Assembly (NCBI RefSeq): GCF_014873765.1
Contig: NZ_JADBGG010000002.1
Coordinates: forward strand, 186,001 to 250,000
Direction: 5' to 3'
Length of the DNA: 64,000 nucleotides
From: Desulfomicrobium macestii
Lineage (GTDB): Bacteria > Desulfobacterota > Desulfovibrionia > Desulfovibrionales > Desulfomicrobiaceae
Of the stretch, positions 1-64,000 are shown piece by piece. The position numbers and the translations under genes are program-made. The notes beneath the pieces were generated by a model. That model had not been told where the DNA came from, searched no databases, and was given only the letters and a program-made list of their open reading frames with translations. The number at the start of each line of letters is the position of its first letter. Position 1 is the first letter of the stretch.

Positions 1-724
1 GGCAGACCTCGGCGATGCGCGTGAGTTCGGCCTTGCGCGTCGGATTTGGCTCGGTCTTGGCTTTTTCCCAGGCCAGATCGGCGTGGCGCTGGGCGAAGAC
101 GATGGCCGCGTCGCAGGCGATGTCCATGGCCTTCAGCTGCTCGGCGCGGTCCGAGGCCAGGGGATCGTTCAGATAGTCCAGACGGCTCATGCGTTCGGCG
201 ATGCGCGCCTTGAAATCATGCATGCCCCACTCGTAGATCGTGCCGTCAAGGGCCGTATGGCCGGGAGCGCGTTGTTCCATGAACTCGGTGAAGAGACCGG
301 CTTCGTAGGCCGCCCGCCATTCGTCAGGAATCTGGGAGAAGACGCGTTCGCGCATGGACCGGCCGGTCCAGTAGGGGATGACCTCGCGTTCGTAGGTTTC
401 GATATCCTCGTCGCTGACATGGTAGCGGGTCATGGGCCGGGTCGCGAGTACGCGCAGGTCCGAGGCCGAGTGGCAGGTCAGTTCGGGGAAGGTCGGCACG
501 CACTTGGGGGCGGGGCCGCGTTCGCCGACGATGAGTTCGCCGTCGCCGAGGTAAATGGTTTTCTTTTCGCACAGGTCCCTGAAGACCAGGGCTCGCAGCA
601 CAGGCAAGGAGTGTTTGCCGTAATTCTCGCGGTAGAAGCGGGTCTCCAGCAGGGCTCGCTCGATGGAAACGGACGGTTCGGCGGCGAAGCTCTCTTCGCG
701 CAGGCGCATGATTCTGTCGTTCAT
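1..724 (-). CDS. Glycyl-radical enzyme, HypD-like (N-terminal 241 residues; continues beyond window)
   Basis: The frame opens with ATG at 724-722 and stays open to the window edge, so only the N-terminal third is visible. The visible part reads like the PFL-type domain of glycyl-radical dehydratases: an SIERA segment near residue 20, DGELIVGE, and FTEFMEQRAPGHT. From memory these closely match trans-4-hydroxy-L-proline dehydratase (HypD) of clostridia. Known of the family: a C-terminal glycyl radical and an active-site Cys drive substrate dehydration or C-N/C-S cleavage; both residues lie outside the window. The start codon directly follows the stop of the activase gene, so the pair is probably translationally coupled. 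The substrate is uncertain: hydroxyproline is the best guess, but sulfate reducers carry several related glycyl-radical enzymes. Family certain, subfamily moderate. Confidence 0.8.
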   Translation of the reverse strand, partial: MNDRIMRLREESFAAEPSVSIERALLETRFYRENYGKHSLPVLRALVFRDLCEKKTIYLGDGELIVGERGPAPKCVPTFPELTCHSASDLRVLATRPMTRYHVSDEDIETYEREVIPYWTGRSMRERVFSQIPDEWRAAYEAGLFTEFMEQRAPGHTALDGTIYEWGMHDFKARIAERMSRLDYLNDPLASDRAEQLKAMDIACDAAIVFAQRHADLAWEKAKTEPNPTRKAELTRIAEVC

Positions 725-1645
725 CTATCCTCCGATGCGGACCGCAAGTCCGCAGTGCCGTAAAATTTCCATGGCCCGGTCCAGGCTGTCTGGATCGGCC
801 GCGGGGATTGCATCTCCCGGGTAGGGCATGCCGAGCTTGGCGTATTTGCCTTTGGCAGCGGCGTGGTAGGGGAGCACGTCGATGCTCTGGATTCCGGGCA
901 GGGATGCGGCCAAAAGGCCTGTGCGGCGAATGTTCTCCGCGTCATCGTTGATTCCCGGTATGAGCGGCAGCCTGAGCCCGATCCGTGCCCCCGACTCTGC
1001 CAGCAGGCGCAGATTGGAAAGGATCGGGGCGTTGGATACGCCTGTTGCCCGGCGGTGGGCGTCAGGGTCCATGTGTTTCAGGTCGAAAAGGAAAAGGTCC
1101 GTGTGCCTGGCGATGCGTGAGATCGTCGCGGCGGATGCGAAGCCGCTGGTATCCACGGCGCGGTGCAGGTGCTGCTGTCCGCAGGCCATGAGCATGGCTT
1201 CAAGAAAATCCGGCTGGGCCAGAGGTTCGCCTCCGGAAAAGGTCACCCCGCCTCCGGTTCCGGAGAAAAAGGGGATCTCCTTCTCTATCTCGGCCATTAC
1301 TTCGGACACGGCCCATGTCTTGCCCACGGCTTCGTGAGCCAGGGCCGGGCATGTCTCGGCGCAGACCCCGCAGGTGGTGCAGGTCTCATTGTCTCTGTCC
1401 ACGCCTGTCAGTCCGGGGCGCAGGGCTCCTTGCGGGCAGGTTTTCAGACATTCCCCGCAGCCGACGCATTTTTCCGGGAGGTGCACCATGACCGGCGCGG
1501 CCTCGATGCCTTCGGGGTTGTGGCACCACAGGCAGGACAGGGGGCAGCCTTTCAGGAAGACAGTCACGCGCAGGTCCGGCCCGTCGTGCAGGGCGTAGCG
1601 TTTGATGGCGAAAAGAGTGCCGGAAGGGGAGGAAGCGCTGGGCAT
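725..1645 (-). CDS. Glycyl-radical enzyme activating protein (radical SAM, PflA type)
   Basis: A 306-aa radical-SAM activase that would install the glycyl radical on the downstream enzyme. The SAM-cluster motif is C34-x3-C38-x2-C41 within FLKGCPLSCLWCHNPE. It is followed by two ferredoxin-type 4Fe-4S motifs at C60-C70 and C89-C99, typical of activases of non-PFL glycyl-radical enzymes. The usual HDGPGIRT reads HDGPDLRV here. Its stop (725-727) abuts the start of the glycyl-radical enzyme at 724 with no gap. No good Shine-Dalgarno sequence precedes the ATG at 1645, so either the true start differs or initiation is weak. Family assignment is secure; the partner is inferred from adjacency. Confidence 0.93.
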   Translation of the reverse strand: MPSASSPSGTLFAIKRYALHDGPDLRVTVFLKGCPLSCLWCHNPEGIEAAPVMVHLPEKCVGCGECLKTCPQGALRPGLTGVDRDNETCTTCGVCAETCPALAHEAVGKTWAVSEVMAEIEKEIPFFSGTGGGVTFSGGEPLAQPDFLEAMLMACGQQHLHRAVDTSGFASAATISRIARHTDLFLFDLKHMDPDAHRRATGVSNAPILSNLRLLAESGARIGLRLPLIPGINDDAENIRRTGLLAASLPGIQSIDVLPYHAAAKGKYAKLGMPYPGDAIPAADPDSLDRAMEILRHCGLAVRIGG

Positions 1646-1780
1646 TGGTAATTAGTAATGCAAGCCGTTATGTTTTTCAACGTGGAAACAGAGAATGTTC
1701 CCGGGGAAATGCCGGAATCGGGCGTGTTTGAAAAGATCGAAAAAAGGCATCTTTTTTAAGGGAACTTTTCAAATAAACTC

Positions 1781-1809
1781 TTGCCTCTTTTTTTAGAAAT
1801 ACGTATTTT
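1781..1809 (+). promoter_or_regulatory. Sigma-70-like promoter for the RRM gene
   Basis: TTGCCT (1781-1786), 17-bp spacer, TATTTT (1804-1809), in an AT-rich stretch about 140 bp upstream of the RRM start. Prediction from consensus only. Confidence 0.45.
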
Positions 1810-1814
1810 CCATA

Positions 1815-1944
1815 GCCATGTATCAACCATTTCGGTTGGTGCGAGGTACGAGGAGACGGGAAGGGTTTTGGCCCAAAGGCGCGACAGATCCGATGGGAGA
1901 CTCAACCTGGATTTTTCAGTTTTTTTACAGGAGACAAGTGCATC
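1815..1944 (+). other. Long 5' leader of the RRM gene, possibly structured
   Basis: About 130 nt separate the predicted promoter from the RRM start. The leader holds a small hairpin (CAACC 1824-1828 with GGTTG 1834-1838), GC-rich segments and a T-rich stretch just before the Shine-Dalgarno sequence AGGAG. Long leaders are known upstream of cold-inducible RNA-binding proteins. I recognise no riboswitch family in it. Confidence 0.3.
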
Positions 1945-2214
1945 ATGTCGAAGAACATTTATGTCGGAAACCTGCCCTGGAGTGCCACCGAGCAGGATGT
2001 GGAAACGCTGTTCGCAACCTACGGCCAAGTTGCAAACGTTAAACTCATTTCCGACCGTGAGACAGGCAGAGCCCGTGGATTTGGTTTTGTGGAAATGGAG
2101 AGCGGCGCTGAAGAAGCCATCGCTGCTCTGGACGGCGCCGATTACGGCGGACGTTCCCTGAAGGTCAACGAAGCCCGTCCCCGTCCCGAGCGTGAACGCC
2201 GGCCCAGATGGTAG
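1945..2214 (+). CDS. RNA-binding protein with a single RRM domain
   Basis: An 89-aa protein that is almost entirely one RNA recognition motif. RNP2 is IYVGNL at residues 5-10 and RNP1 is RGFGFVEM at 44-51, with the aromatic residues used for RNA stacking intact. The short tail is rich in Arg and Pro (RPRPERERRPRW). Small bacterial RRM proteins of this type occur in cyanobacteria and deltaproteobacteria and are often cold-induced; their targets are poorly known. The start follows an AGGAG ribosome site, and a strong terminator lies 20 bp after the stop, so this is a monocistronic unit. Confidence 0.95.
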   Translation: MSKNIYVGNLPWSATEQDVETLFATYGQVANVKLISDRETGRARGFGFVEMESGAEEAIAALDGADYGGRSLKVNEARPRPERERRPRW

Positions 2215-2234
2215 TCGCGTCGATCTGAGCCTCT

Positions 2235-2261
2235 AAACCCTGCCTTGCAGGGTTTTTTTTT
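2235..2261 (+). terminator. Rho-independent terminator after the RRM gene
   Basis: A perfect 9-bp stem (2235-2243 with 2247-2255), 3-nt loop, and an uninterrupted T tract to 2261. Confidence 0.93.
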
Positions 2262-2733
2262 GCTGTGTGGCCGGTTGACTTACGCGCACCTGCCCGCATC
2301 TTCCCTCCCCCTGATATTCCGTGATCGAAGAATTTGAACTCACGCCAGTTGCCGGTCTGAATTTTAATCGCCTTGAATTCATTGATAATTATTTGCCAGG
2401 CTGTTTTTTTGACGGCAGATGGTGAAAATCTGAGTCACGAAAAAATGCTCAAGAATTGAACAGAGTGAGCTTTTCGGACCGTCGCGGCAGCTGCGTGGTG
2501 CCGATGCAGCCAATCAGTAGAGTCTGATCAGGTTTGATCAAATGATTGGAATTTTTGTGAATTCTGTATCCGGTGGCCGAGAGGCGCTTTCTGTGCCGTC
2601 TTTGGCAGTCCATGAACAAAGTGCGTTGGGACGCATCGCATTTTTAGCCGTCTTACACCCCGCCCGGTCTCGTCTCGTCTTTTTTATCCTCGTGTTCTTC
2701 AGCCTCTTCTCCCGGAAGAGGTCCGCGCGCACC
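2262..2733. other. Intergenic stretch without recognisable gene
   Basis: About 470 bp between the RRM terminator and the end of the efflux operon. Open frames here lack ribosome sites and familiar motifs. Two adjacent GATC-centred palindromes lie at 2524-2531 and 2533-2542, and a 7-bp hairpin (2705-2723) follows the 35-aa gene on the minus strand but has no T tract. I see no RNA gene. Confidence 0.5.
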
Positions 2734-2841
2734 TCAAGGGCGGTGTCCCATGCGACGTTCGCCGCTGGCCACGCCGTCCATCCAGAACCAGCCAAGCGCT
2801 CCGGCCGCGGCGGCCAGCAGGATCAGCACTCCAAGTTCCAT
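2734..2841 (-). CDS. 35-aa single-span membrane peptide at the end of the RND operon
   Basis: The frame starts at ATG 2841-2839 and ends at TGA 2736-2734. It follows the RND pump stop by only 9 nt and is preceded by a perfect AAGGAGG, 4 nt before the start. The peptide begins MELGVLILLAAAAGALGWFW, one hydrophobic helix, and ends in a short basic tail (GERRMGHRP). Known parallel: E. coli AcrB binds the small membrane protein AcrZ (49 aa). Location, ribosome site and single-helix form suggest an analogous small pump partner, but there is no recognisable sequence similarity, so this role is inference. Confidence 0.7.
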   Translation of the reverse strand: MELGVLILLAAAAGALGWFWMDGVASGERRMGHRP

Positions 2842-2850
2842 TTGTCCTCC

Positions 2851-5800
2851 TTATTTGACAAGAGAGCGCCCGAAGCGCTTCAGGTCTTCGAGCACCATGT
2901 AAAGGGACGGCACGATTCCAAGGGTGATGAAAGTGGAGAAGACAATGCCGAACCCAAGCGACAGGGCCATGGGGATGAGGAAACGCGCCTGGCGCGAGGT
3001 TTCCCAGATCATGGGCGCGAGACCGCCGAAGGTGGTCACCGTGGTCAGCAGGATGGGCCGGAAGCGTTGCACGCTGGCCTGATGAATGGAGGCCAGGGCC
3101 GATTGACCGACCCGCCGTTTGCCGTTGGCGCAGTCGATGAGCACCAGGGATGCGTTGACCACCACCCCGGACAGGGCCACGATGCCGAAAAGTGACACCA
3201 GACTCAGGCTGTAGCCCATGACCAGATGTCCGAACACGGCGCCGACGATGCCGAAGGGGATGCTGGTCATGATGATCAGCGGCTGCACATAGCTGCGCAG
3301 CGGCACCGCCAGCAGGGCGAAGATGCCCAGGCAGGCCATGCCAAGTCCGAGCAAAAGCGCCCCGACCCCTTCCTTGATGTCGGCCTGCTTGCCTTCGAAG
3401 CTGAACTCCAGACCCTGATAACGGTCTTGCAGTTTTGGCAGGTATCCGTCTTTGATGGCGTTTATGATCGCGGCGGCCTCCGAGGGCGGGGTCACGTCGG
3501 CGGTCACGGAGATTATCCGGCGGCCGTTGCGCCGGTCGATGCTGGTGTAGGAGTGCCCCTTGGTGACATCGGCCACTTCGCGCAGCAGCACGCTTGTGCC
3601 GGCAGGGGTGCGCACCAGAAAGTCCTCGATGTTTTGCAGGGAGACGCGCTCGCCCTCCGGCAGACGGACCATGACCTTTATTTCGTTGCGTCCGCGCTGC
3701 TGGCGCAGTGCCTCGGCTCCGTAAAATGCAGCCCGGATCTGACGGGCCACATCCTGGGAGGTCAGCCCCAGGCTGCGCCCCTCCGGCCGGATGCGGAAGT
3801 CGAGCTGCGTCTTTCCGGCGGAAAATCCATCGTCGATGTCCGACACCTGGGCGTAGGAACCGAGTTCCTTGGCCAGATCCTCTCCTGCTTTTTCCAGGAT
3901 TTGGGTGGAGCGGTGCGAGAGTTCGATGGTCAGGGCCGCGCCGGAACCCGGGCCGCCGCGATCCGATTCGAATTTGAGATATTCGGCTCCGGCGATTTCG
4001 CCAACGCGTTCCCGCCAGAGTCTGGTGAATTCCGCCGTGGGCAGGGTGCGCATTTCCGGCGGGGTCAGAAAGACGCGCACCGAGCCCTGGTGTCCGCCCG
4101 AGCTCGTCCCGACCTGGGAAAAGATTCCCTCGACCAGCTCATCCCCGCCGTGTTCACGAGCCAGCTCGTCGGCGATGCCGACCATGCGGTTGATGGCCGC
4201 TTCGGTGCGGGCCACGGGCGAGCCGAAGGGCATGGCCAGTTCGACGTAGGCATAATCCGACTCGACCTTGGGGAACATGACGATGCCCATGCGTCCGCTG
4301 GCCACGTATCCCAACGTGGCCAGAAGCACCGCAACGGCGATGGCCAGGGTCAGATAACGCAGGCGTATGGTCAGCATGAGCAGGGGCGAGATGAAGTTGT
4401 TCACCACGCGCATGAACCCGGCACTGAATTTGGCCTGCCAATTGTGCAGGAAGGACAGCCTGGATTTGCCTCCGGACTTGAGGTGCCCAAGGTGGGAAGG
4501 CAACACGAAGAGACTTTCCACCAGGGAGATGAGAAAGACGCTGACGACAACCGCCGGGAGCACGCCGAAAACGCGTCCCAGGACGCCGGGCACGAAGAGC
4601 ATGGGCACGAACGCGACGACGTTGGTCAGGACAGAGAAAGTCACGGGCATGACCACTTCCCGGGCGCCGCTGGTGGCGGCCTTGAGGGAGGAGAGCCCCT
4701 GTTCCTTGTACTGATAGACGTTTTCACCGACCACGATGGCGTCATCGACCACGATGCCGAGGGTGATGATGAAGGCGAACATGGAAACCATGTTGATGCT
4801 CACGCCAAGCCCCGGAAGGATCAGGAACGAGCCCAGGATGGAGATGGGGATGCCCATGCTGACCCAAAAGGCCAGGCGGATTTCCAGGAACAGGGCCAGG
4901 AGGATGAAGACCAGGCAAAGACCCATGAGGCCGTTGCGGGTCAGCAGGTCCATGCGTTGGCGAAAGATGTCCGAGCTGTCGTTGCGTTTGGCCAGGTTCA
5001 CGCCCGGCGGCAGGATTTGCTTCAGCCGCTCCATGTGCCGCTTGACGGCATTGGAAACGGAGATGGGCGTCTGGTCCCCGACGCGGTAGATGTCCAGCAG
5101 GATGGCCGGCTGGTTGTTGTAGAGGGCGAAGAGGTCAGTGTCCTCGAACCCGTCGGTGATGCGGCCAAGGTCCTCAAGGCGGACCATCGAGCCGTCGGAG
5201 GAGCTGATGATGGGCAGGTTCGCGAACTCCTTGCCCAGTTCGCGGCGGTCCTTGACCCGGACCAGGATTTCACCCTGGCTCGTCTTGACGCTGCCTCCGG
5301 GCAGCTCCAGGGCTGAGTTGCCGATGATCTCCGCCACCTGCCGCAGGGTCAGGCCATGCGCGCGCAGGGTGTCCTGGGAAATTTCGATGCTGATCTCAAG
5401 GTCGCGCGCGCCGCTCAGTTCGATCTGGGTGATCTCCGGGTCTTGAAGCAGGTCGTCGCGCACCGTTTCGGCCATCTCGCGCAGGATGCGCTCTTCCATG
5501 TCGCCATAGATGGCGATGGACATGGTCCGGCGGCGGTTGGAGGCGATGACCACCCGCGGCGTCTCGGCATCTTCCGGGAAAGAGGAGATGCGGTCGACCT
5601 CGCCTTTCACGTCCTGGGCCAGGCGTTCCATGTCGGTCCCTTCCAGCGCCTCGACCGTGACCGTGCCGGCGCCTTCCACCGAGGAGGAGGTGACCTTCTT
5701 GATTCCGTCCAGTCCCGTGACGCGTTCCTCTATGGCAAGGACAATGCCCTTCTCCACTTCCTCGGGGCTCGCTCCGGGGTAGGCCACGGTCACGGTCACG

Positions 5801-5949
5801 ATTTCGGACTCGAATTCGGGAAAGACTTCCTGCTTGATCCGGGTGGTCATGAGCAGTCCGCCGACAAGGCAGAGCAGCATGATCAGATTCGCGGCCACCG
5901 GGTTGGAGGCCATCCAGGCGATGGCGCCGTGTTGGATTTTGTTGCGCAT
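2851..5949 (-). CDS. RND-family efflux pump, inner-membrane transporter (AcrB/MdtB-like)
   Basis: A roughly 1032-aa RND pump in the inner membrane that would export drugs, solvents or other amphiphiles using the proton gradient. Visible features are the N-terminal helix after AIAWMASNPVAANLIM, the porter segment VAYPGASPEEVEKGI, the transmembrane-4 acidic pair in LGIVVDDAIVVGEN, and a second bundle ending near SLGFGIVFSTFITLGIVPSLY. Length is normal for the family. I chose the ATG at 5949 because AGGAAAAG lies just upstream; a TTG seven codons earlier (5970) is possible but overlaps the adaptor gene. It forms an operon with the adaptor, outer-membrane protein and small peptide. Substrate is not predictable. 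Confidence 0.95.
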   Translation of the reverse strand: MRNKIQHGAIAWMASNPVAANLIMLLCLVGGLLMTTRIKQEVFPEFESEIVTVTVAYPGASPEEVEKGIVLAIEERVTGLDGIKKVTSSSVEGAGTVTVEALEGTDMERLAQDVKGEVDRISSFPEDAETPRVVIASNRRRTMSIAIYGDMEERILREMAETVRDDLLQDPEITQIELSGARDLEISIEISQDTLRAHGLTLRQVAEIIGNSALELPGGSVKTSQGEILVRVKDRRELGKEFANLPIISSSDGSMVRLEDLGRITDGFEDTDLFALYNNQPAILLDIYRVGDQTPISVSNAVKRHMERLKQILPPGVNLAKRNDSSDIFRQRMDLLTRNGLMGLCLVFILLALFLEIRLAFWVSMGIPISILGSFLILPGLGVSINMVSMFAFIITLGIVVDDAIVVGENVYQYKEQGLSSLKAATSGAREVVMPVTFSVLTNVVAFVPMLFVPGVLGRVFGVLPAVVVSVFLISLVESLFVLPSHLGHLKSGGKSRLSFLHNWQAKFSAGFMRVVNNFISPLLMLTIRLRYLTLAIAVAVLLATLGYVASGRMGIVMFPKVESDYAYVELAMPFGSPVARTEAAINRMVGIADELAREHGGDELVEGIFSQVGTSSGGHQGSVRVFLTPPEMRTLPTAEFTRLWRERVGEIAGAEYLKFESDRGGPGSGAALTIELSHRSTQILEKAGEDLAKELGSYAQVSDIDDGFSAGKTQLDFRIRPEGRSLGLTSQDVARQIRAAFYGAEALRQQRGRNEIKVMVRLPEGERVSLQNIEDFLVRTPAGTSVLLREVADVTKGHSYTSIDRRNGRRIISVTADVTPPSEAAAIINAIKDGYLPKLQDRYQGLEFSFEGKQADIKEGVGALLLGLGMACLGIFALLAVPLRSYVQPLIIMTSIPFGIVGAVFGHLVMGYSLSLVSLFGIVALSGVVVNASLVLIDCANGKRRVGQSALASIHQASVQRFRPILLTTVTTFGGLAPMIWETSRQARFLIPMALSLGFGIVFSTFITLGIVPSLYMVLEDLKRFGRSLVK

Positions 5950-5953
5950 GGCT

Positions 5954-7135
5954 CTACTTTTCCTGGCCAAGGCTGACAGGCATGCCGTCGATGGGGCTCG
6001 CCAGTTCGCTGGTCACGACGGTGTCGCCGGATTCAAGGCCGTCCGAAACAAGGACCGTGTCCGTGTCGCGCCACGCAACGGTGGCGGGCCGGATGGCCAG
6101 GGTCGCGTTGTGCACGGTCCAGACGGTGTCGTTTTCGCGTAGTGCGGCCCTGGGCAGGCGGATCACGTTTTCAAGACGCGTTCCCTCGATTTCAAGACGC
6201 ACGTATTCACCCAGCAGAATGGGCGCGGGGGTGGCTTCAAGGGGCGCGGGCAGCGAGACCTGCACCCGGGCCAGGCGCCCCTGCTCCTCCAGATCCCCGC
6301 GCAGGCGCAGGATGCGGCCCGTGCGCTCGGCGCCGCTGGCCTGGGAACGGATGCGAACCTTCGAGCCGGGGCCGTCTTTTCCGGGCAGGGTGATCCAGGG
6401 CAGGCGGTCCACCGGTATGGCGGCCTCGACCCAGAATTCACGGGTGTCGACAAGGGTGGCCAGGGTGTCGGTGATGGAGACCCTGGAGCCGATCTCCACG
6501 TTCTTTTCCAGCACGAGGGCGGTGAACGGCGCGGTCACAGTGGTCCGTTTCAGATCGAGCCGGGCCTGATCCAGGGCCGCCTCGGCCTGTCGAACCTTGG
6601 CCCGGGCCTGGGCGAGTTGCGGTTTGCGCAGGGCCAGATCCGGACTTTCACCGGCGTTGCCCGTGATTCCCAAAAGCTCCCATTCGTGCCTGGCCACCTG
6701 CTGGTACCCAAGTTCAAGTTCCAGCGCGGCCTTGGCGTTTTCAAGCTCCGCCTCTCTGCTGGTCACTGCCAGACGAAAATCCTCGTCCGCCAAACGCAGC
6801 AACGGACTGCCCCCGACCACCGTTCCGCCGGGCACGAAGGCCGCAGATATCTCGCGGACGACTCCGGCCACTTCGGAGCGGATCAGGGTCTGGCGTGCGG
6901 GCACGACGGTGCCCAGTGCCTGGACTACAGCCGTCTGGGGTCCCGCCGTGACGGTGGTTGTCTCGACCAGGGGCGCGATGACCACCAGCGGCCTCTGGGG
7001 AGGCGTGGGCCGGGTCTTGATGAAACGGACCGCGACAAAGATTCCGGCTCCGAGGAAAAGAAGGGACAGAAGAACGACAAGAAGCTTGACTTTGGTCGGC
7101 AAGGGCTTGGTGCTGTCGCATTCGGGTATGATCAT
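5954..7135 (-). CDS. RND efflux periplasmic adaptor (membrane-fusion protein)
   Basis: A 393-aa adaptor that bridges the inner-membrane pump and the outer-membrane channel. It has a short cytoplasmic start, a transmembrane anchor (residues about 17-39, LLVVLLSLLFLGAGIFVAV), a lipoyl/barrel-sandwich half (VVQALGTVVPARQTLIRSEVAG), an alpha-helical hairpin rich in Ala, Gln and Arg (about 125-205), the second lipoyl half (TTVTAPFTALVLEKNVEIGS) and a beta-barrel. It stops 4 bp before the pump start. The start codon has a weak ribosome site, so translation may depend on the upstream gene. Confidence 0.93.
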   Translation of the reverse strand: MIIPECDSTKPLPTKVKLLVVLLSLLFLGAGIFVAVRFIKTRPTPPQRPLVVIAPLVETTTVTAGPQTAVVQALGTVVPARQTLIRSEVAGVVREISAAFVPGGTVVGGSPLLRLADEDFRLAVTSREAELENAKAALELELGYQQVARHEWELLGITGNAGESPDLALRKPQLAQARAKVRQAEAALDQARLDLKRTTVTAPFTALVLEKNVEIGSRVSITDTLATLVDTREFWVEAAIPVDRLPWITLPGKDGPGSKVRIRSQASGAERTGRILRLRGDLEEQGRLARVQVSLPAPLEATPAPILLGEYVRLEIEGTRLENVIRLPRAALRENDTVWTVHNATLAIRPATVAWRDTDTVLVSDGLESGDTVVTSELASPIDGMPVSLGQEK

Positions 7136-7156
7136 GGCTTTTTCGCTTTGGGTTTT

Positions 7157-8524
7157 TCAGGATGCATCGGGGAAAGAAGATCTCCAGCCTTTGCCCAGCG
7201 CCCGGCAGAGTCCTGTCTGCAGGGTCAAAAGGGAGGCCTGTTCCCTGATATGGGTGCGCTCGAGCTGCTGCAGCTTGAGGAGCAGGGAGAGAACGGTGTC
7301 GTAGTCGAGCACGCCGTTGCGGTAACGGACCTGGGCGCTGGTCAGGGCGGACCGGGCCGCGTCGCGCTGGGTTTCCAGGGCGCGCACCAGCTCGATCTGC
7401 CTGAGCACGGCGTTTATGCCCGTATCCACCTCAAAGAGCGCCGTGAAGACGGTTTTTTCATAGGAGGCCAGCCGCTCACGGCGCACGGCTTCCTGTCGTT
7501 TCACTTCGGCCCGGCGGCTGCCGCCGTCGATGATCGGAGCGGTCAGGGACGCGGCCAGGTTGGCCAGCCAGTTGTCGAAGATGCGGCTTGCGTCCCCGCC
7601 GTTGTGCTCGAAATTTCCGGTCAGGCGCAGGGCCGGCATGCGGTCCGCCCGGGCGGCGGCCAGGTCCCAGCCCGATTCGAGCAGCCGTTGCCAGGCCGCG
7701 CGGATGTCGGGCCGCTCAAGCAGCAGTTCCGCCGGAAGCCCGGCCCTGGTCAGGGGCATGGGCATCGGGAGATCGGCCGCTCCGGCGAGATCCATCGTGC
7801 CCGGCGCCTTGCCGAGGAGCAGGTTGATCCGGTTTTCAAGGCGCACGGCCTCGGATTTCAGGGGGAAAATCACGGTCTCGGTCTGGGCGATGGCCTCGCG
7901 CTGTTGCAGCACGTCCAGGGCCGAGGCCAGAGAGTTGGCGAAGCGCAGCTCAAGGGTGGAGAGGATGTCCGCGTTGGTGCGCTGCTGGCTTGCCAGCACG
8001 GCGAGCTGCTGCCGGGTCGAGCACAGGGATATCCAGGCCCCCGCGATTTCGCCGCTTAAGGTCAGGGCCGCCGTGCGCAGATCGTCGCGGCTGGCCATGA
8101 CTTCCAGGGTGTCGGCCTGGCGCAGGGCCCTGACCCGGCCCCAGAGGTCGAGCTCGTAGCTGGCGGCGAGTCCCAGTCCATAGGCGTCGCTTTCGATCTG
8201 GTTTTTGGTGTCGAGCTTGGTCCAGGTCCGCGTTGCGTCGGCGCTGGCGCCAAGGGTCGGCCACAGGGTGCTGCCGGTCTTTTCCGCCGCGGCTTGCGCC
8301 TGATCGAGCCTGGCCAGGGCCGTGCGCATGTCCGGAGCGGAGCGCAGGGCCTCGTCCATCAGGATGTTCAGGTCCTCGCTTTGCAGGTCCCGCCACCACT
8401 GGTCGGCCGGATCATGTTCTCCGGCTTCAAGCCGGTAGGCCTGGGGCAGCTCCTGCACGGCCGGGGGGACAGGAGCGAAGGCGTGACATCCCGTCAGGAG
8501 AAAAAGAAAAACAAGAAGCCTCAT
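7157..8524 (-). CDS. RND efflux outer-membrane lipoprotein (NodT/TolC-like)
   Basis: A 455-aa outer-membrane efflux protein, first gene of the operon. The chosen start at 8524 gives a short lipoprotein signal with a lipobox (LLTGC), and GGAG lies 8 nt upstream; the open frame extends 54 codons further upstream without a ribosome site. Motifs typical of the NodT/OprM group are present: DPADQWWRDLQSEDLNILMD near the N-terminus, AASYELDLWGRVRA, and LLERPDIRAAW in the second repeat. Two internally repeated OEP domains fit a trimeric channel. The next gene, the adaptor, starts 21 bp later. Confidence 0.94.
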   Translation of the reverse strand: MRLLVFLFLLTGCHAFAPVPPAVQELPQAYRLEAGEHDPADQWWRDLQSEDLNILMDEALRSAPDMRTALARLDQAQAAAEKTGSTLWPTLGASADATRTWTKLDTKNQIESDAYGLGLAASYELDLWGRVRALRQADTLEVMASRDDLRTAALTLSGEIAGAWISLCSTRQQLAVLASQQRTNADILSTLELRFANSLASALDVLQQREAIAQTETVIFPLKSEAVRLENRINLLLGKAPGTMDLAGAADLPMPMPLTRAGLPAELLLERPDIRAAWQRLLESGWDLAAARADRMPALRLTGNFEHNGGDASRIFDNWLANLAASLTAPIIDGGSRRAEVKRQEAVRRERLASYEKTVFTALFEVDTGINAVLRQIELVRALETQRDAARSALTSAQVRYRNGVLDYDTVLSLLLKLQQLERTHIREQASLLTLQTGLCRALGKGWRSSFPDAS

Positions 8525-8596
8525 GCAAATTGCTCCGGGAGGAGTCGATGGCGGAAAAGTCCTGCTGAGCATGAACATTGGCGCAATCTGAACCTT

Positions 8597-8642
8597 AAAA
8601 AAGGGGAAACCCGCGCTTCGCGATTGAAATGGAATGCGCGGG
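8597..8642 (-). terminator. Terminator after the hemerythrin gene
   Basis: On the minus strand, CCCGCGC (8642-8636) pairs with GCGCGGG (8616-8610) across a long loop, followed within a few bases by a run of T (A tract 8597-8602 on the plus strand). Confidence 0.65.
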
Positions 8643-8648
8643 AGGGTG

Positions 8649-9044
8649 TCAGGCCGGCATCGCTGTCGAGAATTTCTTGTCGACAACGAGGATATGGTTG
8701 GTCAGCCAGCCGCGCAGGAAATGGAACATGTCCCAGGCCAGTCCTTCGGAAGCCAGGATGACGTCCAGATCGAAAAGCAGGATCTGGTCGACAAAAGCCA
8801 GATGCTCGCTTTTGTGTTCTTCGAGTTCCGCGTATCCGGCGGCCTCCATGAGCGTCTCCTCGGCCCGGAAATGGTAATTGGCGTATTCCTTGAGCTGGGT
8901 CAGGATGTTGTTCAGATCATCTATGGAAGAGTGACCGATGCCGTCCGCAAGGGAGTTGATGATCTCGACCAGGCGCTGATGCTGCGTGTCGATTTCGGCA
9001 ATTCCGGTCTCAAAAGACTGATCCCAAATGATTTTTTTATTCAT
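8649..9044 (-). CDS. Hemerythrin-like oxygen-binding protein
   Basis: A 131-aa bacteriohemerythrin. All diiron ligands are visible: H22, H58, E62 (HFRAE), H77, H81 (HKSEH), H117 and D122 (HILVVD), with the family's conserved N-terminal WD at 7-8. Such proteins bind O2 reversibly and act in oxygen sensing, storage or scavenging in anaerobes. I chose ATG 9044, which has AGGAG upstream and gives the canonical N-terminus; the open frame continues upstream but overlaps buk. It follows buk by about 115 bp on the same strand and has its own terminator, so it may be co-transcribed or separate. Confidence 0.95.
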   Translation of the reverse strand: MNKKIIWDQSFETGIAEIDTQHQRLVEIINSLADGIGHSSIDDLNNILTQLKEYANYHFRAEETLMEAAGYAELEEHKSEHLAFVDQILLFDLDVILASEGLAWDMFHFLRGWLTNHILVVDKKFSTAMPA

Positions 9045-9160
9045 TCCCTGCGGCTCCTGGGGCTTGAGATGAAAATATTTATCTTCCTTTACCCCAGAGC
9101 GCTGCCCGGGAAAAGGGGCAATTCCCGCCAAATCCCGGAAGAATCGGAAGCGCTGGATTT

Positions 9161-10261
9161 TCAGTCTGGATTCTGCCCGACAACGGCCATGGTTCGGGGC
9201 GGGTAGGTCAGCGTCTCGCACATGCCTGCCAGGGCGCGCCCGGCGGCCTCAGCCAGGGCGGACATTTCGTCCTCTCCCGGATGGACCATGACCGGAGCCA
9301 GAAATTCCACCTGTCCGGATATGAGCGCGGCCAGCTCCCGATCGTGCATGAGCCCTCCGGTCAGGATCACGGCGTCGACCCGGCCACGGAGTACCGCGCC
9401 CATGGCTCCGATCTCCTTGGCCACCTGGTAGGCCATGGCCTGACGCACCTCCCGGGCGAGGGTGTCGCCTTCGCGGATGCGCCGCTCGACCTCCATGCCG
9501 TTGGCCGTTCCAAGATAGGCCAAGAGTCCGCCTGCGCCCGTGATTCTGCGGCGGATGTCCTTTTCGCTGGCGTCCGGGGCAAAGCACCAGCTGACGAGCG
9601 CTCCGCAGGGCAGGCCGCCGCTGCGCTCGGGGGAGAAGGGCCCGTCCCCATCCAGGGCGTTGTTGACGTCGACCACCCGGCCAAGTTCGTGCGCCCCCAC
9701 GGACACTCCTCCGCCCAGATGAGCCACGATGAGCCGCAGTTCTTCATAGGCGCGCCCCAGTTCCTGCGCCACGCGCCTGGCCACGGCCTTGTGGTTCAGG
9801 GCGTGAAAGATGCTGCGCCGCTGTATGGAGGGATGGCCGGAATAGCGGGCCAGAGGACCAAGCTCGTCCACGACCACGGGGTCGGCGATGAGGGCCGGTA
9901 TTCCGGCGCGGGCGGCCAGGTCGTGGGCCAGGATGGCGCCGAGGTTGGAGGCGTGGGTTCCGAAGCCGCAGGAACTCAGGTCGGCGAGCATTTCCGGGCC
10001 GACGGCGTACACGCCGCCGGGCATGGGACGGAGCAGGCCGCCCCGGCCGATGACGGCGGCCATGTCCGAGACGGCAAGCTCATGGCGCGCAAGGGCCGCC
10101 ATGATCATTTCCCGCCGGTATCCCTCCTGGTCCATGACGTGCGCGAAGCGATCCAGATCGGCTGCTTCGTGGCGGATGGTCTCCACGAAGAGCGCTTCCC
10201 GGCCTTGAAAGACCGCGATCTTGGTGGAGGTCGAACCGGGGTTCAGGACCAGGATTTTCAT
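9161..10261 (-). CDS. buk: Butyrate kinase
   Basis: A 366-aa acetokinase-family enzyme converting butyryl phosphate (or a branched acyl phosphate) plus ADP to the acid plus ATP. The N-terminal phosphate-binding segment is NPGSTSTK (7-14). Further family motifs are AHLGGGVSVGAH, VVDVNNALDGDGPFSPERSG and ILTGGL. Length fits butyrate kinase rather than acetate kinase (about 400 aa). It lies 3 bp downstream of ptb, making the classic ptb-buk pair that yields ATP by substrate-level phosphorylation from acyl-CoA. In this organism it may serve branched-chain or aromatic acyl-CoA from amino-acid breakdown (inference). Confidence 0.95.
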   Translation of the reverse strand: MKILVLNPGSTSTKIAVFQGREALFVETIRHEAADLDRFAHVMDQEGYRREMIMAALARHELAVSDMAAVIGRGGLLRPMPGGVYAVGPEMLADLSSCGFGTHASNLGAILAHDLAARAGIPALIADPVVVDELGPLARYSGHPSIQRRSIFHALNHKAVARRVAQELGRAYEELRLIVAHLGGGVSVGAHELGRVVDVNNALDGDGPFSPERSGGLPCGALVSWCFAPDASEKDIRRRITGAGGLLAYLGTANGMEVERRIREGDTLAREVRQAMAYQVAKEIGAMGAVLRGRVDAVILTGGLMHDRELAALISGQVEFLAPVMVHPGEDEMSALAEAAGRALAGMCETLTYPPRTMAVVGQNPD

Positions 10262-10264
10262 GTT

Positions 10265-11173
10265 CTAGGCTCCTTTTGCCGCCATGAGAATTCCGAGGGC
10301 CACGGCGTTGATCTTGGTCTGGTGGGAGTCGGCCCGCGAGTTGAGCAGCACCGGGGCCCTGGTGCCCATGACCACCCCGGCCGAGCGGGCGTGGGCGAAG
10401 TACATGAGGCTCTTGTAAAAGATGTTGCCTGCCGCCAGATCCGGGGCCAGCAGGATGTCGGCCTTGCCCGCCAGGGGATCTTTCATGCCCTTGTGCCGGG
10501 CGGCCTGCTCGCTGATGGCGTTGTCCAGGGCGTAGGGCCCGCCCACGCGGCAGCCCGGGAGTTCGCCCTTGGCGTTCATCTCCACCAGGGCCGCGGCGTC
10601 CATGGTGGCCGGCATTTTCGGGTTGACCTTCTCGGATTCGCACAAAACCCCGACCACGGGGTCCGGGTTGCCGAGGGCGCGGGCCACCTTGACCGCGTTG
10701 AGCACGATCTGGCGCTTGGTCGCGAGGTCGGGTTTTATGATCATGGCCGCGTCGGTCAGCAGATAGAGCTTGTCGAACCCGGGCACGTCCATGACCACGG
10801 TGTGGCTGACCGTGGAACCGTTGCGCAGCCCGGTATCGCGGTCGAGCACGGCCTTGAAGAGGACCGAGGAGTCCACGAACCCTTTGAGGAGGATCTGCGC
10901 CCGCCCCGAGGCCACGACCTGCACCGTGGCGGCGGCTCCGCAGGCCTCGCCCCGGGCGTCGAGAAGTTCAAACGCCGTGAGATCGAGTTCGATCCTCTCG
11001 GCAATGGCTTTGATTTTGTCGGTGTTCCCGACCAGTATGAAATCGGCCAGACCCATGGCATGTGCCTCGGCCACGGCCGTGAGCGCCTCGGCGTCCTGCG
11101 CGCAGGCCACGGCCACGGTCTGCCTGGGCAGGGTCAGGGCCTTGTCGATGATGGACTTCATGGATGTAAGCAT
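10265..11173 (-). CDS. ptb: Phosphate butyryltransferase
   Basis: A 302-aa PTA/PTB-family acyltransferase exchanging CoA for phosphate on butyryl-CoA-like substrates. Features are the N-terminal Rossmann-like region (TVAVACAQDAEALTAV, ADFILVGNTDKIKAIAE), a conserved GLRNGSTVSHTVVMDVPG block, and the C-terminal DILLAPDLAAGNIFYKSL and VVMGTRAPVLLNSRADS motifs. The start at 11173 is supported by AAGGAG five nt upstream; eleven further in-frame codons lie upstream without support. It is coupled to buk. Confidence 0.94.
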   Translation of the reverse strand: MLTSMKSIIDKALTLPRQTVAVACAQDAEALTAVAEAHAMGLADFILVGNTDKIKAIAERIELDLTAFELLDARGEACGAAATVQVVASGRAQILLKGFVDSSVLFKAVLDRDTGLRNGSTVSHTVVMDVPGFDKLYLLTDAAMIIKPDLATKRQIVLNAVKVARALGNPDPVVGVLCESEKVNPKMPATMDAAALVEMNAKGELPGCRVGGPYALDNAISEQAARHKGMKDPLAGKADILLAPDLAAGNIFYKSLMYFAHARSAGVVMGTRAPVLLNSRADSHQTKINAVALGILMAAKGA

Positions 11174-11321
11174 CGGATCTCCTTGCGAGTCCTGCCGATA
11201 GATCATCGATTGGATGAAAACAAGTGGCGCGCAACCGTTTTTGTCAAATTTTGCATCCTTGGTTGCAGGGGTTGCTCCCGGGCGCGGCTGGGACTAATCA
11301 AGGCCGATCTTCGGAGGAAGC

Positions 11322-12683
11322 ATGCACAATCGTACAGCCGCCCTGGCCGCCGCGTCCGTGGCCAGTTTTCTGGTACCCTTCATGATGTCCGCCGTGGCCA
11401 TCACCCTGCCGGTCATGCAAATCGAGCTCGGGGCCTCGGCCGTGGAGCTAAGCTGGGTGGCCGGGAGCTACATTCTCGCCCTGGCCGCCATTCTCCTGCC
11501 CATCGGCAGGCTGGCCGACATCCTGGGCCGCAGGCGCACCTTCGTCTGGGGCACGGGCGCCTTCGTCGTCTTTTCCCTGTGCGCCTCCCTGGCCTGGTCC
11601 GTGGTCAGCCTCGTGACCCTGCGCGTCGTGCAGGGGGTGGGCGCGGCCATGATCCTGGCCACGGGCGTGGCCATCGTGACGGAGCTCTACCCCCGCGAGG
11701 AGCGGGGCCGGGTCATGGGCATCCTGGTCGCCTGCGTCTATCTGGGGCTGTCCGTGGGCCCTCTCGTGGGCGGGATGATGACCTCCCTTTTCGGCTGGCG
11801 CTCGGTCTTCTTCCTGTGTCTGCCTCCGGGCCTGCTGGCCTGGATCATGGCCCGCGGGATCAAGGACGAGTGGCGTCCGGCGCGCGGCCAGGGCTTCGAC
11901 CTGATCGGGAGTCTGCTCTATGCGGCCTTCGTGGTTTGCTGCGTTAACGGGCTGACCGGGCTGGCCCGGCCCGAGCGGGGCTTGCCGCTGCTTGGGGGCG
12001 CCCTGGTCATGGGTGTCCTGTTCGTTTTGCGCTCGCGCAGCATCCGGCATCCGCTTATCGACCTGACACTGTTCACGGCCAACCGCGTCTTTCTGCTTTC
12101 AAGCCTTGCGACCCTCATCAATTATGCAGGCACGTTCGCAGTGGGCTTTCTGCTCAGTCTGTACCTGCAGGTGGTCAAGGGCTTCTCGCCCATGCACGCC
12201 GGGTTCATCCTGATCGTGCAGCCGGTCGTGCAGAGCCTGTTGTCTCCCGTGGCAGGGGTCCTGTCCGACCGTTTCAACGCGGCCTGGCTGGCCAGCATGG
12301 GCATGGCCTTCTGCGCCCTTGGCCTGTGGGCGATGTGCGGGGTGGGCGCTCAGACCGGACTATGGGAGATCGGCGCGATCCTGGCTCTGCTGGGCCTCGG
12401 GTTCGCTCTCTTCGCCTCGCCGAACATGAGCGTGGTCATGGGCAGCGTCGAACCGAAGGACTACAGCATCGCCTCAAGCCTGGTCGCGACCATGCGCACC
12501 TTCGGCATGACTCTGTCCATGGGCATTTCCGCCGTGGTGTTCGGCTTTTTGCTGCAGGATCGCCAGATCGCTCCGGACACGATCCCGGAATTTCTGGCCA
12601 GCATGAAGATCATTTTCGCCGTTTGCGCCGGGCTTTGCGTGGCGGGCGTGTTCTGTTCGCTGGGCCGGGTCGCGAAACGCTGA
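11322..12683 (+). CDS. MFS transporter, DHA2 drug:H+ antiporter type
   Basis: A 453-aa inner-membrane transporter with about 14 hydrophobic segments. Motif A between helices 2 and 3 appears as GRLADILGRRRTFVWG, and motif C appears as LGLSVGPLVGGMMTSLFGWR. This fits the EmrB/QacA (DHA2) branch of multidrug exporters. GGAGG precedes the ATG by 4 nt. It is divergent from ptb-buk and is followed by a short gap and a cytochrome gene that seems unrelated. Substrate unknown. Confidence 0.9.
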   Translation: MHNRTAALAAASVASFLVPFMMSAVAITLPVMQIELGASAVELSWVAGSYILALAAILLPIGRLADILGRRRTFVWGTGAFVVFSLCASLAWSVVSLVTLRVVQGVGAAMILATGVAIVTELYPREERGRVMGILVACVYLGLSVGPLVGGMMTSLFGWRSVFFLCLPPGLLAWIMARGIKDEWRPARGQGFDLIGSLLYAAFVVCCVNGLTGLARPERGLPLLGGALVMGVLFVLRSRSIRHPLIDLTLFTANRVFLLSSLATLINYAGTFAVGFLLSLYLQVVKGFSPMHAGFILIVQPVVQSLLSPVAGVLSDRFNAAWLASMGMAFCALGLWAMCGVGAQTGLWEIGAILALLGLGFALFASPNMSVVMGSVEPKDYSIASSLVATMRTFGMTLSMGISAVVFGFLLQDRQIAPDTIPEFLASMKIIFAVCAGLCVAGVFCSLGRVAKR

Positions 12684-12782
12684 TTCGGGCGCGACAGCCA
12701 GGATTTTCTTTTCATCGAGGCCGCATTGAAATAACGATCATCCATGGTGTCTTGCTGGTTTTCGCAAACAGAAGGAGTTGTC

Positions 12783-13046
12783 ATGAACGCTATTAAAGTC
12801 ATGGTCATGGGCGTGCTGCTATGCCTTGGTTCCGTATTTGCCTTTGCCGATGACGGGCAGGTGCTGGTGGAGAAGACCTGCTCCAAGTGCCACGATCTGG
12901 GCCGGGTCCGGGCCGGATTCGGGGTCAAGGATCAGGCGGCCTGGTCCGCAACGGTGGCCCGGATGCTGGCCAAGAGCAAGGCTCCTGCCGTCACCCACGA
13001 GGAACACGGGCTTATCGTCGACTGGCTTTCGGCGCAGAAAAAATAG
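12783..13046 (+). CDS. Small monoheme cytochrome c
   Basis: An 87-aa exported protein. The signal peptide (about residues 1-22, ending FAFA) is followed directly by CSKCH, a CXXCH heme-attachment site. The remainder (ARMLAKSKAPAVTHEEHGLIVDWL) resembles the short class-I-like cytochromes in which the Met of ARML may be the distal ligand. ATG 12783 was chosen because AAGGAG lies 5 nt upstream; the frame is open 13 codons further. A terminator follows 27 bp after the stop, so it is its own unit. Probable role is periplasmic electron transfer; the partner is not evident. Confidence 0.88.
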   Translation: MNAIKVMVMGVLLCLGSVFAFADDGQVLVEKTCSKCHDLGRVRAGFGVKDQAAWSATVARMLAKSKAPAVTHEEHGLIVDWLSAQKK

Positions 13047-13072
13047 TCCAGGCCCAATCTTTCTCCCCTGGG

Positions 13073-13110
13073 AAATCCAGTCTTCGGCGCGGCCGGGGGC
13101 TGGATTTTTT
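13073..13110 (+). terminator. Terminator after the small cytochrome gene
   Basis: An 8-bp stem (13073-13080 with 13100-13107), GC-rich loop, followed by T to 13110. Confidence 0.8.
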
Positions 13111-13172
13111 GTTTGGCGTTCTTGGGCATGGAGCCGACCGTTTTGGTCGTATTTAAAAAATCTATGTCAGTG

Positions 13173-13202
13173 TTGACTCAAAAGTCCTGGAGGGCATAAT
13201 AC
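13173..13202 (+). promoter_or_regulatory. Sigma-70-type promoter for wtpABC
   Basis: TTGACT (13173-13178), 18-bp spacer, TAATAC (13197-13202), located 35 bp upstream of the wtpA start. No clear ModE-type operator or Moco/Tuco riboswitch is visible around it. Confidence 0.6.
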
Positions 13203-13236
13203 AGGGCACCTTTTTCATTTTATCCGGAGGTTGCTC

Positions 13237-14214
13237 ATGAATCCCTATTTTTTGAAAGTGCTTCTCCTTGTAGCCCTGCTCGGCGTCTGCACGAGCGGAT
13301 CAGCTTTTGCCGAGCCGTCGGGCAAGCTGGTGATCTTCCATGCCGGAAGCTTGGCCGTGCCTTTTGCCGACATGGAAAAGGCTTTTGAAGCCAAATATCC
13401 CAAGGTCGACGTACAGCGCGAATCCGGCGGCAGCACCAAGCTCGCGCGCATGATCACGGAACTTGGCAAGCCCGCGGACATCATGGCTTCCGCCGACTAT
13501 CTGGTCATCGACAAGATGCTCGTGCCCGAATTCGCGCAGTGGAACGCCCGTTTCGCCACCAACCAGATCGTGCTCTGCTACACCCCCACAAGCAGGTATG
13601 CCGACGAAATTAACGACAAGAACTGGTTCGAGATCCTGCAGCGCCCGGATGTCGTCTGGGGGCACTCAGACCCGAATCTGGATCCGTGCGGCTATCGCAG
13701 TCTGATGACCATCCAGCTCGCCGAGAAGTTCACGGGCCAGCCGGGTCTTTACGACAAGGTGCTCGCCAACCGCCCGGAGAAGAACGTTCGCCCCAAGTCC
13801 GTGGAGCTCATTTCCATGATGGAGTCGGGCAACATGGACTATGCCTTCGAGTACATGTCCGTGGCCGTGCAGCACGGGCTTGAATACGTGACCTTCGACG
13901 ACCACATCAACCTTGGCAACTATGCCATGGATCCGTTCTACAAGAGCGCCGTGGTCAAGGTCACGGGCAAGGAACCGGGCACGTTCATGGAGCTTACGGG
14001 CAGTTCCATCACCTACGGCGTGACCATGCTCAAGGCGGCGGCCAATCCCGAGGCGGCCGAGGCATTTCTGGCCTATCTGCTGGACGAGAAGGGCGGACTT
14101 GCGATTCTGAAGGCGCAGGGCCAGCCGCCCATCGTTCCGGCCAGCGTCGGAACGGACGCCATGCACGAGGCGCTCCCGCAGGGCCTGAAGGCGCTGGTCA
14201 AGGTCGCAAAATAG
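13237..14214 (+). CDS. wtpA: Tungstate/molybdate ABC transporter, substrate-binding protein
   Basis: A 325-aa periplasmic binding protein. The signal peptide ([14 protein letters not shown]) is followed by [14 protein letters not shown], the WtpA/ModA oxyanion-binding start. Further motifs are [20 protein letters not shown] and the conserved [12 protein letters not shown] block. It groups with the WtpA type, known for high tungstate affinity, rather than short ModA. ATG 13237 has CGGAGG upstream. The stop codon directly abuts the permease start. Tungstate is the likely substrate because a tungsten aldehyde oxidoreductase lies in the same window, but molybdate is possible. Confidence 0.93.
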
Positions 14215-15045
14215 ATGGGAGTCCCGGTTGCGACGCACGGCCGGGGAGGCTTTTTGGGAAGCCTTCCCGGCCGTGTATTTCAGTTTTGGCTGATCGCGTC
14301 CTGCATTCTGGTCCTGGTCTTCATCGTCGCCCCTCTGGCCCGGACCGTGGTTTCTCCGGATGCCGAGCAGATGTGGAAGACCCTGGGCGATCCCGATGTG
14401 CTGCGTTCGGTGGGCCTGTCCATGGGAGCGTCGGCCATGGCCGCCGTCCTCTCGCTGATCATGGGCACGCCTCTGGCCTATATTCTGGCCAGACGTGAGT
14501 TCGCGGGGAAGAAGATCGTGGAGAGCCTCATCGATCTGCCCATCATGATCCCGCACCCGGTCATCGGCATCGCCTTCCTGACCCTGGCCGGCCGGAACAA
14601 CTGGTTCGGCGGCCTGCTCGCGAGCATGGGCATCGAGATGATGGGCACGGTCACGGGCATCACCGTGGTGCTTTTTTTCGTGGGCCTGCCCTTTTACATC
14701 AATACGGCCAAGGCCGGGTTCGAGAGCGTTGCCCCTCGTCTGGAGAAGGTTTCCCGTTCCCTTGGCGCAGGCCCCGGCGCAACCTTTTTCCGCGTGACCC
14801 TGCCCCTGTGCCGCCGCGCCATGCTGGTCGGCATGATCATGTGCATGGCCCGGGCCCTGAGCGAGTTCGGAGCCGTGGTCATCGTCGCCTATCATCCCAT
14901 GATCGCACCGGTGCTCATGTTCGAGCGCTTCACCGCCTACGGACTCAAATATTCGCAACCCGTGGCCGTGATCCTCATCGTGGTCAGCCTGCTCTTTTTC
15001 ATCGCCTTGCGCGTGGTCTCCCGGCCCCAGAGGAGGGATGCATGA
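14215..15045 (+). CDS. wtpB: Tungstate/molybdate ABC transporter, permease
   Basis: A 276-aa integral membrane permease with about six helices and a binding-protein-dependent EAA-type loop (SRSLGAGPGATFFRVTLPL) that contacts the ATPase. The ATG follows the wtpA stop with no spacing, and its own stop overlaps the wtpC start by 4 bp, so the three genes are translationally coupled. Confidence 0.92.
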   Translation: MGVPVATHGRGGFLGSLPGRVFQFWLIASCILVLVFIVAPLARTVVSPDAEQMWKTLGDPDVLRSVGLSMGASAMAAVLSLIMGTPLAYILARREFAGKKIVESLIDLPIMIPHPVIGIAFLTLAGRNNWFGGLLASMGIEMMGTVTGITVVLFFVGLPFYINTAKAGFESVAPRLEKVSRSLGAGPGATFFRVTLPLCRRAMLVGMIMCMARALSEFGAVVIVAYHPMIAPVLMFERFTAYGLKYSQPVAVILIVVSLLFFIALRVVSRPQRRDA

Positions 15046-16082
15046 TTCGCGTAGAGTCCCTGGCCCTTTGCTTCGGGAAATTCAGCTTGCGCGATGTCGG
15101 CTTTCAGGTCGCGCCGGGTGAATTTTTTGCGCTGATGGGGCCGACGGGTTCGGGCAAGACCCTGATCCTTGAATCCATCGCCGGGCTGGTGGAGCATGCG
15201 CGGGGTAGCATACGTGTCGCCGGGCAGGAGGTGGGCGGGCGGCCTCCCGAGCGCAGGAATGTCAGCCTCGTCTACCAGGACAACGCCCTCTTTCCTCACC
15301 TGAGCGTGCTGGACAACGTCACCTACGGGCAACGCTATCACGGCATCGCAAAGGACGAGGGGCGGCGCATGGGGCTTGCGCTGCTGGAGCGCCTGGGCCT
15401 GACCCGCGTGGCCAAACGTCTGCCCGTGAACCTGAGCGGCGGCGAGAAGCAGCGCGTGTCCCTGGCCCGCGCCCTGGCCTGCAAGCCGGATGTGGTGTTG
15501 CTCGACGAGCCCCTGTCTTCGCTTGATCCGCAATTTCGAGACGACCTGCGCGCGGCGCTCAAGGATCTGCATCGGCATTCGGGGCTGACCTTCCTCATGG
15601 TCACGCACGATTTTGTGGACGCCCTGACCCTGGCTGACCGCGCGGCGGTGCTCCGGGAGGGCCGCCTGGAACAGGTCGGGACTGTCGGGGATGTGTTCCG
15701 CAAGCCGGCCACTGCGTTCGTGGCGGGATTCGTGGGCATGAAGAACATTTTTTCCGTGGAGGGCCAGGGGGAATGCCGCCTGGGCGGGGATGCGCTTTTT
15801 GCCGTGCCAGGCGCTTCAGTTCCCGGGCATGTGGCCCTGCGGCCCGAGGACGTGTTTGTTTCGTTCACCGATCGCGCCGCGCCAGGATGGTTGAGCCTGC
15901 CCGGAACGTTGCTGGGGGTGCGGCACGAAGGCTTTTCGTGGTTCGCGGAAGTGTCCTGCGGGCATTCGCGTTTCACCGCCGCCCTGGACCGGCAGTTTCC
16001 GGAGCAGGGCAGGCTGGAGCCGGGGCGGGCAGTCTGGCTGACTTTTGCCCGCGAAAGCCTGCATTTCATGCCGGACGCCTGA
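15042..16082 (+). CDS. wtpC: Tungstate/molybdate ABC transporter, ATP-binding protein
   Basis: A 346-aa ABC ATPase. Walker A is GPTGSGKT (33-40), the signature is LSGGEKQRVSLARALA, Walker B is DVVLLDEPLSSLD, and the switch His lies in MVTHDF. After the nucleotide-binding domain come about 110 residues with a TOBE-like oxyanion-binding fold (GHVALRPEDVFVSF), as in ModC/WtpC, which may sense intracellular oxyanion. The start is set by the ATGA overlap with wtpB and AGGAGG five nt upstream; the open frame extends far upstream only as a shadow of wtpB. A very strong hairpin terminator ends the operon. Confidence 0.94.
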   Translation: MIRVESLALCFGKFSLRDVGFQVAPGEFFALMGPTGSGKTLILESIAGLVEHARGSIRVAGQEVGGRPPERRNVSLVYQDNALFPHLSVLDNVTYGQRYHGIAKDEGRRMGLALLERLGLTRVAKRLPVNLSGGEKQRVSLARALACKPDVVLLDEPLSSLDPQFRDDLRAALKDLHRHSGLTFLMVTHDFVDALTLADRAAVLREGRLEQVGTVGDVFRKPATAFVAGFVGMKNIFSVEGQGECRLGGDALFAVPGASVPGHVALRPEDVFVSFTDRAAPGWLSLPGTLLGVRHEGFSWFAEVSCGHSRFTAALDRQFPEQGRLEPGRAVWLTFARESLHFMPDA

Positions 16083-16104
16083 CCAAACGCCCTTGCAGTG
16101 CAAG

Positions 16105-16154
16105 AAGAATAGGTCCTATAGGTCTCATGGGACCTATAGGACCTATTCTTTTTT
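16105..16154 (+). terminator. Terminator with 20-bp perfect inverted repeat built from an AGGTCCTAT-like motif
   Basis: Arms 16105-16124 and 16131-16150 are perfect complements around a 6-nt loop, followed by T to 16154. Each arm contains the internally repeated TAGGTC/GACCTA motif, so the element may be a dispersed repeat acting as a terminator for wtpABC. It lies just before the ribosome site of the next gene. Confidence 0.85.
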
Positions 16155-16169
16155 CCAAAGGAGGATTTC

Positions 16170-16622
16170 ATGACCGACATTCCCGTTCAGCACCGCTATG
16201 CCGAAGACCTGAGCCATTGCTACGGCTGCGGAAAAAACAACGCCCAGGGCCTGCACATCCAGACTCACTGGGATGGAGAGCAGGGTGTGGGGCGTTTTAC
16301 GCCTCGGCCGGAGCATATCGCGCTGCCCGGATTCGTTTATGGTGGAATGCTCGCTTCGTTGGTGGACTGTCACGGCGTGGCCACGGCCGCTGCCTCGGCG
16401 GCCGGGGACGACGGCCGGCCCCAGCGCTATGTGACGGCCTCGCTGCATGTGGATTTTCTGCGGCCCACGCCGCTCGGGCCGGAGCTTGAGTTGGTGGCGC
16501 GGGTCATTGAGCGGCGGGGCAGGAAGATCGTGGTCGAGGTGGAGATATCGGCCCTTGGAGAGTTGCGTGCCCGGGGACAGGTCGTGGCCGCGCCCATGCC
16601 CGCCACCATGGGCCGGGATTGA
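16170..16622 (+). CDS. PaaI/4HBT-family hotdog thioesterase
   Basis: A 150-aa single-domain hotdog-fold protein, probably an acyl-CoA thioesterase. It begins with the Cys-rich segment HCYGCGKNNAQGLHI seen in this branch, followed by the central helix motif PGFVYGGMLASLVDCHG, where HGG is replaced by YGG and D is retained, and the strand SLHVDFLRPTP. GGAGG lies upstream of the ATG. Natural substrate unknown. Its stop lies within a 10-bp inverted repeat, and it converges with the next gene. Confidence 0.88.
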   Translation: MTDIPVQHRYAEDLSHCYGCGKNNAQGLHIQTHWDGEQGVGRFTPRPEHIALPGFVYGGMLASLVDCHGVATAAASAAGDDGRPQRYVTASLHVDFLRPTPLGPELELVARVIERRGRKIVVEVEISALGELRARGQVVAAPMPATMGRD

Positions 16623-16634
16623 TTCCGGCCCATG
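16607..16634. terminator. Inverted repeat over the stop of the thioesterase gene
   Basis: Ten-base perfect arms 16607-16616 and 16625-16634 with an 8-nt loop containing the TGA stop. It sits between convergent genes and could act in both directions, but there is no T tract on either side. Confidence 0.4.
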
Positions 16635-16644
16635 GACACGGGTG

Positions 16645-18240
16645 TCAGCCTAGCAGCATGATGATCTTCGAGGCCATGATCATGCCCACCAGGGCGATGG
16701 GATAGACCGATGCGTAGGCCGTGGCCGCATAGGGCGTGTCGCTCAGGGACGCGGCGGCGGCCAGGCCCGGGGTGGAGGTCATGCCGCCGGTGATGACGCC
16801 GAGCATGCGCAGGAACGGAATGCGCAGCACTCTGGAGCAGATGGGCACGCCGATGAGCATGGGCGCAAGCGTCATGATGGCTCCGCCCAGAAAGAGGGGC
16901 ATGCCGTATTCGCGCAGTGTCGGCACGAGGGTGCCTCCGGCCGCGGTTCCGACCACGGCCAGGAAAAGTCCAAGGCCGAGGTCGCGGATCAGGGCGTTGG
17001 CCGTGCTCGGGAGTTCGGTGATGACCGACCCGACCTGGCGTACCGCGCCAAAGACAAGTCCCGCCAGCAGCACCCCGCCGGTGGCGCCGAGAGTGAAGAT
17101 TCCAAGTCCCGGCAGATAGAGGGGCAACGCCCCGAAAGCCAGCCCGCAGAACAATCCGGACAGGAGCACCATCACGCTGGTGGCGAAGAGCGCACGCACA
17201 TCGTCACCCAGCATTTTCTTGACGTTTTCCACGGTCTCGGGATTGCCGACCACATGCAGCACGTCGCCCTGGCGCAGGCGTACATTGGAGCCGGCCGGGC
17301 AGTCGAAACCGTTGCGGGTGATGCGCGAGACCTGCACCCCGAAGACATGACTCAGATTTAGGGCGCGCAGGGTCTTGCCGGCCACCTCGGGGCGGGAGAG
17401 CAGGATTTCCTTTTTTATGAGCACGGAATTGAAGGCCAGGTCGGCCTCCACCACGGGTCCAATGACGATTTCGGCCTGATGCAGGGCCTCGGAGGTCCCC
17501 ACCACCCGCACCGTGTCGTGCATGTTCAGGACTGTTTCCGCCACGGCCAGTTCCGGGCTGTCGCTTCCTGCCCGCAGGACGCGGGTGATGGTCACCTCGG
17601 CCATGCGCGCAGGCAGGACCTGGGATAGCGGCCCGGTGCACAGATTGGGGTTGGTGACTTCAAGATGCGTGAATTCGATTTGCGGATGCAGGCTGCTCAT
17701 TTCCTGCTCCAGTTTTTCCTCTTCCTGGCCGATGCTCGCGCGCATGATCCGCGGCAGGAGCTTGACCACCAGCACCACGCCGACAACACCGAACGTGTAG
17801 GCCACGCCGTATGCGGCCGGGGCCGCGCTGTCGTGGGCCAGTTCCACGGCCACGGCCAGGCCCGGCGTGGAGGTCAGGGCTCCGGCGAAGAGTCCGGCGG
17901 TGATCTCTTTTGAAAATCCGAACCATGCCTTGCAGCCGAGGGCCGTGAGCAGGCCCGTCGCGATCATGACCATGGCCCCGATGCTGAGGGCCAGACCCCC
18001 GCGCTTCATGGAGTGCATGAAGCCTGGTCCGGCCTGCTGCCCCACGGAATAGATGAACAGGATGAGCCCGAGGCTCTGGATCACACCGGGCAGGCTGAAG
18101 CCCGCGAATCCGGCCAGAAGGCCGGTAAAGACGATGCCAGAGGAGCCAAGGGAAAAGGAGAATATCTTGACCTTGCCGAGCAGGTGCCCGGACAGGATGA
18201 CGGCAAGCAGCAGGAACATGGGATTATGCAGGAGCTCCAT
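16645..18240 (-). CDS. Aspartate:alanine exchanger (AAE) family transporter with two TrkA-C domains
   Basis: A 531-aa inner-membrane protein with N- and C-terminal bundles of hydrophobic helices, each carrying a GxTSTPG motif (GALTSTPGLAVAVEL and GGMTSTPGLAAAASL). These flank a soluble middle region with two TrkA-C (RCK-C) regulatory domains (about residues 190-355). This is the YidE/AspT architecture; AspT exchanges aspartate and alanine, but most members are uncharacterised. The start at 18240 is backed by GGAGG six nt upstream. A 12-bp palindrome (18262-18273) sits just upstream. Confidence 0.9.
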   Translation of the reverse strand: MELLHNPMFLLLAVILSGHLLGKVKIFSFSLGSSGIVFTGLLAGFAGFSLPGVIQSLGLILFIYSVGQQAGPGFMHSMKRGGLALSIGAMVMIATGLLTALGCKAWFGFSKEITAGLFAGALTSTPGLAVAVELAHDSAAPAAYGVAYTFGVVGVVLVVKLLPRIMRASIGQEEEKLEQEMSSLHPQIEFTHLEVTNPNLCTGPLSQVLPARMAEVTITRVLRAGSDSPELAVAETVLNMHDTVRVVGTSEALHQAEIVIGPVVEADLAFNSVLIKKEILLSRPEVAGKTLRALNLSHVFGVQVSRITRNGFDCPAGSNVRLRQGDVLHVVGNPETVENVKKMLGDDVRALFATSVMVLLSGLFCGLAFGALPLYLPGLGIFTLGATGGVLLAGLVFGAVRQVGSVITELPSTANALIRDLGLGLFLAVVGTAAGGTLVPTLREYGMPLFLGGAIMTLAPMLIGVPICSRVLRIPFLRMLGVITGGMTSTPGLAAAASLSDTPYAATAYASVYPIALVGMIMASKIIMLLG

Positions 18241-18261
18241 GGGGAACCTCCAAAAGATTGT

Positions 18262-18273
18262 TTGATCGATCAA
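18262..18273. promoter_or_regulatory. 12-bp palindrome upstream of the AAE transporter
   Basis: TTGATCGATCAA is perfectly symmetrical and ends 21 bp before the start codon of the minus-strand transporter. It resembles half-sites of the FNR/CRP superfamily, but the centre spacing is wrong for FNR. Possible operator only. Confidence 0.25.
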
Positions 18274-18387
18274 TAGGCGCAGGCACTACTCTTTTTGTCC
18301 CGCATTGCAAGCGGAAAGTGACGGGTAGCGCCGGAGGAATCAGGGCGCGTGAAGTCGCGGGGGCGCATCGGAGCTGTCGGTAAATCG

Positions 18388-19792
18388 TCACGAACCGCGC
18401 TCAACGCCCCTTTGCTTGAGCAGTGCGTAGAGTCTGGGTCGGGACAGGCCCGAGAGACGGCAGGCGTTTGCGATTTCGCCCTTGCTGACCAGCATCAGAT
18501 TCTTGAGATACCACGTCTCCAGCTCGGCCATGTGCTTTTCACGATACTCCCTGAGGCTCGGGAAAGCCTCCCCGTCCGTGAGCGGTGGCGTCCTGTTTTC
18601 AAGTTCGGGCAGCTCCGCGACCAGGAGCCGGGCGACGTTGGCGCGAATGTTTCTGGACAGGTGCTGGGGGTAGAGGATGGGTTCGGTCCCGGCCCGGACC
18701 ACGGCCTGATCGAGGGCGTTGACCAGCTCGCGGATGTTTCCCGGCCATTCGTACTGCATGAGGGTGTCGAGAAAGTCCGGAGAGAAGCCTTTGTTGTCTA
18801 TGTTCAGCCGTTTGCAGGTGCGGCGCACGAAGTGACAGATGAGATCGTTCAGGTCGTCCAGCAGGTCGCGCAGGGGGGAGAGCTCAAGCCGTATCCCGCG
18901 CAGGCGGTAGAACAGGTCCCGCCGAAAGGTGTCGGCCCGGACCATGGCCTCAAGATTTCGATTGGTCGCCGCCACCAGCCTGAAATTGCTGGTGATCTCC
19001 TTTGCCCCGCCCACGGGACGGAAGCTGCGGCCTTCGAGCACGCGCAGGAAGACCTTCTGGGTGGACAGGGGCAGTTCACCGACCTCGTCCAGAAACAGGG
19101 TCCCGCCGTCGGCCTGCTTGACGAGGCCGATGGAGCGGTTCTCCGCGCTGGTGAACGCGCCGCGTTCATGGCCGAAGAGCATGCTTTCCACCAGGGTTTC
19201 GGGCATTGCCGCGCAATCGACCACCACGAAAGGCTTGCCCGCGCGCGAGCTGTTGGCGTGGATGGCCGGCAAAGAGCTCCTTGCCGGTGCCTGTTTCGCC
19301 GGTGATGAGCACGTTCACATCCGTGGATGCGGCCTGGGCCACGATGTCGAGGCAGGAGTTGAGCAGGCGGCTGTTGCCGACGATCCCTTCGCGCCGCAGG
19401 GAGACCGGCGCGCACTTGGCGGGCCGCTCGCGATGGTATTCTAGGGCCCGCTCCGCCAGGACCATGAGGCGCTGCATGTTCACGGGTTTGGGCATGAAAT
19501 TCCAGGCCCCGCCGCGGATGGCGGCCTCGGCCGCGTCCGGGTCGCGGCTTTTGGACATGACGATGATTTCCGGGCGCGACGGCACCTCGCGCAGGGTAGA
19601 CAGGAATTCCAGACTGTTCTTGCTGCCGGCCTCGTCGCCGAGCAGGACCAGGGAAAATTCGCCCACGTGCAGCATGGCAAGACCTTTGGACAGCGTCGTG
19701 CTGTGGGCCGCGTGCAGGTTGTGCCTGGCCAGTTCCGCCATCAGCGATTGGCAAAATGCCGCATCGCCATCGATGATCAGAATGTCGCTCAT
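18388..19792 (-). pseudogene. Sigma-54-dependent response regulator (NtrC family) with an internal frameshift
   Basis: Two overlapping frames together make one NtrC-type activator: a receiver domain (residues 1-120 from ATG 19792), an AAA+ domain and a Fis-type HTH (EIANACRLSGLSRPRLYALL). The first frame reads through GETGTGKELFA (Walker A) and then goes out of phase; the second resumes at AIHANSSRAGKPFVVVDC. Compared with the usual FARAIHANS, about two bases are missing near 19262-19273. GAFTSA replaces the usual GAFTGA. The receiver has Gly52 with Asp53 next to it where the phospho-acceptor is expected. As written, the gene gives a protein without a working ATPase; a sequencing error or programmed shift cannot be excluded. 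It is divergent from the hdr operon, its likely target. Confidence 0.85.
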
Positions 19793-19810
19793 GAAGACTC
19801 CCGCAGTGCT

Positions 19811-19969
19811 GTCTTGTCTGGCAAGACGATAATCAGGCTTTTTAGGGCTTCGCAAAGGTGAGTGTCGCCCGGTCCGGAAGGGCCTGCTCCAACCGGTGCG
19901 AGGACATGGCTCTCACCTACACTGTTTTGCTGTCTCGTCAAGTAAGACACTTCTCTTGTCCCAAGACAA
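19811..19969. promoter_or_regulatory. Cluster of GTCTTG/GACAA dyads between the regulator and the hdr operon
   Basis: Three inverted repeats share a TCTTGTC...AAGAC-like core: GTCTTG 19811-19816 with CAAGAC 19822-19827; TGTCT 19931-19935 with AGACA 19945-19949; TTGTC 19956-19960 with GACAA 19965-19969. The first lies in the leader of the regulator gene; the other two are about 280-320 bp upstream of the first hdr-operon gene. They are plausible sites for the divergent sigma-54 activator. Inference from symmetry and position. Confidence 0.45.
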
Positions 19970-20054
19970 AGTTCATTTGTCTCTCACCTTCTCTCCTTTC
20001 ATAATTGCGTACTGTTTTTTATCCATTTGCTTGAATTATTTTGGAATGAATGAT

Positions 20055-20071
20055 TCGGCACGCAAAGTGTT
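20055..20071 (+). promoter_or_regulatory. Weak sigma-54-like promoter for the hdr operon
   Basis: CGGCACG has a perfect -24 core (GG at 20057-20058), but the -12 position reads GT (20069-20070) instead of GC. Predicted start near 20081 puts the two nearer dyads at about -120 and -140, typical enhancer distances. The imperfect -12 makes this tentative. Confidence 0.25.
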
Positions 20072-20247
20072 TTTACGGACAACATGAGAGAGCAAGGGCG
20101 CTCTGCAGCGGAGTTCTTTTACATCGCAATATAGGTTGAATTTGAATTTTGTGCTGGCGCATGGCGCGGAAAGTACGTTCTCGCCTTCCCGGCAAGAGGT
20201 CATTGATGATCTGATGACAGGGTGCCCCCTGCGAGGAGGAGTGGAGG

Positions 20248-20517
20248 ATGAAACGCAAATGGGACGCAAGAACCAAGGCGCGTATCGTGCTCGAAGGGCT
20301 CATGGGCGGGTGTGTGAACGAGATCTGCCGAAACCATGAGCTGCGACCGGGGCTGTACTATAAATGGCGGGGACATTTCCTGGAGCACTGCCACCTCATT
20401 TTCGAGGAGCAGCCCAGAGCCCCGAGTCAGTCGGACCTGGCTGCCGAGAACGAAAAGCTCAAGCGTCTGGTGGGCGAGTTGACCCTGGAATTGAACAAGG
20501 GCGGAAGTCTTCGCTGA
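20248..20517 (+). CDS. IS3 OrfA-like HTH protein heading the hdr operon
   Basis: An 89-aa protein resembling the DNA-binding OrfA of IS3-family elements: an HTH_Tnp_1 region (residues about 1-50, KRKWDARTKARIVLEGL, then ICRNHELRPGLYYKWR) and a short leucine-zipper-like coil (LAAENEKLKRLVGELTLEL). No OrfB transposase, terminal inverted repeats or target duplication is visible. It has a strong ribosome site (GGAGG) and lies 21 bp upstream of hdrA on the same strand. It may be a domesticated transposase fragment serving as a regulator or a structural DNA-binding protein, or simply a relic. Confidence 0.75.
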   Translation: MKRKWDARTKARIVLEGLMGGCVNEICRNHELRPGLYYKWRGHFLEHCHLIFEEQPRAPSQSDLAAENEKLKRLVGELTLELNKGGSLR

Positions 20518-20538
20518 TCGAGGGACAAGGGGGATGAC

Positions 20539-22548
20539 ATGGCCAGAAGGATAGGAGTGTATGTCTGTCACTGCGGCTCGAACATCGCGGGCAAGGTGGA
20601 TTGTCCGGACGTGGCCGCTTTTGCACGGGGGCTCAAGAACGTCACGGTTTCGCGTGACTACCAGTTCATGTGCTCGGATCCCGGCCAGGACATGATCATC
20701 CGGGACATTAACGAACACGGGCTGGACCGCGTGGTTGTGGCCTCCTGTTCGCCGCGCCTGCATGAGAAGACATTCCAGAAGGCCTGTGCCCGGGCCGGGC
20801 TCAATCCCTACCTCATGCAGCACTGCTGCATCCGCGAGCACTGTTCATGGGTGACCGGTGACAAGGCCGAGGCCACGGCCAAGGCCAAGCATATCGTCGA
20901 GGCAGCCGTGCTTCGGGTGCGCAGGCATCAGGAGCTTCATTCCCGCGAGGTGGCCGTCGTGCCCGACGTCATGGTCGTGGGCGCGGGCATCGCCGGCATC
21001 CAGGCCGCTCTCGATGTCGCCCGCTCCGGGCATCGCGTCATCCTGGTCGAGAAGTCCCCGTCCATCGGCGGACACATGGCCCAGTTCGACAAGACTTTTC
21101 CCACCCTGGACTGCGCCGCCTGCATTTCCACTCCGAAAATGGTGGCCGTGGCCCAGGAACCCAATATTGACCTTCTGACCTGGAGCGAGGTGGAGGAGGT
21201 CACGGGCTTTGTCGGCAACTACACCGTCACCGTGCGGCGCAAGGCTCGTTACGTTCGCGAGGACATCTGCACGGGTTGCGGGGCGTGTCTGGAAAAATGT
21301 CCGACCAAGGTCTTGAGCGAGTTCGAGGAGGGTCTCGGCATGCGCCGGGCCATCTACCGCAATTCTCCCCAGGCGGTGCCAAGCACCCCGGTCATCGACG
21401 CCGAGCATTGCAAGATGCTCACCAAGGGCAAGTGCGGCGTCTGCCAGAAGACCTGTCCCACCGGAGCCATCGATTTCACCCAGCAGGACCGCCGGGAAGT
21501 CTACCATGTGGGCAGCGTGATCCTGGCCACGGGCTACGACACCATGGACCCGACCCCCATGACCGAATACGGGTTCGGCCGCTATCCGGAGGTCTATACC
21601 GCCCTGCAGTTCGAGCGTCTGAACAACGCCGTGGGCCCCACCGGCGGCAAGATCCTGATGAAGAACGGCGAGACCCCGAAGAGCGTGGCCATCATCCACT
21701 GCGTCGGCAGCCGCGACAAAAATTACCATGAGTACTGTTCGCGTACCTGCTGCATGTACGCCCTCAAGTACGACCACCTCATCAAAGACAAGGTCGGGCA
21801 CGGGGCGGAAGTCTACAATTTCTACATCGACATGCGTTGTTTCGGCAAAGGGTACGAGGAATTCTACCGCCGCGTTCAGGACGAAGGGGTGACCTTCGTG
21901 CGCGGCAGACCTTCTGAAGTCGTCCAGGAAAACGGCAAGCTGGTCGTGGTGGGCGAGGACACCCTGCTCGGGACTCGTCTGCGTGTGCCCGTGGACATGG
22001 TCGTGTTGTGCACGGCCATGGAGGCGCGCGCGGACACCACGGAAGTGGCCCGTGTTTTCGGCGTGTCCCAGGGCCGGGACGGATTTTTCCTTGAAGAGCA
22101 CCCCAAGCTCGGTCCCGTCTCCACGGCCTCGGACGGCATCTATCTGGCCGGAACCTGCCAGGGGCCCAAGGATATTCCCGACGCCGTGGCCCATGCCGCG
22201 GGCGGCGCGGCGCAGGCCCTGGCCCTGGCCGCGCGCGGGGTGGTGTCCATCTCCCCCACGACCTCCTGGATCAATCCGGACATCTGTGTCGGCTGCAAGA
22301 TGTGCATCGGGCTGTGCCCGTATTCGGCCATCGAGTTCGACGAGCGTCGCCACATAGCGGTCATCAACGAGGCCATGTGCAAGGGCTGCGGCAGCTGCGC
22401 CGGGCATTGTCCGAGCGGAGCGGCCCAGATCAAGCATTTCCGCCAGGTGCAGGTCTTCAACGAGATAGACGGTCTGCTGGACCGCAAGCCGGACATAATG
22501 GCCCTGATTGGAGATATTTACGAAACCGCGAACCGAGCAGAGGCGTGA
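20539..22548 (+). CDS. hdrA: HdrA-like FAD/iron-sulfur protein
   Basis: A 669-aa HdrA homologue. In order: an N-terminal HdrA segment with VYVCHCGSNIAG, a FAD-binding Rossmann motif VGAGIAG near residue 150, the flavin-site segment FPTLDCAACISTPKM, ferredoxin motif CTGCGACLEKCP (about 244-255), a second Cys cluster (CGVCQKTCP), and a C-terminal pair CVGCKMCIGLCP and CKGCGSCAGHCP (about 583-625). In methanogens and sulfate reducers HdrA is the flavin-bifurcating core that splits electrons between a low-potential ferredoxin and a high-potential acceptor. It has Cys, not selenocysteine, at the sites where some homologues have Sec. It is followed after 10 bp by mvhD. Confidence 0.95.
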   Translation: MARRIGVYVCHCGSNIAGKVDCPDVAAFARGLKNVTVSRDYQFMCSDPGQDMIIRDINEHGLDRVVVASCSPRLHEKTFQKACARAGLNPYLMQHCCIREHCSWVTGDKAEATAKAKHIVEAAVLRVRRHQELHSREVAVVPDVMVVGAGIAGIQAALDVARSGHRVILVEKSPSIGGHMAQFDKTFPTLDCAACISTPKMVAVAQEPNIDLLTWSEVEEVTGFVGNYTVTVRRKARYVREDICTGCGACLEKCPTKVLSEFEEGLGMRRAIYRNSPQAVPSTPVIDAEHCKMLTKGKCGVCQKTCPTGAIDFTQQDRREVYHVGSVILATGYDTMDPTPMTEYGFGRYPEVYTALQFERLNNAVGPTGGKILMKNGETPKSVAIIHCVGSRDKNYHEYCSRTCCMYALKYDHLIKDKVGHGAEVYNFYIDMRCFGKGYEEFYRRVQDEGVTFVRGRPSEVVQENGKLVVVGEDTLLGTRLRVPVDMVVLCTAMEARADTTEVARVFGVSQGRDGFFLEEHPKLGPVSTASDGIYLAGTCQGPKDIPDAVAHAAGGAAQALALAARGVVSISPTTSWINPDICVGCKMCIGLCPYSAIEFDERRHIAVINEAMCKGCGSCAGHCPSGAAQIKHFRQVQVFNEIDGLLDRKPDIMALIGDIYETANRAEA

Positions 22549-22558
22549 GGAGGATTGC

Positions 22559-22984
22559 ATGAACCAGGAATTTGAACCCGCCATTCTGGCTTTTGTCTGC
22601 AACTGGTGCACCTACACCGCCGCCGATCTGGCCGGAACCTCGCGCATGGTGCAGCAGCCCAATGTCCGCCTTGTGCGCATGATGTGCACGGGCATGGTCG
22701 ATCCCAAATATGTCATCAAGGCCCTGTTGTCCGGGGCCGACGGAGTGCTCGTCAGCGGCTGCCATCCCGGCGACTGCCACTACATAAACGGCAACTACAA
22801 GGCCCGGCGGCGGGTCAAGCTTTTAAACGAGATCCTGCCGCAGTTCGGCATAGACGAACGGCGGCTGCGCCTGACCTGGGTCGGGGCCAGCGAAGGCAAT
22901 GAATTTGCGGCCACGGTCAATAATTTCATCAATGAAATCCGAGAGCTCGGCCCGCTGGACGTGCGCGGTATGGCAGCCCTTTAA
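22559..22984 (+). CDS. mvhD: MvhD/FrhD-type electron-transfer subunit
   Basis: A 141-aa MvhD protein, the 2Fe-2S subunit that delivers electrons to HdrA. Conserved Cys are in FVCNWCTYTAADLAG (C14, C17), MCTGMVDP and GCHPGDCHY. All are Cys, whereas some methanogen homologues have Sec. GAGGAGG lies 5 nt before ATG 22559. Its position between hdrA and an FrhB-like gene suggests that it connects the FrhB-like input module to HdrA, as MvhD connects hydrogenase or formate dehydrogenase in methanogens. Confidence 0.95.
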   Translation: MNQEFEPAILAFVCNWCTYTAADLAGTSRMVQQPNVRLVRMMCTGMVDPKYVIKALLSGADGVLVSGCHPGDCHYINGNYKARRRVKLLNEILPQFGIDERRLRLTWVGASEGNEFAATVNNFINEIRELGPLDVRGMAAL

Positions 22985-23004
22985 GCGGACGGGGAGGAGT
23001 AATC

Positions 23005-24147
23005 ATGGCCACCACGGTACGAATTGAAGTTGGCGAACACGGCCCGGTTCCGGCCCTGCAGGATTTTTTCAGGAAATTGCTGGCGGACGAATCCCTGTCC
23101 GGCATCATGGTCCCCGTGCATCTCTTCGGCGGCGGCATGCCTATGCCGACCCTGGTCACCGATCCGGCCCAGCTGGATCGGGCCGACCCGCTGGCTCCGG
23201 CTTTTCCCATGAGCAGCGCGAAGCTCGTCTCGCGGCTGAGCAAGGGTTCGGCGGGGGAACGCTTCGCCGTGGTCATGCGCCCCTGCGAGATCCGGGCCTT
23301 CATGGAACTGGTCAAGCTCAATCAGGGCTTCCTTGAGGAGGTCATCCTCATCGGCATGGATTGTCCGGGAGCCTACGACAACATGCATTATCGCGATTTT
23401 CTCGGCGAGCGCGAGCCCATGGCCGCCAGCGCCGAATTCCACAAGGCCCTGGCCGAGGGCCGAAAGCCCGCTTCCGTCGAGCTGGCCGGAGCCTGCAAGG
23501 TCTGCGAGCACCCCACGCCGCAAGGCACGGACATTGTCGTCGGCCTTTTCGGGGGCGACATCTCTTCAGGCATCCAGATCATGGCCGCCAGTCCTCGCGG
23601 CGAAGCCCTGCTCGGGGCCATGGGGCTGCAGGCCCAGGAACCCGACGGGAAACGCGAGGCCGCCGTCGCCGCCCTGGTCGGTGAGCGTGAGGCGGCGCGG
23701 GACGCCATGTACGCCGACGTGCAGGAGCGGACCTCGACGCTGGAGAAGCTGGCCCAGTATCTGGGCTCCTGCGTGAACTGCTACAACTGCCGGGTGGCCT
23801 GCCCGGTCTGCTACTGCAAGGAGTGCGTCTTCAACACCGACGTCTTCGAGCACAAGCCCTGGCAATATCTGGATTGGGCCAAACGCAAGGGCAGCCTCAA
23901 GCTGCCTACCGACACCGTCTTTTACCATCTCACGCGCATGGCGCACATGAGTACGGCCTGCGTGGGCTGCGGCCAGTGTTCCAACGCCTGCCCCAACGGG
24001 GTGGAGGTCGTGGAGCTGTTCCGCACCGTGGCCGCCCGCACGCAGAAGAGTTTCGACTATCAGCCTGGACTCAGTCTGGACCAGGCTCCGCCCCTGACGG
24101 TGTTCAGGGAGGACGAATATCAGGATACGGTTTCGCACCTGGCTTGA
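23005..24147 (+). CDS. FrhB/FdhB-like iron-sulfur flavoprotein
   Basis: A 380-aa protein with an F420 hydrogenase/dehydrogenase beta-subunit-like region (FAVVMRPCEIRAFMELVKL, then VILIGMDCPG), a dense Cys cluster (CVNCYNCRVACPVCYCKEC from about residue 256) and a ferredoxin motif CVGCGQCSNACPNG (about 319). FrhB-type proteins carry FAD and 4Fe-4S centres and oxidise F420H2 or exchange electrons with ferredoxin or NAD(P)H. Since F420 use is not established here, the electron donor of this Hdr complex is open; this subunit is the likely entry point. It is located between mvhD and the HdrA fusion. Confidence 0.85.
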   Translation: MATTVRIEVGEHGPVPALQDFFRKLLADESLSGIMVPVHLFGGGMPMPTLVTDPAQLDRADPLAPAFPMSSAKLVSRLSKGSAGERFAVVMRPCEIRAFMELVKLNQGFLEEVILIGMDCPGAYDNMHYRDFLGEREPMAASAEFHKALAEGRKPASVELAGACKVCEHPTPQGTDIVVGLFGGDISSGIQIMAASPRGEALLGAMGLQAQEPDGKREAAVAALVGEREAARDAMYADVQERTSTLEKLAQYLGSCVNCYNCRVACPVCYCKECVFNTDVFEHKPWQYLDWAKRKGSLKLPTDTVFYHLTRMAHMSTACVGCGQCSNACPNGVEVVELFRTVAARTQKSFDYQPGLSLDQAPPLTVFREDEYQDTVSHLA

Positions 24148-24163
24148 ATCCGAGGAGGAGGCA

Positions 24164-27100
24164 ATGAGGAAACAATACGGCGCGTTGGTGGTGGGCGCGG
24201 GTATCGCCGGACTCCGGGCGGCTCTTGATCTGGCCGTGACCGGACACAAGGTGGCCCTGATCGACAAACGCCCCAGTCATGGCGGCATCCTGAGCCAGCT
24301 GGATTACCAGTTCCCTTCGGATCACTGCGGCATGTGCCGCATGCTTCCGCTCATGAGCCGGGATGCGTCCAGTCAGTTTTGTCTGCGTAAAGGCATGTTT
24401 CATGAAAATATAGATCTGATGCTTTCAACGGAGCTTGCGTCCCTGGAAGGTGAACCCGGCAAGTTCTTCGTCAGCCTGAGCAGGCGCTCCCCACTGGTCG
24501 ATCCGCACAAGTGCGTCAGCTGTGGGAAATGTTCCGAGGTCTGCCCGGTCAAGGTTCCGAGCGAATTCAACGCCGGGCTGACGAAGCGCTCGGCTGTCTA
24601 TTTGCCGGTGCCGCACGCCATTCCCAATCATTATGTCCTGGATCTTGATAATTGCATCCGCTGCTGGAAATGCCACGAAGTCTGTCCGACAGGGGCCATT
24701 GACCTCAAGTTCGAAGAGCGCGCGCGGTTCGGCATTCTGGTGGCGGACGAGGAGGAGCAGACCCGCTCCACGGTGCGCGAAAGCCTTGAGCATCTGCAAT
24801 TCCCGGTCTTTGAGGCGGCCGGTGGCCAGGAAGCCCTGGATTTGCTTGAGTCCGGCGCGTCGATCAATTTCGTGCTCGTGGGGCTCAATCTGCAGGGCGT
24901 GGATGCCCAGCGCGTCATGACCCGCGCCCAGGAACTCAGTCCCGGCATGCCCGTGGCCGTCTTGGCCGCCGCCGGGCAGGAAGAGGCTGCGGCCGATCTG
25001 GTGCGGCGCGGGGCGCGGGATCTGTTCATGAAGCCGCTCTCGTCCAAGAAGTTCGTGCCCTGGCTGGACAAGCACTACATGCGCATCATGTCCGACACCA
25101 CCGAAGAGCTGCAGGTCAGCGCGGTGATCCTGGCCGGAGGTTTCGACTGCTACAATCCCGACATGGACCTAAACGGCGGACGGGATATCTGGGGGTACGG
25201 CCATCCGGCCGTGCTGACCGCCGTGGAGTTCGAGCGTCTGCTGAGCGGCACCGGACCCACGGGCGGCAGGCTGACGCGGCCGGGTGACGGCAGGCCCGTG
25301 AACAGGATCGCCTGGATTCAGTGCGTGGGCTCGCGCGATGTGGGCAAGAACGCCGATTACTGTTCCTCGGTCTGCTGCATGTTTTCCATGAAGGAGGCCA
25401 TGCTGGCCAAGAAGGTCACGGACGGGGCGGTGGATGCCACCATCTTCTACATGGACATGCGCACCTTCGGCAAAGGCTGGGACGATTACCGGCAGAAGGC
25501 CGTGCAGCAGGGCGTGCATTTCGTGCGCAACCGGCCGCACTCGGTCGTGCCTGCCGAGGGCGGCGGGGTGCTGCTCGAATCGCTGAGCGACGACGGCACG
25601 CGCCGCTCGGAGGAATTCGACATGGTGGTCCTGGCCGTGGGCGCCCGGCCCCCGAGGGGTATGGACAAGTTCGCCGCCACGGTTGGCATCGAGACCAACG
25701 AGTGGGGCTTTTGCAAGACCCAGCCCTATGCCCCGGAGCGGACCAGCCGGGTCGGCGTGTTCGCGGCCGGATCGTTCGGCGAGCCCCGCGACATCTCCGA
25801 GTCGGTCATGCAGGCCGGTGCGGCGTCCGAGGCGGCGGCGCGCATGATCAAGATCTACGACGTGCTGGGGGCGGCTCCGGCGCCCGCGGAGCCGGACTAT
25901 CCGGATGTTTCCCGCGAGCCGGTGCGCACCCTGGTGGCCGTGTGCACCTCCTGTCCGACCCTGGGCAAGGTGGTGAACCTGGACGAGCTGGCGCACACCG
26001 TGGGCCGGGTCCATTCGGTCGGCACGGTGCTTCCCGTGTTCCAGGCCTGCACCGAAGCCGGCTGGAAGCAGATCCTTGAAACGGTCAAACAGAAGAAACC
26101 CAACCGCATTCTCATAGGGGCCTGCATGCCCTACGCCTACATTCCGCGCTTGAAAGAAATGGCCCGCACCGTGGGGCTCAACCCGGCGCTCATGGATGTG
26201 GTCGACGTGCACACCCCGACCTTCAACGGACGCGACTCCGTGGACGTGGCCCGCGAAATATTCTCCAGCCTGTCCATGGCCGTGGCCAAACTGCAGGGTG
26301 TCGATCCCACGCCGCCGGACGTGCTCATGGACGTGTCGCGCTCGGCGCTGGTGGTGGGGGGAGGCCTGGCCGGTCTGACCGCGTCCATGGCCATCGCCGA
26401 CCAGGGCTTCGGTGTCTGTCTGGTGGAGGCCGAGGAGGAGCTCGGCGGCATGGCCCTGCGCCTGCACACCCAGCTCGATGGCACGGACCCGCGCAAGTAC
26501 ATGGAGGACCTTGTCGCCCAGGTCGAAAAGCACCCGCGCATCAAGGTCTTCAAGGACGCGCGCGTGGTTCTTTCCCGAGGCAGCGCCGGACGCTTCCGCT
26601 CCGCCATAAGCGGCGACAATGGCATCTTCCCGCTGGAACACGGCGTGACCATTCTGGCCACCGGCGGTCATGAGGCCAAGATCTACGAGAGCGGATTCTG
26701 CGTGCACAGGACGGTCATGACCCACTTCGGGCTGGAGGAGAAACTGGCCACGGGCGCGCTTGACGTGGGCAGCCTTGGCGCGGTGGCCATGATCCAGTGC
26801 TGGCGGTCCCGCAAGGAAGGCGAGCGCAACTACTGCAGCCGCATCTGCTGTCCGGAGATGCTGAAAAACGTGCTGACCATGAAGGAGCGCAACCCCGACC
26901 TGCCCATTTATGTTTTCTACCGCGACATCATGGCCCAGGGCTTCCTTGAGGCCTATTACACCCAGGCGCGCAAGGCCGGTGTGATCTTCATCCGTTACGA
27001 TCTGGAGAAACCGCCCAAGGTGCGCTTTGTCGAAGGCAAGCCCGTGATCACCGCCCTGGACCCGATTCTGGGCAATGAAATAGAGGTGCACGCGGACATC

Positions 27101-27592
27101 CTGTCCCTGTCGAGCGGGGTGGAGCCGAACGATGTGGACGATCTGGTGGAGATCTTCGGGGTCAAGACCGACGCCAACGGATTCTTCCAGGAGGCGGACA
27201 GCAAATGGCGGCCCGTGGATTTCCTGAAGCAGGGAGTCTACATGTGCGGGCTGGCCCATTCGCCCCGGCGCATGGCCGAAACCGTGGCCTCGGCCAAGGC
27301 GGCGGCCCAGCAATCCCTGCGCATCCTCTCGGCGGGCAAGGTGGCCCGGGAGACCCTGGTGGCCACGGTGCGGCCGTCCCTGTGCTCCCTCTGTCAGGCC
27401 TGCGTGGCGGCCTGCCCCTACGGGGCGCGCACCGTGGATCTGGAGAACGAGCTCATACTGGTCGATGAGATGCTCTGTCAGGGCTGCGGAGCCTGCGCGG
27501 CGGTCTGCCCCAACAGCGCAACGGTGATCAAGGGCTTCCATGACGGTCCGATGATGGCGGTCATTGACGCCGCCCTGGAACAATTGGCCTAG
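24164..27592 (+). CDS. Tandem HdrA-HdrA fusion with an inserted receiver-like domain
   Basis: A 1142-aa protein with two HdrA modules. Module 1: FAD motif GAGIAG (11-16), HCGMC (54-58), ferredoxin motifs at C117-C127 and C164-C174. At about 189-307 a domain with response-regulator form is inserted: ILVADEEEQTR acidic pocket, FVLVGLNLQGVDA, and the conserved Lys in FMKPLSSKKF (K290). The phospho-acceptor Asp is replaced by Gly240. Module 1 then resumes (WIQCVGSRDVGKNADYCSS). Module 2 starts near residue 585, has an N-terminal CTSCPTLGK segment, FAD motif VGGGLAG (about 730) and two C-terminal ferredoxin motifs (about 1073-1115). Two flavins and several clusters in one chain suggest a branched electron path. 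The function of the receiver-like insert is unknown. Confidence 0.92.
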   Translation: MRKQYGALVVGAGIAGLRAALDLAVTGHKVALIDKRPSHGGILSQLDYQFPSDHCGMCRMLPLMSRDASSQFCLRKGMFHENIDLMLSTELASLEGEPGKFFVSLSRRSPLVDPHKCVSCGKCSEVCPVKVPSEFNAGLTKRSAVYLPVPHAIPNHYVLDLDNCIRCWKCHEVCPTGAIDLKFEERARFGILVADEEEQTRSTVRESLEHLQFPVFEAAGGQEALDLLESGASINFVLVGLNLQGVDAQRVMTRAQELSPGMPVAVLAAAGQEEAAADLVRRGARDLFMKPLSSKKFVPWLDKHYMRIMSDTTEELQVSAVILAGGFDCYNPDMDLNGGRDIWGYGHPAVLTAVEFERLLSGTGPTGGRLTRPGDGRPVNRIAWIQCVGSRDVGKNADYCSSVCCMFSMKEAMLAKKVTDGAVDATIFYMDMRTFGKGWDDYRQKAVQQGVHFVRNRPHSVVPAEGGGVLLESLSDDGTRRSEEFDMVVLAVGARPPRGMDKFAATVGIETNEWGFCKTQPYAPERTSRVGVFAAGSFGEPRDISESVMQAGAASEAAARMIKIYDVLGAAPAPAEPDYPDVSREPVRTLVAVCTSCPTLGKVVNLDELAHTVGRVHSVGTVLPVFQACTEAGWKQILETVKQKKPNRILIGACMPYAYIPRLKEMARTVGLNPALMDVVDVHTPTFNGRDSVDVAREIFSSLSMAVAKLQGVDPTPPDVLMDVSRSALVVGGGLAGLTASMAIADQGFGVCLVEAEEELGGMALRLHTQLDGTDPRKYMEDLVAQVEKHPRIKVFKDARVVLSRGSAGRFRSAISGDNGIFPLEHGVTILATGGHEAKIYESGFCVHRTVMTHFGLEEKLATGALDVGSLGAVAMIQCWRSRKEGERNYCSRICCPEMLKNVLTMKERNPDLPIYVFYRDIMAQGFLEAYYTQARKAGVIFIRYDLEKPPKVRFVEGKPVITALDPILGNEIEVHADILSLSSGVEPNDVDDLVEIFGVKTDANGFFQEADSKWRPVDFLKQGVYMCGLAHSPRRMAETVASAKAAAQQSLRILSAGKVARETLVATVRPSLCSLCQACVAACPYGARTVDLENELILVDEMLCQGCGACAAVCPNSATVIKGFHDGPMMAVIDAALEQLA

Positions 27593-27610
27593 GCCAAGGG
27601 GAGGTGAATC

Positions 27611-28177
27611 ATGAACCAGACGCAAGCACACGCATGGAGCCCGGATGCCGTTACCCGGGAGATTCTTGAAGAGCTGCGCGGCGAGATCGGGGCCTGCATG
27701 CAGTGCGGGACATGCACCGCGTCATGCCCCAACGGCTTCGCCATGGACATAACGCCCCGGCAGATGTGGCGGATGGTGCAGTTCGGAATGCTGGACAGGA
27801 TTCTTGAAAGCAAAACGTTCTGGATGTGCTCTTCCTGCTACATGTGCACCCTGCGCTGTCCGCGCGGATTGAAGCTGACGCGGGCCATGGGGGCGCTGAA
27901 GCGGCTGGCCCGGCAGCGGGGCACATGGAAGATCAGGAAGAACAGCGCGTTTTACGACGCATTCATGGAAAACGTGGAGAAGTACGGGCGTGTGCAGGAG
28001 ACGAGCCTCATGCCCGGCTACTTCCTGAAAAGCCGCGACCCGCTCCTGCCGCTGCACTACCTGCCTCTGGGGGTGCGCATGATGCGGGCCGGCAAGCTGC
28101 ACCCGCCGAGCAGCGCCCAGAAAGGGCGGCTGAAGGAGCTTTTCGCCAAGGTGCGCGAGATGGAGGAGGAATCATGA
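27611..28177 (+). CDS. hdrC: HdrC-like ferredoxin subunit
   Basis: A 188-aa HdrC protein with two 4Fe-4S motifs, CMQCGTCTASCP (C29-C39) and CSSCYMCTLRCPRG, followed by a helical tail. In Hdr complexes HdrC passes electrons from HdrA to HdrB. AGGGGAGG lies upstream of the ATG. Its stop overlaps the hdrB start by 4 bp, so the two subunits are coupled. Confidence 0.94.
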   Translation: MNQTQAHAWSPDAVTREILEELRGEIGACMQCGTCTASCPNGFAMDITPRQMWRMVQFGMLDRILESKTFWMCSSCYMCTLRCPRGLKLTRAMGALKRLARQRGTWKIRKNSAFYDAFMENVEKYGRVQETSLMPGYFLKSRDPLLPLHYLPLGVRMMRAGKLHPPSSAQKGRLKELFAKVREMEEES

Positions 28178-29091
28178 AATACGCCTACTATCCAGGCTGC
28201 TCGCTGCAGGAAAGCGCCCGGGAGTTCGACGTGTCCGTGCGGGCCGTCATGGCCGCGCTGGGGGTGGAGCTCGTTGACATACCGGACTGGACCTGTTGCG
28301 GGGCCAGCGCGGCCGAGCCGGTCAGCGCGCTCATGAATTACGCACTCCCGGCCCGCAATCTCGCCCTGGCCGAGCAGGAGCTACCGGGGCTCGATGTGCT
28401 CGCCCCGTGCAGCGCCTGCTACCTCAATCTCCTGAAGGTCAACCGCGAAGTCGTCGGCAACAAGGATCTGCACGCGCGGGTCAATGAGGCCCTTGGCGCG
28501 TCGGGCCTGAATTACCGGGGCACCGTTGGGGTGCGGCACATTCTGGACGTGCTGGTCAACGACATCGGGCTTGATCCCATAAAGGAGCGGATCGTCAACG
28601 ATCTCGGAGGGATGCGCGTCTCCGCATACTACGGATGCCAGATCCTGCGTCCCTACGAGGTTTTCGATGATCCCCGGCACCCGGTCAGCATGGACAACGT
28701 GCTCTCGGCCCTGGGAGCCAAGCCGCTGCCGTGGGACATGGGCAACAAATGCTGCGGCGCTTCCCTCATGGTCACGCATCCGGAGGTGGCCATGCATTCC
28801 GTGGCCGCCATTCTGGGAGCCGCCGATGGCTCCGACGCCGTGGCCACGGTCTGTCCGCTCTGCCAGATGAATCTGGAGGCATATCAGCACGATTCGGCGG
28901 CCGGGGGGCACCATGTGCCGATACTGTATCTGACCCAGCTCATGGGCCTGGCGTTCGGCCTGGAGGAACCCTCCGTGTTGCTGGACAAGAACATGAGCAT
29001 GGATGGGAGCATGCGCGCCGGGATCAGATCCCGGGCCTGGCGGCACGAAGCGCCAGGCGAAGGTGACGAGACGCTTGCCCGCGAAACCTGA
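28174..29091 (+). CDS. hdrB: HdrB-like catalytic subunit (two CCG domains)
   Basis: A 305-aa HdrB homologue. It starts MKYAYYPGCSLQESA and has two CCG domains: TCCGASAAEP with CSACYLNL, and YYGCQILRP, KCCGASLM with CPLCQMNLE. In methanogens HdrB carries noncubane 4Fe-4S clusters that reduce CoM-S-S-CoB; in sulfate reducers the natural disulfide or other acceptor is unknown, possibly DsrC-trisulfide (inference). The start is set by the ATGA overlap with hdrC and a preceding GGAGGA. About 40 extra C-terminal residues (SMDGSMRAGIRSRAW...) look like a disordered tail. Confidence 0.94.
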   Translation: MKYAYYPGCSLQESAREFDVSVRAVMAALGVELVDIPDWTCCGASAAEPVSALMNYALPARNLALAEQELPGLDVLAPCSACYLNLLKVNREVVGNKDLHARVNEALGASGLNYRGTVGVRHILDVLVNDIGLDPIKERIVNDLGGMRVSAYYGCQILRPYEVFDDPRHPVSMDNVLSALGAKPLPWDMGNKCCGASLMVTHPEVAMHSVAAILGAADGSDAVATVCPLCQMNLEAYQHDSAAGGHHVPILYLTQLMGLAFGLEEPSVLLDKNMSMDGSMRAGIRSRAWRHEAPGEGDETLARET

Positions 29092-29112
29092 TTAAAAACA
29101 AAGGGGGTAGTT

Positions 29113-30027
29113 ATGTTCAAGGACATCATCGTAGGCGTGACGCCCAGCGGCGTGGATGCATGCGCGGTTGAATCCGCGGTGGGTTTCGCCAAGAAGTTCG
29201 AGTCCAATCTTTATCTGGTCCACGTGGCGGGAATGGAGCAGGGCTGGGGTTCCATCGAGACCCTGGAGGCCTCGGGCGAGACGGCCCGGCTGGAGGCGCG
29301 CATCCGAGAAATGTACGCTTCCCTGCTGGCCGACCTGCCGAGCGTCGCGGTGCAGGTCGTGGCCGGGATTCCGCATAACGAGCTTCTGCGCCTGGCGCGC
29401 AAGAAGGACACCGACCTGGTGGTTATGGGGCCGCACACCAAGGAATACGAGGAAAAGCGGGCCCAGATGTGGGGCATGGCCGGCAGCACCCTGGAACGGG
29501 TCAGCCAGAAGGCGCGCTGTCCGGTCATGATCGTGCATCGCGCCGTGGAGTGCAAGGATCCGGCGTTCTCCAACATCCTCGTGGCCACGGACTTCTCCGA
29601 TCAGTCCGAGTGCGCGGTCAGCTACGGCGGCCAGATGGTCAGGCAGTACAAGGCCCGGCTCACGCTCATGAACGTCAGCGAGACCTCGACGGATTCGCCG
29701 CAGGGCCGAGCCGATATCGAAGCCAGGCTGCAAGCCGAATACGGCGACCGGCTCCAGGGCATCGACGATTTCGTCTATGCGGGCCGCTTCGGTCGGCCGG
29801 CCATGGAAATTCTGAATATGGCCACGCAGATCGGCGCGGATCTGATCATCATGGCTCACCATTCCAAGGCCGACGACCCGGAAGAAGCCTTCCTCGGCTC
29901 CACCGTGGTGCAGGTCTCGGTCAATGCGCCGTGTCCGACCATGAGCGTCAACCGCCACTTCGACCTGCGTTGCGGGCTGATGTACGATCAGACCGGTCAG
30001 GTGGTTGATGTCGCGGCCACCGTCTAG
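29113..30027 (+). CDS. Universal stress protein with two UspA domains
   Basis: A 304-aa protein with two tandem UspA folds. Domain 1 begins FKDIIVGVTPSGVDA and has a nucleotide-loop region GPHTKEYEEK...GMAGSTLERV; domain 2 begins FSNILVATDFSDQSECAV and ends MAHHSKADDPEEAFLGSTVVQV. The first domain has a long insert in its loop and the second keeps the GST part, so ATP binding is possible but not certain. It lies 21 bp after hdrB, within the operon, which suggests a link between stress or energy state and the Hdr complex. Confidence 0.93.
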   Translation: MFKDIIVGVTPSGVDACAVESAVGFAKKFESNLYLVHVAGMEQGWGSIETLEASGETARLEARIREMYASLLADLPSVAVQVVAGIPHNELLRLARKKDTDLVVMGPHTKEYEEKRAQMWGMAGSTLERVSQKARCPVMIVHRAVECKDPAFSNILVATDFSDQSECAVSYGGQMVRQYKARLTLMNVSETSTDSPQGRADIEARLQAEYGDRLQGIDDFVYAGRFGRPAMEILNMATQIGADLIIMAHHSKADDPEEAFLGSTVVQVSVNAPCPTMSVNRHFDLRCGLMYDQTGQVVDVAATV

Positions 30028-30122
30028 CTCTAAGGGCGCACACGGGGGCGGACGGCTTGGCCCGGCCGTCTCCGCCTGCGCTTCGGCCGCTTGGGTAACC
30101 ATTCATTTCGGGGGATACCGGG

Positions 30123-31442
30123 ATGTTGAACGGAAAGATAATCGAGCTTGGTCGCGGGAAAAGTACCTTCATGGAAACAGTCCGGGAAATTTTGCCCGAG
30201 GGGGGGAACCTGAACATGTGTCTGACCTGCGGGGCATGTTCGTCCGGATGCCCGGCTTCCGGCCTGGAAGGCATGGACCCCCGCAAGTTCCTGCGCATGG
30301 CGGCGCTCGGCATGGACGAGGAAGTTCTGTCCACGCCCTGGGTCTGGATGTGCACCATGTGTCAGCGCTGCATTTACGCCTGTCCCATGAAGATCGACAT
30401 TCCCCGTCTGGTCTACGAGGCCAGGGCCGCCTGGCCGAGGGAGACGCGCCCCAAGGGCATCATGGGCTCCTGCGACATGGCGCTCAAAAACGAGAGCGGA
30501 AGCGCCATGGGCACCGCGCCGGATGATTTCGCCTTCGTGGTCGATGACATCCTGACGGAATGCCGGGAGGCGCAGCCCGAATTCGAGGACATGGAAGCGC
30601 CCATCGACAATGAAGGCGCGGAATTCTTCCTCAACCAGAACTCGCGCGAGCCCGTGACCGAGCCCGACGAGCTGCTCCCCTTGTGGAAGATCCTGCATCT
30701 GGTCGGGGCGGACTGGACCTACGGGTCAAGGGGCTGGGCCGGGGAGAACTACTGCATGTTTCTGGCGGACAACCAGAGCTGGGAGCGTTTGACGCGTCAA
30801 TCGGCGGACAAGGCCAGCGAGCTGGGGTGCAAGGTCTTTCTCAATACCGAGTGAGGCCACGTAACATACTCAGTCCGGGCCGGACTGGAAAAATTTGGTA
30901 TCGAGCATCGATTCGAAGTAAAAAACATCTATGAATATTATGCAAAATGGATTCGGGAAGGCAAACTCAAGGTCAATTCCGAATGGAACAAGGATCTCAA
31001 GATAAAATTCACGGTGCAGGACCCGTGTCAGATCGTCAGGAAAAGTTATGGAGACGCCATCGCCGATGACCTGCGTTTTGTCGTGAAATCAGTTGTCGGC
31101 GAGGAAAACTTCATCGACATGCACCCGAATCGTTCCAACAACTACTGTTGCGGTGGTGGCGGAGGATTCCTGCAATCGGGGTTCAAGGATCAGCGCCTGG
31201 CCTACGGGCTGACCAAGGACGAGCAGATAAAGGCCACCAAAGCCGATTACTGCATCGCCGCCTGTCACAACTGTCATGCCCAGATTCATGAACTGAGCGA
31301 ACACTACGAAGGACATTACGGAGTGGTGCACCTGTGGACCCTGATCTGCCTCTCGCTTGGCATCCTCGGGCCCAACGAGCGGACGTATCTGGGGGATGAT
31401 CTGAAGGATATAAACGTTTTTCATCCTGAAATTGCAGTCTAG
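30123..31442 (+). CDS. HdrD/GlpC-like Fe-S oxidoreductase, selenoprotein (Sec at codon 244)
   Basis: The frame runs from ATG 30123 to TAG 31440-31442 with one in-frame TGA at 30852-30854. Reading it as Sec gives a 439-aa protein with two N-terminal 4Fe-4S motifs (C33-C43, C77-C87) and two CCG-type domains. Sec244 lies in GCKVFLNTE-U-GH, where a Cys is expected. The second domain is intact (DPCQIVRKS, NNYCCGGGGGFLQSG, CIAACHNCHAQIHEL). Coding similarity to HdrD-like proteins continues smoothly on both sides of the TGA, and a hairpin of SECIS form begins 16 nt after it. Likely role: partner or terminal oxidoreductase of the Hdr complex acting on a thiol/disulfide or quinone. Taken as a stop, the TGA would cut the protein after its first half. 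Confidence 0.87.
30871..30887 (+). promoter_or_regulatory. Bacterial SECIS hairpin of the HdrD-like gene
   Basis: CAGTCC (30871-30876) pairs perfectly with GGACTG (30882-30887) around the loop GGGCC. The apical loop begins 22 nt after the UGA and starts with GG, matching the form and spacing known for bacterial SECIS elements that bind SelB. Confidence 0.75.
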
Positions 31443-31496
31443 GACGGGTTTTTTCTTGATGTGATTTCAGGCCCCTGGATGGCGTATCAAGTAGGG

Positions 31497-31542
31497 AAAG
31501 GCCGAAACTTGTCGTTCAAGTTTCGGCCTTTGACATTTTTTG
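31497..31542. terminator. Strong bidirectional terminator between convergent operons
   Basis: A perfect 15-bp stem (31497-31511 with 31517-31531), 5-nt loop, and a T-rich run just after it on the plus strand. It ends the hdr operon and lies before the convergent sigma-54 regulator gene. Confidence 0.9.
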
Positions 31543-31598
31543 GTCCTGTATTGCCGGCAGAACCAATTCTTGCCTTGGGCGGAATTTTTTCAGCTCTT

Positions 31599-33023
31599 TC
31601 AGGACTGGATGACCCTTGGCATGTCGATGCCGTATTTGCGCATGCGGTTCAGCACCGTGACGCGGTTGATGCCCAGTATCCTGGCCGCCTCCGATTTGTT
31701 GCCACCGGCCTGGCGCAGGGCCTGGAGGAGCTGCTGCTTCTGCGTATCCTGACCTAAGTTGACAGGGCGCGGATTTTCGGAAGCGAGGGTGGGCGTTGCG
31801 ATGTTGTGCGGCAGGTGCTCGGGCTCGATGTGGCCGTGGTCGGCCAGCACGAAGGCGTACTCCAGGGCGCTTTTGAGTTCGCGTATGTTGCCCGGCCAGG
31901 AATAGTCCATGAAGAGGTGCAGGGTCTGGGGGCTTAATCCCTTGATGTCCTTGTCGCTCTTCATGCGCAGCCGCTGGATGAAGTAGTCGGCCAGCAGGGG
32001 GATGTCTTCCTTGCGTTCGCGCAGGGATGGCAGGTGCACGGGGATGACGTTGATACGGTAAAAGAGGTCCTCGCGGAACTGCCCCAGAGAGATGAGCTCC
32101 GGCAGAACCTTGTTGGTGGCGGTAATGATGCGCACGTCCACGGACAGCTGCCGGTTGTCTCCGACCCGCTCGAAGGTCTTGGTCTCCAGCACGCGCAGGA
32201 GTTTGACCTGAACCGGCATGGGCAGGTCGCCGATCTCGTCCAGAAAGATATCGCCTCCATGAGCGGCCTCGAAGCGGCCTTGCCTATGTCTGAACGCTCC
32301 GGTGAACGCACCCTTGACGTGCCCGAAGAGTTCGCTCTCAAGGAGCGCCTCGTTCAGGGCAGCGCAGTTGAACTGCACGTAAGGCTGGTCGCTTCTGGGG
32401 CCCAGATCGTGAATGGCCCGCGCCACCAGTTCCTTGCCCGTGCCTGATTCGCCACAGATGAACACCGGCGCGTCGCTTTGCGCGGCTTTCTCGATCAGGT
32501 GGAAAACCCTGCGCATCTGCGGCGAATGTCCGACCATGCCGTGAAATACGGTTTCTTCCTCAAGCATGCGCGAGAGCTGCTGCAACTCGTTTTCCTTGCG
32601 GTCGAGTTCCGAGAGGTCGGTCATGGTCTCCACGGCCCCGACCGCGCTGCCGTCTTCGGCGCGCAGAATGGAGGCGGTCTTGAGGATGGGGACGTAGGTG
32701 CCGTCCTTGCGCATGATGCTGCACTTGCGGCGCACGAAGACGCCCTGTTCGAAAAGCTTGCACCAGGCCTCGCGGGCTTCGGAACGGACCCGGCGGCAGG
32801 CGTCGCACTTGAAGAGGGAGCAGTTGGCGCCGATGAGCTCCTCCCGGCTGTATCCGGTGATTTCTTCCAAGGCCCGGTTGACCATCTTGATGGAGCCGTC
32901 CGGATCCACCAGCAGGAGCCCTTCCTGCATGAGGTCCACAATTTCGTGCCAGTGGGCCTCCAGCGGGGGCGTTGCGGGCAGGCCGGTTTGGGGCTTTTGA
33001 GGGATCTGGAAGAGGGGGGTCAT
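31599..33023 (-). CDS. PAS-domain sigma-54-dependent transcriptional activator
   Basis: A 474-aa enhancer-binding protein. A PAS domain (about 25-135) is followed by the AAA+ domain with Walker A GESGTGKE, the sigma-54 contact loop GAFTGA and the ELFGHVKG block, and a C-terminal Fis HTH ([20 protein letters not shown]). The PAS region holds five Cys (C68, C73, C76, C88, C101), including CSLFKCDAC, which could bind a metal, Fe-S cluster or act as a thiol switch. AGGAG lies 4 nt before the start. It is divergent from the cytochrome/molybdoenzyme operon, which has a good sigma-54 promoter, so that operon is its likely target. Confidence 0.95.
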
Positions 33024-33107
33024 GAGTCTCCTGGGGCTGCGTTAGCGCGAATCGGGTGTTGTAAGCGGTGCTGAATTAGTTGTTTAAAACATTTATACAG
33101 TTGATAT

Positions 33108-33119
33108 GTGATTAATCAC
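33108..33119. promoter_or_regulatory. Palindromic candidate enhancer site for the PAS/sigma-54 activator
   Basis: GTGATTAATCAC is a perfect 12-bp palindrome centred about 126 bp upstream of the transcription start predicted from the sigma-54 promoter, a normal enhancer distance, and also upstream of the divergent activator gene. Confidence 0.45.
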
Positions 33120-33212
33120 TTGTCAATGCCCACTTCTGGCGTCCCGGTTTTTTTCATTTGTATTTTTTCAATGAATTCAAGGGAGAACTAGCCTTCGGCA
33201 ATTCCTACTCTT

Positions 33213-33229
33213 TTGGTATGCGTTCTGCT
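33213..33229 (+). promoter_or_regulatory. Sigma-54 promoter of the cytochrome c / molybdoenzyme operon
   Basis: TTGGTATG-CGTT-CTGCT: GG at 33215-33216 and GC at 33227-33228 with the exact 10-nt spacing required for sigma-54. Mismatches to consensus are confined to variable positions. Predicted start near 33240, about 50 bp before the first ATG. Confidence 0.7.
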
Positions 33230-33289
33230 CTATACTGCTCAGTCACACCGGAGACAATCATCCATGACAATTACCAAGAGGAGTTCATC

Positions 33290-33631
33290 ATGAAGAAGCA
33301 GACTTTCGTGGGCATCGCAGCCGCCCTGATTTTGGTATCCTATGTAGGTATTTCCGTCGCCAGTGAAGTGGGCAACGCGCGCAAGGGTCGTTTTTTGTTT
33401 CGCCAGAACTGCCGTCCGTGCCACATGGAAAATCCCGTTGGGGCCAAGCCCGCCCATTACCTCGGGCCCGACGCCAAGACCCAGGCCGAGTGGAAGGCCG
33501 TGTTCGAGAGTTATGGCGACCTGCCTTGCAAGGACGAGTGGTCCAAGATTTCCGATAAGGATCGTCAGGACATCTTTCGCTATGTCCATGACGGCGCCAA
33601 GGACTCCCCGACCCCGGCCAAGTGCGGCTGA
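33290..33631 (+). CDS. Exported monoheme cytochrome c
   Basis: A 113-aa periplasmic cytochrome with a signal peptide (residues 1-24, ending ISVA) and one heme site CRPCH. The domain is small, with an extra Cys pair (DLPCKDEW and a C-terminal KCG) that could form a disulfide. ATG 33290 is preceded by GAGGAG; the frame is open 44 codons further upstream without support. It is the first gene of the operon and probably shuttles electrons to or from the molybdoenzyme. Confidence 0.9.
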   Translation: MKKQTFVGIAAALILVSYVGISVASEVGNARKGRFLFRQNCRPCHMENPVGAKPAHYLGPDAKTQAEWKAVFESYGDLPCKDEWSKISDKDRQDIFRYVHDGAKDSPTPAKCG

Positions 33632-33726
33632 TCAAGTGGTTTTAGACGCGGCCACAAAGCCTGAACATGCATGAAGGAGCAGGAATATTGAAACCCGCCA
33701 CCGACAGCTCGAAAAGGGAACACGGG

Positions 33727-35916
33727 ATGAAAACCCAAGCGAAAACACTCTCCAGACGCGGATTTCTTCAGGCGTCGGCGGCGGTGGCGGCCACCGCCGC
33801 CGGCGTCCCGGCGCTGAAGGGCCATCTGGCCACGGCCCATGCCGCAGGAGCGGCGCCCCAGGCTCCGGTCACCTCGCACTACACGGTCTGCGACATGTGC
33901 TTCAACCGCTGCGGCATGATCGCGAGGGTGCAGAACGGCCGGGTGGTCAAGCTCGACCCCAACCCCAAATTCCTCAAATCCAGAGGCATGCTCTGCGCGC
34001 GCGGCAATGCGGCCGTGGATCACCTCTATGACCCCAACCGCCTGAAAACCCCGCTCCTGCGCAAGGGCGCCCGCGGGGAGGGCAAATGGCAGCAGCTGAC
34101 ATGGGAACAGGCCCTCGATCATGCAGCGGAGCAGTTCACGCGCATCGCGGAGAAATACACCCGCTGCGGGGTCATGTTCTCTCCGGGCTCGGACATGCAG
34201 TCCCAGTTCCTGATCCGCTTCGCCGAGGTCTTCGGTTCTTACAACGTGACCTCGCACGAGACGCTTTGTCTGCTGAGCAAGAACCGGGCGTACCTCGACA
34301 CCTTCGGGGAGACTCCCTACGCCGACGTGCTCTATTCCAAGTACATCATCATCTCCGGGGCCAACCCCCTGGAGGCGATCATCACCCCGGACACCATCGA
34401 TCTCATGGAGGCCCGCAAGAACGGCTGCAAGATCGTGGTTCTGGACCCGCGCTACACCAAGACCGCGGCCCTGGCCGACGAGTGGTACGCCATCCGTCCC
34501 GGCACGGACATGGCCTTTTTCCTGGCCCTGACCAATGTCATCACCGAAGAGCGGCTCTACGACCCGGCCTTTGCCGAGAAGATGCTCTTCGGGCTGGATG
34601 AGTATGCGGCCCATGTGCGGCAGTACACGCCGGAGTGGGCGGCCGGGGAATGCGGGATTCCGGCGGAAGACATCCGGCGCATCGCCCGCGAAATCGCGGC
34701 GGCGGCCCCGGCGGCCATGATCTATCCCGGCCGTCGCAGCTCGGACTACGAAGACTCCACGCAGATCCGCCGTTCCATGGCCATCGCCAACGCCCTCCTG
34801 TCCAACTGGGACAGGCCCGGCGGCATCCTCGCGTCGCGGGAAGTGGGCGTGCGCGCCCCGTACTTCGACGTGCCCTGGTACGACGACAACCCTGATGACC
34901 GCATCGATCACGGCATGGCTCCGGGTCTCATCCACCACGAGGGTTCATTTAAGCTCATGCGCGACGCCATCATCAAGGAGGAGCCCTATCCCATCCGCGG
35001 GTGGTTCACCTTCAAGACCAACTTCATGCAGACAGCGGCCAACCGTAACAAAACCCTGGAGATGCTCAAACACCTGGATTTCGTGGTCAACGCGGATATC
35101 GTCATGAGCGACACGGCCTGGTACTCGGATCTGGTCTTGCCTTCGCCGAGCTTCCTGGAGCGCAACGACCCCGTCTCCGCCCTGCAGGGCTCCTCGGCCT
35201 GCGCCTGCGCCGTGTGGCGTGATGCCGTGGTCCCGGCCATGCACGAATGCCGGGATATGCTCTGGATATGTACGGAACTGTCCAAACGCTTGGGCTTCCC
35301 GGAGAGTTTCGACTTCACCCTGGACGAGTACCGCAAATTGCAGCTGGAGAGCATCCCCGAAGCCTTCGAGGCCATCAAGGCCGACGGCGTGTACTACAAT
35401 CCGAGCAAGGTCTACGGCATCTATTTTGACTCGCCGCTCAAGACCCAGGCGAAGAAGATCGAACTCTTCAACCAGCGCTACGCCCACGAAGGGCTCGACC
35501 CCATGCCCGTGTACAAGGCTCCGCGCCGCAAGGAGGGCGCCTTCAGGCTGGTGGTGGGACGCACGGCCTTCTTTACCCACAGCAACACCAACAACGCCCT
35601 GCTCATCCAGTTCAAGGACGAAAACACCCTGTGGATGCATCCCCGGTCGGCGGCCAGGCAGGGCCTTGTGGATGGGGAAATGGTCGAAGTGGCGAGCGCG
35701 GCTGGAACTGTTACGCTTGCGCTCAGGCTTTTCGAGGGCATGGAAGAGGAGACCGTGTACATGGCCACCGGGTTCGGGGCCCTGTCTCCGGAGTTGCCTC
35801 TGGTGCACAACAGGGGTGCGAGTATCGCCGAGGTGCTCGAAGATCACGCGGACTTCATTTCCGGAAACATGGCCATGCATGAAACCCTGGTCACCGTGAC
35901 GAGGAGGGTGGGCTGA
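33727..35916 (+). CDS. PhsA/PsrA-type molybdopterin oxidoreductase, catalytic subunit
   Basis: About 729 aa, a bis-MGD enzyme of the DMSO-reductase family. A Tat signal (LSRRGFLQAS) leads to a 4Fe-4S site C55-x2-C58-x3-C62 with a fourth Cys in GMLCARG. The likely Mo/W ligand is Cys181 in HETLCLLSKN. Cofactor-binding motifs include IIISGANPLEAI, YPGRRSSDYEDS and MSDTAWYSDLVLPSPSFLERND. Closest in form to thiosulfate or polysulfide reductases. With the next two genes it makes an A-B-C complex at the periplasmic face. The start is uncertain: ATG 33727 gives a normal Tat signal; 33667 or a TTG at 33688 with AAGGAG are alternatives. Adjacent rhodaneses support sulfur chemistry. Confidence 0.9.
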   Translation: MKTQAKTLSRRGFLQASAAVAATAAGVPALKGHLATAHAAGAAPQAPVTSHYTVCDMCFNRCGMIARVQNGRVVKLDPNPKFLKSRGMLCARGNAAVDHLYDPNRLKTPLLRKGARGEGKWQQLTWEQALDHAAEQFTRIAEKYTRCGVMFSPGSDMQSQFLIRFAEVFGSYNVTSHETLCLLSKNRAYLDTFGETPYADVLYSKYIIISGANPLEAIITPDTIDLMEARKNGCKIVVLDPRYTKTAALADEWYAIRPGTDMAFFLALTNVITEERLYDPAFAEKMLFGLDEYAAHVRQYTPEWAAGECGIPAEDIRRIAREIAAAAPAAMIYPGRRSSDYEDSTQIRRSMAIANALLSNWDRPGGILASREVGVRAPYFDVPWYDDNPDDRIDHGMAPGLIHHEGSFKLMRDAIIKEEPYPIRGWFTFKTNFMQTAANRNKTLEMLKHLDFVVNADIVMSDTAWYSDLVLPSPSFLERNDPVSALQGSSACACAVWRDAVVPAMHECRDMLWICTELSKRLGFPESFDFTLDEYRKLQLESIPEAFEAIKADGVYYNPSKVYGIYFDSPLKTQAKKIELFNQRYAHEGLDPMPVYKAPRRKEGAFRLVVGRTAFFTHSNTNNALLIQFKDENTLWMHPRSAARQGLVDGEMVEVASAAGTVTLALRLFEGMEEETVYMATGFGALSPELPLVHNRGASIAEVLEDHADFISGNMAMHETLVTVTRRVG

Positions 35917-36671
35917 TGAAGAAATACGCCATGGTCATCGATTCCTCGATGTGCATCGACTGCAAGGCCTGCATGGCCTCGTGCAAGGTGCAGAACAACG
36001 TGCCCCGCGGATACTGGCGAAACTGGATCAAGCACACCATCCCCGACTTTTCCCAGGGCTCCCAGACCCGGACCCATTTCCAGCCTGGGGGCTGCATGCA
36101 GTGCGACAACCCGACCTGCGTGCAGGCCTGCCCCAGCGGCGCGACCTACAAGGACACGCAGAACGGGATCGTACGGGTCAACGAGGCGCTGTGCATCGGG
36201 TGCGGCAACTGCATCACGGCCTGTCCTTACGACGCCCGCTTCCGTCATCCGGACAGGCGGGTGCCGGACAAGTGCGATTTCTGTTTCAGTTCCGGCAGAC
36301 TTGAGCGCGGTCTTCTTCCCGCCTGCGTGGACACTTGCCCGACCAAGGCCCGGGTTTTTGGGGACTTGAACGACCCGGACAGCGACGCCTCCCGACTGCT
36401 GCGCGAAAAGCCTTCCGTCCGGGTGCTGGCCAGGGGGGGCATCGATACCAAACCAAACATGTATTACGTGGCTGCCACCGCGCCCACGGACTGGGTGGGC
36501 GAGGTCGAATTCCCCGGTGCGTTCACGACCATGGCCACCCTGGTCAACCCGGTGGTCAAGGTGGCGGTGGGCCTCAGCGCCCTGGGTGTCGCGGTCATGT
36601 GGGCCAAGCAGATCTTTTCTCCGGACAGGGAGGAGAGCGAACATGAATCGTCAGCCCCGGGAAAGGATTGA
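35916..36671 (+). CDS. Four-cluster ferredoxin subunit (PhsB/PsrB type) with C-terminal anchor
   Basis: A 251-aa electron-transfer subunit. Cys motifs are CIDCKACMASCK (C12-C22), CMQCDNPTCVQACP, CIGCGNCITACP, and CDFC with CVDTCP, fitting four 4Fe-4S clusters. Unlike soluble PhsB, it ends with a hydrophobic helix (VVKVAVGLSALGVAVMWA, about 213-231) and a charged tail, as in FdnH/HybA-type subunits. Its start overlaps the catalytic gene's stop by one base (TGATG). Confidence 0.93.
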   Translation: MKKYAMVIDSSMCIDCKACMASCKVQNNVPRGYWRNWIKHTIPDFSQGSQTRTHFQPGGCMQCDNPTCVQACPSGATYKDTQNGIVRVNEALCIGCGNCITACPYDARFRHPDRRVPDKCDFCFSSGRLERGLLPACVDTCPTKARVFGDLNDPDSDASRLLREKPSVRVLARGGIDTKPNMYYVAATAPTDWVGEVEFPGAFTTMATLVNPVVKVAVGLSALGVAVMWAKQIFSPDREESEHESSAPGKD

Positions 36672-36679
36672 GGTGCCCC

Positions 36680-37402
36680 ATGAGTGAAAAAATGATCCAC
36701 AGACATACCCGGCTCTCCATCTTCATGCACTGGTTCAACGCCTTCTGCTGGTTCGCCCTTTTGCTGACGGGCCTGGGGCTGATCAAGAACGAAGAGCTGA
36801 ACCCCGTTGGCGCGTGGTTACCGAACCTGATGCGCAGCCTTTTCGGCGGCGGGGAAAACCTGCTCCTGGTGCATCAGTACCTCGGCCTGGTCTGGGCCGG
36901 GGCGTTTTTGGCCTACATCCTCTTCAAGCCGCGCGCGACCTGGTCCTTCCTCAAGGAGGTCTTTCCCGTGTCTCCGGCCAGCGATATGCAGTGGCTGCTC
37001 AAGATGACCCTGAAGATGACCCTGGGTCGCAAAGGGATTGAGCGCTTCGGGCTGAGCCCGGACCTGCCGCCCCAGGGCTTTTACAACTTCGGGCAGAAGC
37101 TCTTCGCCCAGGCCTCGGTGGTGGGCGGGGTGGTGATCGTGGCCACGGGCCTGGTCATGTTCTTTTCAACCATATCCATGGACAACCCCGGCCCGGCGGC
37201 CTGGTCCCGCGTGATCCACTACCTGACGGTGGGTCTGGTTTTCGCGGGCCTGCTGGTGCACATCTTCATGGCCGCCATCTCCCGCGAGGAGCGCCCGGCA
37301 TTCAAGTCCATGTTCACCGGCAACGTGTCCGAACACTACGTGCGGCATCATCACTCGTTGTGGTACGCGCAGGTGGCCGCCGAAAAGGACAAAGACGGCT
37401 AG
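36680..37402 (+). CDS. Cytochrome b membrane subunit (FdnI/cytochrome b561 type)
   Basis: A 240-aa protein with four hydrophobic helices and conserved His for two b hemes (FMHWFNAFCWF, LLVHQYLGL, VIHYLTVGLVFAGLLVHIF) plus the C-terminal YVRHHHSLWY typical of formate-dehydrogenase gamma subunits. It would connect the complex to the menaquinone pool. ATG 36680 was chosen, with GAGGTG upstream. Confidence 0.9.
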   Translation: MSEKMIHRHTRLSIFMHWFNAFCWFALLLTGLGLIKNEELNPVGAWLPNLMRSLFGGGENLLLVHQYLGLVWAGAFLAYILFKPRATWSFLKEVFPVSPASDMQWLLKMTLKMTLGRKGIERFGLSPDLPPQGFYNFGQKLFAQASVVGGVVIVATGLVMFFSTISMDNPGPAAWSRVIHYLTVGLVFAGLLVHIFMAAISREERPAFKSMFTGNVSEHYVRHHHSLWYAQVAAEKDKDG

Positions 37403-37484
37403 TCACGGGCTTTCAAGAGGCGCGGCGGCTGTCCGTACGGTAAATTCAACTTTTAATGCAACCAATCAGATGAGGAGCAAGGCA

Positions 37485-38783
37485 ATGCGCAGACAATCAT
37501 CCCTTCTTCATGTTCTTGTGGTGGCGCTCCTTCTGGGGCTGCTCGCCGGCTGTTCCGGCGCGCGCGGTCACAAGGGCGCGGCTCTCCAGCTCGATCCGGC
37601 CAAGGTGCCCACACCCTACCACACCCTGGTGGACATCGAGTTCGTCAAACCTCTGGTCTTTGAGGCCATGCTGAACCAGAACCCGTCGACGGGGGCCATG
37701 ATCATCGACGCCCGGCCCAAACAGCCCCGCTATGACAAGGGCCACATCCCAACGGCGGTGAGCCTGCCCGGCAGCCAGTTCGACAAGATGGCCGCCGAGG
37801 TCCTGCCTGCGGACAAGGACACCCTGCTGGTCTTCTATTGCGGCGGGCTGGCCTGTCCCTTGAGCCACCAGTCGGCCTGGAAGGCCGAAGCCCTTGGCTA
37901 CACCAACGTCAAGGTCTATGCCGCTGGTGACCCTGAATGGGAATCCCTGGGGTACACGGTCTGGACGGCGCGCGATGTGCGTACGCCTCTGCCGGTGCTC
38001 GATCCGGCCAAGGTGACCAAACCGTTTCATCGGCTGCTGACCCTCGATCAGGTCAAGCCGTACGTGGCCAACGCCATGCTTTCGGCCACACCCATAGAGG
38101 ACGTGATGATCATCGACGCCCGGCCCAAGCAGCCCCGCTATGACAAGGGGCACATCCCCACGGCCGTGAGCCTGCCAGACAGCCAGTTCGACAAGATGGC
38201 CGCCGAGGTTCTGCCTGCCGACAAGAGCGCGAAGCTGATCTTCTACTGCGGCGGAGTGGAATGTCCCTTGAGTCACCAGTCGGCCTGGAAGGCGGAAGCC
38301 CTGGGCTACACCAATGTGGCCGTGTATGCGGGTGGCGATCCTGAATGGGTGGCCAAGGGCCTTAAGGTCTGGACCGCCGAGGGGGCTTCCCAGGAGGCCG
38401 CGCCGGCCCCGGCCCCGGCCCCGGCCGCTGCTCCGGCCGGAGCATTGAAGGCCGGTGCTGCCGAAGGGACCATCGACAACGATGTATTCACTGAACTGGC
38501 CCGGAACAATGTGGACAGCATCCGGCTCATCGACGTGCGCGCACCTGCGGAGTTCGCCATCGCGCATATCCCCGGTTCCGTGAACATGACCGTGGACATG
38601 CTCGAGAAGAAAATAGACGAGTTCTCGGCGGAAAAGCCCCTCGTGTTCATTTGCTCCACCGGCGCACGCAGCGGCGAAGCCTTCTACATGTTCCAGGCCA
38701 TGCGGCCTGACCTGAAGGACGTCTACTACGTTGACGCCAATGTCAGTTTCGCCCCTGACGGGTCTTTCGAGATCAAGAAGTAG
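37485..38783 (+). CDS. Triple-rhodanese lipoprotein
   Basis: A 432-aa exported lipoprotein (lipobox LLAGC) with three rhodanese domains. Domains 1 and 2 are near-identical repeats (each with IIDARPKQPRYDKGHIPTA and FYCGG(L/V)(A/E)CPLSHQSAW), so they arose by recent duplication. Each has the catalytic Cys and a second Cys five residues later (C-x4-C). An Ala-Pro-rich linker (about 300-320) leads to domain 3 with FICSTGARSG, a classic CxxGxR loop. ATG 37485 has GAGGAG upstream. Placed after the molybdoenzyme, it probably carries or donates sulfane sulfur in the periplasm. Confidence 0.93.
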   Translation: MRRQSSLLHVLVVALLLGLLAGCSGARGHKGAALQLDPAKVPTPYHTLVDIEFVKPLVFEAMLNQNPSTGAMIIDARPKQPRYDKGHIPTAVSLPGSQFDKMAAEVLPADKDTLLVFYCGGLACPLSHQSAWKAEALGYTNVKVYAAGDPEWESLGYTVWTARDVRTPLPVLDPAKVTKPFHRLLTLDQVKPYVANAMLSATPIEDVMIIDARPKQPRYDKGHIPTAVSLPDSQFDKMAAEVLPADKSAKLIFYCGGVECPLSHQSAWKAEALGYTNVAVYAGGDPEWVAKGLKVWTAEGASQEAAPAPAPAPAAAPAGALKAGAAEGTIDNDVFTELARNNVDSIRLIDVRAPAEFAIAHIPGSVNMTVDMLEKKIDEFSAEKPLVFICSTGARSGEAFYMFQAMRPDLKDVYYVDANVSFAPDGSFEIKK

Positions 38784-38819
38784 CGGGGCCTGGTCTCTGT
38801 TCGCAATGCGTCACCCGTT

Positions 38820-38861
38820 GGCCGCCTTCGTCATGCATTGGTGAGGGCGGCCTTTAAAGTT
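38820..38861 (+). terminator. Terminator-like hairpin between the two rhodanese genes
   Basis: GGCCGCC (38820-38826) pairs with GGCGGCC (38846-38852), followed by a short T-rich stretch. May reduce transcription into the downstream gene. Confidence 0.45.
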
Positions 38862-38881
38862 TGCAGGGAGGGGGAAATGCC

Positions 38882-39364
38882 GTGAGGATCATGCATCTGC
38901 TGCGACGAGCCTTGTGTCTGTCCGTGCTGACGGCGCTGTGCTGCGTCTCGACTGGGCTGGCCGATCAGGAAACCGGCTCCCCGCTTTATGAGCAGGCCGC
39001 GCGTGCGGCCGAGCGCGACGGCTACAGGATGGTCACCACCGCCGGGTTGCGCGAGATGCTGCGCGTCAAGCCAGGCGTGCTGCTGGTCGATGTGCGTTTT
39101 TCCTACGAGTACGCCGAAGGACACATGCCCGGTGCGGTCAGTCTGCCCGTTGACCTCTCGGACCGGGGCGACCTGCCTCCTGCCCGGCGGCAGGCCTTCG
39201 AGGACGTCCTGGGCGCGGACAAGGACAGGATCATCGTGGTCTATTGCCGGGGATTTCGCTGACTGCTCAGCGGGATCGCCGCAGCCTGGGCCGTGCGTCT
39301 GGGATACACGAATGTCTTTCGCTACCCGGGCGGGTATCAGGCCTGGCAGGGGCGGACTCCCTGA
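38882..39364 (+). CDS. Exported rhodanese with in-frame UGA (candidate selenoprotein, or nonsense mutation)
   Basis: From GTG 38882 (GGAGGGGG upstream; ATG 38891 is an alternative) the frame runs to TGA 39362-39364 with one in-frame TGA at 39260-39262 (codon 127). The product would be a 160-aa exported rhodanese: signal peptide, LLVDVRFSYEYAEGHMPGAV, then VVYCRGFR-U-LLSGIAAAWAVRLGYTNV. C122 is the catalytic Cys. The UGA aligns exactly with the second Cys of C-x4-C in two domains of the upstream gene (YCGGLACPLS), and the sequence after it is clearly rhodanese. A hairpin begins 3 nt after the UGA. This could be Sec in place of Cys, or a TGC-to-TGA mutation. Confidence 0.7.
39265..39291 (+). 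promoter_or_regulatory. Possible SECIS hairpin of the rhodanese gene
   Basis: GCTCAG (39265-39270) pairs with CTGGGC (39286-39291), then CGG with CCG, around the loop GATCG, with a 4-nt bulge on the 3' side. The loop begins about 11 nt after the UGA, closer than usual for bacterial SECIS elements. Confidence 0.3.
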
Positions 39365-39400
39365 AAGGGAGCAATGCCGGTTCTGTTTTCATTCGGATTG

Positions 39401-41809
39401 TCAGGAACCGGCGGACATTGTCTTTTCGATGACCTGAATCAGGGCTTCCCTGCTTACCGGCTTGGCCAGATAGTCGGTCATGCCGGCCTGAAGAAAGGTC
39501 TCCCTGTCTCCGGCCATGGCATAGGCGGTCATGGCGACGATGGGGATTGCGGCCTTGGCGCCAAGCTCCCTTGACTTGCGGATGATTCTGGTCGCCTCGA
39601 CGCCGTCCAGGACAGGCATCTGGATGTCCATGAAGATCAGGTCGAAGTCCTGCCGGGCCAGGGCGTCCAGGGCTTCCTGTCCGTTCATGACCGCAGTCAC
39701 CGTGTGCCCGAGTTTTTGCAACATTTTGAGGCTGGTCAGCAGATTGACCTCGTCGTCCTCGGCCAGAAGAATCCGGCGTGGGGAGTTGGCTGCCGAAGGA
39801 GCCTGGATCTGGGGCTCGGCAGGTTTCGGGATCGACAGGGGCAGGGACAGGCATATGGCGGTTCCCTCGCCGGGGCCGGTGTCCACTGCCAGATTGCCTC
39901 CCAGCAGCAGGGTCAGGCGCCTTACGATGGACAGGCCAAGCCCCGCGCCCTGGTGCTGACGGACGAAGGAACCGTCAACCTGTACAAAGGGTTCGAAGAT
40001 GTCCTTGAGACGGTCATCCGGGATGCCTGTTCCCGTGTCAAAGACGCAGAGCAGCAGGCGACATTCTTTTTGCGCGTTGCTGGGCAGGGCGGAGATCTCG
40101 ACGGCGATTCGGCCGTGCTCGGTGAATTTGATGGCGTTGCCGACCAGGTTGAAGAGAATCTGGCGCAGGCGCATCTCGTCTCCGACAAACCGTGGCGGCA
40201 CGTTTTCGGCAAGCTGGAAGTTCAGGTCCAGTTTTTTTTGTCTGGCGATGGGGGCAAAGAGTTCGAGTACGGAATCCTTGAGCGCGCCAATTTCGAACTC
40301 GGTCTCGTAAAGTACCAGTTTTCCGGACTCGATGCGCGAGATGTCCAGGATGTCTGAAAGCAGGCGGGTCAGCCGGGTGGAGGAGTTGATGGCCATGGAC
40401 ACGAAGCTGCGCTGCTCCTCGTCCAGACTGGTCGTTTCCATGAGTTGCAGCGTGCCCAGCACTCCGTTCAGGGGGGTGCGGATTTCGTGACTCATGTTGG
40501 CCAGGAATTCACTCTTGGCCCGGTTGGCGGCTTGACTTTGGGTTGCCAGTTCCGTGGCCCGCGCCGTGGCTTCGAGCAGTTCCCGATTGGCGGTGCGCAG
40601 CTTGGCCTGGATCGAGTTGCGTTCGGTGATGTCCGTGGCGGTGAAGGTCACGCCCAGGGAAAGGTTTTCCGGGTCAAGGGGAGTAGAGGCCATGAGCACG
40701 TCAATGATGGTCCCGTCCTTTCTGAGCCAGCGCGTCTCGACCTCGCCGGTTCCTTTTGCCTTGATCTGCCTGTATTTTTCCCGGCCGACAAAGTCGAAAT
40801 CCTCCTGCGCGGGATAAAGCATGCGTGCGCTTTGGCCCAGCAGTTCCTCTTCTGTATGTCCGGTCATTTCGCAGACGCGCTGGTTGACGCGGATCAGAAC
40901 CCGGTTCCTGACCACGCCGATGCCCGTGGGGGCGACCTTGAAAATGGCCTGCAGGTGTTCCTGGCTTTCGCGCAGGGCTTCCTCGATCCGTTTTTGTTCG
41001 GTGATGTCGAGCATGAAGCCGAACCAGGTGATGCTCCCGTCCGGCATGGCCTGCGGGTTTGATGCGCCCCGGATCCATTTGGTCGCCTCGGTGCGGGTGA
41101 AGATGCGAAAATCTTCCTTCCAGGGGCTCATGGACAGGGCCGATTGCTCGATGGAGGCAAAGAGCCTGCTCTGGTCTTCCGGGAAGACGTTCTGAAAAAG
41201 AACGGAGGTGTCGCGCAGGGATTCGTCCGGCCATTCGAGTAGCCGACCCGCACCCTGGCTCACAAAGGGAATTTCGTATGCCAGGGGCCCCCTGCGGGTG
41301 AACTGGTAGAGCGCGCCGGGAACATTGGCGGTTATGGAGCGCAGCAGGGTCTCGTTTTTCCGCAAGGTCTCCTCGGCCGATTTTCGAGCAGTGACGTCCT
41401 GGGCAAAACCGTCGATAACCCATTCTTCAGGGCAATCGTGACTGCCGAGGCTTGCGTTTTCGTGAATCCAGATGACTTCGCCGTTTTTCTTTCTGGCCTG
41501 AAATTCGAAATGTCTGACCACGCCGTCAGCTTGCAGCAGATCTATGAATTCCCGGCGGCGAGAGGATTCGACGTAGAGCTGACGGGAGAGGTCCGTCAGA
41601 TCGGCAAGAGCTTCCTGCGCTGTGTCATATCCCATCATTTCCGCCATGGCGGGATTGAGTTCCAGGAACCTGCCCGAAAGGGAGCTTCGATACACTCCGA
41701 CCGGAGAATGTTCGAAGCGGTTTTTGTATCTGGCCTCGCTGTCTTCAAGGGCGGCCTGGGCGGCGGCGAGTCGTTTATCCAGCTCGTCGGCGGGGAGGGT
41801 GTTCGTCAT
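39401..41809 (-). CDS. Hybrid sensor histidine kinase/response regulator with PAS domains
   Basis: An 802-aa cytoplasmic hybrid kinase. Three PAS domains (roughly 20-140, 150-270, 275-395, each ending in a D(V/I)T(A/E)(R/Q)K-type motif) are followed by a HisKA domain (MSHEIRTPLNGVLG, His near 440), HATPase_c (NLVGNAIKF, DTGTGIP, GAGLGLSIVRRL) and a C-terminal receiver (FMDIQMPVLDG, Asp near 727; AKPVS). There is no transmembrane segment, so the signal is internal. Output partner unknown. The start has a distant GGAG. Confidence 0.94.
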   Translation of the reverse strand: MTNTLPADELDKRLAAAQAALEDSEARYKNRFEHSPVGVYRSSLSGRFLELNPAMAEMMGYDTAQEALADLTDLSRQLYVESSRRREFIDLLQADGVVRHFEFQARKKNGEVIWIHENASLGSHDCPEEWVIDGFAQDVTARKSAEETLRKNETLLRSITANVPGALYQFTRRGPLAYEIPFVSQGAGRLLEWPDESLRDTSVLFQNVFPEDQSRLFASIEQSALSMSPWKEDFRIFTRTEATKWIRGASNPQAMPDGSITWFGFMLDITEQKRIEEALRESQEHLQAIFKVAPTGIGVVRNRVLIRVNQRVCEMTGHTEEELLGQSARMLYPAQEDFDFVGREKYRQIKAKGTGEVETRWLRKDGTIIDVLMASTPLDPENLSLGVTFTATDITERNSIQAKLRTANRELLEATARATELATQSQAANRAKSEFLANMSHEIRTPLNGVLGTLQLMETTSLDEEQRSFVSMAINSSTRLTRLLSDILDISRIESGKLVLYETEFEIGALKDSVLELFAPIARQKKLDLNFQLAENVPPRFVGDEMRLRQILFNLVGNAIKFTEHGRIAVEISALPSNAQKECRLLLCVFDTGTGIPDDRLKDIFEPFVQVDGSFVRQHQGAGLGLSIVRRLTLLLGGNLAVDTGPGEGTAICLSLPLSIPKPAEPQIQAPSAANSPRRILLAEDDEVNLLTSLKMLQKLGHTVTAVMNGQEALDALARQDFDLIFMDIQMPVLDGVEATRIIRKSRELGAKAAIPIVAMTAYAMAGDRETFLQAGMTDYLAKPVSREALIQVIEKTMSAGS

Positions 41810-42104
41810 ATGGATTTTTGCTCCAGAGAGTCGCTGTGATCAGGCAGAACTGGTCTGTTGTTCTTGCGGCACCGCGCGTGACTGACTGTGCATTACGGAG
41901 GCGCTGAATCTGGGATCAAGGATTGGTGCTGAAGAAGAACATGACAGCTTTTTTCGGCCAATACAACCAAAGCCGTCCGGGAAAGAGGGCTGCGCCGAAA
42001 ACGGGATGCTGCCGGCGTGATGTTTTATGGAAGTCTTTGGGCGGGATTTGATCCTGGTGGGATGCCTTGGCGGTTCGACAGGCGTTTTTTTGCTTCCGCT
42101 GCCG
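41810..42104. other. Intergenic stretch, no gene seen
   Basis: About 295 bp between the hybrid kinase start and the end of the EamA transporter gene, both on the minus strand. It should hold the kinase promoter; I see no convincing promoter, RNA or small gene. Confidence 0.5.
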
Positions 42105-42980
42105 TCATGGTCTGGCCTGGGACCAGATCATGCCGCCGAGCATCAGCGCGCAGCCGATGAGGGCCTGAGTGGTGAGAATTTCGCCCAGCAGCATCCAGCC
42201 TGCCACGGCGGCAAAGACCGCCTCCAGGCTCAGGATGATGGCCGCCGGGGCCGGGCGGGCGTCGCGCTGGGCCACGACCTGCAGGGTGTAGGCCACACCG
42301 ACGCTCATGAGTCCGCCGTAGAGGATGGGGACGATGCCGGCCCAGAGACCGGCCAGGGTGATTTCTTCAAAGGCCGCGGCTCCGGCCAGGCTGATCAGGC
42401 TGCAGAAGGCGAACTGGACGGCTGCCAGCTTTATGGCGTCCACGGCCGCAAGCCCGCCGGTCAGCTTGCCGATGAGGAGCACATGCACGCCCCAGAAAAA
42501 CGCCGACATGAGGACCAGCGCGTCCCCCTTGTCCATGGTCATGCTCTCGGTGACGCTCAGCATGTACATGCCGGCGATGGCCAGCCCCGCTCCGGCCCAG
42601 GTCCCGATGCCGTAGCGGTGTCCGAGGAAGATGCCGATCAGCGGCACGAAGACCACGTACAGTCCGGTGATGAACCCGGCCTTGCCCGCCGTGGTGTAGC
42701 ACAGCCCGAACTGCTGTAGCCACGCGCCCAGAAAGAGGGCTCCGCCCATGAGCAGGCCGCCGCGGATCAGGGTGGACAGCGGCGGGGCGACGGTGGTGCG
42801 TCTTCTGTCCATATTCGCGATGAGGGGCAGGAGAGCCAGGGCGCCCAGCGCGAAGCGGATGCCGTTGAAGGTCAGGGGGCCCATGTGGTCCATGCCCATG
42901 CGCTGCGCCACGAAGGCCGCGCCCCAGATCAGGGCGGTCAGCAAAAGGAAGAGATTGGCGCGTATGGTTCTGGAGTTCAT
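42105..42980 (-). CDS. EamA/DMT-family transporter
   Basis: A 291-aa inner-membrane protein with ten hydrophobic helices in two EamA repeats. The first begins NLFLLLTALIWGAAFVAQR and the second begins ALVLMSAFFWGVHVLLIGK. Typical of drug/metabolite exporters of unknown substrate. AGGA lies upstream of the ATG. Confidence 0.92.
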   Translation of the reverse strand: MNSRTIRANLFLLLTALIWGAAFVAQRMGMDHMGPLTFNGIRFALGALALLPLIANMDRRRTTVAPPLSTLIRGGLLMGGALFLGAWLQQFGLCYTTAGKAGFITGLYVVFVPLIGIFLGHRYGIGTWAGAGLAIAGMYMLSVTESMTMDKGDALVLMSAFFWGVHVLLIGKLTGGLAAVDAIKLAAVQFAFCSLISLAGAAAFEEITLAGLWAGIVPILYGGLMSVGVAYTLQVVAQRDARPAPAAIILSLEAVFAAVAGWMLLGEILTTQALIGCALMLGGMIWSQARP

Positions 42981-43120
42981 GGGGATTCCTTGTGCGGCAA
43001 GCGGGTGATGTCTTTCGGGCTGGATGGAGGCTGTAGCGGGCCGGGGGCGGCTCCGTCAAGGCGGGGGTGGAGGGTCGGGGGTAGGCGTGGGTGGATTTTA
43101 AAGGGGGGGGCGCAGAAGAA

Positions 43121-43260
43121 CACGGACCGACACGGACGAACACGGACAGGCACGGACAAGGAATAATGGCCGCGCCTGTATTACCCTGTGTTTGTCCGTG
43201 TTCGTCTGTGTCGGTCCATGCCTGTCCGCGTCAGTCCGTTTCCTTCCGCGTCAGTCCACA
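43121..43260. repeat. Inverted array of 10-bp repeats (4 units facing 7 units)
   Basis: From 43121 to 43160 there are four units of CACGGACnnn with a period of exactly 10. From 43191 to 43260 there are seven units nnnGTCCGTG (with variants) of the same period in inverse orientation. Three units of the left array match the right array in order, so the whole can fold into a long hairpin around a 30-bp spacer. It lies between the divergently placed end of ydbL and start of the EamA gene and is preceded by a run of eight or more G. Confidence 0.9.
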
Positions 43261-43293
43261 CCGGTTCATTTTCAGAGCACTCTTATCTCCGGC

Positions 43294-43665
43294 TCATTTC
43301 TTTTTCCACGCCCCATCGGGGCTCTGGATCCATGTTCCCGGGGCTTCCTTCTCGGCGATCTGCGCGGCTCGGGTCTGCCCTACCAGGGCGGGGGAAGCGT
43401 TCTGACGGGCGGCGATGGCCTTGTACACTTCCCGGCGATCGGCGTTTTCGGCGTTGATAACGTCGGCGCTGGGCTTGTTTCCGGAGCGGAATTCCAGAAA
43501 TCCCTGGTTGTTTTCACCAACGAGGCCCTGGGCTTTGAGTTCGTTGATGACAGGCAGGCGGGCGAGCATCCTGTCCTTGATGCCTTGGGCGAATCCTGCC
43601 TGTACGCAGAACATGACGCATAAAAGGGCCAGAAGAATCGGTATGAGGTGCTTCATTTTGCGCAT
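43294..43665 (-). CDS. ydbL: YdbL-like periplasmic protein (DUF1318)
   Basis: A 123-aa exported protein with a signal peptide (ending QAGFA) and the DUF1318 domain (IKDRMLARLPVINELKAQGLVGENNQGFLE, in shorter pieces conserved in YdbL). In E. coli YdbL works with YdbH and YnbE in lipid transport between membranes, apparently as a chaperone controlling YnbE. Here the gene order ydbH-ynbE-ydbL is conserved. GGAG precedes the ATG by 6 nt. Confidence 0.92.
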   Translation of the reverse strand: MRKMKHLIPILLALLCVMFCVQAGFAQGIKDRMLARLPVINELKAQGLVGENNQGFLEFRSGNKPSADVINAENADRREVYKAIAARQNASPALVGQTRAAQIAEKEAPGTWIQSPDGAWKKK

Positions 43666-43678
43666 ATGGGACTCCAGT

Positions 43679-43879
43679 TCAGTTGCTTGGGTTCAGATTT
43701 TGGTCGGCCTTGTCGATGTCGCTGAAAAAGTCTTCCAGGTCCTTTTGGACCCGCACGTTGACATCGATGGTGATGTGGATGGGTTTGACCTCCACCGGCG
43801 CCATCTGCACCTCGTGGCGGGTGCTGCAGGCGCTTTGCAGAAGCAGCATCGCGGCCAGGGCCATCAAGGGAATTCGCAC
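43679..43879 (-). CDS. ynbE: YnbE-like small lipoprotein
   Basis: A 66-aa outer-membrane lipoprotein with a lipobox (LQSAC) and a short mature part (VEVKPIHITIDVNVRVQKDLEDFF) matching the YnbE pattern. The start codon is GTG, with GGAGG five nt upstream; that ribosome site lies inside the last codons of ydbH, so the genes are tightly coupled. In E. coli YnbE extends the YdbH beta-structure to the outer membrane. Confidence 0.9.
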   Translation of the reverse strand: MRIPLMALAAMLLLQSACSTRHEVQMAPVEVKPIHITIDVNVRVQKDLEDFFSDIDKADQNLNPSN

Positions 43880-43880
43880 G

Positions 43881-46556
43881 TTAACCTCCGTTTTTCATCA
43901 GTTCCAGGAGCTGTCGGTATTGCAAAAGTTGATCCAGGGGCAGGCGGAAATTTACGTCCAGGCGGATGCCCTGGAATACGGACCCCGGTGAAGAGGCCTC
44001 GACCCGTGCGAAGCCGCCGATGTCGCGGTTGTAGCTGAACGGCAGGGGTTTTTCGGGTTTGCCGTCAAGCTCCAGTGAGACGACAAGCTCCCTTTCCTGG
44101 GTGTTGATGCGGATTCTGGCCCAGTCGTAGGTGAAGTCCTTCAGGGCCTCCGCCGCCAGGTCCAGCTGACCGTATTGGGGCGTCCCCGGGGGAATGCCGG
44201 CCGTCAGGATCTCCGTGCCCTTGACGCGCAGTACTCCTTTTTCGCCCGGAGTGGAATACAGGAAGCCGTTGTCGAAGGTCAGGTTCCCGTCCGCCCAGTG
44301 CACCGGGATGCGGCCGTTGGCGGTGCCCCCGCCCTGGGCCTGGGTCATGCCGAACTGCTCCAGGGCCTGCGCCATCTCGACCCGGTCGCAGTAGAGTTCG
44401 ACGGTGTAATCCTCAACGTTCGGGTTGATCCGGAACGCCTGGCTGCCGATGCGGCCGCCGGCCCACTCAAAGCGGCAGCCTTCGACCAGGATGCTGTGCA
44501 GGGCTTCGACCTGAAAATGGATGTCGCCCTGCTCAAGGATGATGGTGCCCAGTTGCAGGCGCTCGAAGTTCATGCGCCCGTCCGGGTCGGAGCGCATGTT
44601 CAGCAGGTTGGAAAAGGCCAGTTCGACGGCCCCGCCGCTTAACGTGAGTTCACTTGTCGTGTGCGCCAGGGACAGTCCGGTGAGCTTCAGATCGGCGGGG
44701 AGCATGGGCGCTCCACTGCTCATGTCCAGGCGCGCGGTGGCATCCAGGCGGGCGCTGCCCGACAGATCGCCCAGCGCCGGGAGGAGACTCGTCAGCTTGC
44801 CGGGCATGGTGATGGTCTGGGCGGCCTTCATCTCGATCCAGGAGCCGGAAATGTTTTTTGCGTCGATGCGTCCCTTCAGGGGCGCCCGAACCGCCACCGG
44901 CAGCACCGAGAGATTCCCGTCGAGGCTCGCGCCGTGCAAATCTTGCGCGATCCTTGATGAAATTTTTGCCAGTCCTTTCCCTTTCCATTTCAGATCGAGG
45001 TCCACGCTGCCGGACGCCGTCGTCGGTTCGGGCCAGGCCAGGGGCAGGCGCAGGTTCATGAGCGCCACGGTGTCCCCACTGCCGGCGCGTACTGCAGCGT
45101 TTATGACGCCGCTCAAGGTAAGCTGTTCGGCCAGGGCAAAGGCGCATTGTCCGTCAAGGCGGGTCGTGGTCAGGGCCATGCCGGGCTGTTTTGCCTCCAG
45201 GCGCGCTCCGGTGAGGCGTATCGTTCCGCTCACATCTGGAGCGGCGGTGGCGTTAACGGTCATGTTCAGGCCCGAGAGGGTTGCGCCCAGGGTTTCCCGG
45301 GTCACGCGCAATCTGCCCAAGGCCAGGGACCCGTCAACGCGCGTGCCGGAGGAGCCCTTGGCGGCGTCGAGGGTCAGGGTAGTCGTGTCCAGGGCAAGGA
45401 CCAGTTCCGGCGTCTGGGTCGGGCGGGCTTCAAGAGCGTCGAGGGCCGCCGTGGCGCGCATGTTCCAGCCCTGCTTCGAGGCTTTGAGCTCGAAGCTTCC
45501 GGCCAGATGCGGAGGAGACGAAAAAGCGAAGCCCGACAGGGCCTGCGCGGTCAGGTCCCAGGAACAGCCAAAGGACATCTCTTCAAGGTTCGCCCGGATG
45601 TCGGCGACGCTCAGGGTCAGCGGCAGGGGGGCGTCAAGGCTCAGGGCCGAAATGGAAAGGCGCGGTTCTTCCTGCCAGGCAAGGTCGAGAGTGGCGTTGC
45701 CGTCCTGGGCCAGGGGCGTGTCGCCAAGCATGGTTCGCAGGGAGTCAAGGCCAAGCCGGGCTTCAAGAACGGGCTTTTGGTTCGGGGGCAGGGATGCGTG
45801 GGCCTCGGCCCGCACGGTTCCGGCGAGAGGCAGGGCGTCGAGGCCCGGGACCATCCCGGCCAGGGCCGCGATGGAGGCCGGGGGCAGGACGCAGGTCAGC
45901 CGGAAATCGTTTTGCCGCAGGTTCCCCTTCAGCGCCAGGTTCACGCTTTGCCCGGCCAGCGCGGTCTCGGCATTCAGGACGATGCCTGCATCTTCATCAA
46001 GGCCGCCGTTCACGCTGAAAGGAAACGAGTGCCCAAGGCCCGGTCCTTCAAGGCTGATGCGGCCTTCAACGGACATTTCGTCCACCCAGGGCAGGAACAT
46101 GGTCCCGGATTCCGCGCCGGATGATTTCTGAAGCCGGGGCAGACCGGGAATGTCCCAGTCATCGACATTTTTTTGCACCCGGATCGACAGGCCCAGGATC
46201 CTGATCCTGTCGATTCGGCCACGCAAGAGCCCGGACAGACTCCAGTCGATGAGCACGGCCTCGGCGGCGAGGCCCGCATCGCTGGACAGGGATATTTCGC
46301 CCAGATCAAGGCCCGAAAAGCCTGCCCCGCGAATGTCCATGCTCAGCTCGGGAGCATGCAGGGTTCTGGCCAGCGCGGGCACGAAAAGTTCCTGGGCGAT
46401 GCGGGGCAGGGCGATCCAGAGAACGGCAAGGACAAGGCAGGACAGCGTGAGGAAAAACAGCAACCCGCGCAGGAAACGGGAGGGAGCCGGTCTGGCGGGC
46501 TGGTCATTGGCGTGCGGGGTCGCGTTGTCCGGCGCGGGGCCGTTTGCAGTGGACAT
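43881..46556 (-). CDS. ydbH: YdbH-like AsmA-family lipid-transport protein
   Basis: An 891-aa protein with an N-terminal transmembrane helix (about 28-52, GLLFFLTLSCLVLAVLWIAL) and a long periplasmic beta-rich body. The C-terminal half holds the YdbH signature (GTANGRIPVHWADGNLTFDNG, in parts, and SPGSVFQGIRLDVNFRLPLDQLLQYRQ). AsmA-like proteins such as TamB, YhdP and YdbH form hydrophobic grooves that move phospholipids to the outer membrane. Length and operon with ynbE and ydbL agree with the family. Confidence 0.92.
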   Translation of the reverse strand: MSTANGPAPDNATPHANDQPARPAPSRFLRGLLFFLTLSCLVLAVLWIALPRIAQELFVPALARTLHAPELSMDIRGAGFSGLDLGEISLSSDAGLAAEAVLIDWSLSGLLRGRIDRIRILGLSIRVQKNVDDWDIPGLPRLQKSSGAESGTMFLPWVDEMSVEGRISLEGPGLGHSFPFSVNGGLDEDAGIVLNAETALAGQSVNLALKGNLRQNDFRLTCVLPPASIAALAGMVPGLDALPLAGTVRAEAHASLPPNQKPVLEARLGLDSLRTMLGDTPLAQDGNATLDLAWQEEPRLSISALSLDAPLPLTLSVADIRANLEEMSFGCSWDLTAQALSGFAFSSPPHLAGSFELKASKQGWNMRATAALDALEARPTQTPELVLALDTTTLTLDAAKGSSGTRVDGSLALGRLRVTRETLGATLSGLNMTVNATAAPDVSGTIRLTGARLEAKQPGMALTTTRLDGQCAFALAEQLTLSGVINAAVRAGSGDTVALMNLRLPLAWPEPTTASGSVDLDLKWKGKGLAKISSRIAQDLHGASLDGNLSVLPVAVRAPLKGRIDAKNISGSWIEMKAAQTITMPGKLTSLLPALGDLSGSARLDATARLDMSSGAPMLPADLKLTGLSLAHTTSELTLSGGAVELAFSNLLNMRSDPDGRMNFERLQLGTIILEQGDIHFQVEALHSILVEGCRFEWAGGRIGSQAFRINPNVEDYTVELYCDRVEMAQALEQFGMTQAQGGGTANGRIPVHWADGNLTFDNGFLYSTPGEKGVLRVKGTEILTAGIPPGTPQYGQLDLAAEALKDFTYDWARIRINTQERELVVSLELDGKPEKPLPFSYNRDIGGFARVEASSPGSVFQGIRLDVNFRLPLDQLLQYRQLLELMKNGG

Positions 46557-46634
46557 GATTCTTTGTCTAGCAAAGGACCGGACAAAGGCAAAGAGCGTGT
46601 TTGAGGTCTTTCGGGAAGATTCGGGCGTTTCAAG

Positions 46635-46667
46635 AAAAAACGCCCCGCTTCATGGTGAAGCGGGGCG
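46635..46667 (-). terminator. Strong minus-strand terminator upstream of ydbH
   Basis: A perfect 12-bp stem (46641-46652 with 46656-46667), 3-nt loop, followed on the minus strand by six T (46640-46635). It ends a transcript coming from the UPF0280 side or from the unexplained region between. Confidence 0.9.
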
Positions 46668-46969
46668 AGTCATTTCAAGGCATTTCTGACTAGATCGTTT
46701 CGTCGTACTGTTGGTTTTAAGATTCTTGAACCCTTAAAAACTTTTCTTCGTAGCGTTTGGTGACGGTCTCTCCGTCTGGTTTGCCCGGGCTGATGGGTTA
46801 AAGTCCCCCGCCTCTTCAGGCCTTTTTTTCGACGCTACCCTCAGCAACCTTTCGTCCAAGATGTATGGCCCAATGGTCTTACCTCCGCTTAGGTTAACAC
46901 GAACAATCCTTGATTCCTTTATAAGCCTGGCGGCTGGCATTGTCCAGATGGGAAGTGATTTTTAGTCTC
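46668..46969. other. Unexplained 300-bp region between UPF0280 and its distant terminator
   Basis: On the minus strand a 68-codon frame (46940-46734) is open but has no proper ribosome site and no known motif. The region has structure: GTAGCGT (46758 region) faces ACGCTAC near 46839, enclosing a GACGG...CCGTC hairpin and a small GCCT-CTTC-AGGC hairpin followed by seven T on the plus strand. It could hold a small RNA on either strand, a long 3' UTR, or a relic gene. I do not recognise an RNA family. Confidence 0.35.
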
Positions 46970-47710
46970 TCAAATCACGGCCAGTTGCATCTTGCCCCAC
47001 ACGCCGATCTTGCCTTCGCATTGCGTGAAGACGCCGTCGAGGCCAAGGGACTCCCAGCCTTGGGCCTTAGCCAGAACCGCGTCCATGGCCGAGGCTCCGG
47101 TCAGGGCGTTGGCCAGAGCCGTGGCCGCCGCGTCGGCCAGGGCCGCGTCTTTTGAGCGGACCACGACAAGGTCGGCCTTTCCGAAACTCAGCGAATGTCC
47201 GATTTTGGCCGAGGACGCGCAGAAGGAGCAGGGAAATTCCCGGGCCGCTACCGGAACGCACAGGCGGACGGCTTGGTCCGGCATGTTCAGGATGCCGATG
47301 TGCCGGTCCCGGGTGGAGCAAAGGTAGGTGTCCCCGCCGTTTTCGATCAACAGATCAGGCGAGCGCTCCCGGAAACGCTCGGCCAGCATCTGGGTCAGGG
47401 TTCCGGCCACGGCGGCCATGGGGCCGACTCCGGTCAGGGACGCGGCATGGCACATGCGGCGGATGATTTCCGGAGCGCGGGGGGCGGTTTCAAGGGGTTC
47501 AAGAGAGGTCAGAAATTCGGGGTGCACGGCCGCGTAGGCCTTGATCTGTCCGCGCAGGAGCCGAACATGGTCGGCCATGGCTCCGCCGAGGTCTTCCCGC
47601 GCCGCGATCCACAGGTCCGTTTCCTCGATGACGAGCTGGAAGGAGACGAGGTCGTCACGCCGGGAGGCGCGGTAGGTGCGGAAGGGGGACAGGTGGGCAG
47701 GGCGGGTCAT
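46970..47710 (-). CDS. UPF0280 family protein (ApbE-like fold)
   Basis: A 246-aa member of UPF0280, proteins related in fold to FAD:protein FMN transferase (ApbE). Motifs are RTYRASRRDDLVSFQLVIEETDLWI (in parts), GVGPMAAVAGTLTQ, ENGGDTYL and SFGKADLVVV. Function unknown. Its start (47710) overlaps the stop of the GGDEF/EAL gene by 4 bp (ATGA), so it is co-translated with a signalling gene, an unusual pairing. Confidence 0.9.
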   Translation of the reverse strand: MTRPAHLSPFRTYRASRRDDLVSFQLVIEETDLWIAAREDLGGAMADHVRLLRGQIKAYAAVHPEFLTSLEPLETAPRAPEIIRRMCHAASLTGVGPMAAVAGTLTQMLAERFRERSPDLLIENGGDTYLCSTRDRHIGILNMPDQAVRLCVPVAAREFPCSFCASSAKIGHSLSFGKADLVVVRSKDAALADAAATALANALTGASAMDAVLAKAQGWESLGLDGVFTQCEGKIGVWGKMQLAVI

Positions 47711-50700
47711 GCCGGGGGATTCGCTACACATGCGGCCATCAGCGTTTCGGTCTGCTCCTTGGACATGGGTCTGCCCAGATGATAGCCTTGTGCCAGGTCG
47801 CAGCCGAGTTCCTGCAGGGATTCAAGCTGCTGCTGCGTTTCCACGCCCTCGGCCACGATGCGCAGATCCAGGATTTTTCCCAGCCCGATGATGGCCTTGA
47901 TGATCTCAAGGTTGTTGGGGTTTTCGAGCATGGTCTGAACAAAGGAGCGGTCGATCTTCAGGATGTCGATGGGCAGGCGTTGCAGGTAGGACAGGGACGA
48001 ATATCCCGTGCCGAAATCGTCCATGGCGATCTGAAAGCCCATCTTCTGCAATCGCTCCAGTCTGGAGGTGGCCTGCTCGGGATTGTCCATGACCGCCGTT
48101 TCGGTGATTTCGAGCTTGATGTGCCGCGCCTTGAGGCCGGTTTCGTGCAACAATTCCGTCAGGACGGGGATGAGTGACGCCTGCAACAGGTCCTTGGGCG
48201 AAAGATTCAGGGACATGCTGATGTCAAGGCCGGGAAATTGAGCTTGCCATCCGGCCAGGACCAGGCAGCCGCGGCGCATGACCCATTTGCCGATTTCGGT
48301 GATCAGTCCGGTTTCCTCGGCCACGGGGATGAATTCTCCCGGGGCGAGATGACCGCGCAGCGGGTGGTTCCAGCGGATGAGCGCCTCGAAACCACGGAGC
48401 GTTTGCCCGCGCAAGGCGTAGATGGGCTGAAAGAAGAGTTCGAATTCATCTTCGACCAGGGCCTGGCGCAAGTCGTTTTCGAGTTGCACGGTCTGCACGA
48501 CCTGTTCGTACATGCTCTTGCTGAAGACCTTGAACTGGTTTTTGCCCAGCTCCTTGGAGCGGTACATGCTGATGTCGGCATCCCGCAGCAGGTCGTTGGG
48601 AGAGGTGTAGCGCACGGTCTGCAGCACCACTCCGACGGAGGCGCTGACCAGCACGTCCCGATCCTGGATCTTGAGAGGCTGGCGGATGGTCTCCAGAAGC
48701 CGGCGGGTGATGCCGATGGCTTCCTGGTTGCTCTGAAAGTCTTCGAGCAACACGGCGAATTCGTCTCCTCCCATGCGGGCCACCGTGTCCATGGTGCGTA
48801 GGTACTGGGTCAGGCGGGCGGCCACTTCCTGCAGCAGATGATCTCCGGCCTGATGGCCGAGGGTGTCGTTGACCCGCTTGAAGCTGTCCAGGTCGATCAT
48901 GAGCACGGCAAAACGATACTCGGAGTTGCGCTGCTGCCTGGTCTTGGCCCGGTTCAGCCTGTCCATGAAGAGCACCCTGTTGGGCAGCCCCGTCAGATTG
49001 TCGCGCAGGGCCTGCCTGGTCAGCTGCGCTTCGTAATTCTTGCGTTCGGAGATGTCGCTGAAAATGAAGAACGCCCCGGAGATCGTGCCGTCCAGCACGT
49101 AGGGATAGCCGAGCATGGAGACGGGAATGATCCGTCCGTCCTTGGTTTTGCGTTGCGTCTCCGTGCTCACCGAGGTTCCACTCAGCACCGTGGAGATGAA
49201 GGCAAAGCTTTCGTCGAGGCTGTCCGGGTTCAGGAGCATTTCGAAGAGGGCGTGGAGATCGCTTCTGGTGTATCCGAAGAGGCTGGTGAAGCTCGGGTTG
49301 ATGTCCATGGGCGCCCCGTCCTTGCCCAGCAGCAGGATGCCTTGCGGGGAATTGTCGAAGAGCTGCTGAAAGAGGCCCTTCTGGATGGCCAGCCTGCGCT
49401 CGGCCTTCTTGCGCTTGGACACGTCGCGCATTGAGCCTTCGAGGTGACTGATGGACCCGTCGGAGCGCTTGACGGTGCGCATGTTGATCGAGATCCAGGT
49501 TTTTTTTCCGCCCTTCATGAACGCGTCGAGTTCAAAATTCTGGGCGGTGCCGAGCTGCAGGGCCCGGCTCAGCAGTTGGACCCGGTCGGCGGAGGAGATG
49601 ACGCGTTGCAGGAAGCCCTGGGCGTCGGCCATCAGACTGCCTATGTCGTCGTAGCCGAAAATGCTGGCCATGGCCGGGTTGGCGCTCAGGAGGTCGTGAT
49701 CAAGGGAGATCTGGAAGATGCCCTCGGTCGCGTTTTCGAAAATGGCGCGGTGCTTTTTTTCGCTTTGACGCAGCGCTTTTTCCGTGGCGTTGCGTGAGAT
49801 GGCCAGAGCCAGATGGTCAGCCACCGAAGCGAGTACGTGCGTGTCCTTGTCGCGGACGAAATGGTTATTCTCGGGAAGCGCGAAGACCACGGAACCCAGC
49901 AGCCGATCCCCGTAGCGCAGGGGCGAGGTGTCCGTGATTTGCGGGGATGGTGATTTCATGGCGTTGGCGGAGAGCATGGAAAGATGCTTCATGGTCTCGT
50001 GTCTGGCCAGATCCTGTCGAATGAAGAACGGGAACGTGAGCTTCGCGCCTTCCGCGCCAAGGATGGAGGCGAACATGATCTGGACCTCAAGGTGCTCGGC
50101 CAGGATGTCGAAGACCTTGGCTAGAAGCTCCTTGTCCGCCAGGGGCGTGCTGGCGGCGGTGGAAACCAGGTACAGAACCTGGGTGCCGATCTCGACACGT
50201 TTCTTGTCGGTGATGTCCCGGATGGTCTGGATGGCTCCGGCGATGTTGCCGTCCTTGTCGTACAGCGCCGAGGCCTTGGCCCAGACGTAGGCCCCGCGCC
50301 CGCCGTGAAGAAGCGGGACGAAGATTTCCGTGGCCAGCCCTTCGAGGTTGCTCTGGGTGGGCTGGTACATGGGGTAGTCCCGGCTTGGATCCTTGCCGAT
50401 GAAGTCCAGGAGGATGGGCCGTGGATGCCCGTAAAAGGGAGTGCCGTACTCATAGCCCGATTTGCCCAGGATCTCTTCCTTGGGCACCCCGGTCATGCCT
50501 TCCATGGCCCGGTTCCAGGCAATGACCCGGTGTTCGTTGTCGACCACCAGGGTGGCGTCGGGCAGAAATTCGATGATGTGGTCCAGGCGCTGCTGCATTC
50601 CAAGGAGCGCTTCCTCGGCCAGGGCTCGGTCGGAAATGTCCCGGATCAGGACCAGGATCAGGTCGTCCTCGAGATTGGCGAAGCGGGCCTCGTAGTGACG

Positions 50701-51132
50701 GGTTCGGCCTGGGGAATGAATCGAGTACTCAGCCTGGAAGAACGAGGTCTCGGCCAGCATGCGCATGGCCAGGGAGAACGCCTGCGGGTCGGCGATGTCC
50801 GGAATTTCGTGTAGATTTCTCTTCAGGAGGCTGAGCGGCTCGACCCCGAAGAGGGCTTGCAGGCCGCCGCGGCAATCCTTGATCAGGCCGTCGCGGGTGA
50901 TCCACAGGAATACGTCCGGCAGGGCCATGAACACGGCGCGCATGACTTCGTTGCGGTGCACCAGTTCGGCGGAGCTGATTTCCAGGGCCCTTTCCAGAAC
51001 TTCCTTTTCTTCGTCGAATTGACGGTAGGCGTCCTCTATGAGGGCCATGAAGGGTTCAAGATCTGTAGGCAATTCTGAGGGATTGATCCGGGCCCGTTTG
51101 AGTTGGCGTTGTAAAAGGCGGTGCATGCTCAT
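47707..51132 (-). CDS. PAS/GAF/GGDEF/EAL cyclic-di-GMP signalling protein
   Basis: A 1141-aa protein. Order: N-terminal coil, PAS (about 65-170), PAS (about 175-310), GAF (about 315-455), two further PAS (about 460-700), GGDEF (ARMGGDEFAVLLED, near 790) and EAL (GFEALIRWNHP, ETAVMDN, DDFGTGYSSL, AEGVETQ). Both catalytic domains keep their key residues, so it may both make and degrade c-di-GMP, with PAS/GAF sensing deciding the output. It overlaps the FIST gene upstream and UPF0280 downstream by 4 bp each. Confidence 0.95.
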   Translation of the reverse strand: MSMHRLLQRQLKRARINPSELPTDLEPFMALIEDAYRQFDEEKEVLERALEISSAELVHRNEVMRAVFMALPDVFLWITRDGLIKDCRGGLQALFGVEPLSLLKRNLHEIPDIADPQAFSLAMRMLAETSFFQAEYSIHSPGRTRHYEARFANLEDDLILVLIRDISDRALAEEALLGMQQRLDHIIEFLPDATLVVDNEHRVIAWNRAMEGMTGVPKEEILGKSGYEYGTPFYGHPRPILLDFIGKDPSRDYPMYQPTQSNLEGLATEIFVPLLHGGRGAYVWAKASALYDKDGNIAGAIQTIRDITDKKRVEIGTQVLYLVSTAASTPLADKELLAKVFDILAEHLEVQIMFASILGAEGAKLTFPFFIRQDLARHETMKHLSMLSANAMKSPSPQITDTSPLRYGDRLLGSVVFALPENNHFVRDKDTHVLASVADHLALAISRNATEKALRQSEKKHRAIFENATEGIFQISLDHDLLSANPAMASIFGYDDIGSLMADAQGFLQRVISSADRVQLLSRALQLGTAQNFELDAFMKGGKKTWISINMRTVKRSDGSISHLEGSMRDVSKRKKAERRLAIQKGLFQQLFDNSPQGILLLGKDGAPMDINPSFTSLFGYTRSDLHALFEMLLNPDSLDESFAFISTVLSGTSVSTETQRKTKDGRIIPVSMLGYPYVLDGTISGAFFIFSDISERKNYEAQLTRQALRDNLTGLPNRVLFMDRLNRAKTRQQRNSEYRFAVLMIDLDSFKRVNDTLGHQAGDHLLQEVAARLTQYLRTMDTVARMGGDEFAVLLEDFQSNQEAIGITRRLLETIRQPLKIQDRDVLVSASVGVVLQTVRYTSPNDLLRDADISMYRSKELGKNQFKVFSKSMYEQVVQTVQLENDLRQALVEDEFELFFQPIYALRGQTLRGFEALIRWNHPLRGHLAPGEFIPVAEETGLITEIGKWVMRRGCLVLAGWQAQFPGLDISMSLNLSPKDLLQASLIPVLTELLHETGLKARHIKLEITETAVMDNPEQATSRLERLQKMGFQIAMDDFGTGYSSLSYLQRLPIDILKIDRSFVQTMLENPNNLEIIKAIIGLGKILDLRIVAEGVETQQQLESLQELGCDLAQGYHLGRPMSKEQTETLMAACVANPPA

Positions 51133-52265
51133 TCCTGCTCCCGCAGCACGGTAACCGTCATGGTCTGATTGTGCAGGCAGCAGGTCGTTCCAGCTTCGTC
51201 ACTTCCTATTTCGCCATAGGAGTAAAAGCCTGTCAGGGTCGTGCGGGGGCCAAGAACTCGGGCCACGGCGTCAATCTCCTCTTCCACGAATTGTTTGAGC
51301 AGCATCTTGCGCCCTACGCAGCTGACCAGCATGGCCAGTGCGTCCCCGTCACCCCTCCGGGCAAGCTCGGCGGCTTTCCGCGCGCCGTCCAGGAGGTTGT
51401 CCATGTTGCCGCGCATGAGGCGGACCGTTGCGCCAAGCGGCATCTCTGCGCCAAAAAAGAGGGCGCCACGCTCCCGGTCCAGGCCGAGGATGGTGCGCAC
51501 CACCCAGTTCGAGCCGCCGGCTTCGCATAGATACAGGGGAAAGAGATGTCCGCTGGCGGGAAGGTTTTTCGCGTGTTTGCCCAGATAGCGTTCGTAGAGT
51601 TTCAGGGCCGATTCTCCATCGAGTTCCAGCAGGACATTGCCGTGGGACTCGGTGATCAGCCTCTCAGGGCCAAACGGCAGCCAGCCGCCGCGCGAACCCT
51701 CGCCGATGTCGAGCCGTTCGCCGTAGAAGCCCACGCAGGCGACACCGCCGGAGAAAATCACCGATCCGTGCATGATGGCGGTGCGCTCGAAACGTTCGCC
51801 GTCGGCGGCCAGGCCGCCGGTGATTCCGACGCCCGGCGGAAGGAACTCCGCAAGTCCGGAAGCCAGGGCGCAGCCGTTGATGACCAGCCCGTCCGAAAGC
51901 ACGAACACATGGGTCAGCCCGGCGTGGGACAGGCTTGCGGCCAGATGGCGGCACATGTCACGGATGTCCGCGTGGTCCTTCAGGCGGGTGGCCGTGGATT
52001 CAAGCCTGGTCTCCTGGAAAGAGACCAGGGTCGCGACCATGGCGTTTTCAAGGAATGTCCGTCCCGAGACGACTCCTCCGGAGGAGCAGCCCATGAGGAT
52101 CGCCCGTGGGCAATGGGTTTTGAGGGCCTCCACGGCGGCGGCGACGGCGGTCTCGTCCGTGTCGGACCAGAACACCAGCGCAAGGTCGGCGTCCAGGCCG
52201 TGGGCCTTTGCGGAAGAGGCTTCCCACTCTCCTTTGGAGTTTACGCTCATCTGGCTTACAATCAT
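51129..52265 (-). CDS. FIST-domain sensory protein
   Basis: A 378-aa protein with FIST_N (PRAILMGCSSGGVVSG, GITGGLAADG) and FIST_C (LYLCEAGGSNWVV, FYSYGEIG) domains, thought to bind small ligands such as amino acids. No output domain, so it likely signals through the PAS/GGDEF/EAL protein encoded next (4-bp ATGA overlap). The last residues hold several Cys (GTTCCLHNQT). Confidence 0.93.
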   Translation of the reverse strand: MIVSQMSVNSKGEWEASSAKAHGLDADLALVFWSDTDETAVAAAVEALKTHCPRAILMGCSSGGVVSGRTFLENAMVATLVSFQETRLESTATRLKDHADIRDMCRHLAASLSHAGLTHVFVLSDGLVINGCALASGLAEFLPPGVGITGGLAADGERFERTAIMHGSVIFSGGVACVGFYGERLDIGEGSRGGWLPFGPERLITESHGNVLLELDGESALKLYERYLGKHAKNLPASGHLFPLYLCEAGGSNWVVRTILGLDRERGALFFGAEMPLGATVRLMRGNMDNLLDGARKAAELARRGDGDALAMLVSCVGRKMLLKQFVEEEIDAVARVLGPRTTLTGFYSYGEIGSDEAGTTCCLHNQTMTVTVLREQE

Positions 52266-52289
52266 GATTTCTTCTTTGTGATGCGGATC

Positions 52290-53378
52290 CTAGTCCTGCC
52301 ACCGCACGCGGATGTTCCGGATTCTATCGATGTTGGCAAAAAATGCCTCGACGACTTCGGGGTCGAAATGACTGCCCGAGCTTTCGCGGATGATGGCCAG
52401 GCATTTTTCCTCGGGGAAGGCTTCCTTGTATGGCCTTTCGCTGGCCAGGGCGTCGTAGGTGTCGACCACCGCGACGATGCGCGCCGCCAGGGGGATGTCT
52501 TCACCGGACAAGCCGAAGGGATAGCCGCTGCCGTCCCAGCGCTCGTGATGGAGCAGGGCCAGCGTGCGGGCCAGGTCGAGCAATTCGTTGCCGTCCAGAT
52601 CCTTTCTGTCCCACTGCTCACAGCTCGAATGCGCCTCTTCCTTGCTGGTCAGGGGGCCCAGGATCTCGCAGCCGAACATGCAATGCTGCTGCATGATCTT
52701 CCACTCGGCGGGGTCGAGTTTGCCGGGTTTTAAAAGCACTTCGTCGGGGATGCCGATCTTGCCGATGTCGTGCAGCGGGGCGCAGTCGCGCAGGTTGGCG
52801 CAGCTTGACTCGTCCAGCCCCAGGGCCTCGGCCAGGACCGCCGCGATTTCTCCGACCCGGATGACATGATGGCCGGTCTCGTTGTCTTTGTATTCGGCGG
52901 CGCGGCTCAGCCGGTGCATGATCTGGCGCCGGGTGCGCTCCAGTTCGGCGGTGCGCTGACGCACGAGCTGTTCGAGGTTGGTCTGGTATTCCCTGTTTTC
53001 CCGGATCAGCCTGGCTTTTTCGATGACCTTGCCAAGGGTATGGTCGAGGATGCTGAAATTGTGCAGGGGCTTGGTCAAAAAGTCCCACGCGCCAAGCCTT
53101 ACGGCCTGCAGCGCGTCGTCGACCACGCCCACGCCCGAGAGGACGATGACGGGCAGTTCCGGCGCCTCGATTTGAGCCTGCCGGAGGAAACCGTAACCAT
53201 CGAGGACCGGCATGTTCAGATCGACGATGACGGCCGCCAGCTCGGGCAGGACCTTGCGCATGGCGTCGAGACCCTCGCGTCCGTTGGCCGCGTCGAGGGT
53301 CTCGTATCCAAGGTCTTCAAGGTAGGCGCACAGGGAGCGGCGCAGTCCGTCTTCGTCGTCTATAACCAGGATGTTCAT
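52290..53378 (-). CDS. Response regulator with HD-GYP phosphodiesterase domain
   Basis: A 362-aa protein with a receiver domain (Asp near 53 in VIVDLNMPVLDG, Lys in TKPL), a coiled linker (about 125-155) and an HD-GYP domain (HDIGKIGIPD, HHERWDGSGYPFGL, GSHFDPEVVEAF). HD-GYP proteins hydrolyse c-di-GMP. It lies 75 bp downstream of the sensor kinase and 24 bp upstream of the FIST gene, so the kinase is its probable partner. Confidence 0.95.
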   Translation of the reverse strand: MNILVIDDEDGLRRSLCAYLEDLGYETLDAANGREGLDAMRKVLPELAAVIVDLNMPVLDGYGFLRQAQIEAPELPVIVLSGVGVVDDALQAVRLGAWDFLTKPLHNFSILDHTLGKVIEKARLIRENREYQTNLEQLVRQRTAELERTRRQIMHRLSRAAEYKDNETGHHVIRVGEIAAVLAEALGLDESSCANLRDCAPLHDIGKIGIPDEVLLKPGKLDPAEWKIMQQHCMFGCEILGPLTSKEEAHSSCEQWDRKDLDGNELLDLARTLALLHHERWDGSGYPFGLSGEDIPLAARIVAVVDTYDALASERPYKEAFPEEKCLAIIRESSGSHFDPEVVEAFFANIDRIRNIRVRWQD

Positions 53379-53453
53379 GGGTTTTCCCGCCTTGCCGGCC
53401 TGCTCATGATGTCTGACATGCCCGCCTTGATATGTTGAAATCCTGCCGTCCGT

Positions 53454-56400
53454 CTAGGCATGCGACTCGTTTTTCACCGATTCGGCCGGTCCGGGCAATT
53501 CTATGCTGAACATGGTCCCTCCTTCGGGAGGGGCGGTGACGTACATGGCTCCGCCGTGGCCCTTGGTGATGATGAAGTAGGACACGGACAGCCCGAGGCC
53601 GGTCCCCGCTCCGGCGATCTTGGTGGTGAAGAACGGCTCGAAGATGCGTTTGCGGTTCTCAGGGGAGATGCCGGGCCCGTTGTCGGTGATGTCGATGCGC
53701 AGGCCCGTCCCCAGCGCTCTGGCCCGGATGCTGATGCAGGGATCGGAAACGGGCGGTTTGGCTTCGGCCATGGCCTGGGCCGCGTTGCGCAGCAGGTTCA
53801 GGAGGACCTGTTCGATTTCCGTTTCCGTGCAATGCAGGCAGGGCAGTTCTTCGGGCAGGTCCTTCACGATTTTTATGGATTTGAAATCGTAGTTTTTTTT
53901 GAGGTCATAGTCGCTGGAGGCGAGTCGCAGGGAATTGTCAAGGATGGTCCTTATGTCGCAGACCGAGCGTCTTGACTCGCTGCGTCTGCTGAAGTCGAGC
54001 ATGTGACGAATGATCTCCGCCGCCCGGACCGCCGCGCCCTGGATGTCGCGGATGAAGACGTCGATCTTGCGCTCCTTCAGGTAGCGGTCCACGTGGTCAA
54101 GGTTGGCGCCGATCTTCGCCGCCGCCTCGATGTTCTTGGGGAAGTCGGCCCTGGTGCGCAAAGTGATGGTCTGGGCCGCCTGGAGCACGATGCCGAGCGG
54201 GTTGTTGATTTCGTGGGCGATGCCGGCGGCTATGCCACCGAGCGAGAGCATTTTCTCGGACTGGATCATGCTCTCCTGCATGGCCCGCACGTGCGTGATG
54301 TCCCGGGTGATGGCCAGGATGCAGGGTGTGTCGTCGACGCTCATAAACCTGGCCGAAGTGGAGCATTGCATGATGTGCCCGTCACGGTGGCGCATGTCGA
54401 ATTCGAAGTTTTCCACTTGGCCGTCACGGAGCAGGGCTTGCACGAAGTCGGTCCGTCTTTCGGGCGAAGAGAAGATTTTCAGTTCCAGGGTGCTTTTCCC
54501 CAGGGCTTCGTCCCGGGAATACCCGGTGGTGCGCGTGAAGGTTTCGTTGACCTCCAGCAGTATCCCGTCTTCCTTTCTGGCCAGGGTGATGATGTCCGGA
54601 GAGAGCTGGAACAGGCGGGAGAACATTTCCTTTGAACGCCGCAGGGCTTCCTGGGCTTCTTTGAGTTCCGTGATGTCCACGGTCATGGACAGGATGCAGT
54701 CCTCGCCGTCCAGGGTAATCAGCCCGCCCGAGTAGAGAAGATGCCCAGTGCTCCCGTTGGGCCTTTGCACCCGGGTTTCGAGGTTGTGGATGTTGCGGCT
54801 GCCCTTGAGGCTCATGAATATCTCTTCCTGGTGCTCAACCGGCAATGCGCCGATTTCCTTGGGAGAGAGGTTGAGCAACTCGGTTTTGCTGATGCCCATC
54901 TTGTTCAGGAAGGCGGTGTTCGCGTCCATGTATTTTCCGTCCGGAAGGCGATTGATGGACATGGAATAGGGCGCGTGTTCAAAGATTGTGCGGAATCTCT
55001 TCTCGCTCTCCGCGATTTCGATCTGTTTTCTCTTGAGCATGGAAATGTCGCGGCCTTCAACGATAAAATTGACGACCTGACCATTCTCGTCGCGGAACGG
55101 AGACATAGTGAAGTCGATGTATGTTTCCTTGTCCTCGGTATCGACATGCACGACCTCACTGCGCACGGTCTGGCCCTTTTTGACCTGATCGATGAGATTC
55201 AAAAGAAACGATTCCGCCTTTTTCTTGTCGGGCCACCAGGGCCCGTCCCAGAAAGGCTTGCCCAGAACCTCCTCCGGTTTCGCCTTGGCCCATTTGATGC
55301 TGGTGCGGTTGGCGACGAGGAGGTTGCCCTTCAGGTCGAGCAGGCCGATGAATTGCGTGGTCTGTTCGAGCAGCGCCTTGTTCAGAGCCTGGGCGCGCTG
55401 CATTTCGACCTGGGCTTCCTTGCTTTTCTGGACGTCAAGATTGAGACCGATGATGCGGGTCGGGCGGCCTTCGTCGTCCCAGGAGACGGCGCGGCCCTTG
55501 CCCAGAATCCAGCGCCATGAGCCGTCCTTGGCGCGCAGGCGGTATTCCGCTTCGTACATGCCCCTGCCACCTTCATCAATGTAGGCGGAAAAGGCTCCCA
55601 TGGCTTTTTCGCGATCCTCGGGATGGATGAGTCTGGTCCAGTCCTCCACGCCGCCTGTCACGGCCCGGGGCGAGTATCCGAGCATGGAGTACCATTCCTG
55701 GCTGTGCATTTCCCGACCCTCTGACGGATAATTCTCCCAAAATCCCGCCTGGGTGGTCTCAAGGGCCAGCCGGAAACGGTCCACCTGTTCCGTCAGGGCG
55801 GACTCGGTGCGCCTTAGTTCATGGATTTTCCTGCGCAGCTTGCGGCTCAGGACCCACGCGATTCCCGCAAGCACCAACAGGATGATGGCCGTGAAAAGAG
55901 CCGCGAGCTTCAAGGCATCAAGGGTCTGCTTGTCAGGAAAGAATGTCGGAAATTGAAGCCATCGATCGATGATGCCTTTCTTTTCGGATTCGCTGATAAA
56001 GTCCAGAGCCTTGCTTACGGAACTGGCCAGCAGCGGATAGTGCCTGCTGACGCCGATGGACAGCTCCTGGGTCGCCTCCAGGCTTCCCGCGACGCGCAGG
56101 TTGGGCAGTTTTTCCTGGTCGATGTACCAGGCGGCCACGGCCAGATTCTCGACAAAGGCGTCGACCACCCCGAAGGACACGTCGCGCAGGCCTTCGCGGA
56201 TGGTTTCCACCTCCACCACGCTGAACCGGTCTCGGGCGGCCTCATGGACCATGCCGGCCGAAGCATAGCCCCGAACCACGGCCACGCGCATTCCGTCAAG
56301 GTCATCCAGGGTCAACTGGCCCTTGACGCGGCGGGAGGTGACGATGACATGCGGAATTGTTGCATAGGGTCGGGTGAAATACGTGTATTCGGAGCGATCC

Positions 56401-56726
56401 GCGGTGTTGACGATGGCCGGGGCCAGCGCCGTGGTCCCGTTTTGCAGGCCTTGCAGGACCTCGGTCCAGGGCACGCCCTGCTTGCGGAAGGTGATGCCGA
56501 GGAATTCTTCGATCCGCGCGATGATATCGGCGCTCAGGCCGGCAAATTCGCCGCCGGGTTTTTCGAATTCCAGAGGGGGAAATGAGCGGTCGAAGGAGAG
56601 AAGCAGGGAATCCCTGTGCTCGGCCAGCCACGCTCTCTCTTCCGGACTCAGGTCCGACGAGGGCATTGCTGCCGGGCATTGGCCGCATAGTGTCAGCAGC
56701 AGGAGCAGGGCAAGGATGAAACGCAT
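53454..56726 (-). CDS. Sensor histidine kinase with periplasmic binding-protein domain and four PAS domains
   Basis: A 1090-aa kinase. Signal peptide (MRFILALLLLLTLCGQCPA), a periplasmic solute-binding type 3 domain (about 30-240, starting SPEERAWLAEH), a transmembrane helix (about 255-275), four PAS/PAC domains, HisKA (GIAAGIAHEINNPLG) and HATPase_c (NLLRNAAQAM, ITDNGPGI, GTGLGLSVSYF). The architecture resembles BvgS/EvgS without the relay domains. The ligand could be an amino acid or other small solute. The start was placed at ATG 56726 because it begins a clean signal peptide; the frame is open 168 codons upstream without homology. Confidence 0.93.
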   Translation of the reverse strand: MRFILALLLLLTLCGQCPAAMPSSDLSPEERAWLAEHRDSLLLSFDRSFPPLEFEKPGGEFAGLSADIIARIEEFLGITFRKQGVPWTEVLQGLQNGTTALAPAIVNTADRSEYTYFTRPYATIPHVIVTSRRVKGQLTLDDLDGMRVAVVRGYASAGMVHEAARDRFSVVEVETIREGLRDVSFGVVDAFVENLAVAAWYIDQEKLPNLRVAGSLEATQELSIGVSRHYPLLASSVSKALDFISESEKKGIIDRWLQFPTFFPDKQTLDALKLAALFTAIILLVLAGIAWVLSRKLRRKIHELRRTESALTEQVDRFRLALETTQAGFWENYPSEGREMHSQEWYSMLGYSPRAVTGGVEDWTRLIHPEDREKAMGAFSAYIDEGGRGMYEAEYRLRAKDGSWRWILGKGRAVSWDDEGRPTRIIGLNLDVQKSKEAQVEMQRAQALNKALLEQTTQFIGLLDLKGNLLVANRTSIKWAKAKPEEVLGKPFWDGPWWPDKKKAESFLLNLIDQVKKGQTVRSEVVHVDTEDKETYIDFTMSPFRDENGQVVNFIVEGRDISMLKRKQIEIAESEKRFRTIFEHAPYSMSINRLPDGKYMDANTAFLNKMGISKTELLNLSPKEIGALPVEHQEEIFMSLKGSRNIHNLETRVQRPNGSTGHLLYSGGLITLDGEDCILSMTVDITELKEAQEALRRSKEMFSRLFQLSPDIITLARKEDGILLEVNETFTRTTGYSRDEALGKSTLELKIFSSPERRTDFVQALLRDGQVENFEFDMRHRDGHIMQCSTSARFMSVDDTPCILAITRDITHVRAMQESMIQSEKMLSLGGIAAGIAHEINNPLGIVLQAAQTITLRTRADFPKNIEAAAKIGANLDHVDRYLKERKIDVFIRDIQGAAVRAAEIIRHMLDFSRRSESRRSVCDIRTILDNSLRLASSDYDLKKNYDFKSIKIVKDLPEELPCLHCTETEIEQVLLNLLRNAAQAMAEAKPPVSDPCISIRARALGTGLRIDITDNGPGISPENRKRIFEPFFTTKIAGAGTGLGLSVSYFIITKGHGGAMYVTAPPEGGTMFSIELPGPAESVKNESHA

Positions 56727-56950
56727 GAGCCATTCCGGGGATGAAGATACAGGCCGTATGACTCGGCCATGGATGTCTCTAGCACGAGATTTGCCCCGGA
56801 AGCAATAAATGGGGCCGATCCTGGGCCTCTTTTCAGAAGGATGCCCAGGTCTTCGGGTTCGGGCGTCAGGGTTTGGCGTGTCTGACGCCCAGGCTGCGCC
56901 GGGCCACCCGGACAAATGCGTGGTATGACATTGTCTGCCTTTGCTACCCA

Positions 56951-56996
56951 AGGCAGTCAAGCATTTAGTGTTGTTGAAGATCCGAGTTGACTGCCT
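56951..56996. repeat. 10-bp inverted repeat just after the AOR gene
   Basis: AGGCAGTCAA (56951-56960) and TTGACTGCCT (56987-56996) face each other across 26 bp, directly after the AOR stop. No T tract follows, so it is a weak terminator or an mRNA-end structure. The rest of the gap to 56727 shows nothing recognisable. Confidence 0.5.
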
Positions 56997-56997
56997 A

Positions 56998-58941
56998 TCA
57001 GGCCCGCTTGCCTCCGTGGGGATAGGCGTGAAGCGGCCAAAGAGTCGGCCCGGTCCACTCGGGGTAGGGTCCCTCGTCGTGCAGACGCGCTCCTTCTCTG
57101 CCAAGGCCCAGTTCTTCCATGCGTTCCCGGGTGGGGATGCCGGTTTGCGCGTCCTGCCCTTGAAGGGCGTAGTAGCGGCGGAGAAGGTCCCGGTGCCTGG
57201 CACGCTCCTTTTCCATTTCTTCCGGGCCATGGTGGTCCGGGTTCAGGGGGATGGAGTCGTGGGCGCTGGTGATGCCCCGGCGGGCGTTGAAGGCTTTTTC
57301 CAGCGTGTAGATGCGGTCCGCTGCGTCAACGAGGCTCTTTTCGGAAAAGGTCTCTCCGGTGGCCGAACTCAGCAGGCGGGCCAGTCCTTCGAAAAGAGGA
57401 TGCTTCCAGGCCAGGGGCAGGGCGTTGGCCCAGGAATTGACCGCTCCCTTGCAGCGTCCCACGGAGTCGGCCAGGGTGCAGACCCGCTCCGAGAGAATGA
57501 TGGCCTGCACCGGGTCGTCCATGTCCGCATGCATGGCTCCGGAAGCCTGGAGCCTGGGATAGAGGTCCGGATCGTTTTCGCCGTAGGCCCAACTGCGTCC
57601 GCGCAGATGGTCGGCGCCGCGTGTCGAGGTGGCGTGGGCCAAGGCGAAGAGTCCGGCCGGGTAGGGGCCGCGGCTCAGGCCCTTGACGTGGTAACAGTAC
57701 TGCATGGCCTCGGGGCCGAGAATCTTGGCCATGGAGAGCATGCCTTCGGCCAGGATATTGCCGAAGCCCTCCCGCAAGGCCGTCAGATGCACCAACTCGA
57801 TCTGGTCTGCGGCGTTCTCCCAGGACAGGTCGAGACCGCCGGTCTGTTCGCGGGTCAGGATGCCGCGCGCAAAGAGGTCCTTGGCCAGGGCGATGGTGTT
57901 GCCCAGCGGAATGACGTCGAGGCCGTAGATGTCGCCAAGATTGCTCATCTCCATGATGGCCACGGGATCGCAGACCCCGCAGTTGGTGCCCATGCAGAAG
58001 ATGGACTCGTATTCAAGCGCTTCGCCGTGTTCGCCTTTGCGCGAGCCGTCCGGGATCTCGTACACGTTCTTGCAGCGCACGGAGCAGTTCCCGCAGCCCG
58101 TGCGGCCGATCTCGTATTTCTTCCAGGCCTCGGGTCGCAGTTGCGGCGGCACCTCGCCCGGCTCCAGGTACTTGGTGTAATTGCGAAAGCCGGGGCGCCA
58201 GTCGCTCATGCCGTGATGGGAGCCGTACTTGGCGGCCACGTTCCGCTGAAATTCGTCCTTGGCGAAGAATTCCCGGTCAAGGGCGGCCAAGTCCTTGAAG
58301 GTCCCGGGGTCGGCCAGACTTACCGAATGGTTGCCGACGACAACGACCGCCTTGAGGTTCTTGGAGCCGAGCACCGCGCCGCTGCCACGCGCGGCCGAAG
58401 CGTATTTGTCGACGATGGTCGAGGCGAAGCGGACCAGGTTTTCGCCCGCCTGACCGATGCAGGCCACGGAGGCCTTTTGGCCGTGCTTGGCCAGGAGCAG
58501 ATCGGTCGTTTCCCAGGCGCCCTTGCCCCACAGGTGCGCGGCGTCGTGCAGCTCGGCGCTTTCCGGCGTGACCAGCAGGTAGCAGGGTTTTGGCGCGCGG
58601 CCGGTGATGATGATCTGGTCGGCCCGTGCGCGCTTCATGACCGTGGCGAAGCGTTCGCCTGCGTTCCCGTCGCCGAGGATGCCCGAATAGGGTGAGAGGG
58701 TGGAGACTTCCATGCGACTGGTCATGCCTAGAATTGTCCCGGACAGCGGGCCAGGGGCGATGCAGTAGACGTTTTCGGGGTTCAAGGGGTCCGTGCCGGG
58801 GGGCACACGGTCGAAAAGCGTCTTGGAATTGAGGCCTCGGCCGCCCAGGAAGGAGACGGCCAGTTCGCGCGGCAGCTCCCCGGAACGGGCCTTCATTGTC
58901 GAGAGGTCGATATCCAGAATGCGCCCGGTCCAGCCGTGCAT
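56998..58941 (-). CDS. aor: Tungsten-containing aldehyde:ferredoxin oxidoreductase
   Basis: A 647-aa AOR-family enzyme oxidising aldehydes to acids with reduction of ferredoxin. The N-terminal pterin-binding domain starts WTGRILDIDLSTMKA and has FLGGRGLNSKTLFD. The 4Fe-4S ligands are in CGNCSVRC (about 282-289) with a fourth Cys in ADSVGRCKG (about 496); LRGR and GPYPAG are seen as in W-pterin enzymes. ATG 58941 has GGAGG four nt upstream. Wtp-type tungstate uptake genes in the same window fit its cofactor. A sigma-54-like promoter and a large palindrome lie upstream. Confidence 0.95.
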   Translation of the reverse strand: MHGWTGRILDIDLSTMKARSGELPRELAVSFLGGRGLNSKTLFDRVPPGTDPLNPENVYCIAPGPLSGTILGMTSRMEVSTLSPYSGILGDGNAGERFATVMKRARADQIIITGRAPKPCYLLVTPESAELHDAAHLWGKGAWETTDLLLAKHGQKASVACIGQAGENLVRFASTIVDKYASAARGSGAVLGSKNLKAVVVVGNHSVSLADPGTFKDLAALDREFFAKDEFQRNVAAKYGSHHGMSDWRPGFRNYTKYLEPGEVPPQLRPEAWKKYEIGRTGCGNCSVRCKNVYEIPDGSRKGEHGEALEYESIFCMGTNCGVCDPVAIMEMSNLGDIYGLDVIPLGNTIALAKDLFARGILTREQTGGLDLSWENAADQIELVHLTALREGFGNILAEGMLSMAKILGPEAMQYCYHVKGLSRGPYPAGLFALAHATSTRGADHLRGRSWAYGENDPDLYPRLQASGAMHADMDDPVQAIILSERVCTLADSVGRCKGAVNSWANALPLAWKHPLFEGLARLLSSATGETFSEKSLVDAADRIYTLEKAFNARRGITSAHDSIPLNPDHHGPEEMEKERARHRDLLRRYYALQGQDAQTGIPTRERMEELGLGREGARLHDEGPYPEWTGPTLWPLHAYPHGGKRA

Positions 58942-59040
58942 GAGTCCTCCTTGGCAAGGGTTGGGGTGTGGTTTCCCCATACTTCGGATCAGGCGCGTTG
59001 CCTAGATGCGCGGAAGCGTTCACAGGTTGGTTTGAAGATC

Positions 59041-59056
59041 CGCAACGGGTACGCCC
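59041..59056 (-). promoter_or_regulatory. Candidate sigma-54 promoter of the AOR gene
   Basis: On the minus strand GGGCGTACCCGTTGCG has GG (59055-59054) and GC (59043-59042) with 10-nt spacing and a perfect TTGC at -12; the -24 part is GGGC instead of TGGC. Predicted start near 59030, about 90 nt before the AOR ATG. Confidence 0.5.
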
Positions 59057-59069
59057 GAGGCAGATTCGA

Positions 59070-59107
59070 GACACCCATAATACGTACAGATGCGTATTAT
59101 GGGTGTC
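59070..59107. promoter_or_regulatory. Large perfect palindrome upstream of the AOR promoter
   Basis: Fifteen-base perfect arms (59070-59084 and 59093-59107) around an 8-nt centre. It lies about 40-80 bp upstream of the predicted AOR start and could be a regulator binding site, or a terminator for transcription entering from the left. No long T tract. Confidence 0.55.
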
Positions 59108-59346
59108 TGCATTTTGGTAGCACTACATATTACATTTCAGGTTCTTGATGAATAGAAATACGAGCATACGGAGTGAAAAACGTACAGGTTGGTGAATTCA
59201 AACAGATTGAAGTGGTGTATGGAACGCAGTCAAAAAAATACTTTTTTGAAGATCTGAATATTTTAAATAAATAGCATTCTGTATTTTTTGTATAAAATTA
59301 AATAATTTTCTGAATAATAATTAATAATTTTTTGGAGGGTGCCGTT
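59108..59346. other. AT-rich gap before the orphan gene
   Basis: Strongly AT-rich DNA. A 33-codon frame from GTG 59173 to TAG 59272-59274 (ending YFFEDLNILNK) is open on the plus strand, with GGAG overlapping its start; it may be a relic of a longer gene of foreign origin. Several TATA-like stretches (59250-59330) can serve as promoter for the next gene. Confidence 0.4.
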
Positions 59347-60009
59347 ATGAAAGAAAAAAGAATTTTTAATTTGTGCTTTGATAACAAGCATATCGTTTTT
59401 TATTGTGGAGCTTCTCAGGATGATATAGTGCAACTTGTGCAACTTGATCGTGTTGTATATGAAGAAGAGCATCTTGTTCCATTGTCTAGGATTAAGAGCT
59501 GGAACGATAAAAATAATAAAATTTATTGTGTTGCAAAAGAAATAGAATCAAATAAGATAATTGCATATATAGGCATGTTCCCTCTGAAAGAAAGAACTTT
59601 TATGGATGCTCTCAGAATTGACTTTGATGAAACAAAGATAACTCCAGACGATATAGATTGTTACGAAAAATCCAAGATGTATTATTTGTATATAAATTCT
59701 GTCGTTGTCGCTCCTGAGTACAAGTCAAATTTCTTGATTTATAAGAATATTTTTGCATGTTTCTTCGAGTTTGTTGTAGATCTTACACAGGATGATATTT
59801 TTATTTCTGACGCATGTGGCCGTGCCACGTCTGAAGAGGGAATCAAGCAGTGCAAGTCATTTTTGAGAATGCAGGAAGTTGCGAATGACGATAAGTCCGG
59901 GTTGCGGATTTTTCACGCCAAGCTGTTTCCGGTATCCATGCGACTTCCTTTCGATGTCGGGAAGAAGATTCACAAATTGTACACTGAAAAATATGCATGC
60001 ATGGCGTAA
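59347..60009 (+). CDS. AT-rich orphan protein, possibly GNAT-like
   Basis: A 220-aa protein I do not recognise. Base composition (rich in AAA, ATA, TTT codons) is far from the GC-rich neighbours, indicating recent transfer. A core of YCVAKEIESNKIIAYIGMFPL followed by YYLYINSVVVAPEYKSN resembles the strand-loop-helix order of GNAT acetyltransferases (including LuxI-like synthases), but the pyrophosphate loop is not clear. GGAGG precedes ATG 59347. The last 130 bp regain a higher GC content. No mobile-element genes flank it. Confidence 0.75.
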   Translation: MKEKRIFNLCFDNKHIVFYCGASQDDIVQLVQLDRVVYEEEHLVPLSRIKSWNDKNNKIYCVAKEIESNKIIAYIGMFPLKERTFMDALRIDFDETKITPDDIDCYEKSKMYYLYINSVVVAPEYKSNFLIYKNIFACFFEFVVDLTQDDIFISDACGRATSEEGIKQCKSFLRMQEVANDDKSGLRIFHAKLFPVSMRLPFDVGKKIHKLYTEKYACMA

Positions 60010-60014
60010 CGGTC

Positions 60015-60575
60015 TCAGAGTGCCTGCCACAGGATCTTGCAGCCGATGGCAAGCAGCACGCCGCCGCCGAGCACTTCCGCGTACTGGCCGAGGCGGGTCT
60101 CGCAGCCGAGATATTTGCCCAGATGCAGGCCTGCGGCGGTGAAAAGCAGGGCCACCACGCCGATGATCGCCGCCGGGACCCAGATGGACAGGCCCAGCAT
60201 GGCAAGGGTGAAGCCGACGGCCAGGGCGTCGATGCTTGTGGCCACGGAGAGCATGATCAATTTTGTGCCCACGGTGGGGTCCTGGCAGGCATTGTCCTCG
60301 TCCTTGTGCAGCCCTTCCCAGAGCATGTGCCCTCCGATATAGAGGAGCAGGGCGAAGGCGATCCAGTGACCAAAGCGCAGAAAATATTCGCGTACGGCAT
60401 AGCCGCCAAACCAGCCGATGATGGGCATGACGGCCTGAAATAGTCCGAAGTGCCAGGCCAGACGAAAGGTGTGCCGCCTGGTCACGACCTTGAGCGCCAC
60501 GCCCGAAGCGATGGCAACGGCAAAGGCATCCATGGCCAGGGCGATGGCCACGGCCATAATTTCAACGAAAGGCAT
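60015..60575 (-). CDS. mntP: Manganese efflux pump MntP
   Basis: A 186-aa membrane protein with six helices in two DUF204 repeats. Conserved acidic motifs ALAMDAFAVAIASG and SVATSIDALAVGFTL hold the Asp residues needed for Mn(II) export. ATG 60575 has AGGAG upstream. It converges with the AT-rich orphan gene (stops 5 bp apart) and is divergent from speA. No yybP-ykoY manganese riboswitch is visible upstream. Confidence 0.94.
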   Translation of the reverse strand: MPFVEIMAVAIALAMDAFAVAIASGVALKVVTRRHTFRLAWHFGLFQAVMPIIGWFGGYAVREYFLRFGHWIAFALLLYIGGHMLWEGLHKDEDNACQDPTVGTKLIMLSVATSIDALAVGFTLAMLGLSIWVPAAIIGVVALLFTAAGLHLGKYLGCETRLGQYAEVLGGGVLLAIGCKILWQAL

Positions 60576-60790
60576 TGTGTTCTCCTGCGGGTGAAAGGGC
60601 AAAAGGCAGATAGCCCAAGGTGTGGCGCAAGGCAAAGCCGAAATTGAGCCGTTCCAGGGGCCGGAAAGTCACGGTGTGCCGACGGGGCACAAGATTTATT
60701 GACGGCCTGCCCCCCGCTGTTTAGAGGGGGTGCGCTGGCCCGGATTCTAGCTGGGCTTGTATCATTCAGGTAAGACGGTGGAGGATTTTG

Positions 60791-62758
60791 ATGCGATCTC
60801 GGAATCTCGAAAAATGGACCGTGGAACGTTCTGTGGAACTCTACGGCGTGGACAACTGGGGCGGGGGATATTTCAAGATCACCCCCGACGGCAAGCTCGG
60901 CATAACGCCCTTTCCGGGCAAGGGTGTCTGCGTGCCCATTCCCTCCATCATAAGCGGCCTGCAGGAACGAGGTCTGGGACTGCCGGTGCTGCTTCGGATC
61001 GAGAATCTGCTCGATGCGCAGATTTCCCTGCTTCACGATTCTTTTGCCTCGGCCATCAAGACCCTGCAATACAACGGCGAATTTCGCGGCGTGTATCCGG
61101 TCAAGGTCAATCAGCAGCAGCAGGTTCTCGAAGAGATCGCCAAGGTCGGCAATCGCTACAACCACGGCTACGAGGTCGGCAGCAAGGCCGAATTGATCGC
61201 GGCCCTGTCTTTCCTGAAAAATCCCAAGGCCTGTCTGGTCTGCAACGGCTACAAGGACCGGGATTACATCGATCTGGCCCTCTACGCCTGCAAGATGGGT
61301 TTTCTGTGCTTCCTGGTTCTTGAAATGCCAAGCGAACTGCCGCTTATCATGGATCGGGCCAAGGCGCTCGGCATCAAGCCGCGCATCGGCGTGCGCATCA
61401 AGGTCTCGACCCAGGCGGGCGGACACTGGGCAGAGTCGGCCGGGGACCTGTCCATCTTCGGCCTGTCCACGGCCGAGGTCGTGGATGTGCTCGACCTGCT
61501 GCGCGGACAGTCCATGCTCGATTGCGTGCAGCTCCTGCATTTTCATCTCGGTTCGCAGATTCCCAACATCCGCGACATCCGAACAGCCGTGCACGAAGCC
61601 ACGCGCATGTACGCGGAGCTGGCCAAGGAAGGCTGCGCCATGGGCTATCTGGACCTGGGCGGCGGCCTGGCCGTTGACTACGACGGCTCCCACACCAATT
61701 ACGCCAGCAGCCGCAACTATTCCCTGGAGGAATACTGCACGGACATCGTCGAGTCGGTCATGGCCACGGTGGACGAGCAGGATCTGCCGCATCCGCACAT
61801 CATCACCGAGTCCGGCCGGGCCACGGTGGCCTATTATTCGGTTCTGCTGTTCAATGTGCTGGACGTCAGCCGCCTGGAAGACCGCACCGTGCCCCAGGCC
61901 CTGGACGAGGACGACCCCGAGGCCATCCACAACCTGCTGGAAGTGTACAACTCCCTGTCGCTCAAGAATCTTCAGGAATGCTACAACGACGCCATCTACT
62001 ACCGCGACCAGATGCGTCAGCTCTTCCGCCTGGGCCAGTGCAGCCTGCGTCAGCGCGCCATGAGCGACACCATCTTCTGGGCCGTGATCCGCAATATCGC
62101 CGAGAAACTGCCCGAGATGAAGAATCCGCCTTCCGCCCTGAAGGACGTGGATTTGGCCCTGGCCAGCATCTATTACTGCAACATGAGCGTGTTTCAGTCC
62201 CTGCCCGACGCCTGGGCCATCGGACATCTCTTCCCGATCATGCCCGTGCACCGGCTCGACGAGTGTCCCGAAGAGCAGGCCATCCTGGCCGACATCACCT
62301 GCGACAGCGACGGCAAGCTGGACAGCTTCATCGACATTCACGGCGTCAAGCGCGTGCTGGAGCTGCATTCGGTCAAGTCTTGCGAGCCCTACTATCTGGG
62401 CGCGTTTCTGGTCGGGGCCTATCAGGAGACCCTGGGCGACCTGCACAATCTCTTCGGCGACACCAACGTGGTCAGCGTGCGCATCAATGAAGACGGCACC
62501 TACGACTTCATCCGCGAGCTTGAGGGCGACAGTGTTGCCGACGTGCTTTCCTATGTGGAATTTGAACCCAAGCAGGTTCTGGAGAATTTCCGCAAGGTGG
62601 CGGAGCAGGGGGTGCGCACGGGCAAGATCAGCCCCCAGGAGCGCTTTATGATCATGCGTGCCTACGAACGGGGCATGCGCGGGTACACCTATTTGAACGT
62701 GGGGCGGGATTGCGAAAATCCCGATGCCTGCAGCGGCGGGTTGTCGAGCGGGTTGTAA
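60791..62758 (+). CDS. speA: Biosynthetic arginine decarboxylase
   Basis: A 655-aa PLP enzyme of the SpeA type converting arginine to agmatine, the first step of polyamine synthesis. Visible are the N-terminal DNWGGGYFKI, the PLP-lysine segment YPVKVNQQQQVLEEI, HFHLGSQIPN, LDLGGGLAVDYDGS, the ESGRATVA motif and the C-terminal SCEPYYLGAFLVGAYQE. GGAGG lies upstream of the ATG at 60791. Length fits E. coli SpeA (about 658). It is followed by carboxynorspermidine synthase 34 bp later, forming a polyamine operon. Confidence 0.95.
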   Translation: MRSRNLEKWTVERSVELYGVDNWGGGYFKITPDGKLGITPFPGKGVCVPIPSIISGLQERGLGLPVLLRIENLLDAQISLLHDSFASAIKTLQYNGEFRGVYPVKVNQQQQVLEEIAKVGNRYNHGYEVGSKAELIAALSFLKNPKACLVCNGYKDRDYIDLALYACKMGFLCFLVLEMPSELPLIMDRAKALGIKPRIGVRIKVSTQAGGHWAESAGDLSIFGLSTAEVVDVLDLLRGQSMLDCVQLLHFHLGSQIPNIRDIRTAVHEATRMYAELAKEGCAMGYLDLGGGLAVDYDGSHTNYASSRNYSLEEYCTDIVESVMATVDEQDLPHPHIITESGRATVAYYSVLLFNVLDVSRLEDRTVPQALDEDDPEAIHNLLEVYNSLSLKNLQECYNDAIYYRDQMRQLFRLGQCSLRQRAMSDTIFWAVIRNIAEKLPEMKNPPSALKDVDLALASIYYCNMSVFQSLPDAWAIGHLFPIMPVHRLDECPEEQAILADITCDSDGKLDSFIDIHGVKRVLELHSVKSCEPYYLGAFLVGAYQETLGDLHNLFGDTNVVSVRINEDGTYDFIRELEGDSVADVLSYVEFEPKQVLENFRKVAEQGVRTGKISPQERFMIMRAYERGMRGYTYLNVGRDCENPDACSGGLSSGL

Positions 62759-62792
62759 TCTGAAACATTCCTTACCTGAAAGGAGGATCGCC

Positions 62793-63982
<1,190 letters not shown>

Positions 63983-63983
<1 letters not shown>

Positions 63984-64000
63984 TGGACGGACGCACTTCG
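63983..64000 (+). CDS. Probable start of the next polyamine gene (partial)
   Basis: ATG at 63983-63985 overlaps the preceding stop by one base (TGATG) and stays open for five more codons to the window end. By operon context it may be carboxynorspermidine decarboxylase (nspC); only MDGRT plus one partial codon is visible, so identity is a guess. Confidence 0.35.

Follow-up and report, generated by a model that had tools for sequence, protein, structure and literature searches.

Analysis of a 64,000-nucleotide stretch of Desulfomicrobium macestii DNA (hereafter the window) revealed a response-regulator receiver embedded in a tandem HdrA flavoprotein (24164..27592, + strand). The account that we favour, and regard as fairly probable as a whole, is that a receiver which ancestrally served as a phospho-switch in type II HdrA has here become a pseudo-receiver whose structural or docking role does not depend on phosphorylation. 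Two-component systems are known to act mostly on transcription or on dedicated signalling outputs, and the HdrA family is central to anaerobic energy conservation; in this protein the receiver lies in the core of a flavin and Fe-S enzyme, adjoining its presumed low-potential exit. No description of a receiver within HdrA was found in the open-access literature searched.

The open reading frame encodes 1142 residues with no stops, and its assignment to the tandem (type II) HdrA proteins follows from Pfam matches and a profile alignment with 5odc. Residues 8–185 align to 5odc positions 146–313 and residues 314–509 to positions 317–511, both stretches covering FAD and inserted-ferredoxin parts; residues 584–762 align to positions 2–180, which hold the N-terminal domain plus the beginning of the FAD domain, and residues 958–1140 to the C-terminal FAD and ferredoxin parts. 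The N-terminal domain is therefore absent from module 1 and the inserted ferredoxin domain from module 2, in agreement with the type II HdrA (PMC12054007), and two FAD (thioredoxin-reductase-like) domains, the mark of that type, are present. The first-pass annotation had described two full HdrA modules; the tandem fusion stands, but the modules are complementary halves rather than full copies. The full-length model (pLDDT 86.5, pTM 0.86) had the HdrA of Hdr complexes as its best Foldseek matches, and the protein missed the NCBIfam HdrA/HdrA2 equivalog cut-offs (642 bits against 1100 for NF040770 and 499.5 against 1400 for NF041778). The inserted ferredoxin domain of module 1 (residues ~110–184; 24491..24715, +) carries two 4Fe-4S motifs and, by homology (PMC9012536), would be the exit to soluble ferredoxin. 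Module 2 (residues 584–1140; 25913..27583, +) consists of the N-terminal domain, the second FAD domain without inserted ferredoxin and the C-terminal ferredoxin, all placed by Pfam and the 5odc alignment. Glu357 (25232..25234, +) is the equivalent of HdrA E356, whose role is taken from PMC12054007, and Lys410 (25391..25393, +) that of K409; both are invariant in 65 rows, and alignment by eye gives E858 (64/65) and K901 (65/65) as their candidate counterparts in module 2. C58, the equivalent of Cys197, is likewise invariant, and the N-terminal domain with which Cys197 is complementary (PMC9012536) occurs in module 2 only. Judging from these conserved residues and the operon alone, this HdrA would be capable of electron bifurcation.

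Residues ~188–311 (24725..25096, +) were confirmed to be a CheY-type receiver. As the first-pass annotation had proposed, the insert follows the ferredoxin motifs of module 1: it lies between 5odc positions 313 and 317, the point at which the chain passes back from the inserted ferredoxin domain into the FAD domain. Pfam Response_reg (PF00072) matches residues 191–297 with E=1.9e-12 in the whole protein and E=6.8e-14 for the insert alone, whose 52.4 bits exceed the curated cut-off of 30.2, and the insert sequence matched PDB receivers down to E=7e-9. AlphaFold2, given the insert aligned with 60 relatives, predicted a (beta-alpha)5 CheY-like fold of five strands and five helices (pLDDT 89.8, pTM 0.84); Foldseek returned 531 PDB matches to this model at E<=0.001, and those listed were nearly all receivers or response regulators, the receivers matching with TM of about 0.7–0.87. 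The acidic pocket and the conserved Lys290 (25031..25033, +) remain, and the phospho-acceptor position (Asp57) is occupied by Gly240 (24881..24883, +), all as annotated at first pass; the Mg-binding acidic pair is Asp195-Glu196. The conserved Thr/Ser after beta4 is gone as well (Ala268), so that of acceptor Asp, Thr/Ser and Lys the window's receiver retains the Lys. A receiver fold embedded in an HdrA-type flavoprotein and its status here as a pseudo-receiver, with the phosphate site lost, are both supported.

The insert is widespread rather than strain-specific. Full-length relatives were found in Desulfomicrobium (84–98% identity) and Pseudodesulfovibrio (69–71%), widely in Desulfovibrionales and also in other classes of Desulfobacterota. 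In one class, that of G581, 119 of 389 sampled genomes (about 31%) gave a match at E<=1e-225, nearly all such matches spanning the receiver region and some being truncated; a single scan of genome contigs, using patterns taken from this one protein, gave matches in Desulfomicrobium and Pseudodesulfovibrio only. A FastTree backbone tree, built without the insert columns, placed the receiver-bearing HdrAs in one clade with starred support. Receiver-free sisters outside this clade (L128/L129 and L130) have 4–5 residues at the insert site. L153, which has no receiver, falls inside the clade and may represent either a loss or a second gain; L103, marked noREC in the tree, is a truncated contig. Among the receivers compared, the 61 inserted ones cluster with one other, that of a Usp-REC-Usp protein encoded at L123 (node support 0.76), which is consistent with a single source.

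Outside Desulfovibrionales all five catalytic residues (DD/D/T/K) were found in 73 of the 74 receivers examined (32/32 in the main alignment and 41/42 at further loci). The sole exception, L246, has lost one acid and the Thr and kept the Asp, apparently an independent degeneration by its sequence. Within Desulfovibrionales all 58 receivers examined are degenerate: none has the DD pair, 48 retain the conserved Lys, and the Asp57 position holds Gly in 31 (the window included), Asp in 24 and Ser in 3. According to the FastTree tree Asp57 was lost more than once, in the window's clade and in L064/L074, with Ser arising in two places. The Asp-to-Gly change is conserved in Desulfomicrobium, Pseudodesulfovibrio and near relatives, but not across the whole family. 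In the majority of the other Desulfobacterota examined the receiver has kept its catalytic residues and a kinase is usually encoded close by, so the form in the window looks derived.

A histidine kinase is encoded within 9 kb at 14 of 17 intact loci, mostly on the same strand, at 16/19 degenerate loci with Asp, at 3/3 with Ser and at 3/17 with Gly. These counts cover the loci flanked by 5 kb or more upstream and 4.5 kb or more downstream, which share ancestry and are therefore non-independent. The intact-receiver relatives encode PAS/HisKA/HATPase kinases and REC-HATPase proteins in or beside the operon. It weighs against a kinase acting on HdrA that these operons also encode further receivers, and that at the remaining 3 of 17 intact loci the stretch read contains no kinase gene. 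At Desulfovibrionales loci that have a kinase, it is mostly divergent and lies beside a sigma-54 regulator whose own receiver mostly keeps its Asp, and in the Pseudodesulfovibrio-like loci read the receiver of the sigma-54 regulator mostly has Gly at that position. The idea that loss of Asp57 always goes together with loss of the kinase was considered and discarded, as it is contradicted by L191 and L200 (Gly with a kinase) and by L188 and L058 (Asp with none). In the window the divergent NtrC-type regulator (18388..19855, − strand) is frameshifted in this assembly and reads VLLGD at its own Asp57 position; its two frames correspond to a single 488-aa open frame in the close relative L186.

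It is conceivable, though unlikely, that the receiver here is a decaying passenger, which persists solely by virtue of its independent folding and for want of a deletion that has become fixed. Erosion of the catalytic residues in several ways would fit such decay, as would the pN/pS of the receiver, which is about 1.8 times that of the backbone in degenerate lineages: medians for receiver and backbone are 0.31 versus 0.17 in Desulfomicrobium, 0.48 versus 0.26 in the Pseudodesulfovibrio-like group and 0.56 versus 0.30 in the Asp57-keeping Desulfovibrionales set, compared with 0.13 versus 0.215 in the active group. All these values, however, are well below 1, the degenerate receivers remain under purifying selection, and in every one of the 58 Desulfovibrionales sequences the domain is present and free of stops. 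Moreover, the alpha5/linker segment (residues 298–311, VPWLDKHYMRIMSD; 25055..25096, +), variable in the active group, follows a conserved motif in Desulfovibrionales (VPWLDKxYxRxxSD), and this segment together with R254 and E257 is more conserved in the degenerate set than in the active group. W300, D302, K303, R307, S310, D311, R254 and E257 are 92–100% conserved in the degenerate set; the active set has fixed catalytic columns, and in the degenerate one constraint shifts from these to the residues just listed. This pattern of sequence conservation would point to a new function of the alpha5/linker face. An artefact of gene fusion or assembly has a negligible probability, as full-length open frames occur in many independent genomes, several of them on single contigs.

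A rather improbable alternative is that a separate signalling protein, such as the universal stress protein (Usp) or a receiver or regulator of a neighbouring gene, docks on the pseudo-receiver, which would so confer regulation without its own phosphorylation. The operon does encode a Usp with two Usp domains by Pfam (29113..30027, +), and at nearly all of the Desulfovibrionales loci read HdrB is followed by such a gene. In the HdrA operon of L123 the Usp-REC-Usp protein (L123:13707-15017) has the receiver closest to the HdrA-inserted ones among those compared, at 57–68% identity. Against this, the Usp-REC fusion was seen in one locus only; the link to the stress protein raised at first pass is suggestive at most. 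Docking to the sigma-54 regulator, also proposed there, has no support. No sigma-54 promoter was found at the operon head, and a scan of operon heads gave a site within 2 mismatches in only 1 of 41 degenerate loci, which leaves transcriptional rewiring unsupported.

The conversion of a phospho-switch into a structural part, which we prefer, would have proceeded as follows. In what was apparently a single event, in some ancestor among the Desulfobacterota, the receiver entered a type II tandem HdrA at the junction of inserted ferredoxin and FAD domains. Most lineages would have retained it as a canonical phospho-acceptor, in many cases alongside genes for a PAS/HisKA histidine kinase and further receivers; we infer phosphotransfer from kinase to HdrA in these relatives, where the phosphorylated domain would probably gate the flow of electrons, or the docking of a partner, at the low-potential exit to ferredoxin. 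In Desulfovibrionales the phospho-chemistry appears to have been lost with the acid pair and, in the usual case, the Thr/Ser; several lineages, Desulfomicrobium among them, have also lost the acceptor Asp. The domain would have been kept as a fixed part, to judge by sequence probably a brace or a docking surface acting through the alpha5/linker face. We have moderate confidence in the broader proposal that in many Desulfobacterota an HdrA-type electron-bifurcating complex is switched directly, a histidine kinase phosphorylating the receiver within the catalytic subunit, and that Desulfovibrionales froze this inherited part; this would amount to post-translational control of electron bifurcation by a two-component system. 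If the intact receivers are phosphorylated, cells could adjust electron bifurcation directly and fast. The series from intact relatives to the Asp-lacking forms of Desulfovibrionales looks as if it preserves, step by step, how a switch turned into a structural element.

The protein resembles type II HdrA (PMC12054007; fused HdrA 3/4 in PMC9012536) in its two FAD modules per chain, the complementarity of N-terminal domain and Cys197 and the E356/K409 equivalents, and differs in that the ferredoxin domain inserted in module 1 is followed by an inserted receiver. Unlike in the ANME fusions (PMC9012536), where the module order is reversed, it is module 1 that lacks the N-terminal domain. In type III HdrA (PMC12054007, PMC9012536) the inserted ferredoxin domain is likewise the site of a foreign insert, yet that insert is a redox GltD/NfnB-like domain and not a signalling one. 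With PF00072 receivers (NtrC-type, Spo0F, CheY) the insert shares the fold, the Lys and the acidic pair, as well as all five residues in relatives outside Desulfovibrionales, but in the window it lacks the phospho-acceptor Asp and is embedded in an enzyme core. An Asp-to-Gly change is also seen in DVU0749 (PMC3333781), which, unlike the protein described here, is a transcriptional regulator. FixT (PMC7078487) likewise couples a receiver to Fe-S chemistry, although it has its own Cys motif; an Fe-S-binding receiver of this kind was ruled out here, as the insert has no Cys.

Several other features of the operon deserve mention, all on the + strand. At its head lies a gene for an 89-aa HTH_Tnp_1 protein, transposase OrfA-like by domain search (20248..20517), which was found by motif in 16 of the 21 Desulfovibrionales loci checked, has one strong copy in the genome and is possibly a domesticated transposase regulator; a conserved block upstream of the operon, at first considered as a DNA element, proved to be this small coding gene. 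It is followed by HdrA1 (669 aa; 20539..22548, from profile matches), an MvhD/FlpD-like subunit (22508..22984, with a putative start; PF02662, E 7.6e-54) and an FrhB/FdhB-like Fe-S protein (23005..24147, by Pfam). HdrA1 is plain in the window but contains an additional GltD-like NAD(P)H module at intact-receiver loci (L120:7961-11365, L122:522-3956 and L124:3891-6968). Downstream of the tandem HdrA, profile matches identified HdrC (27611..28177) and HdrB (28168..29091, start approximate), the latter with two CCG domains. Beyond the Usp gene, an HmcF/TmcB-like CCG protein (30123..31442) has an in-frame TGA at 30852-30854 (LNTE*GHVTYS), which probably encodes selenocysteine, and this gene appears as two open frames in many relatives.
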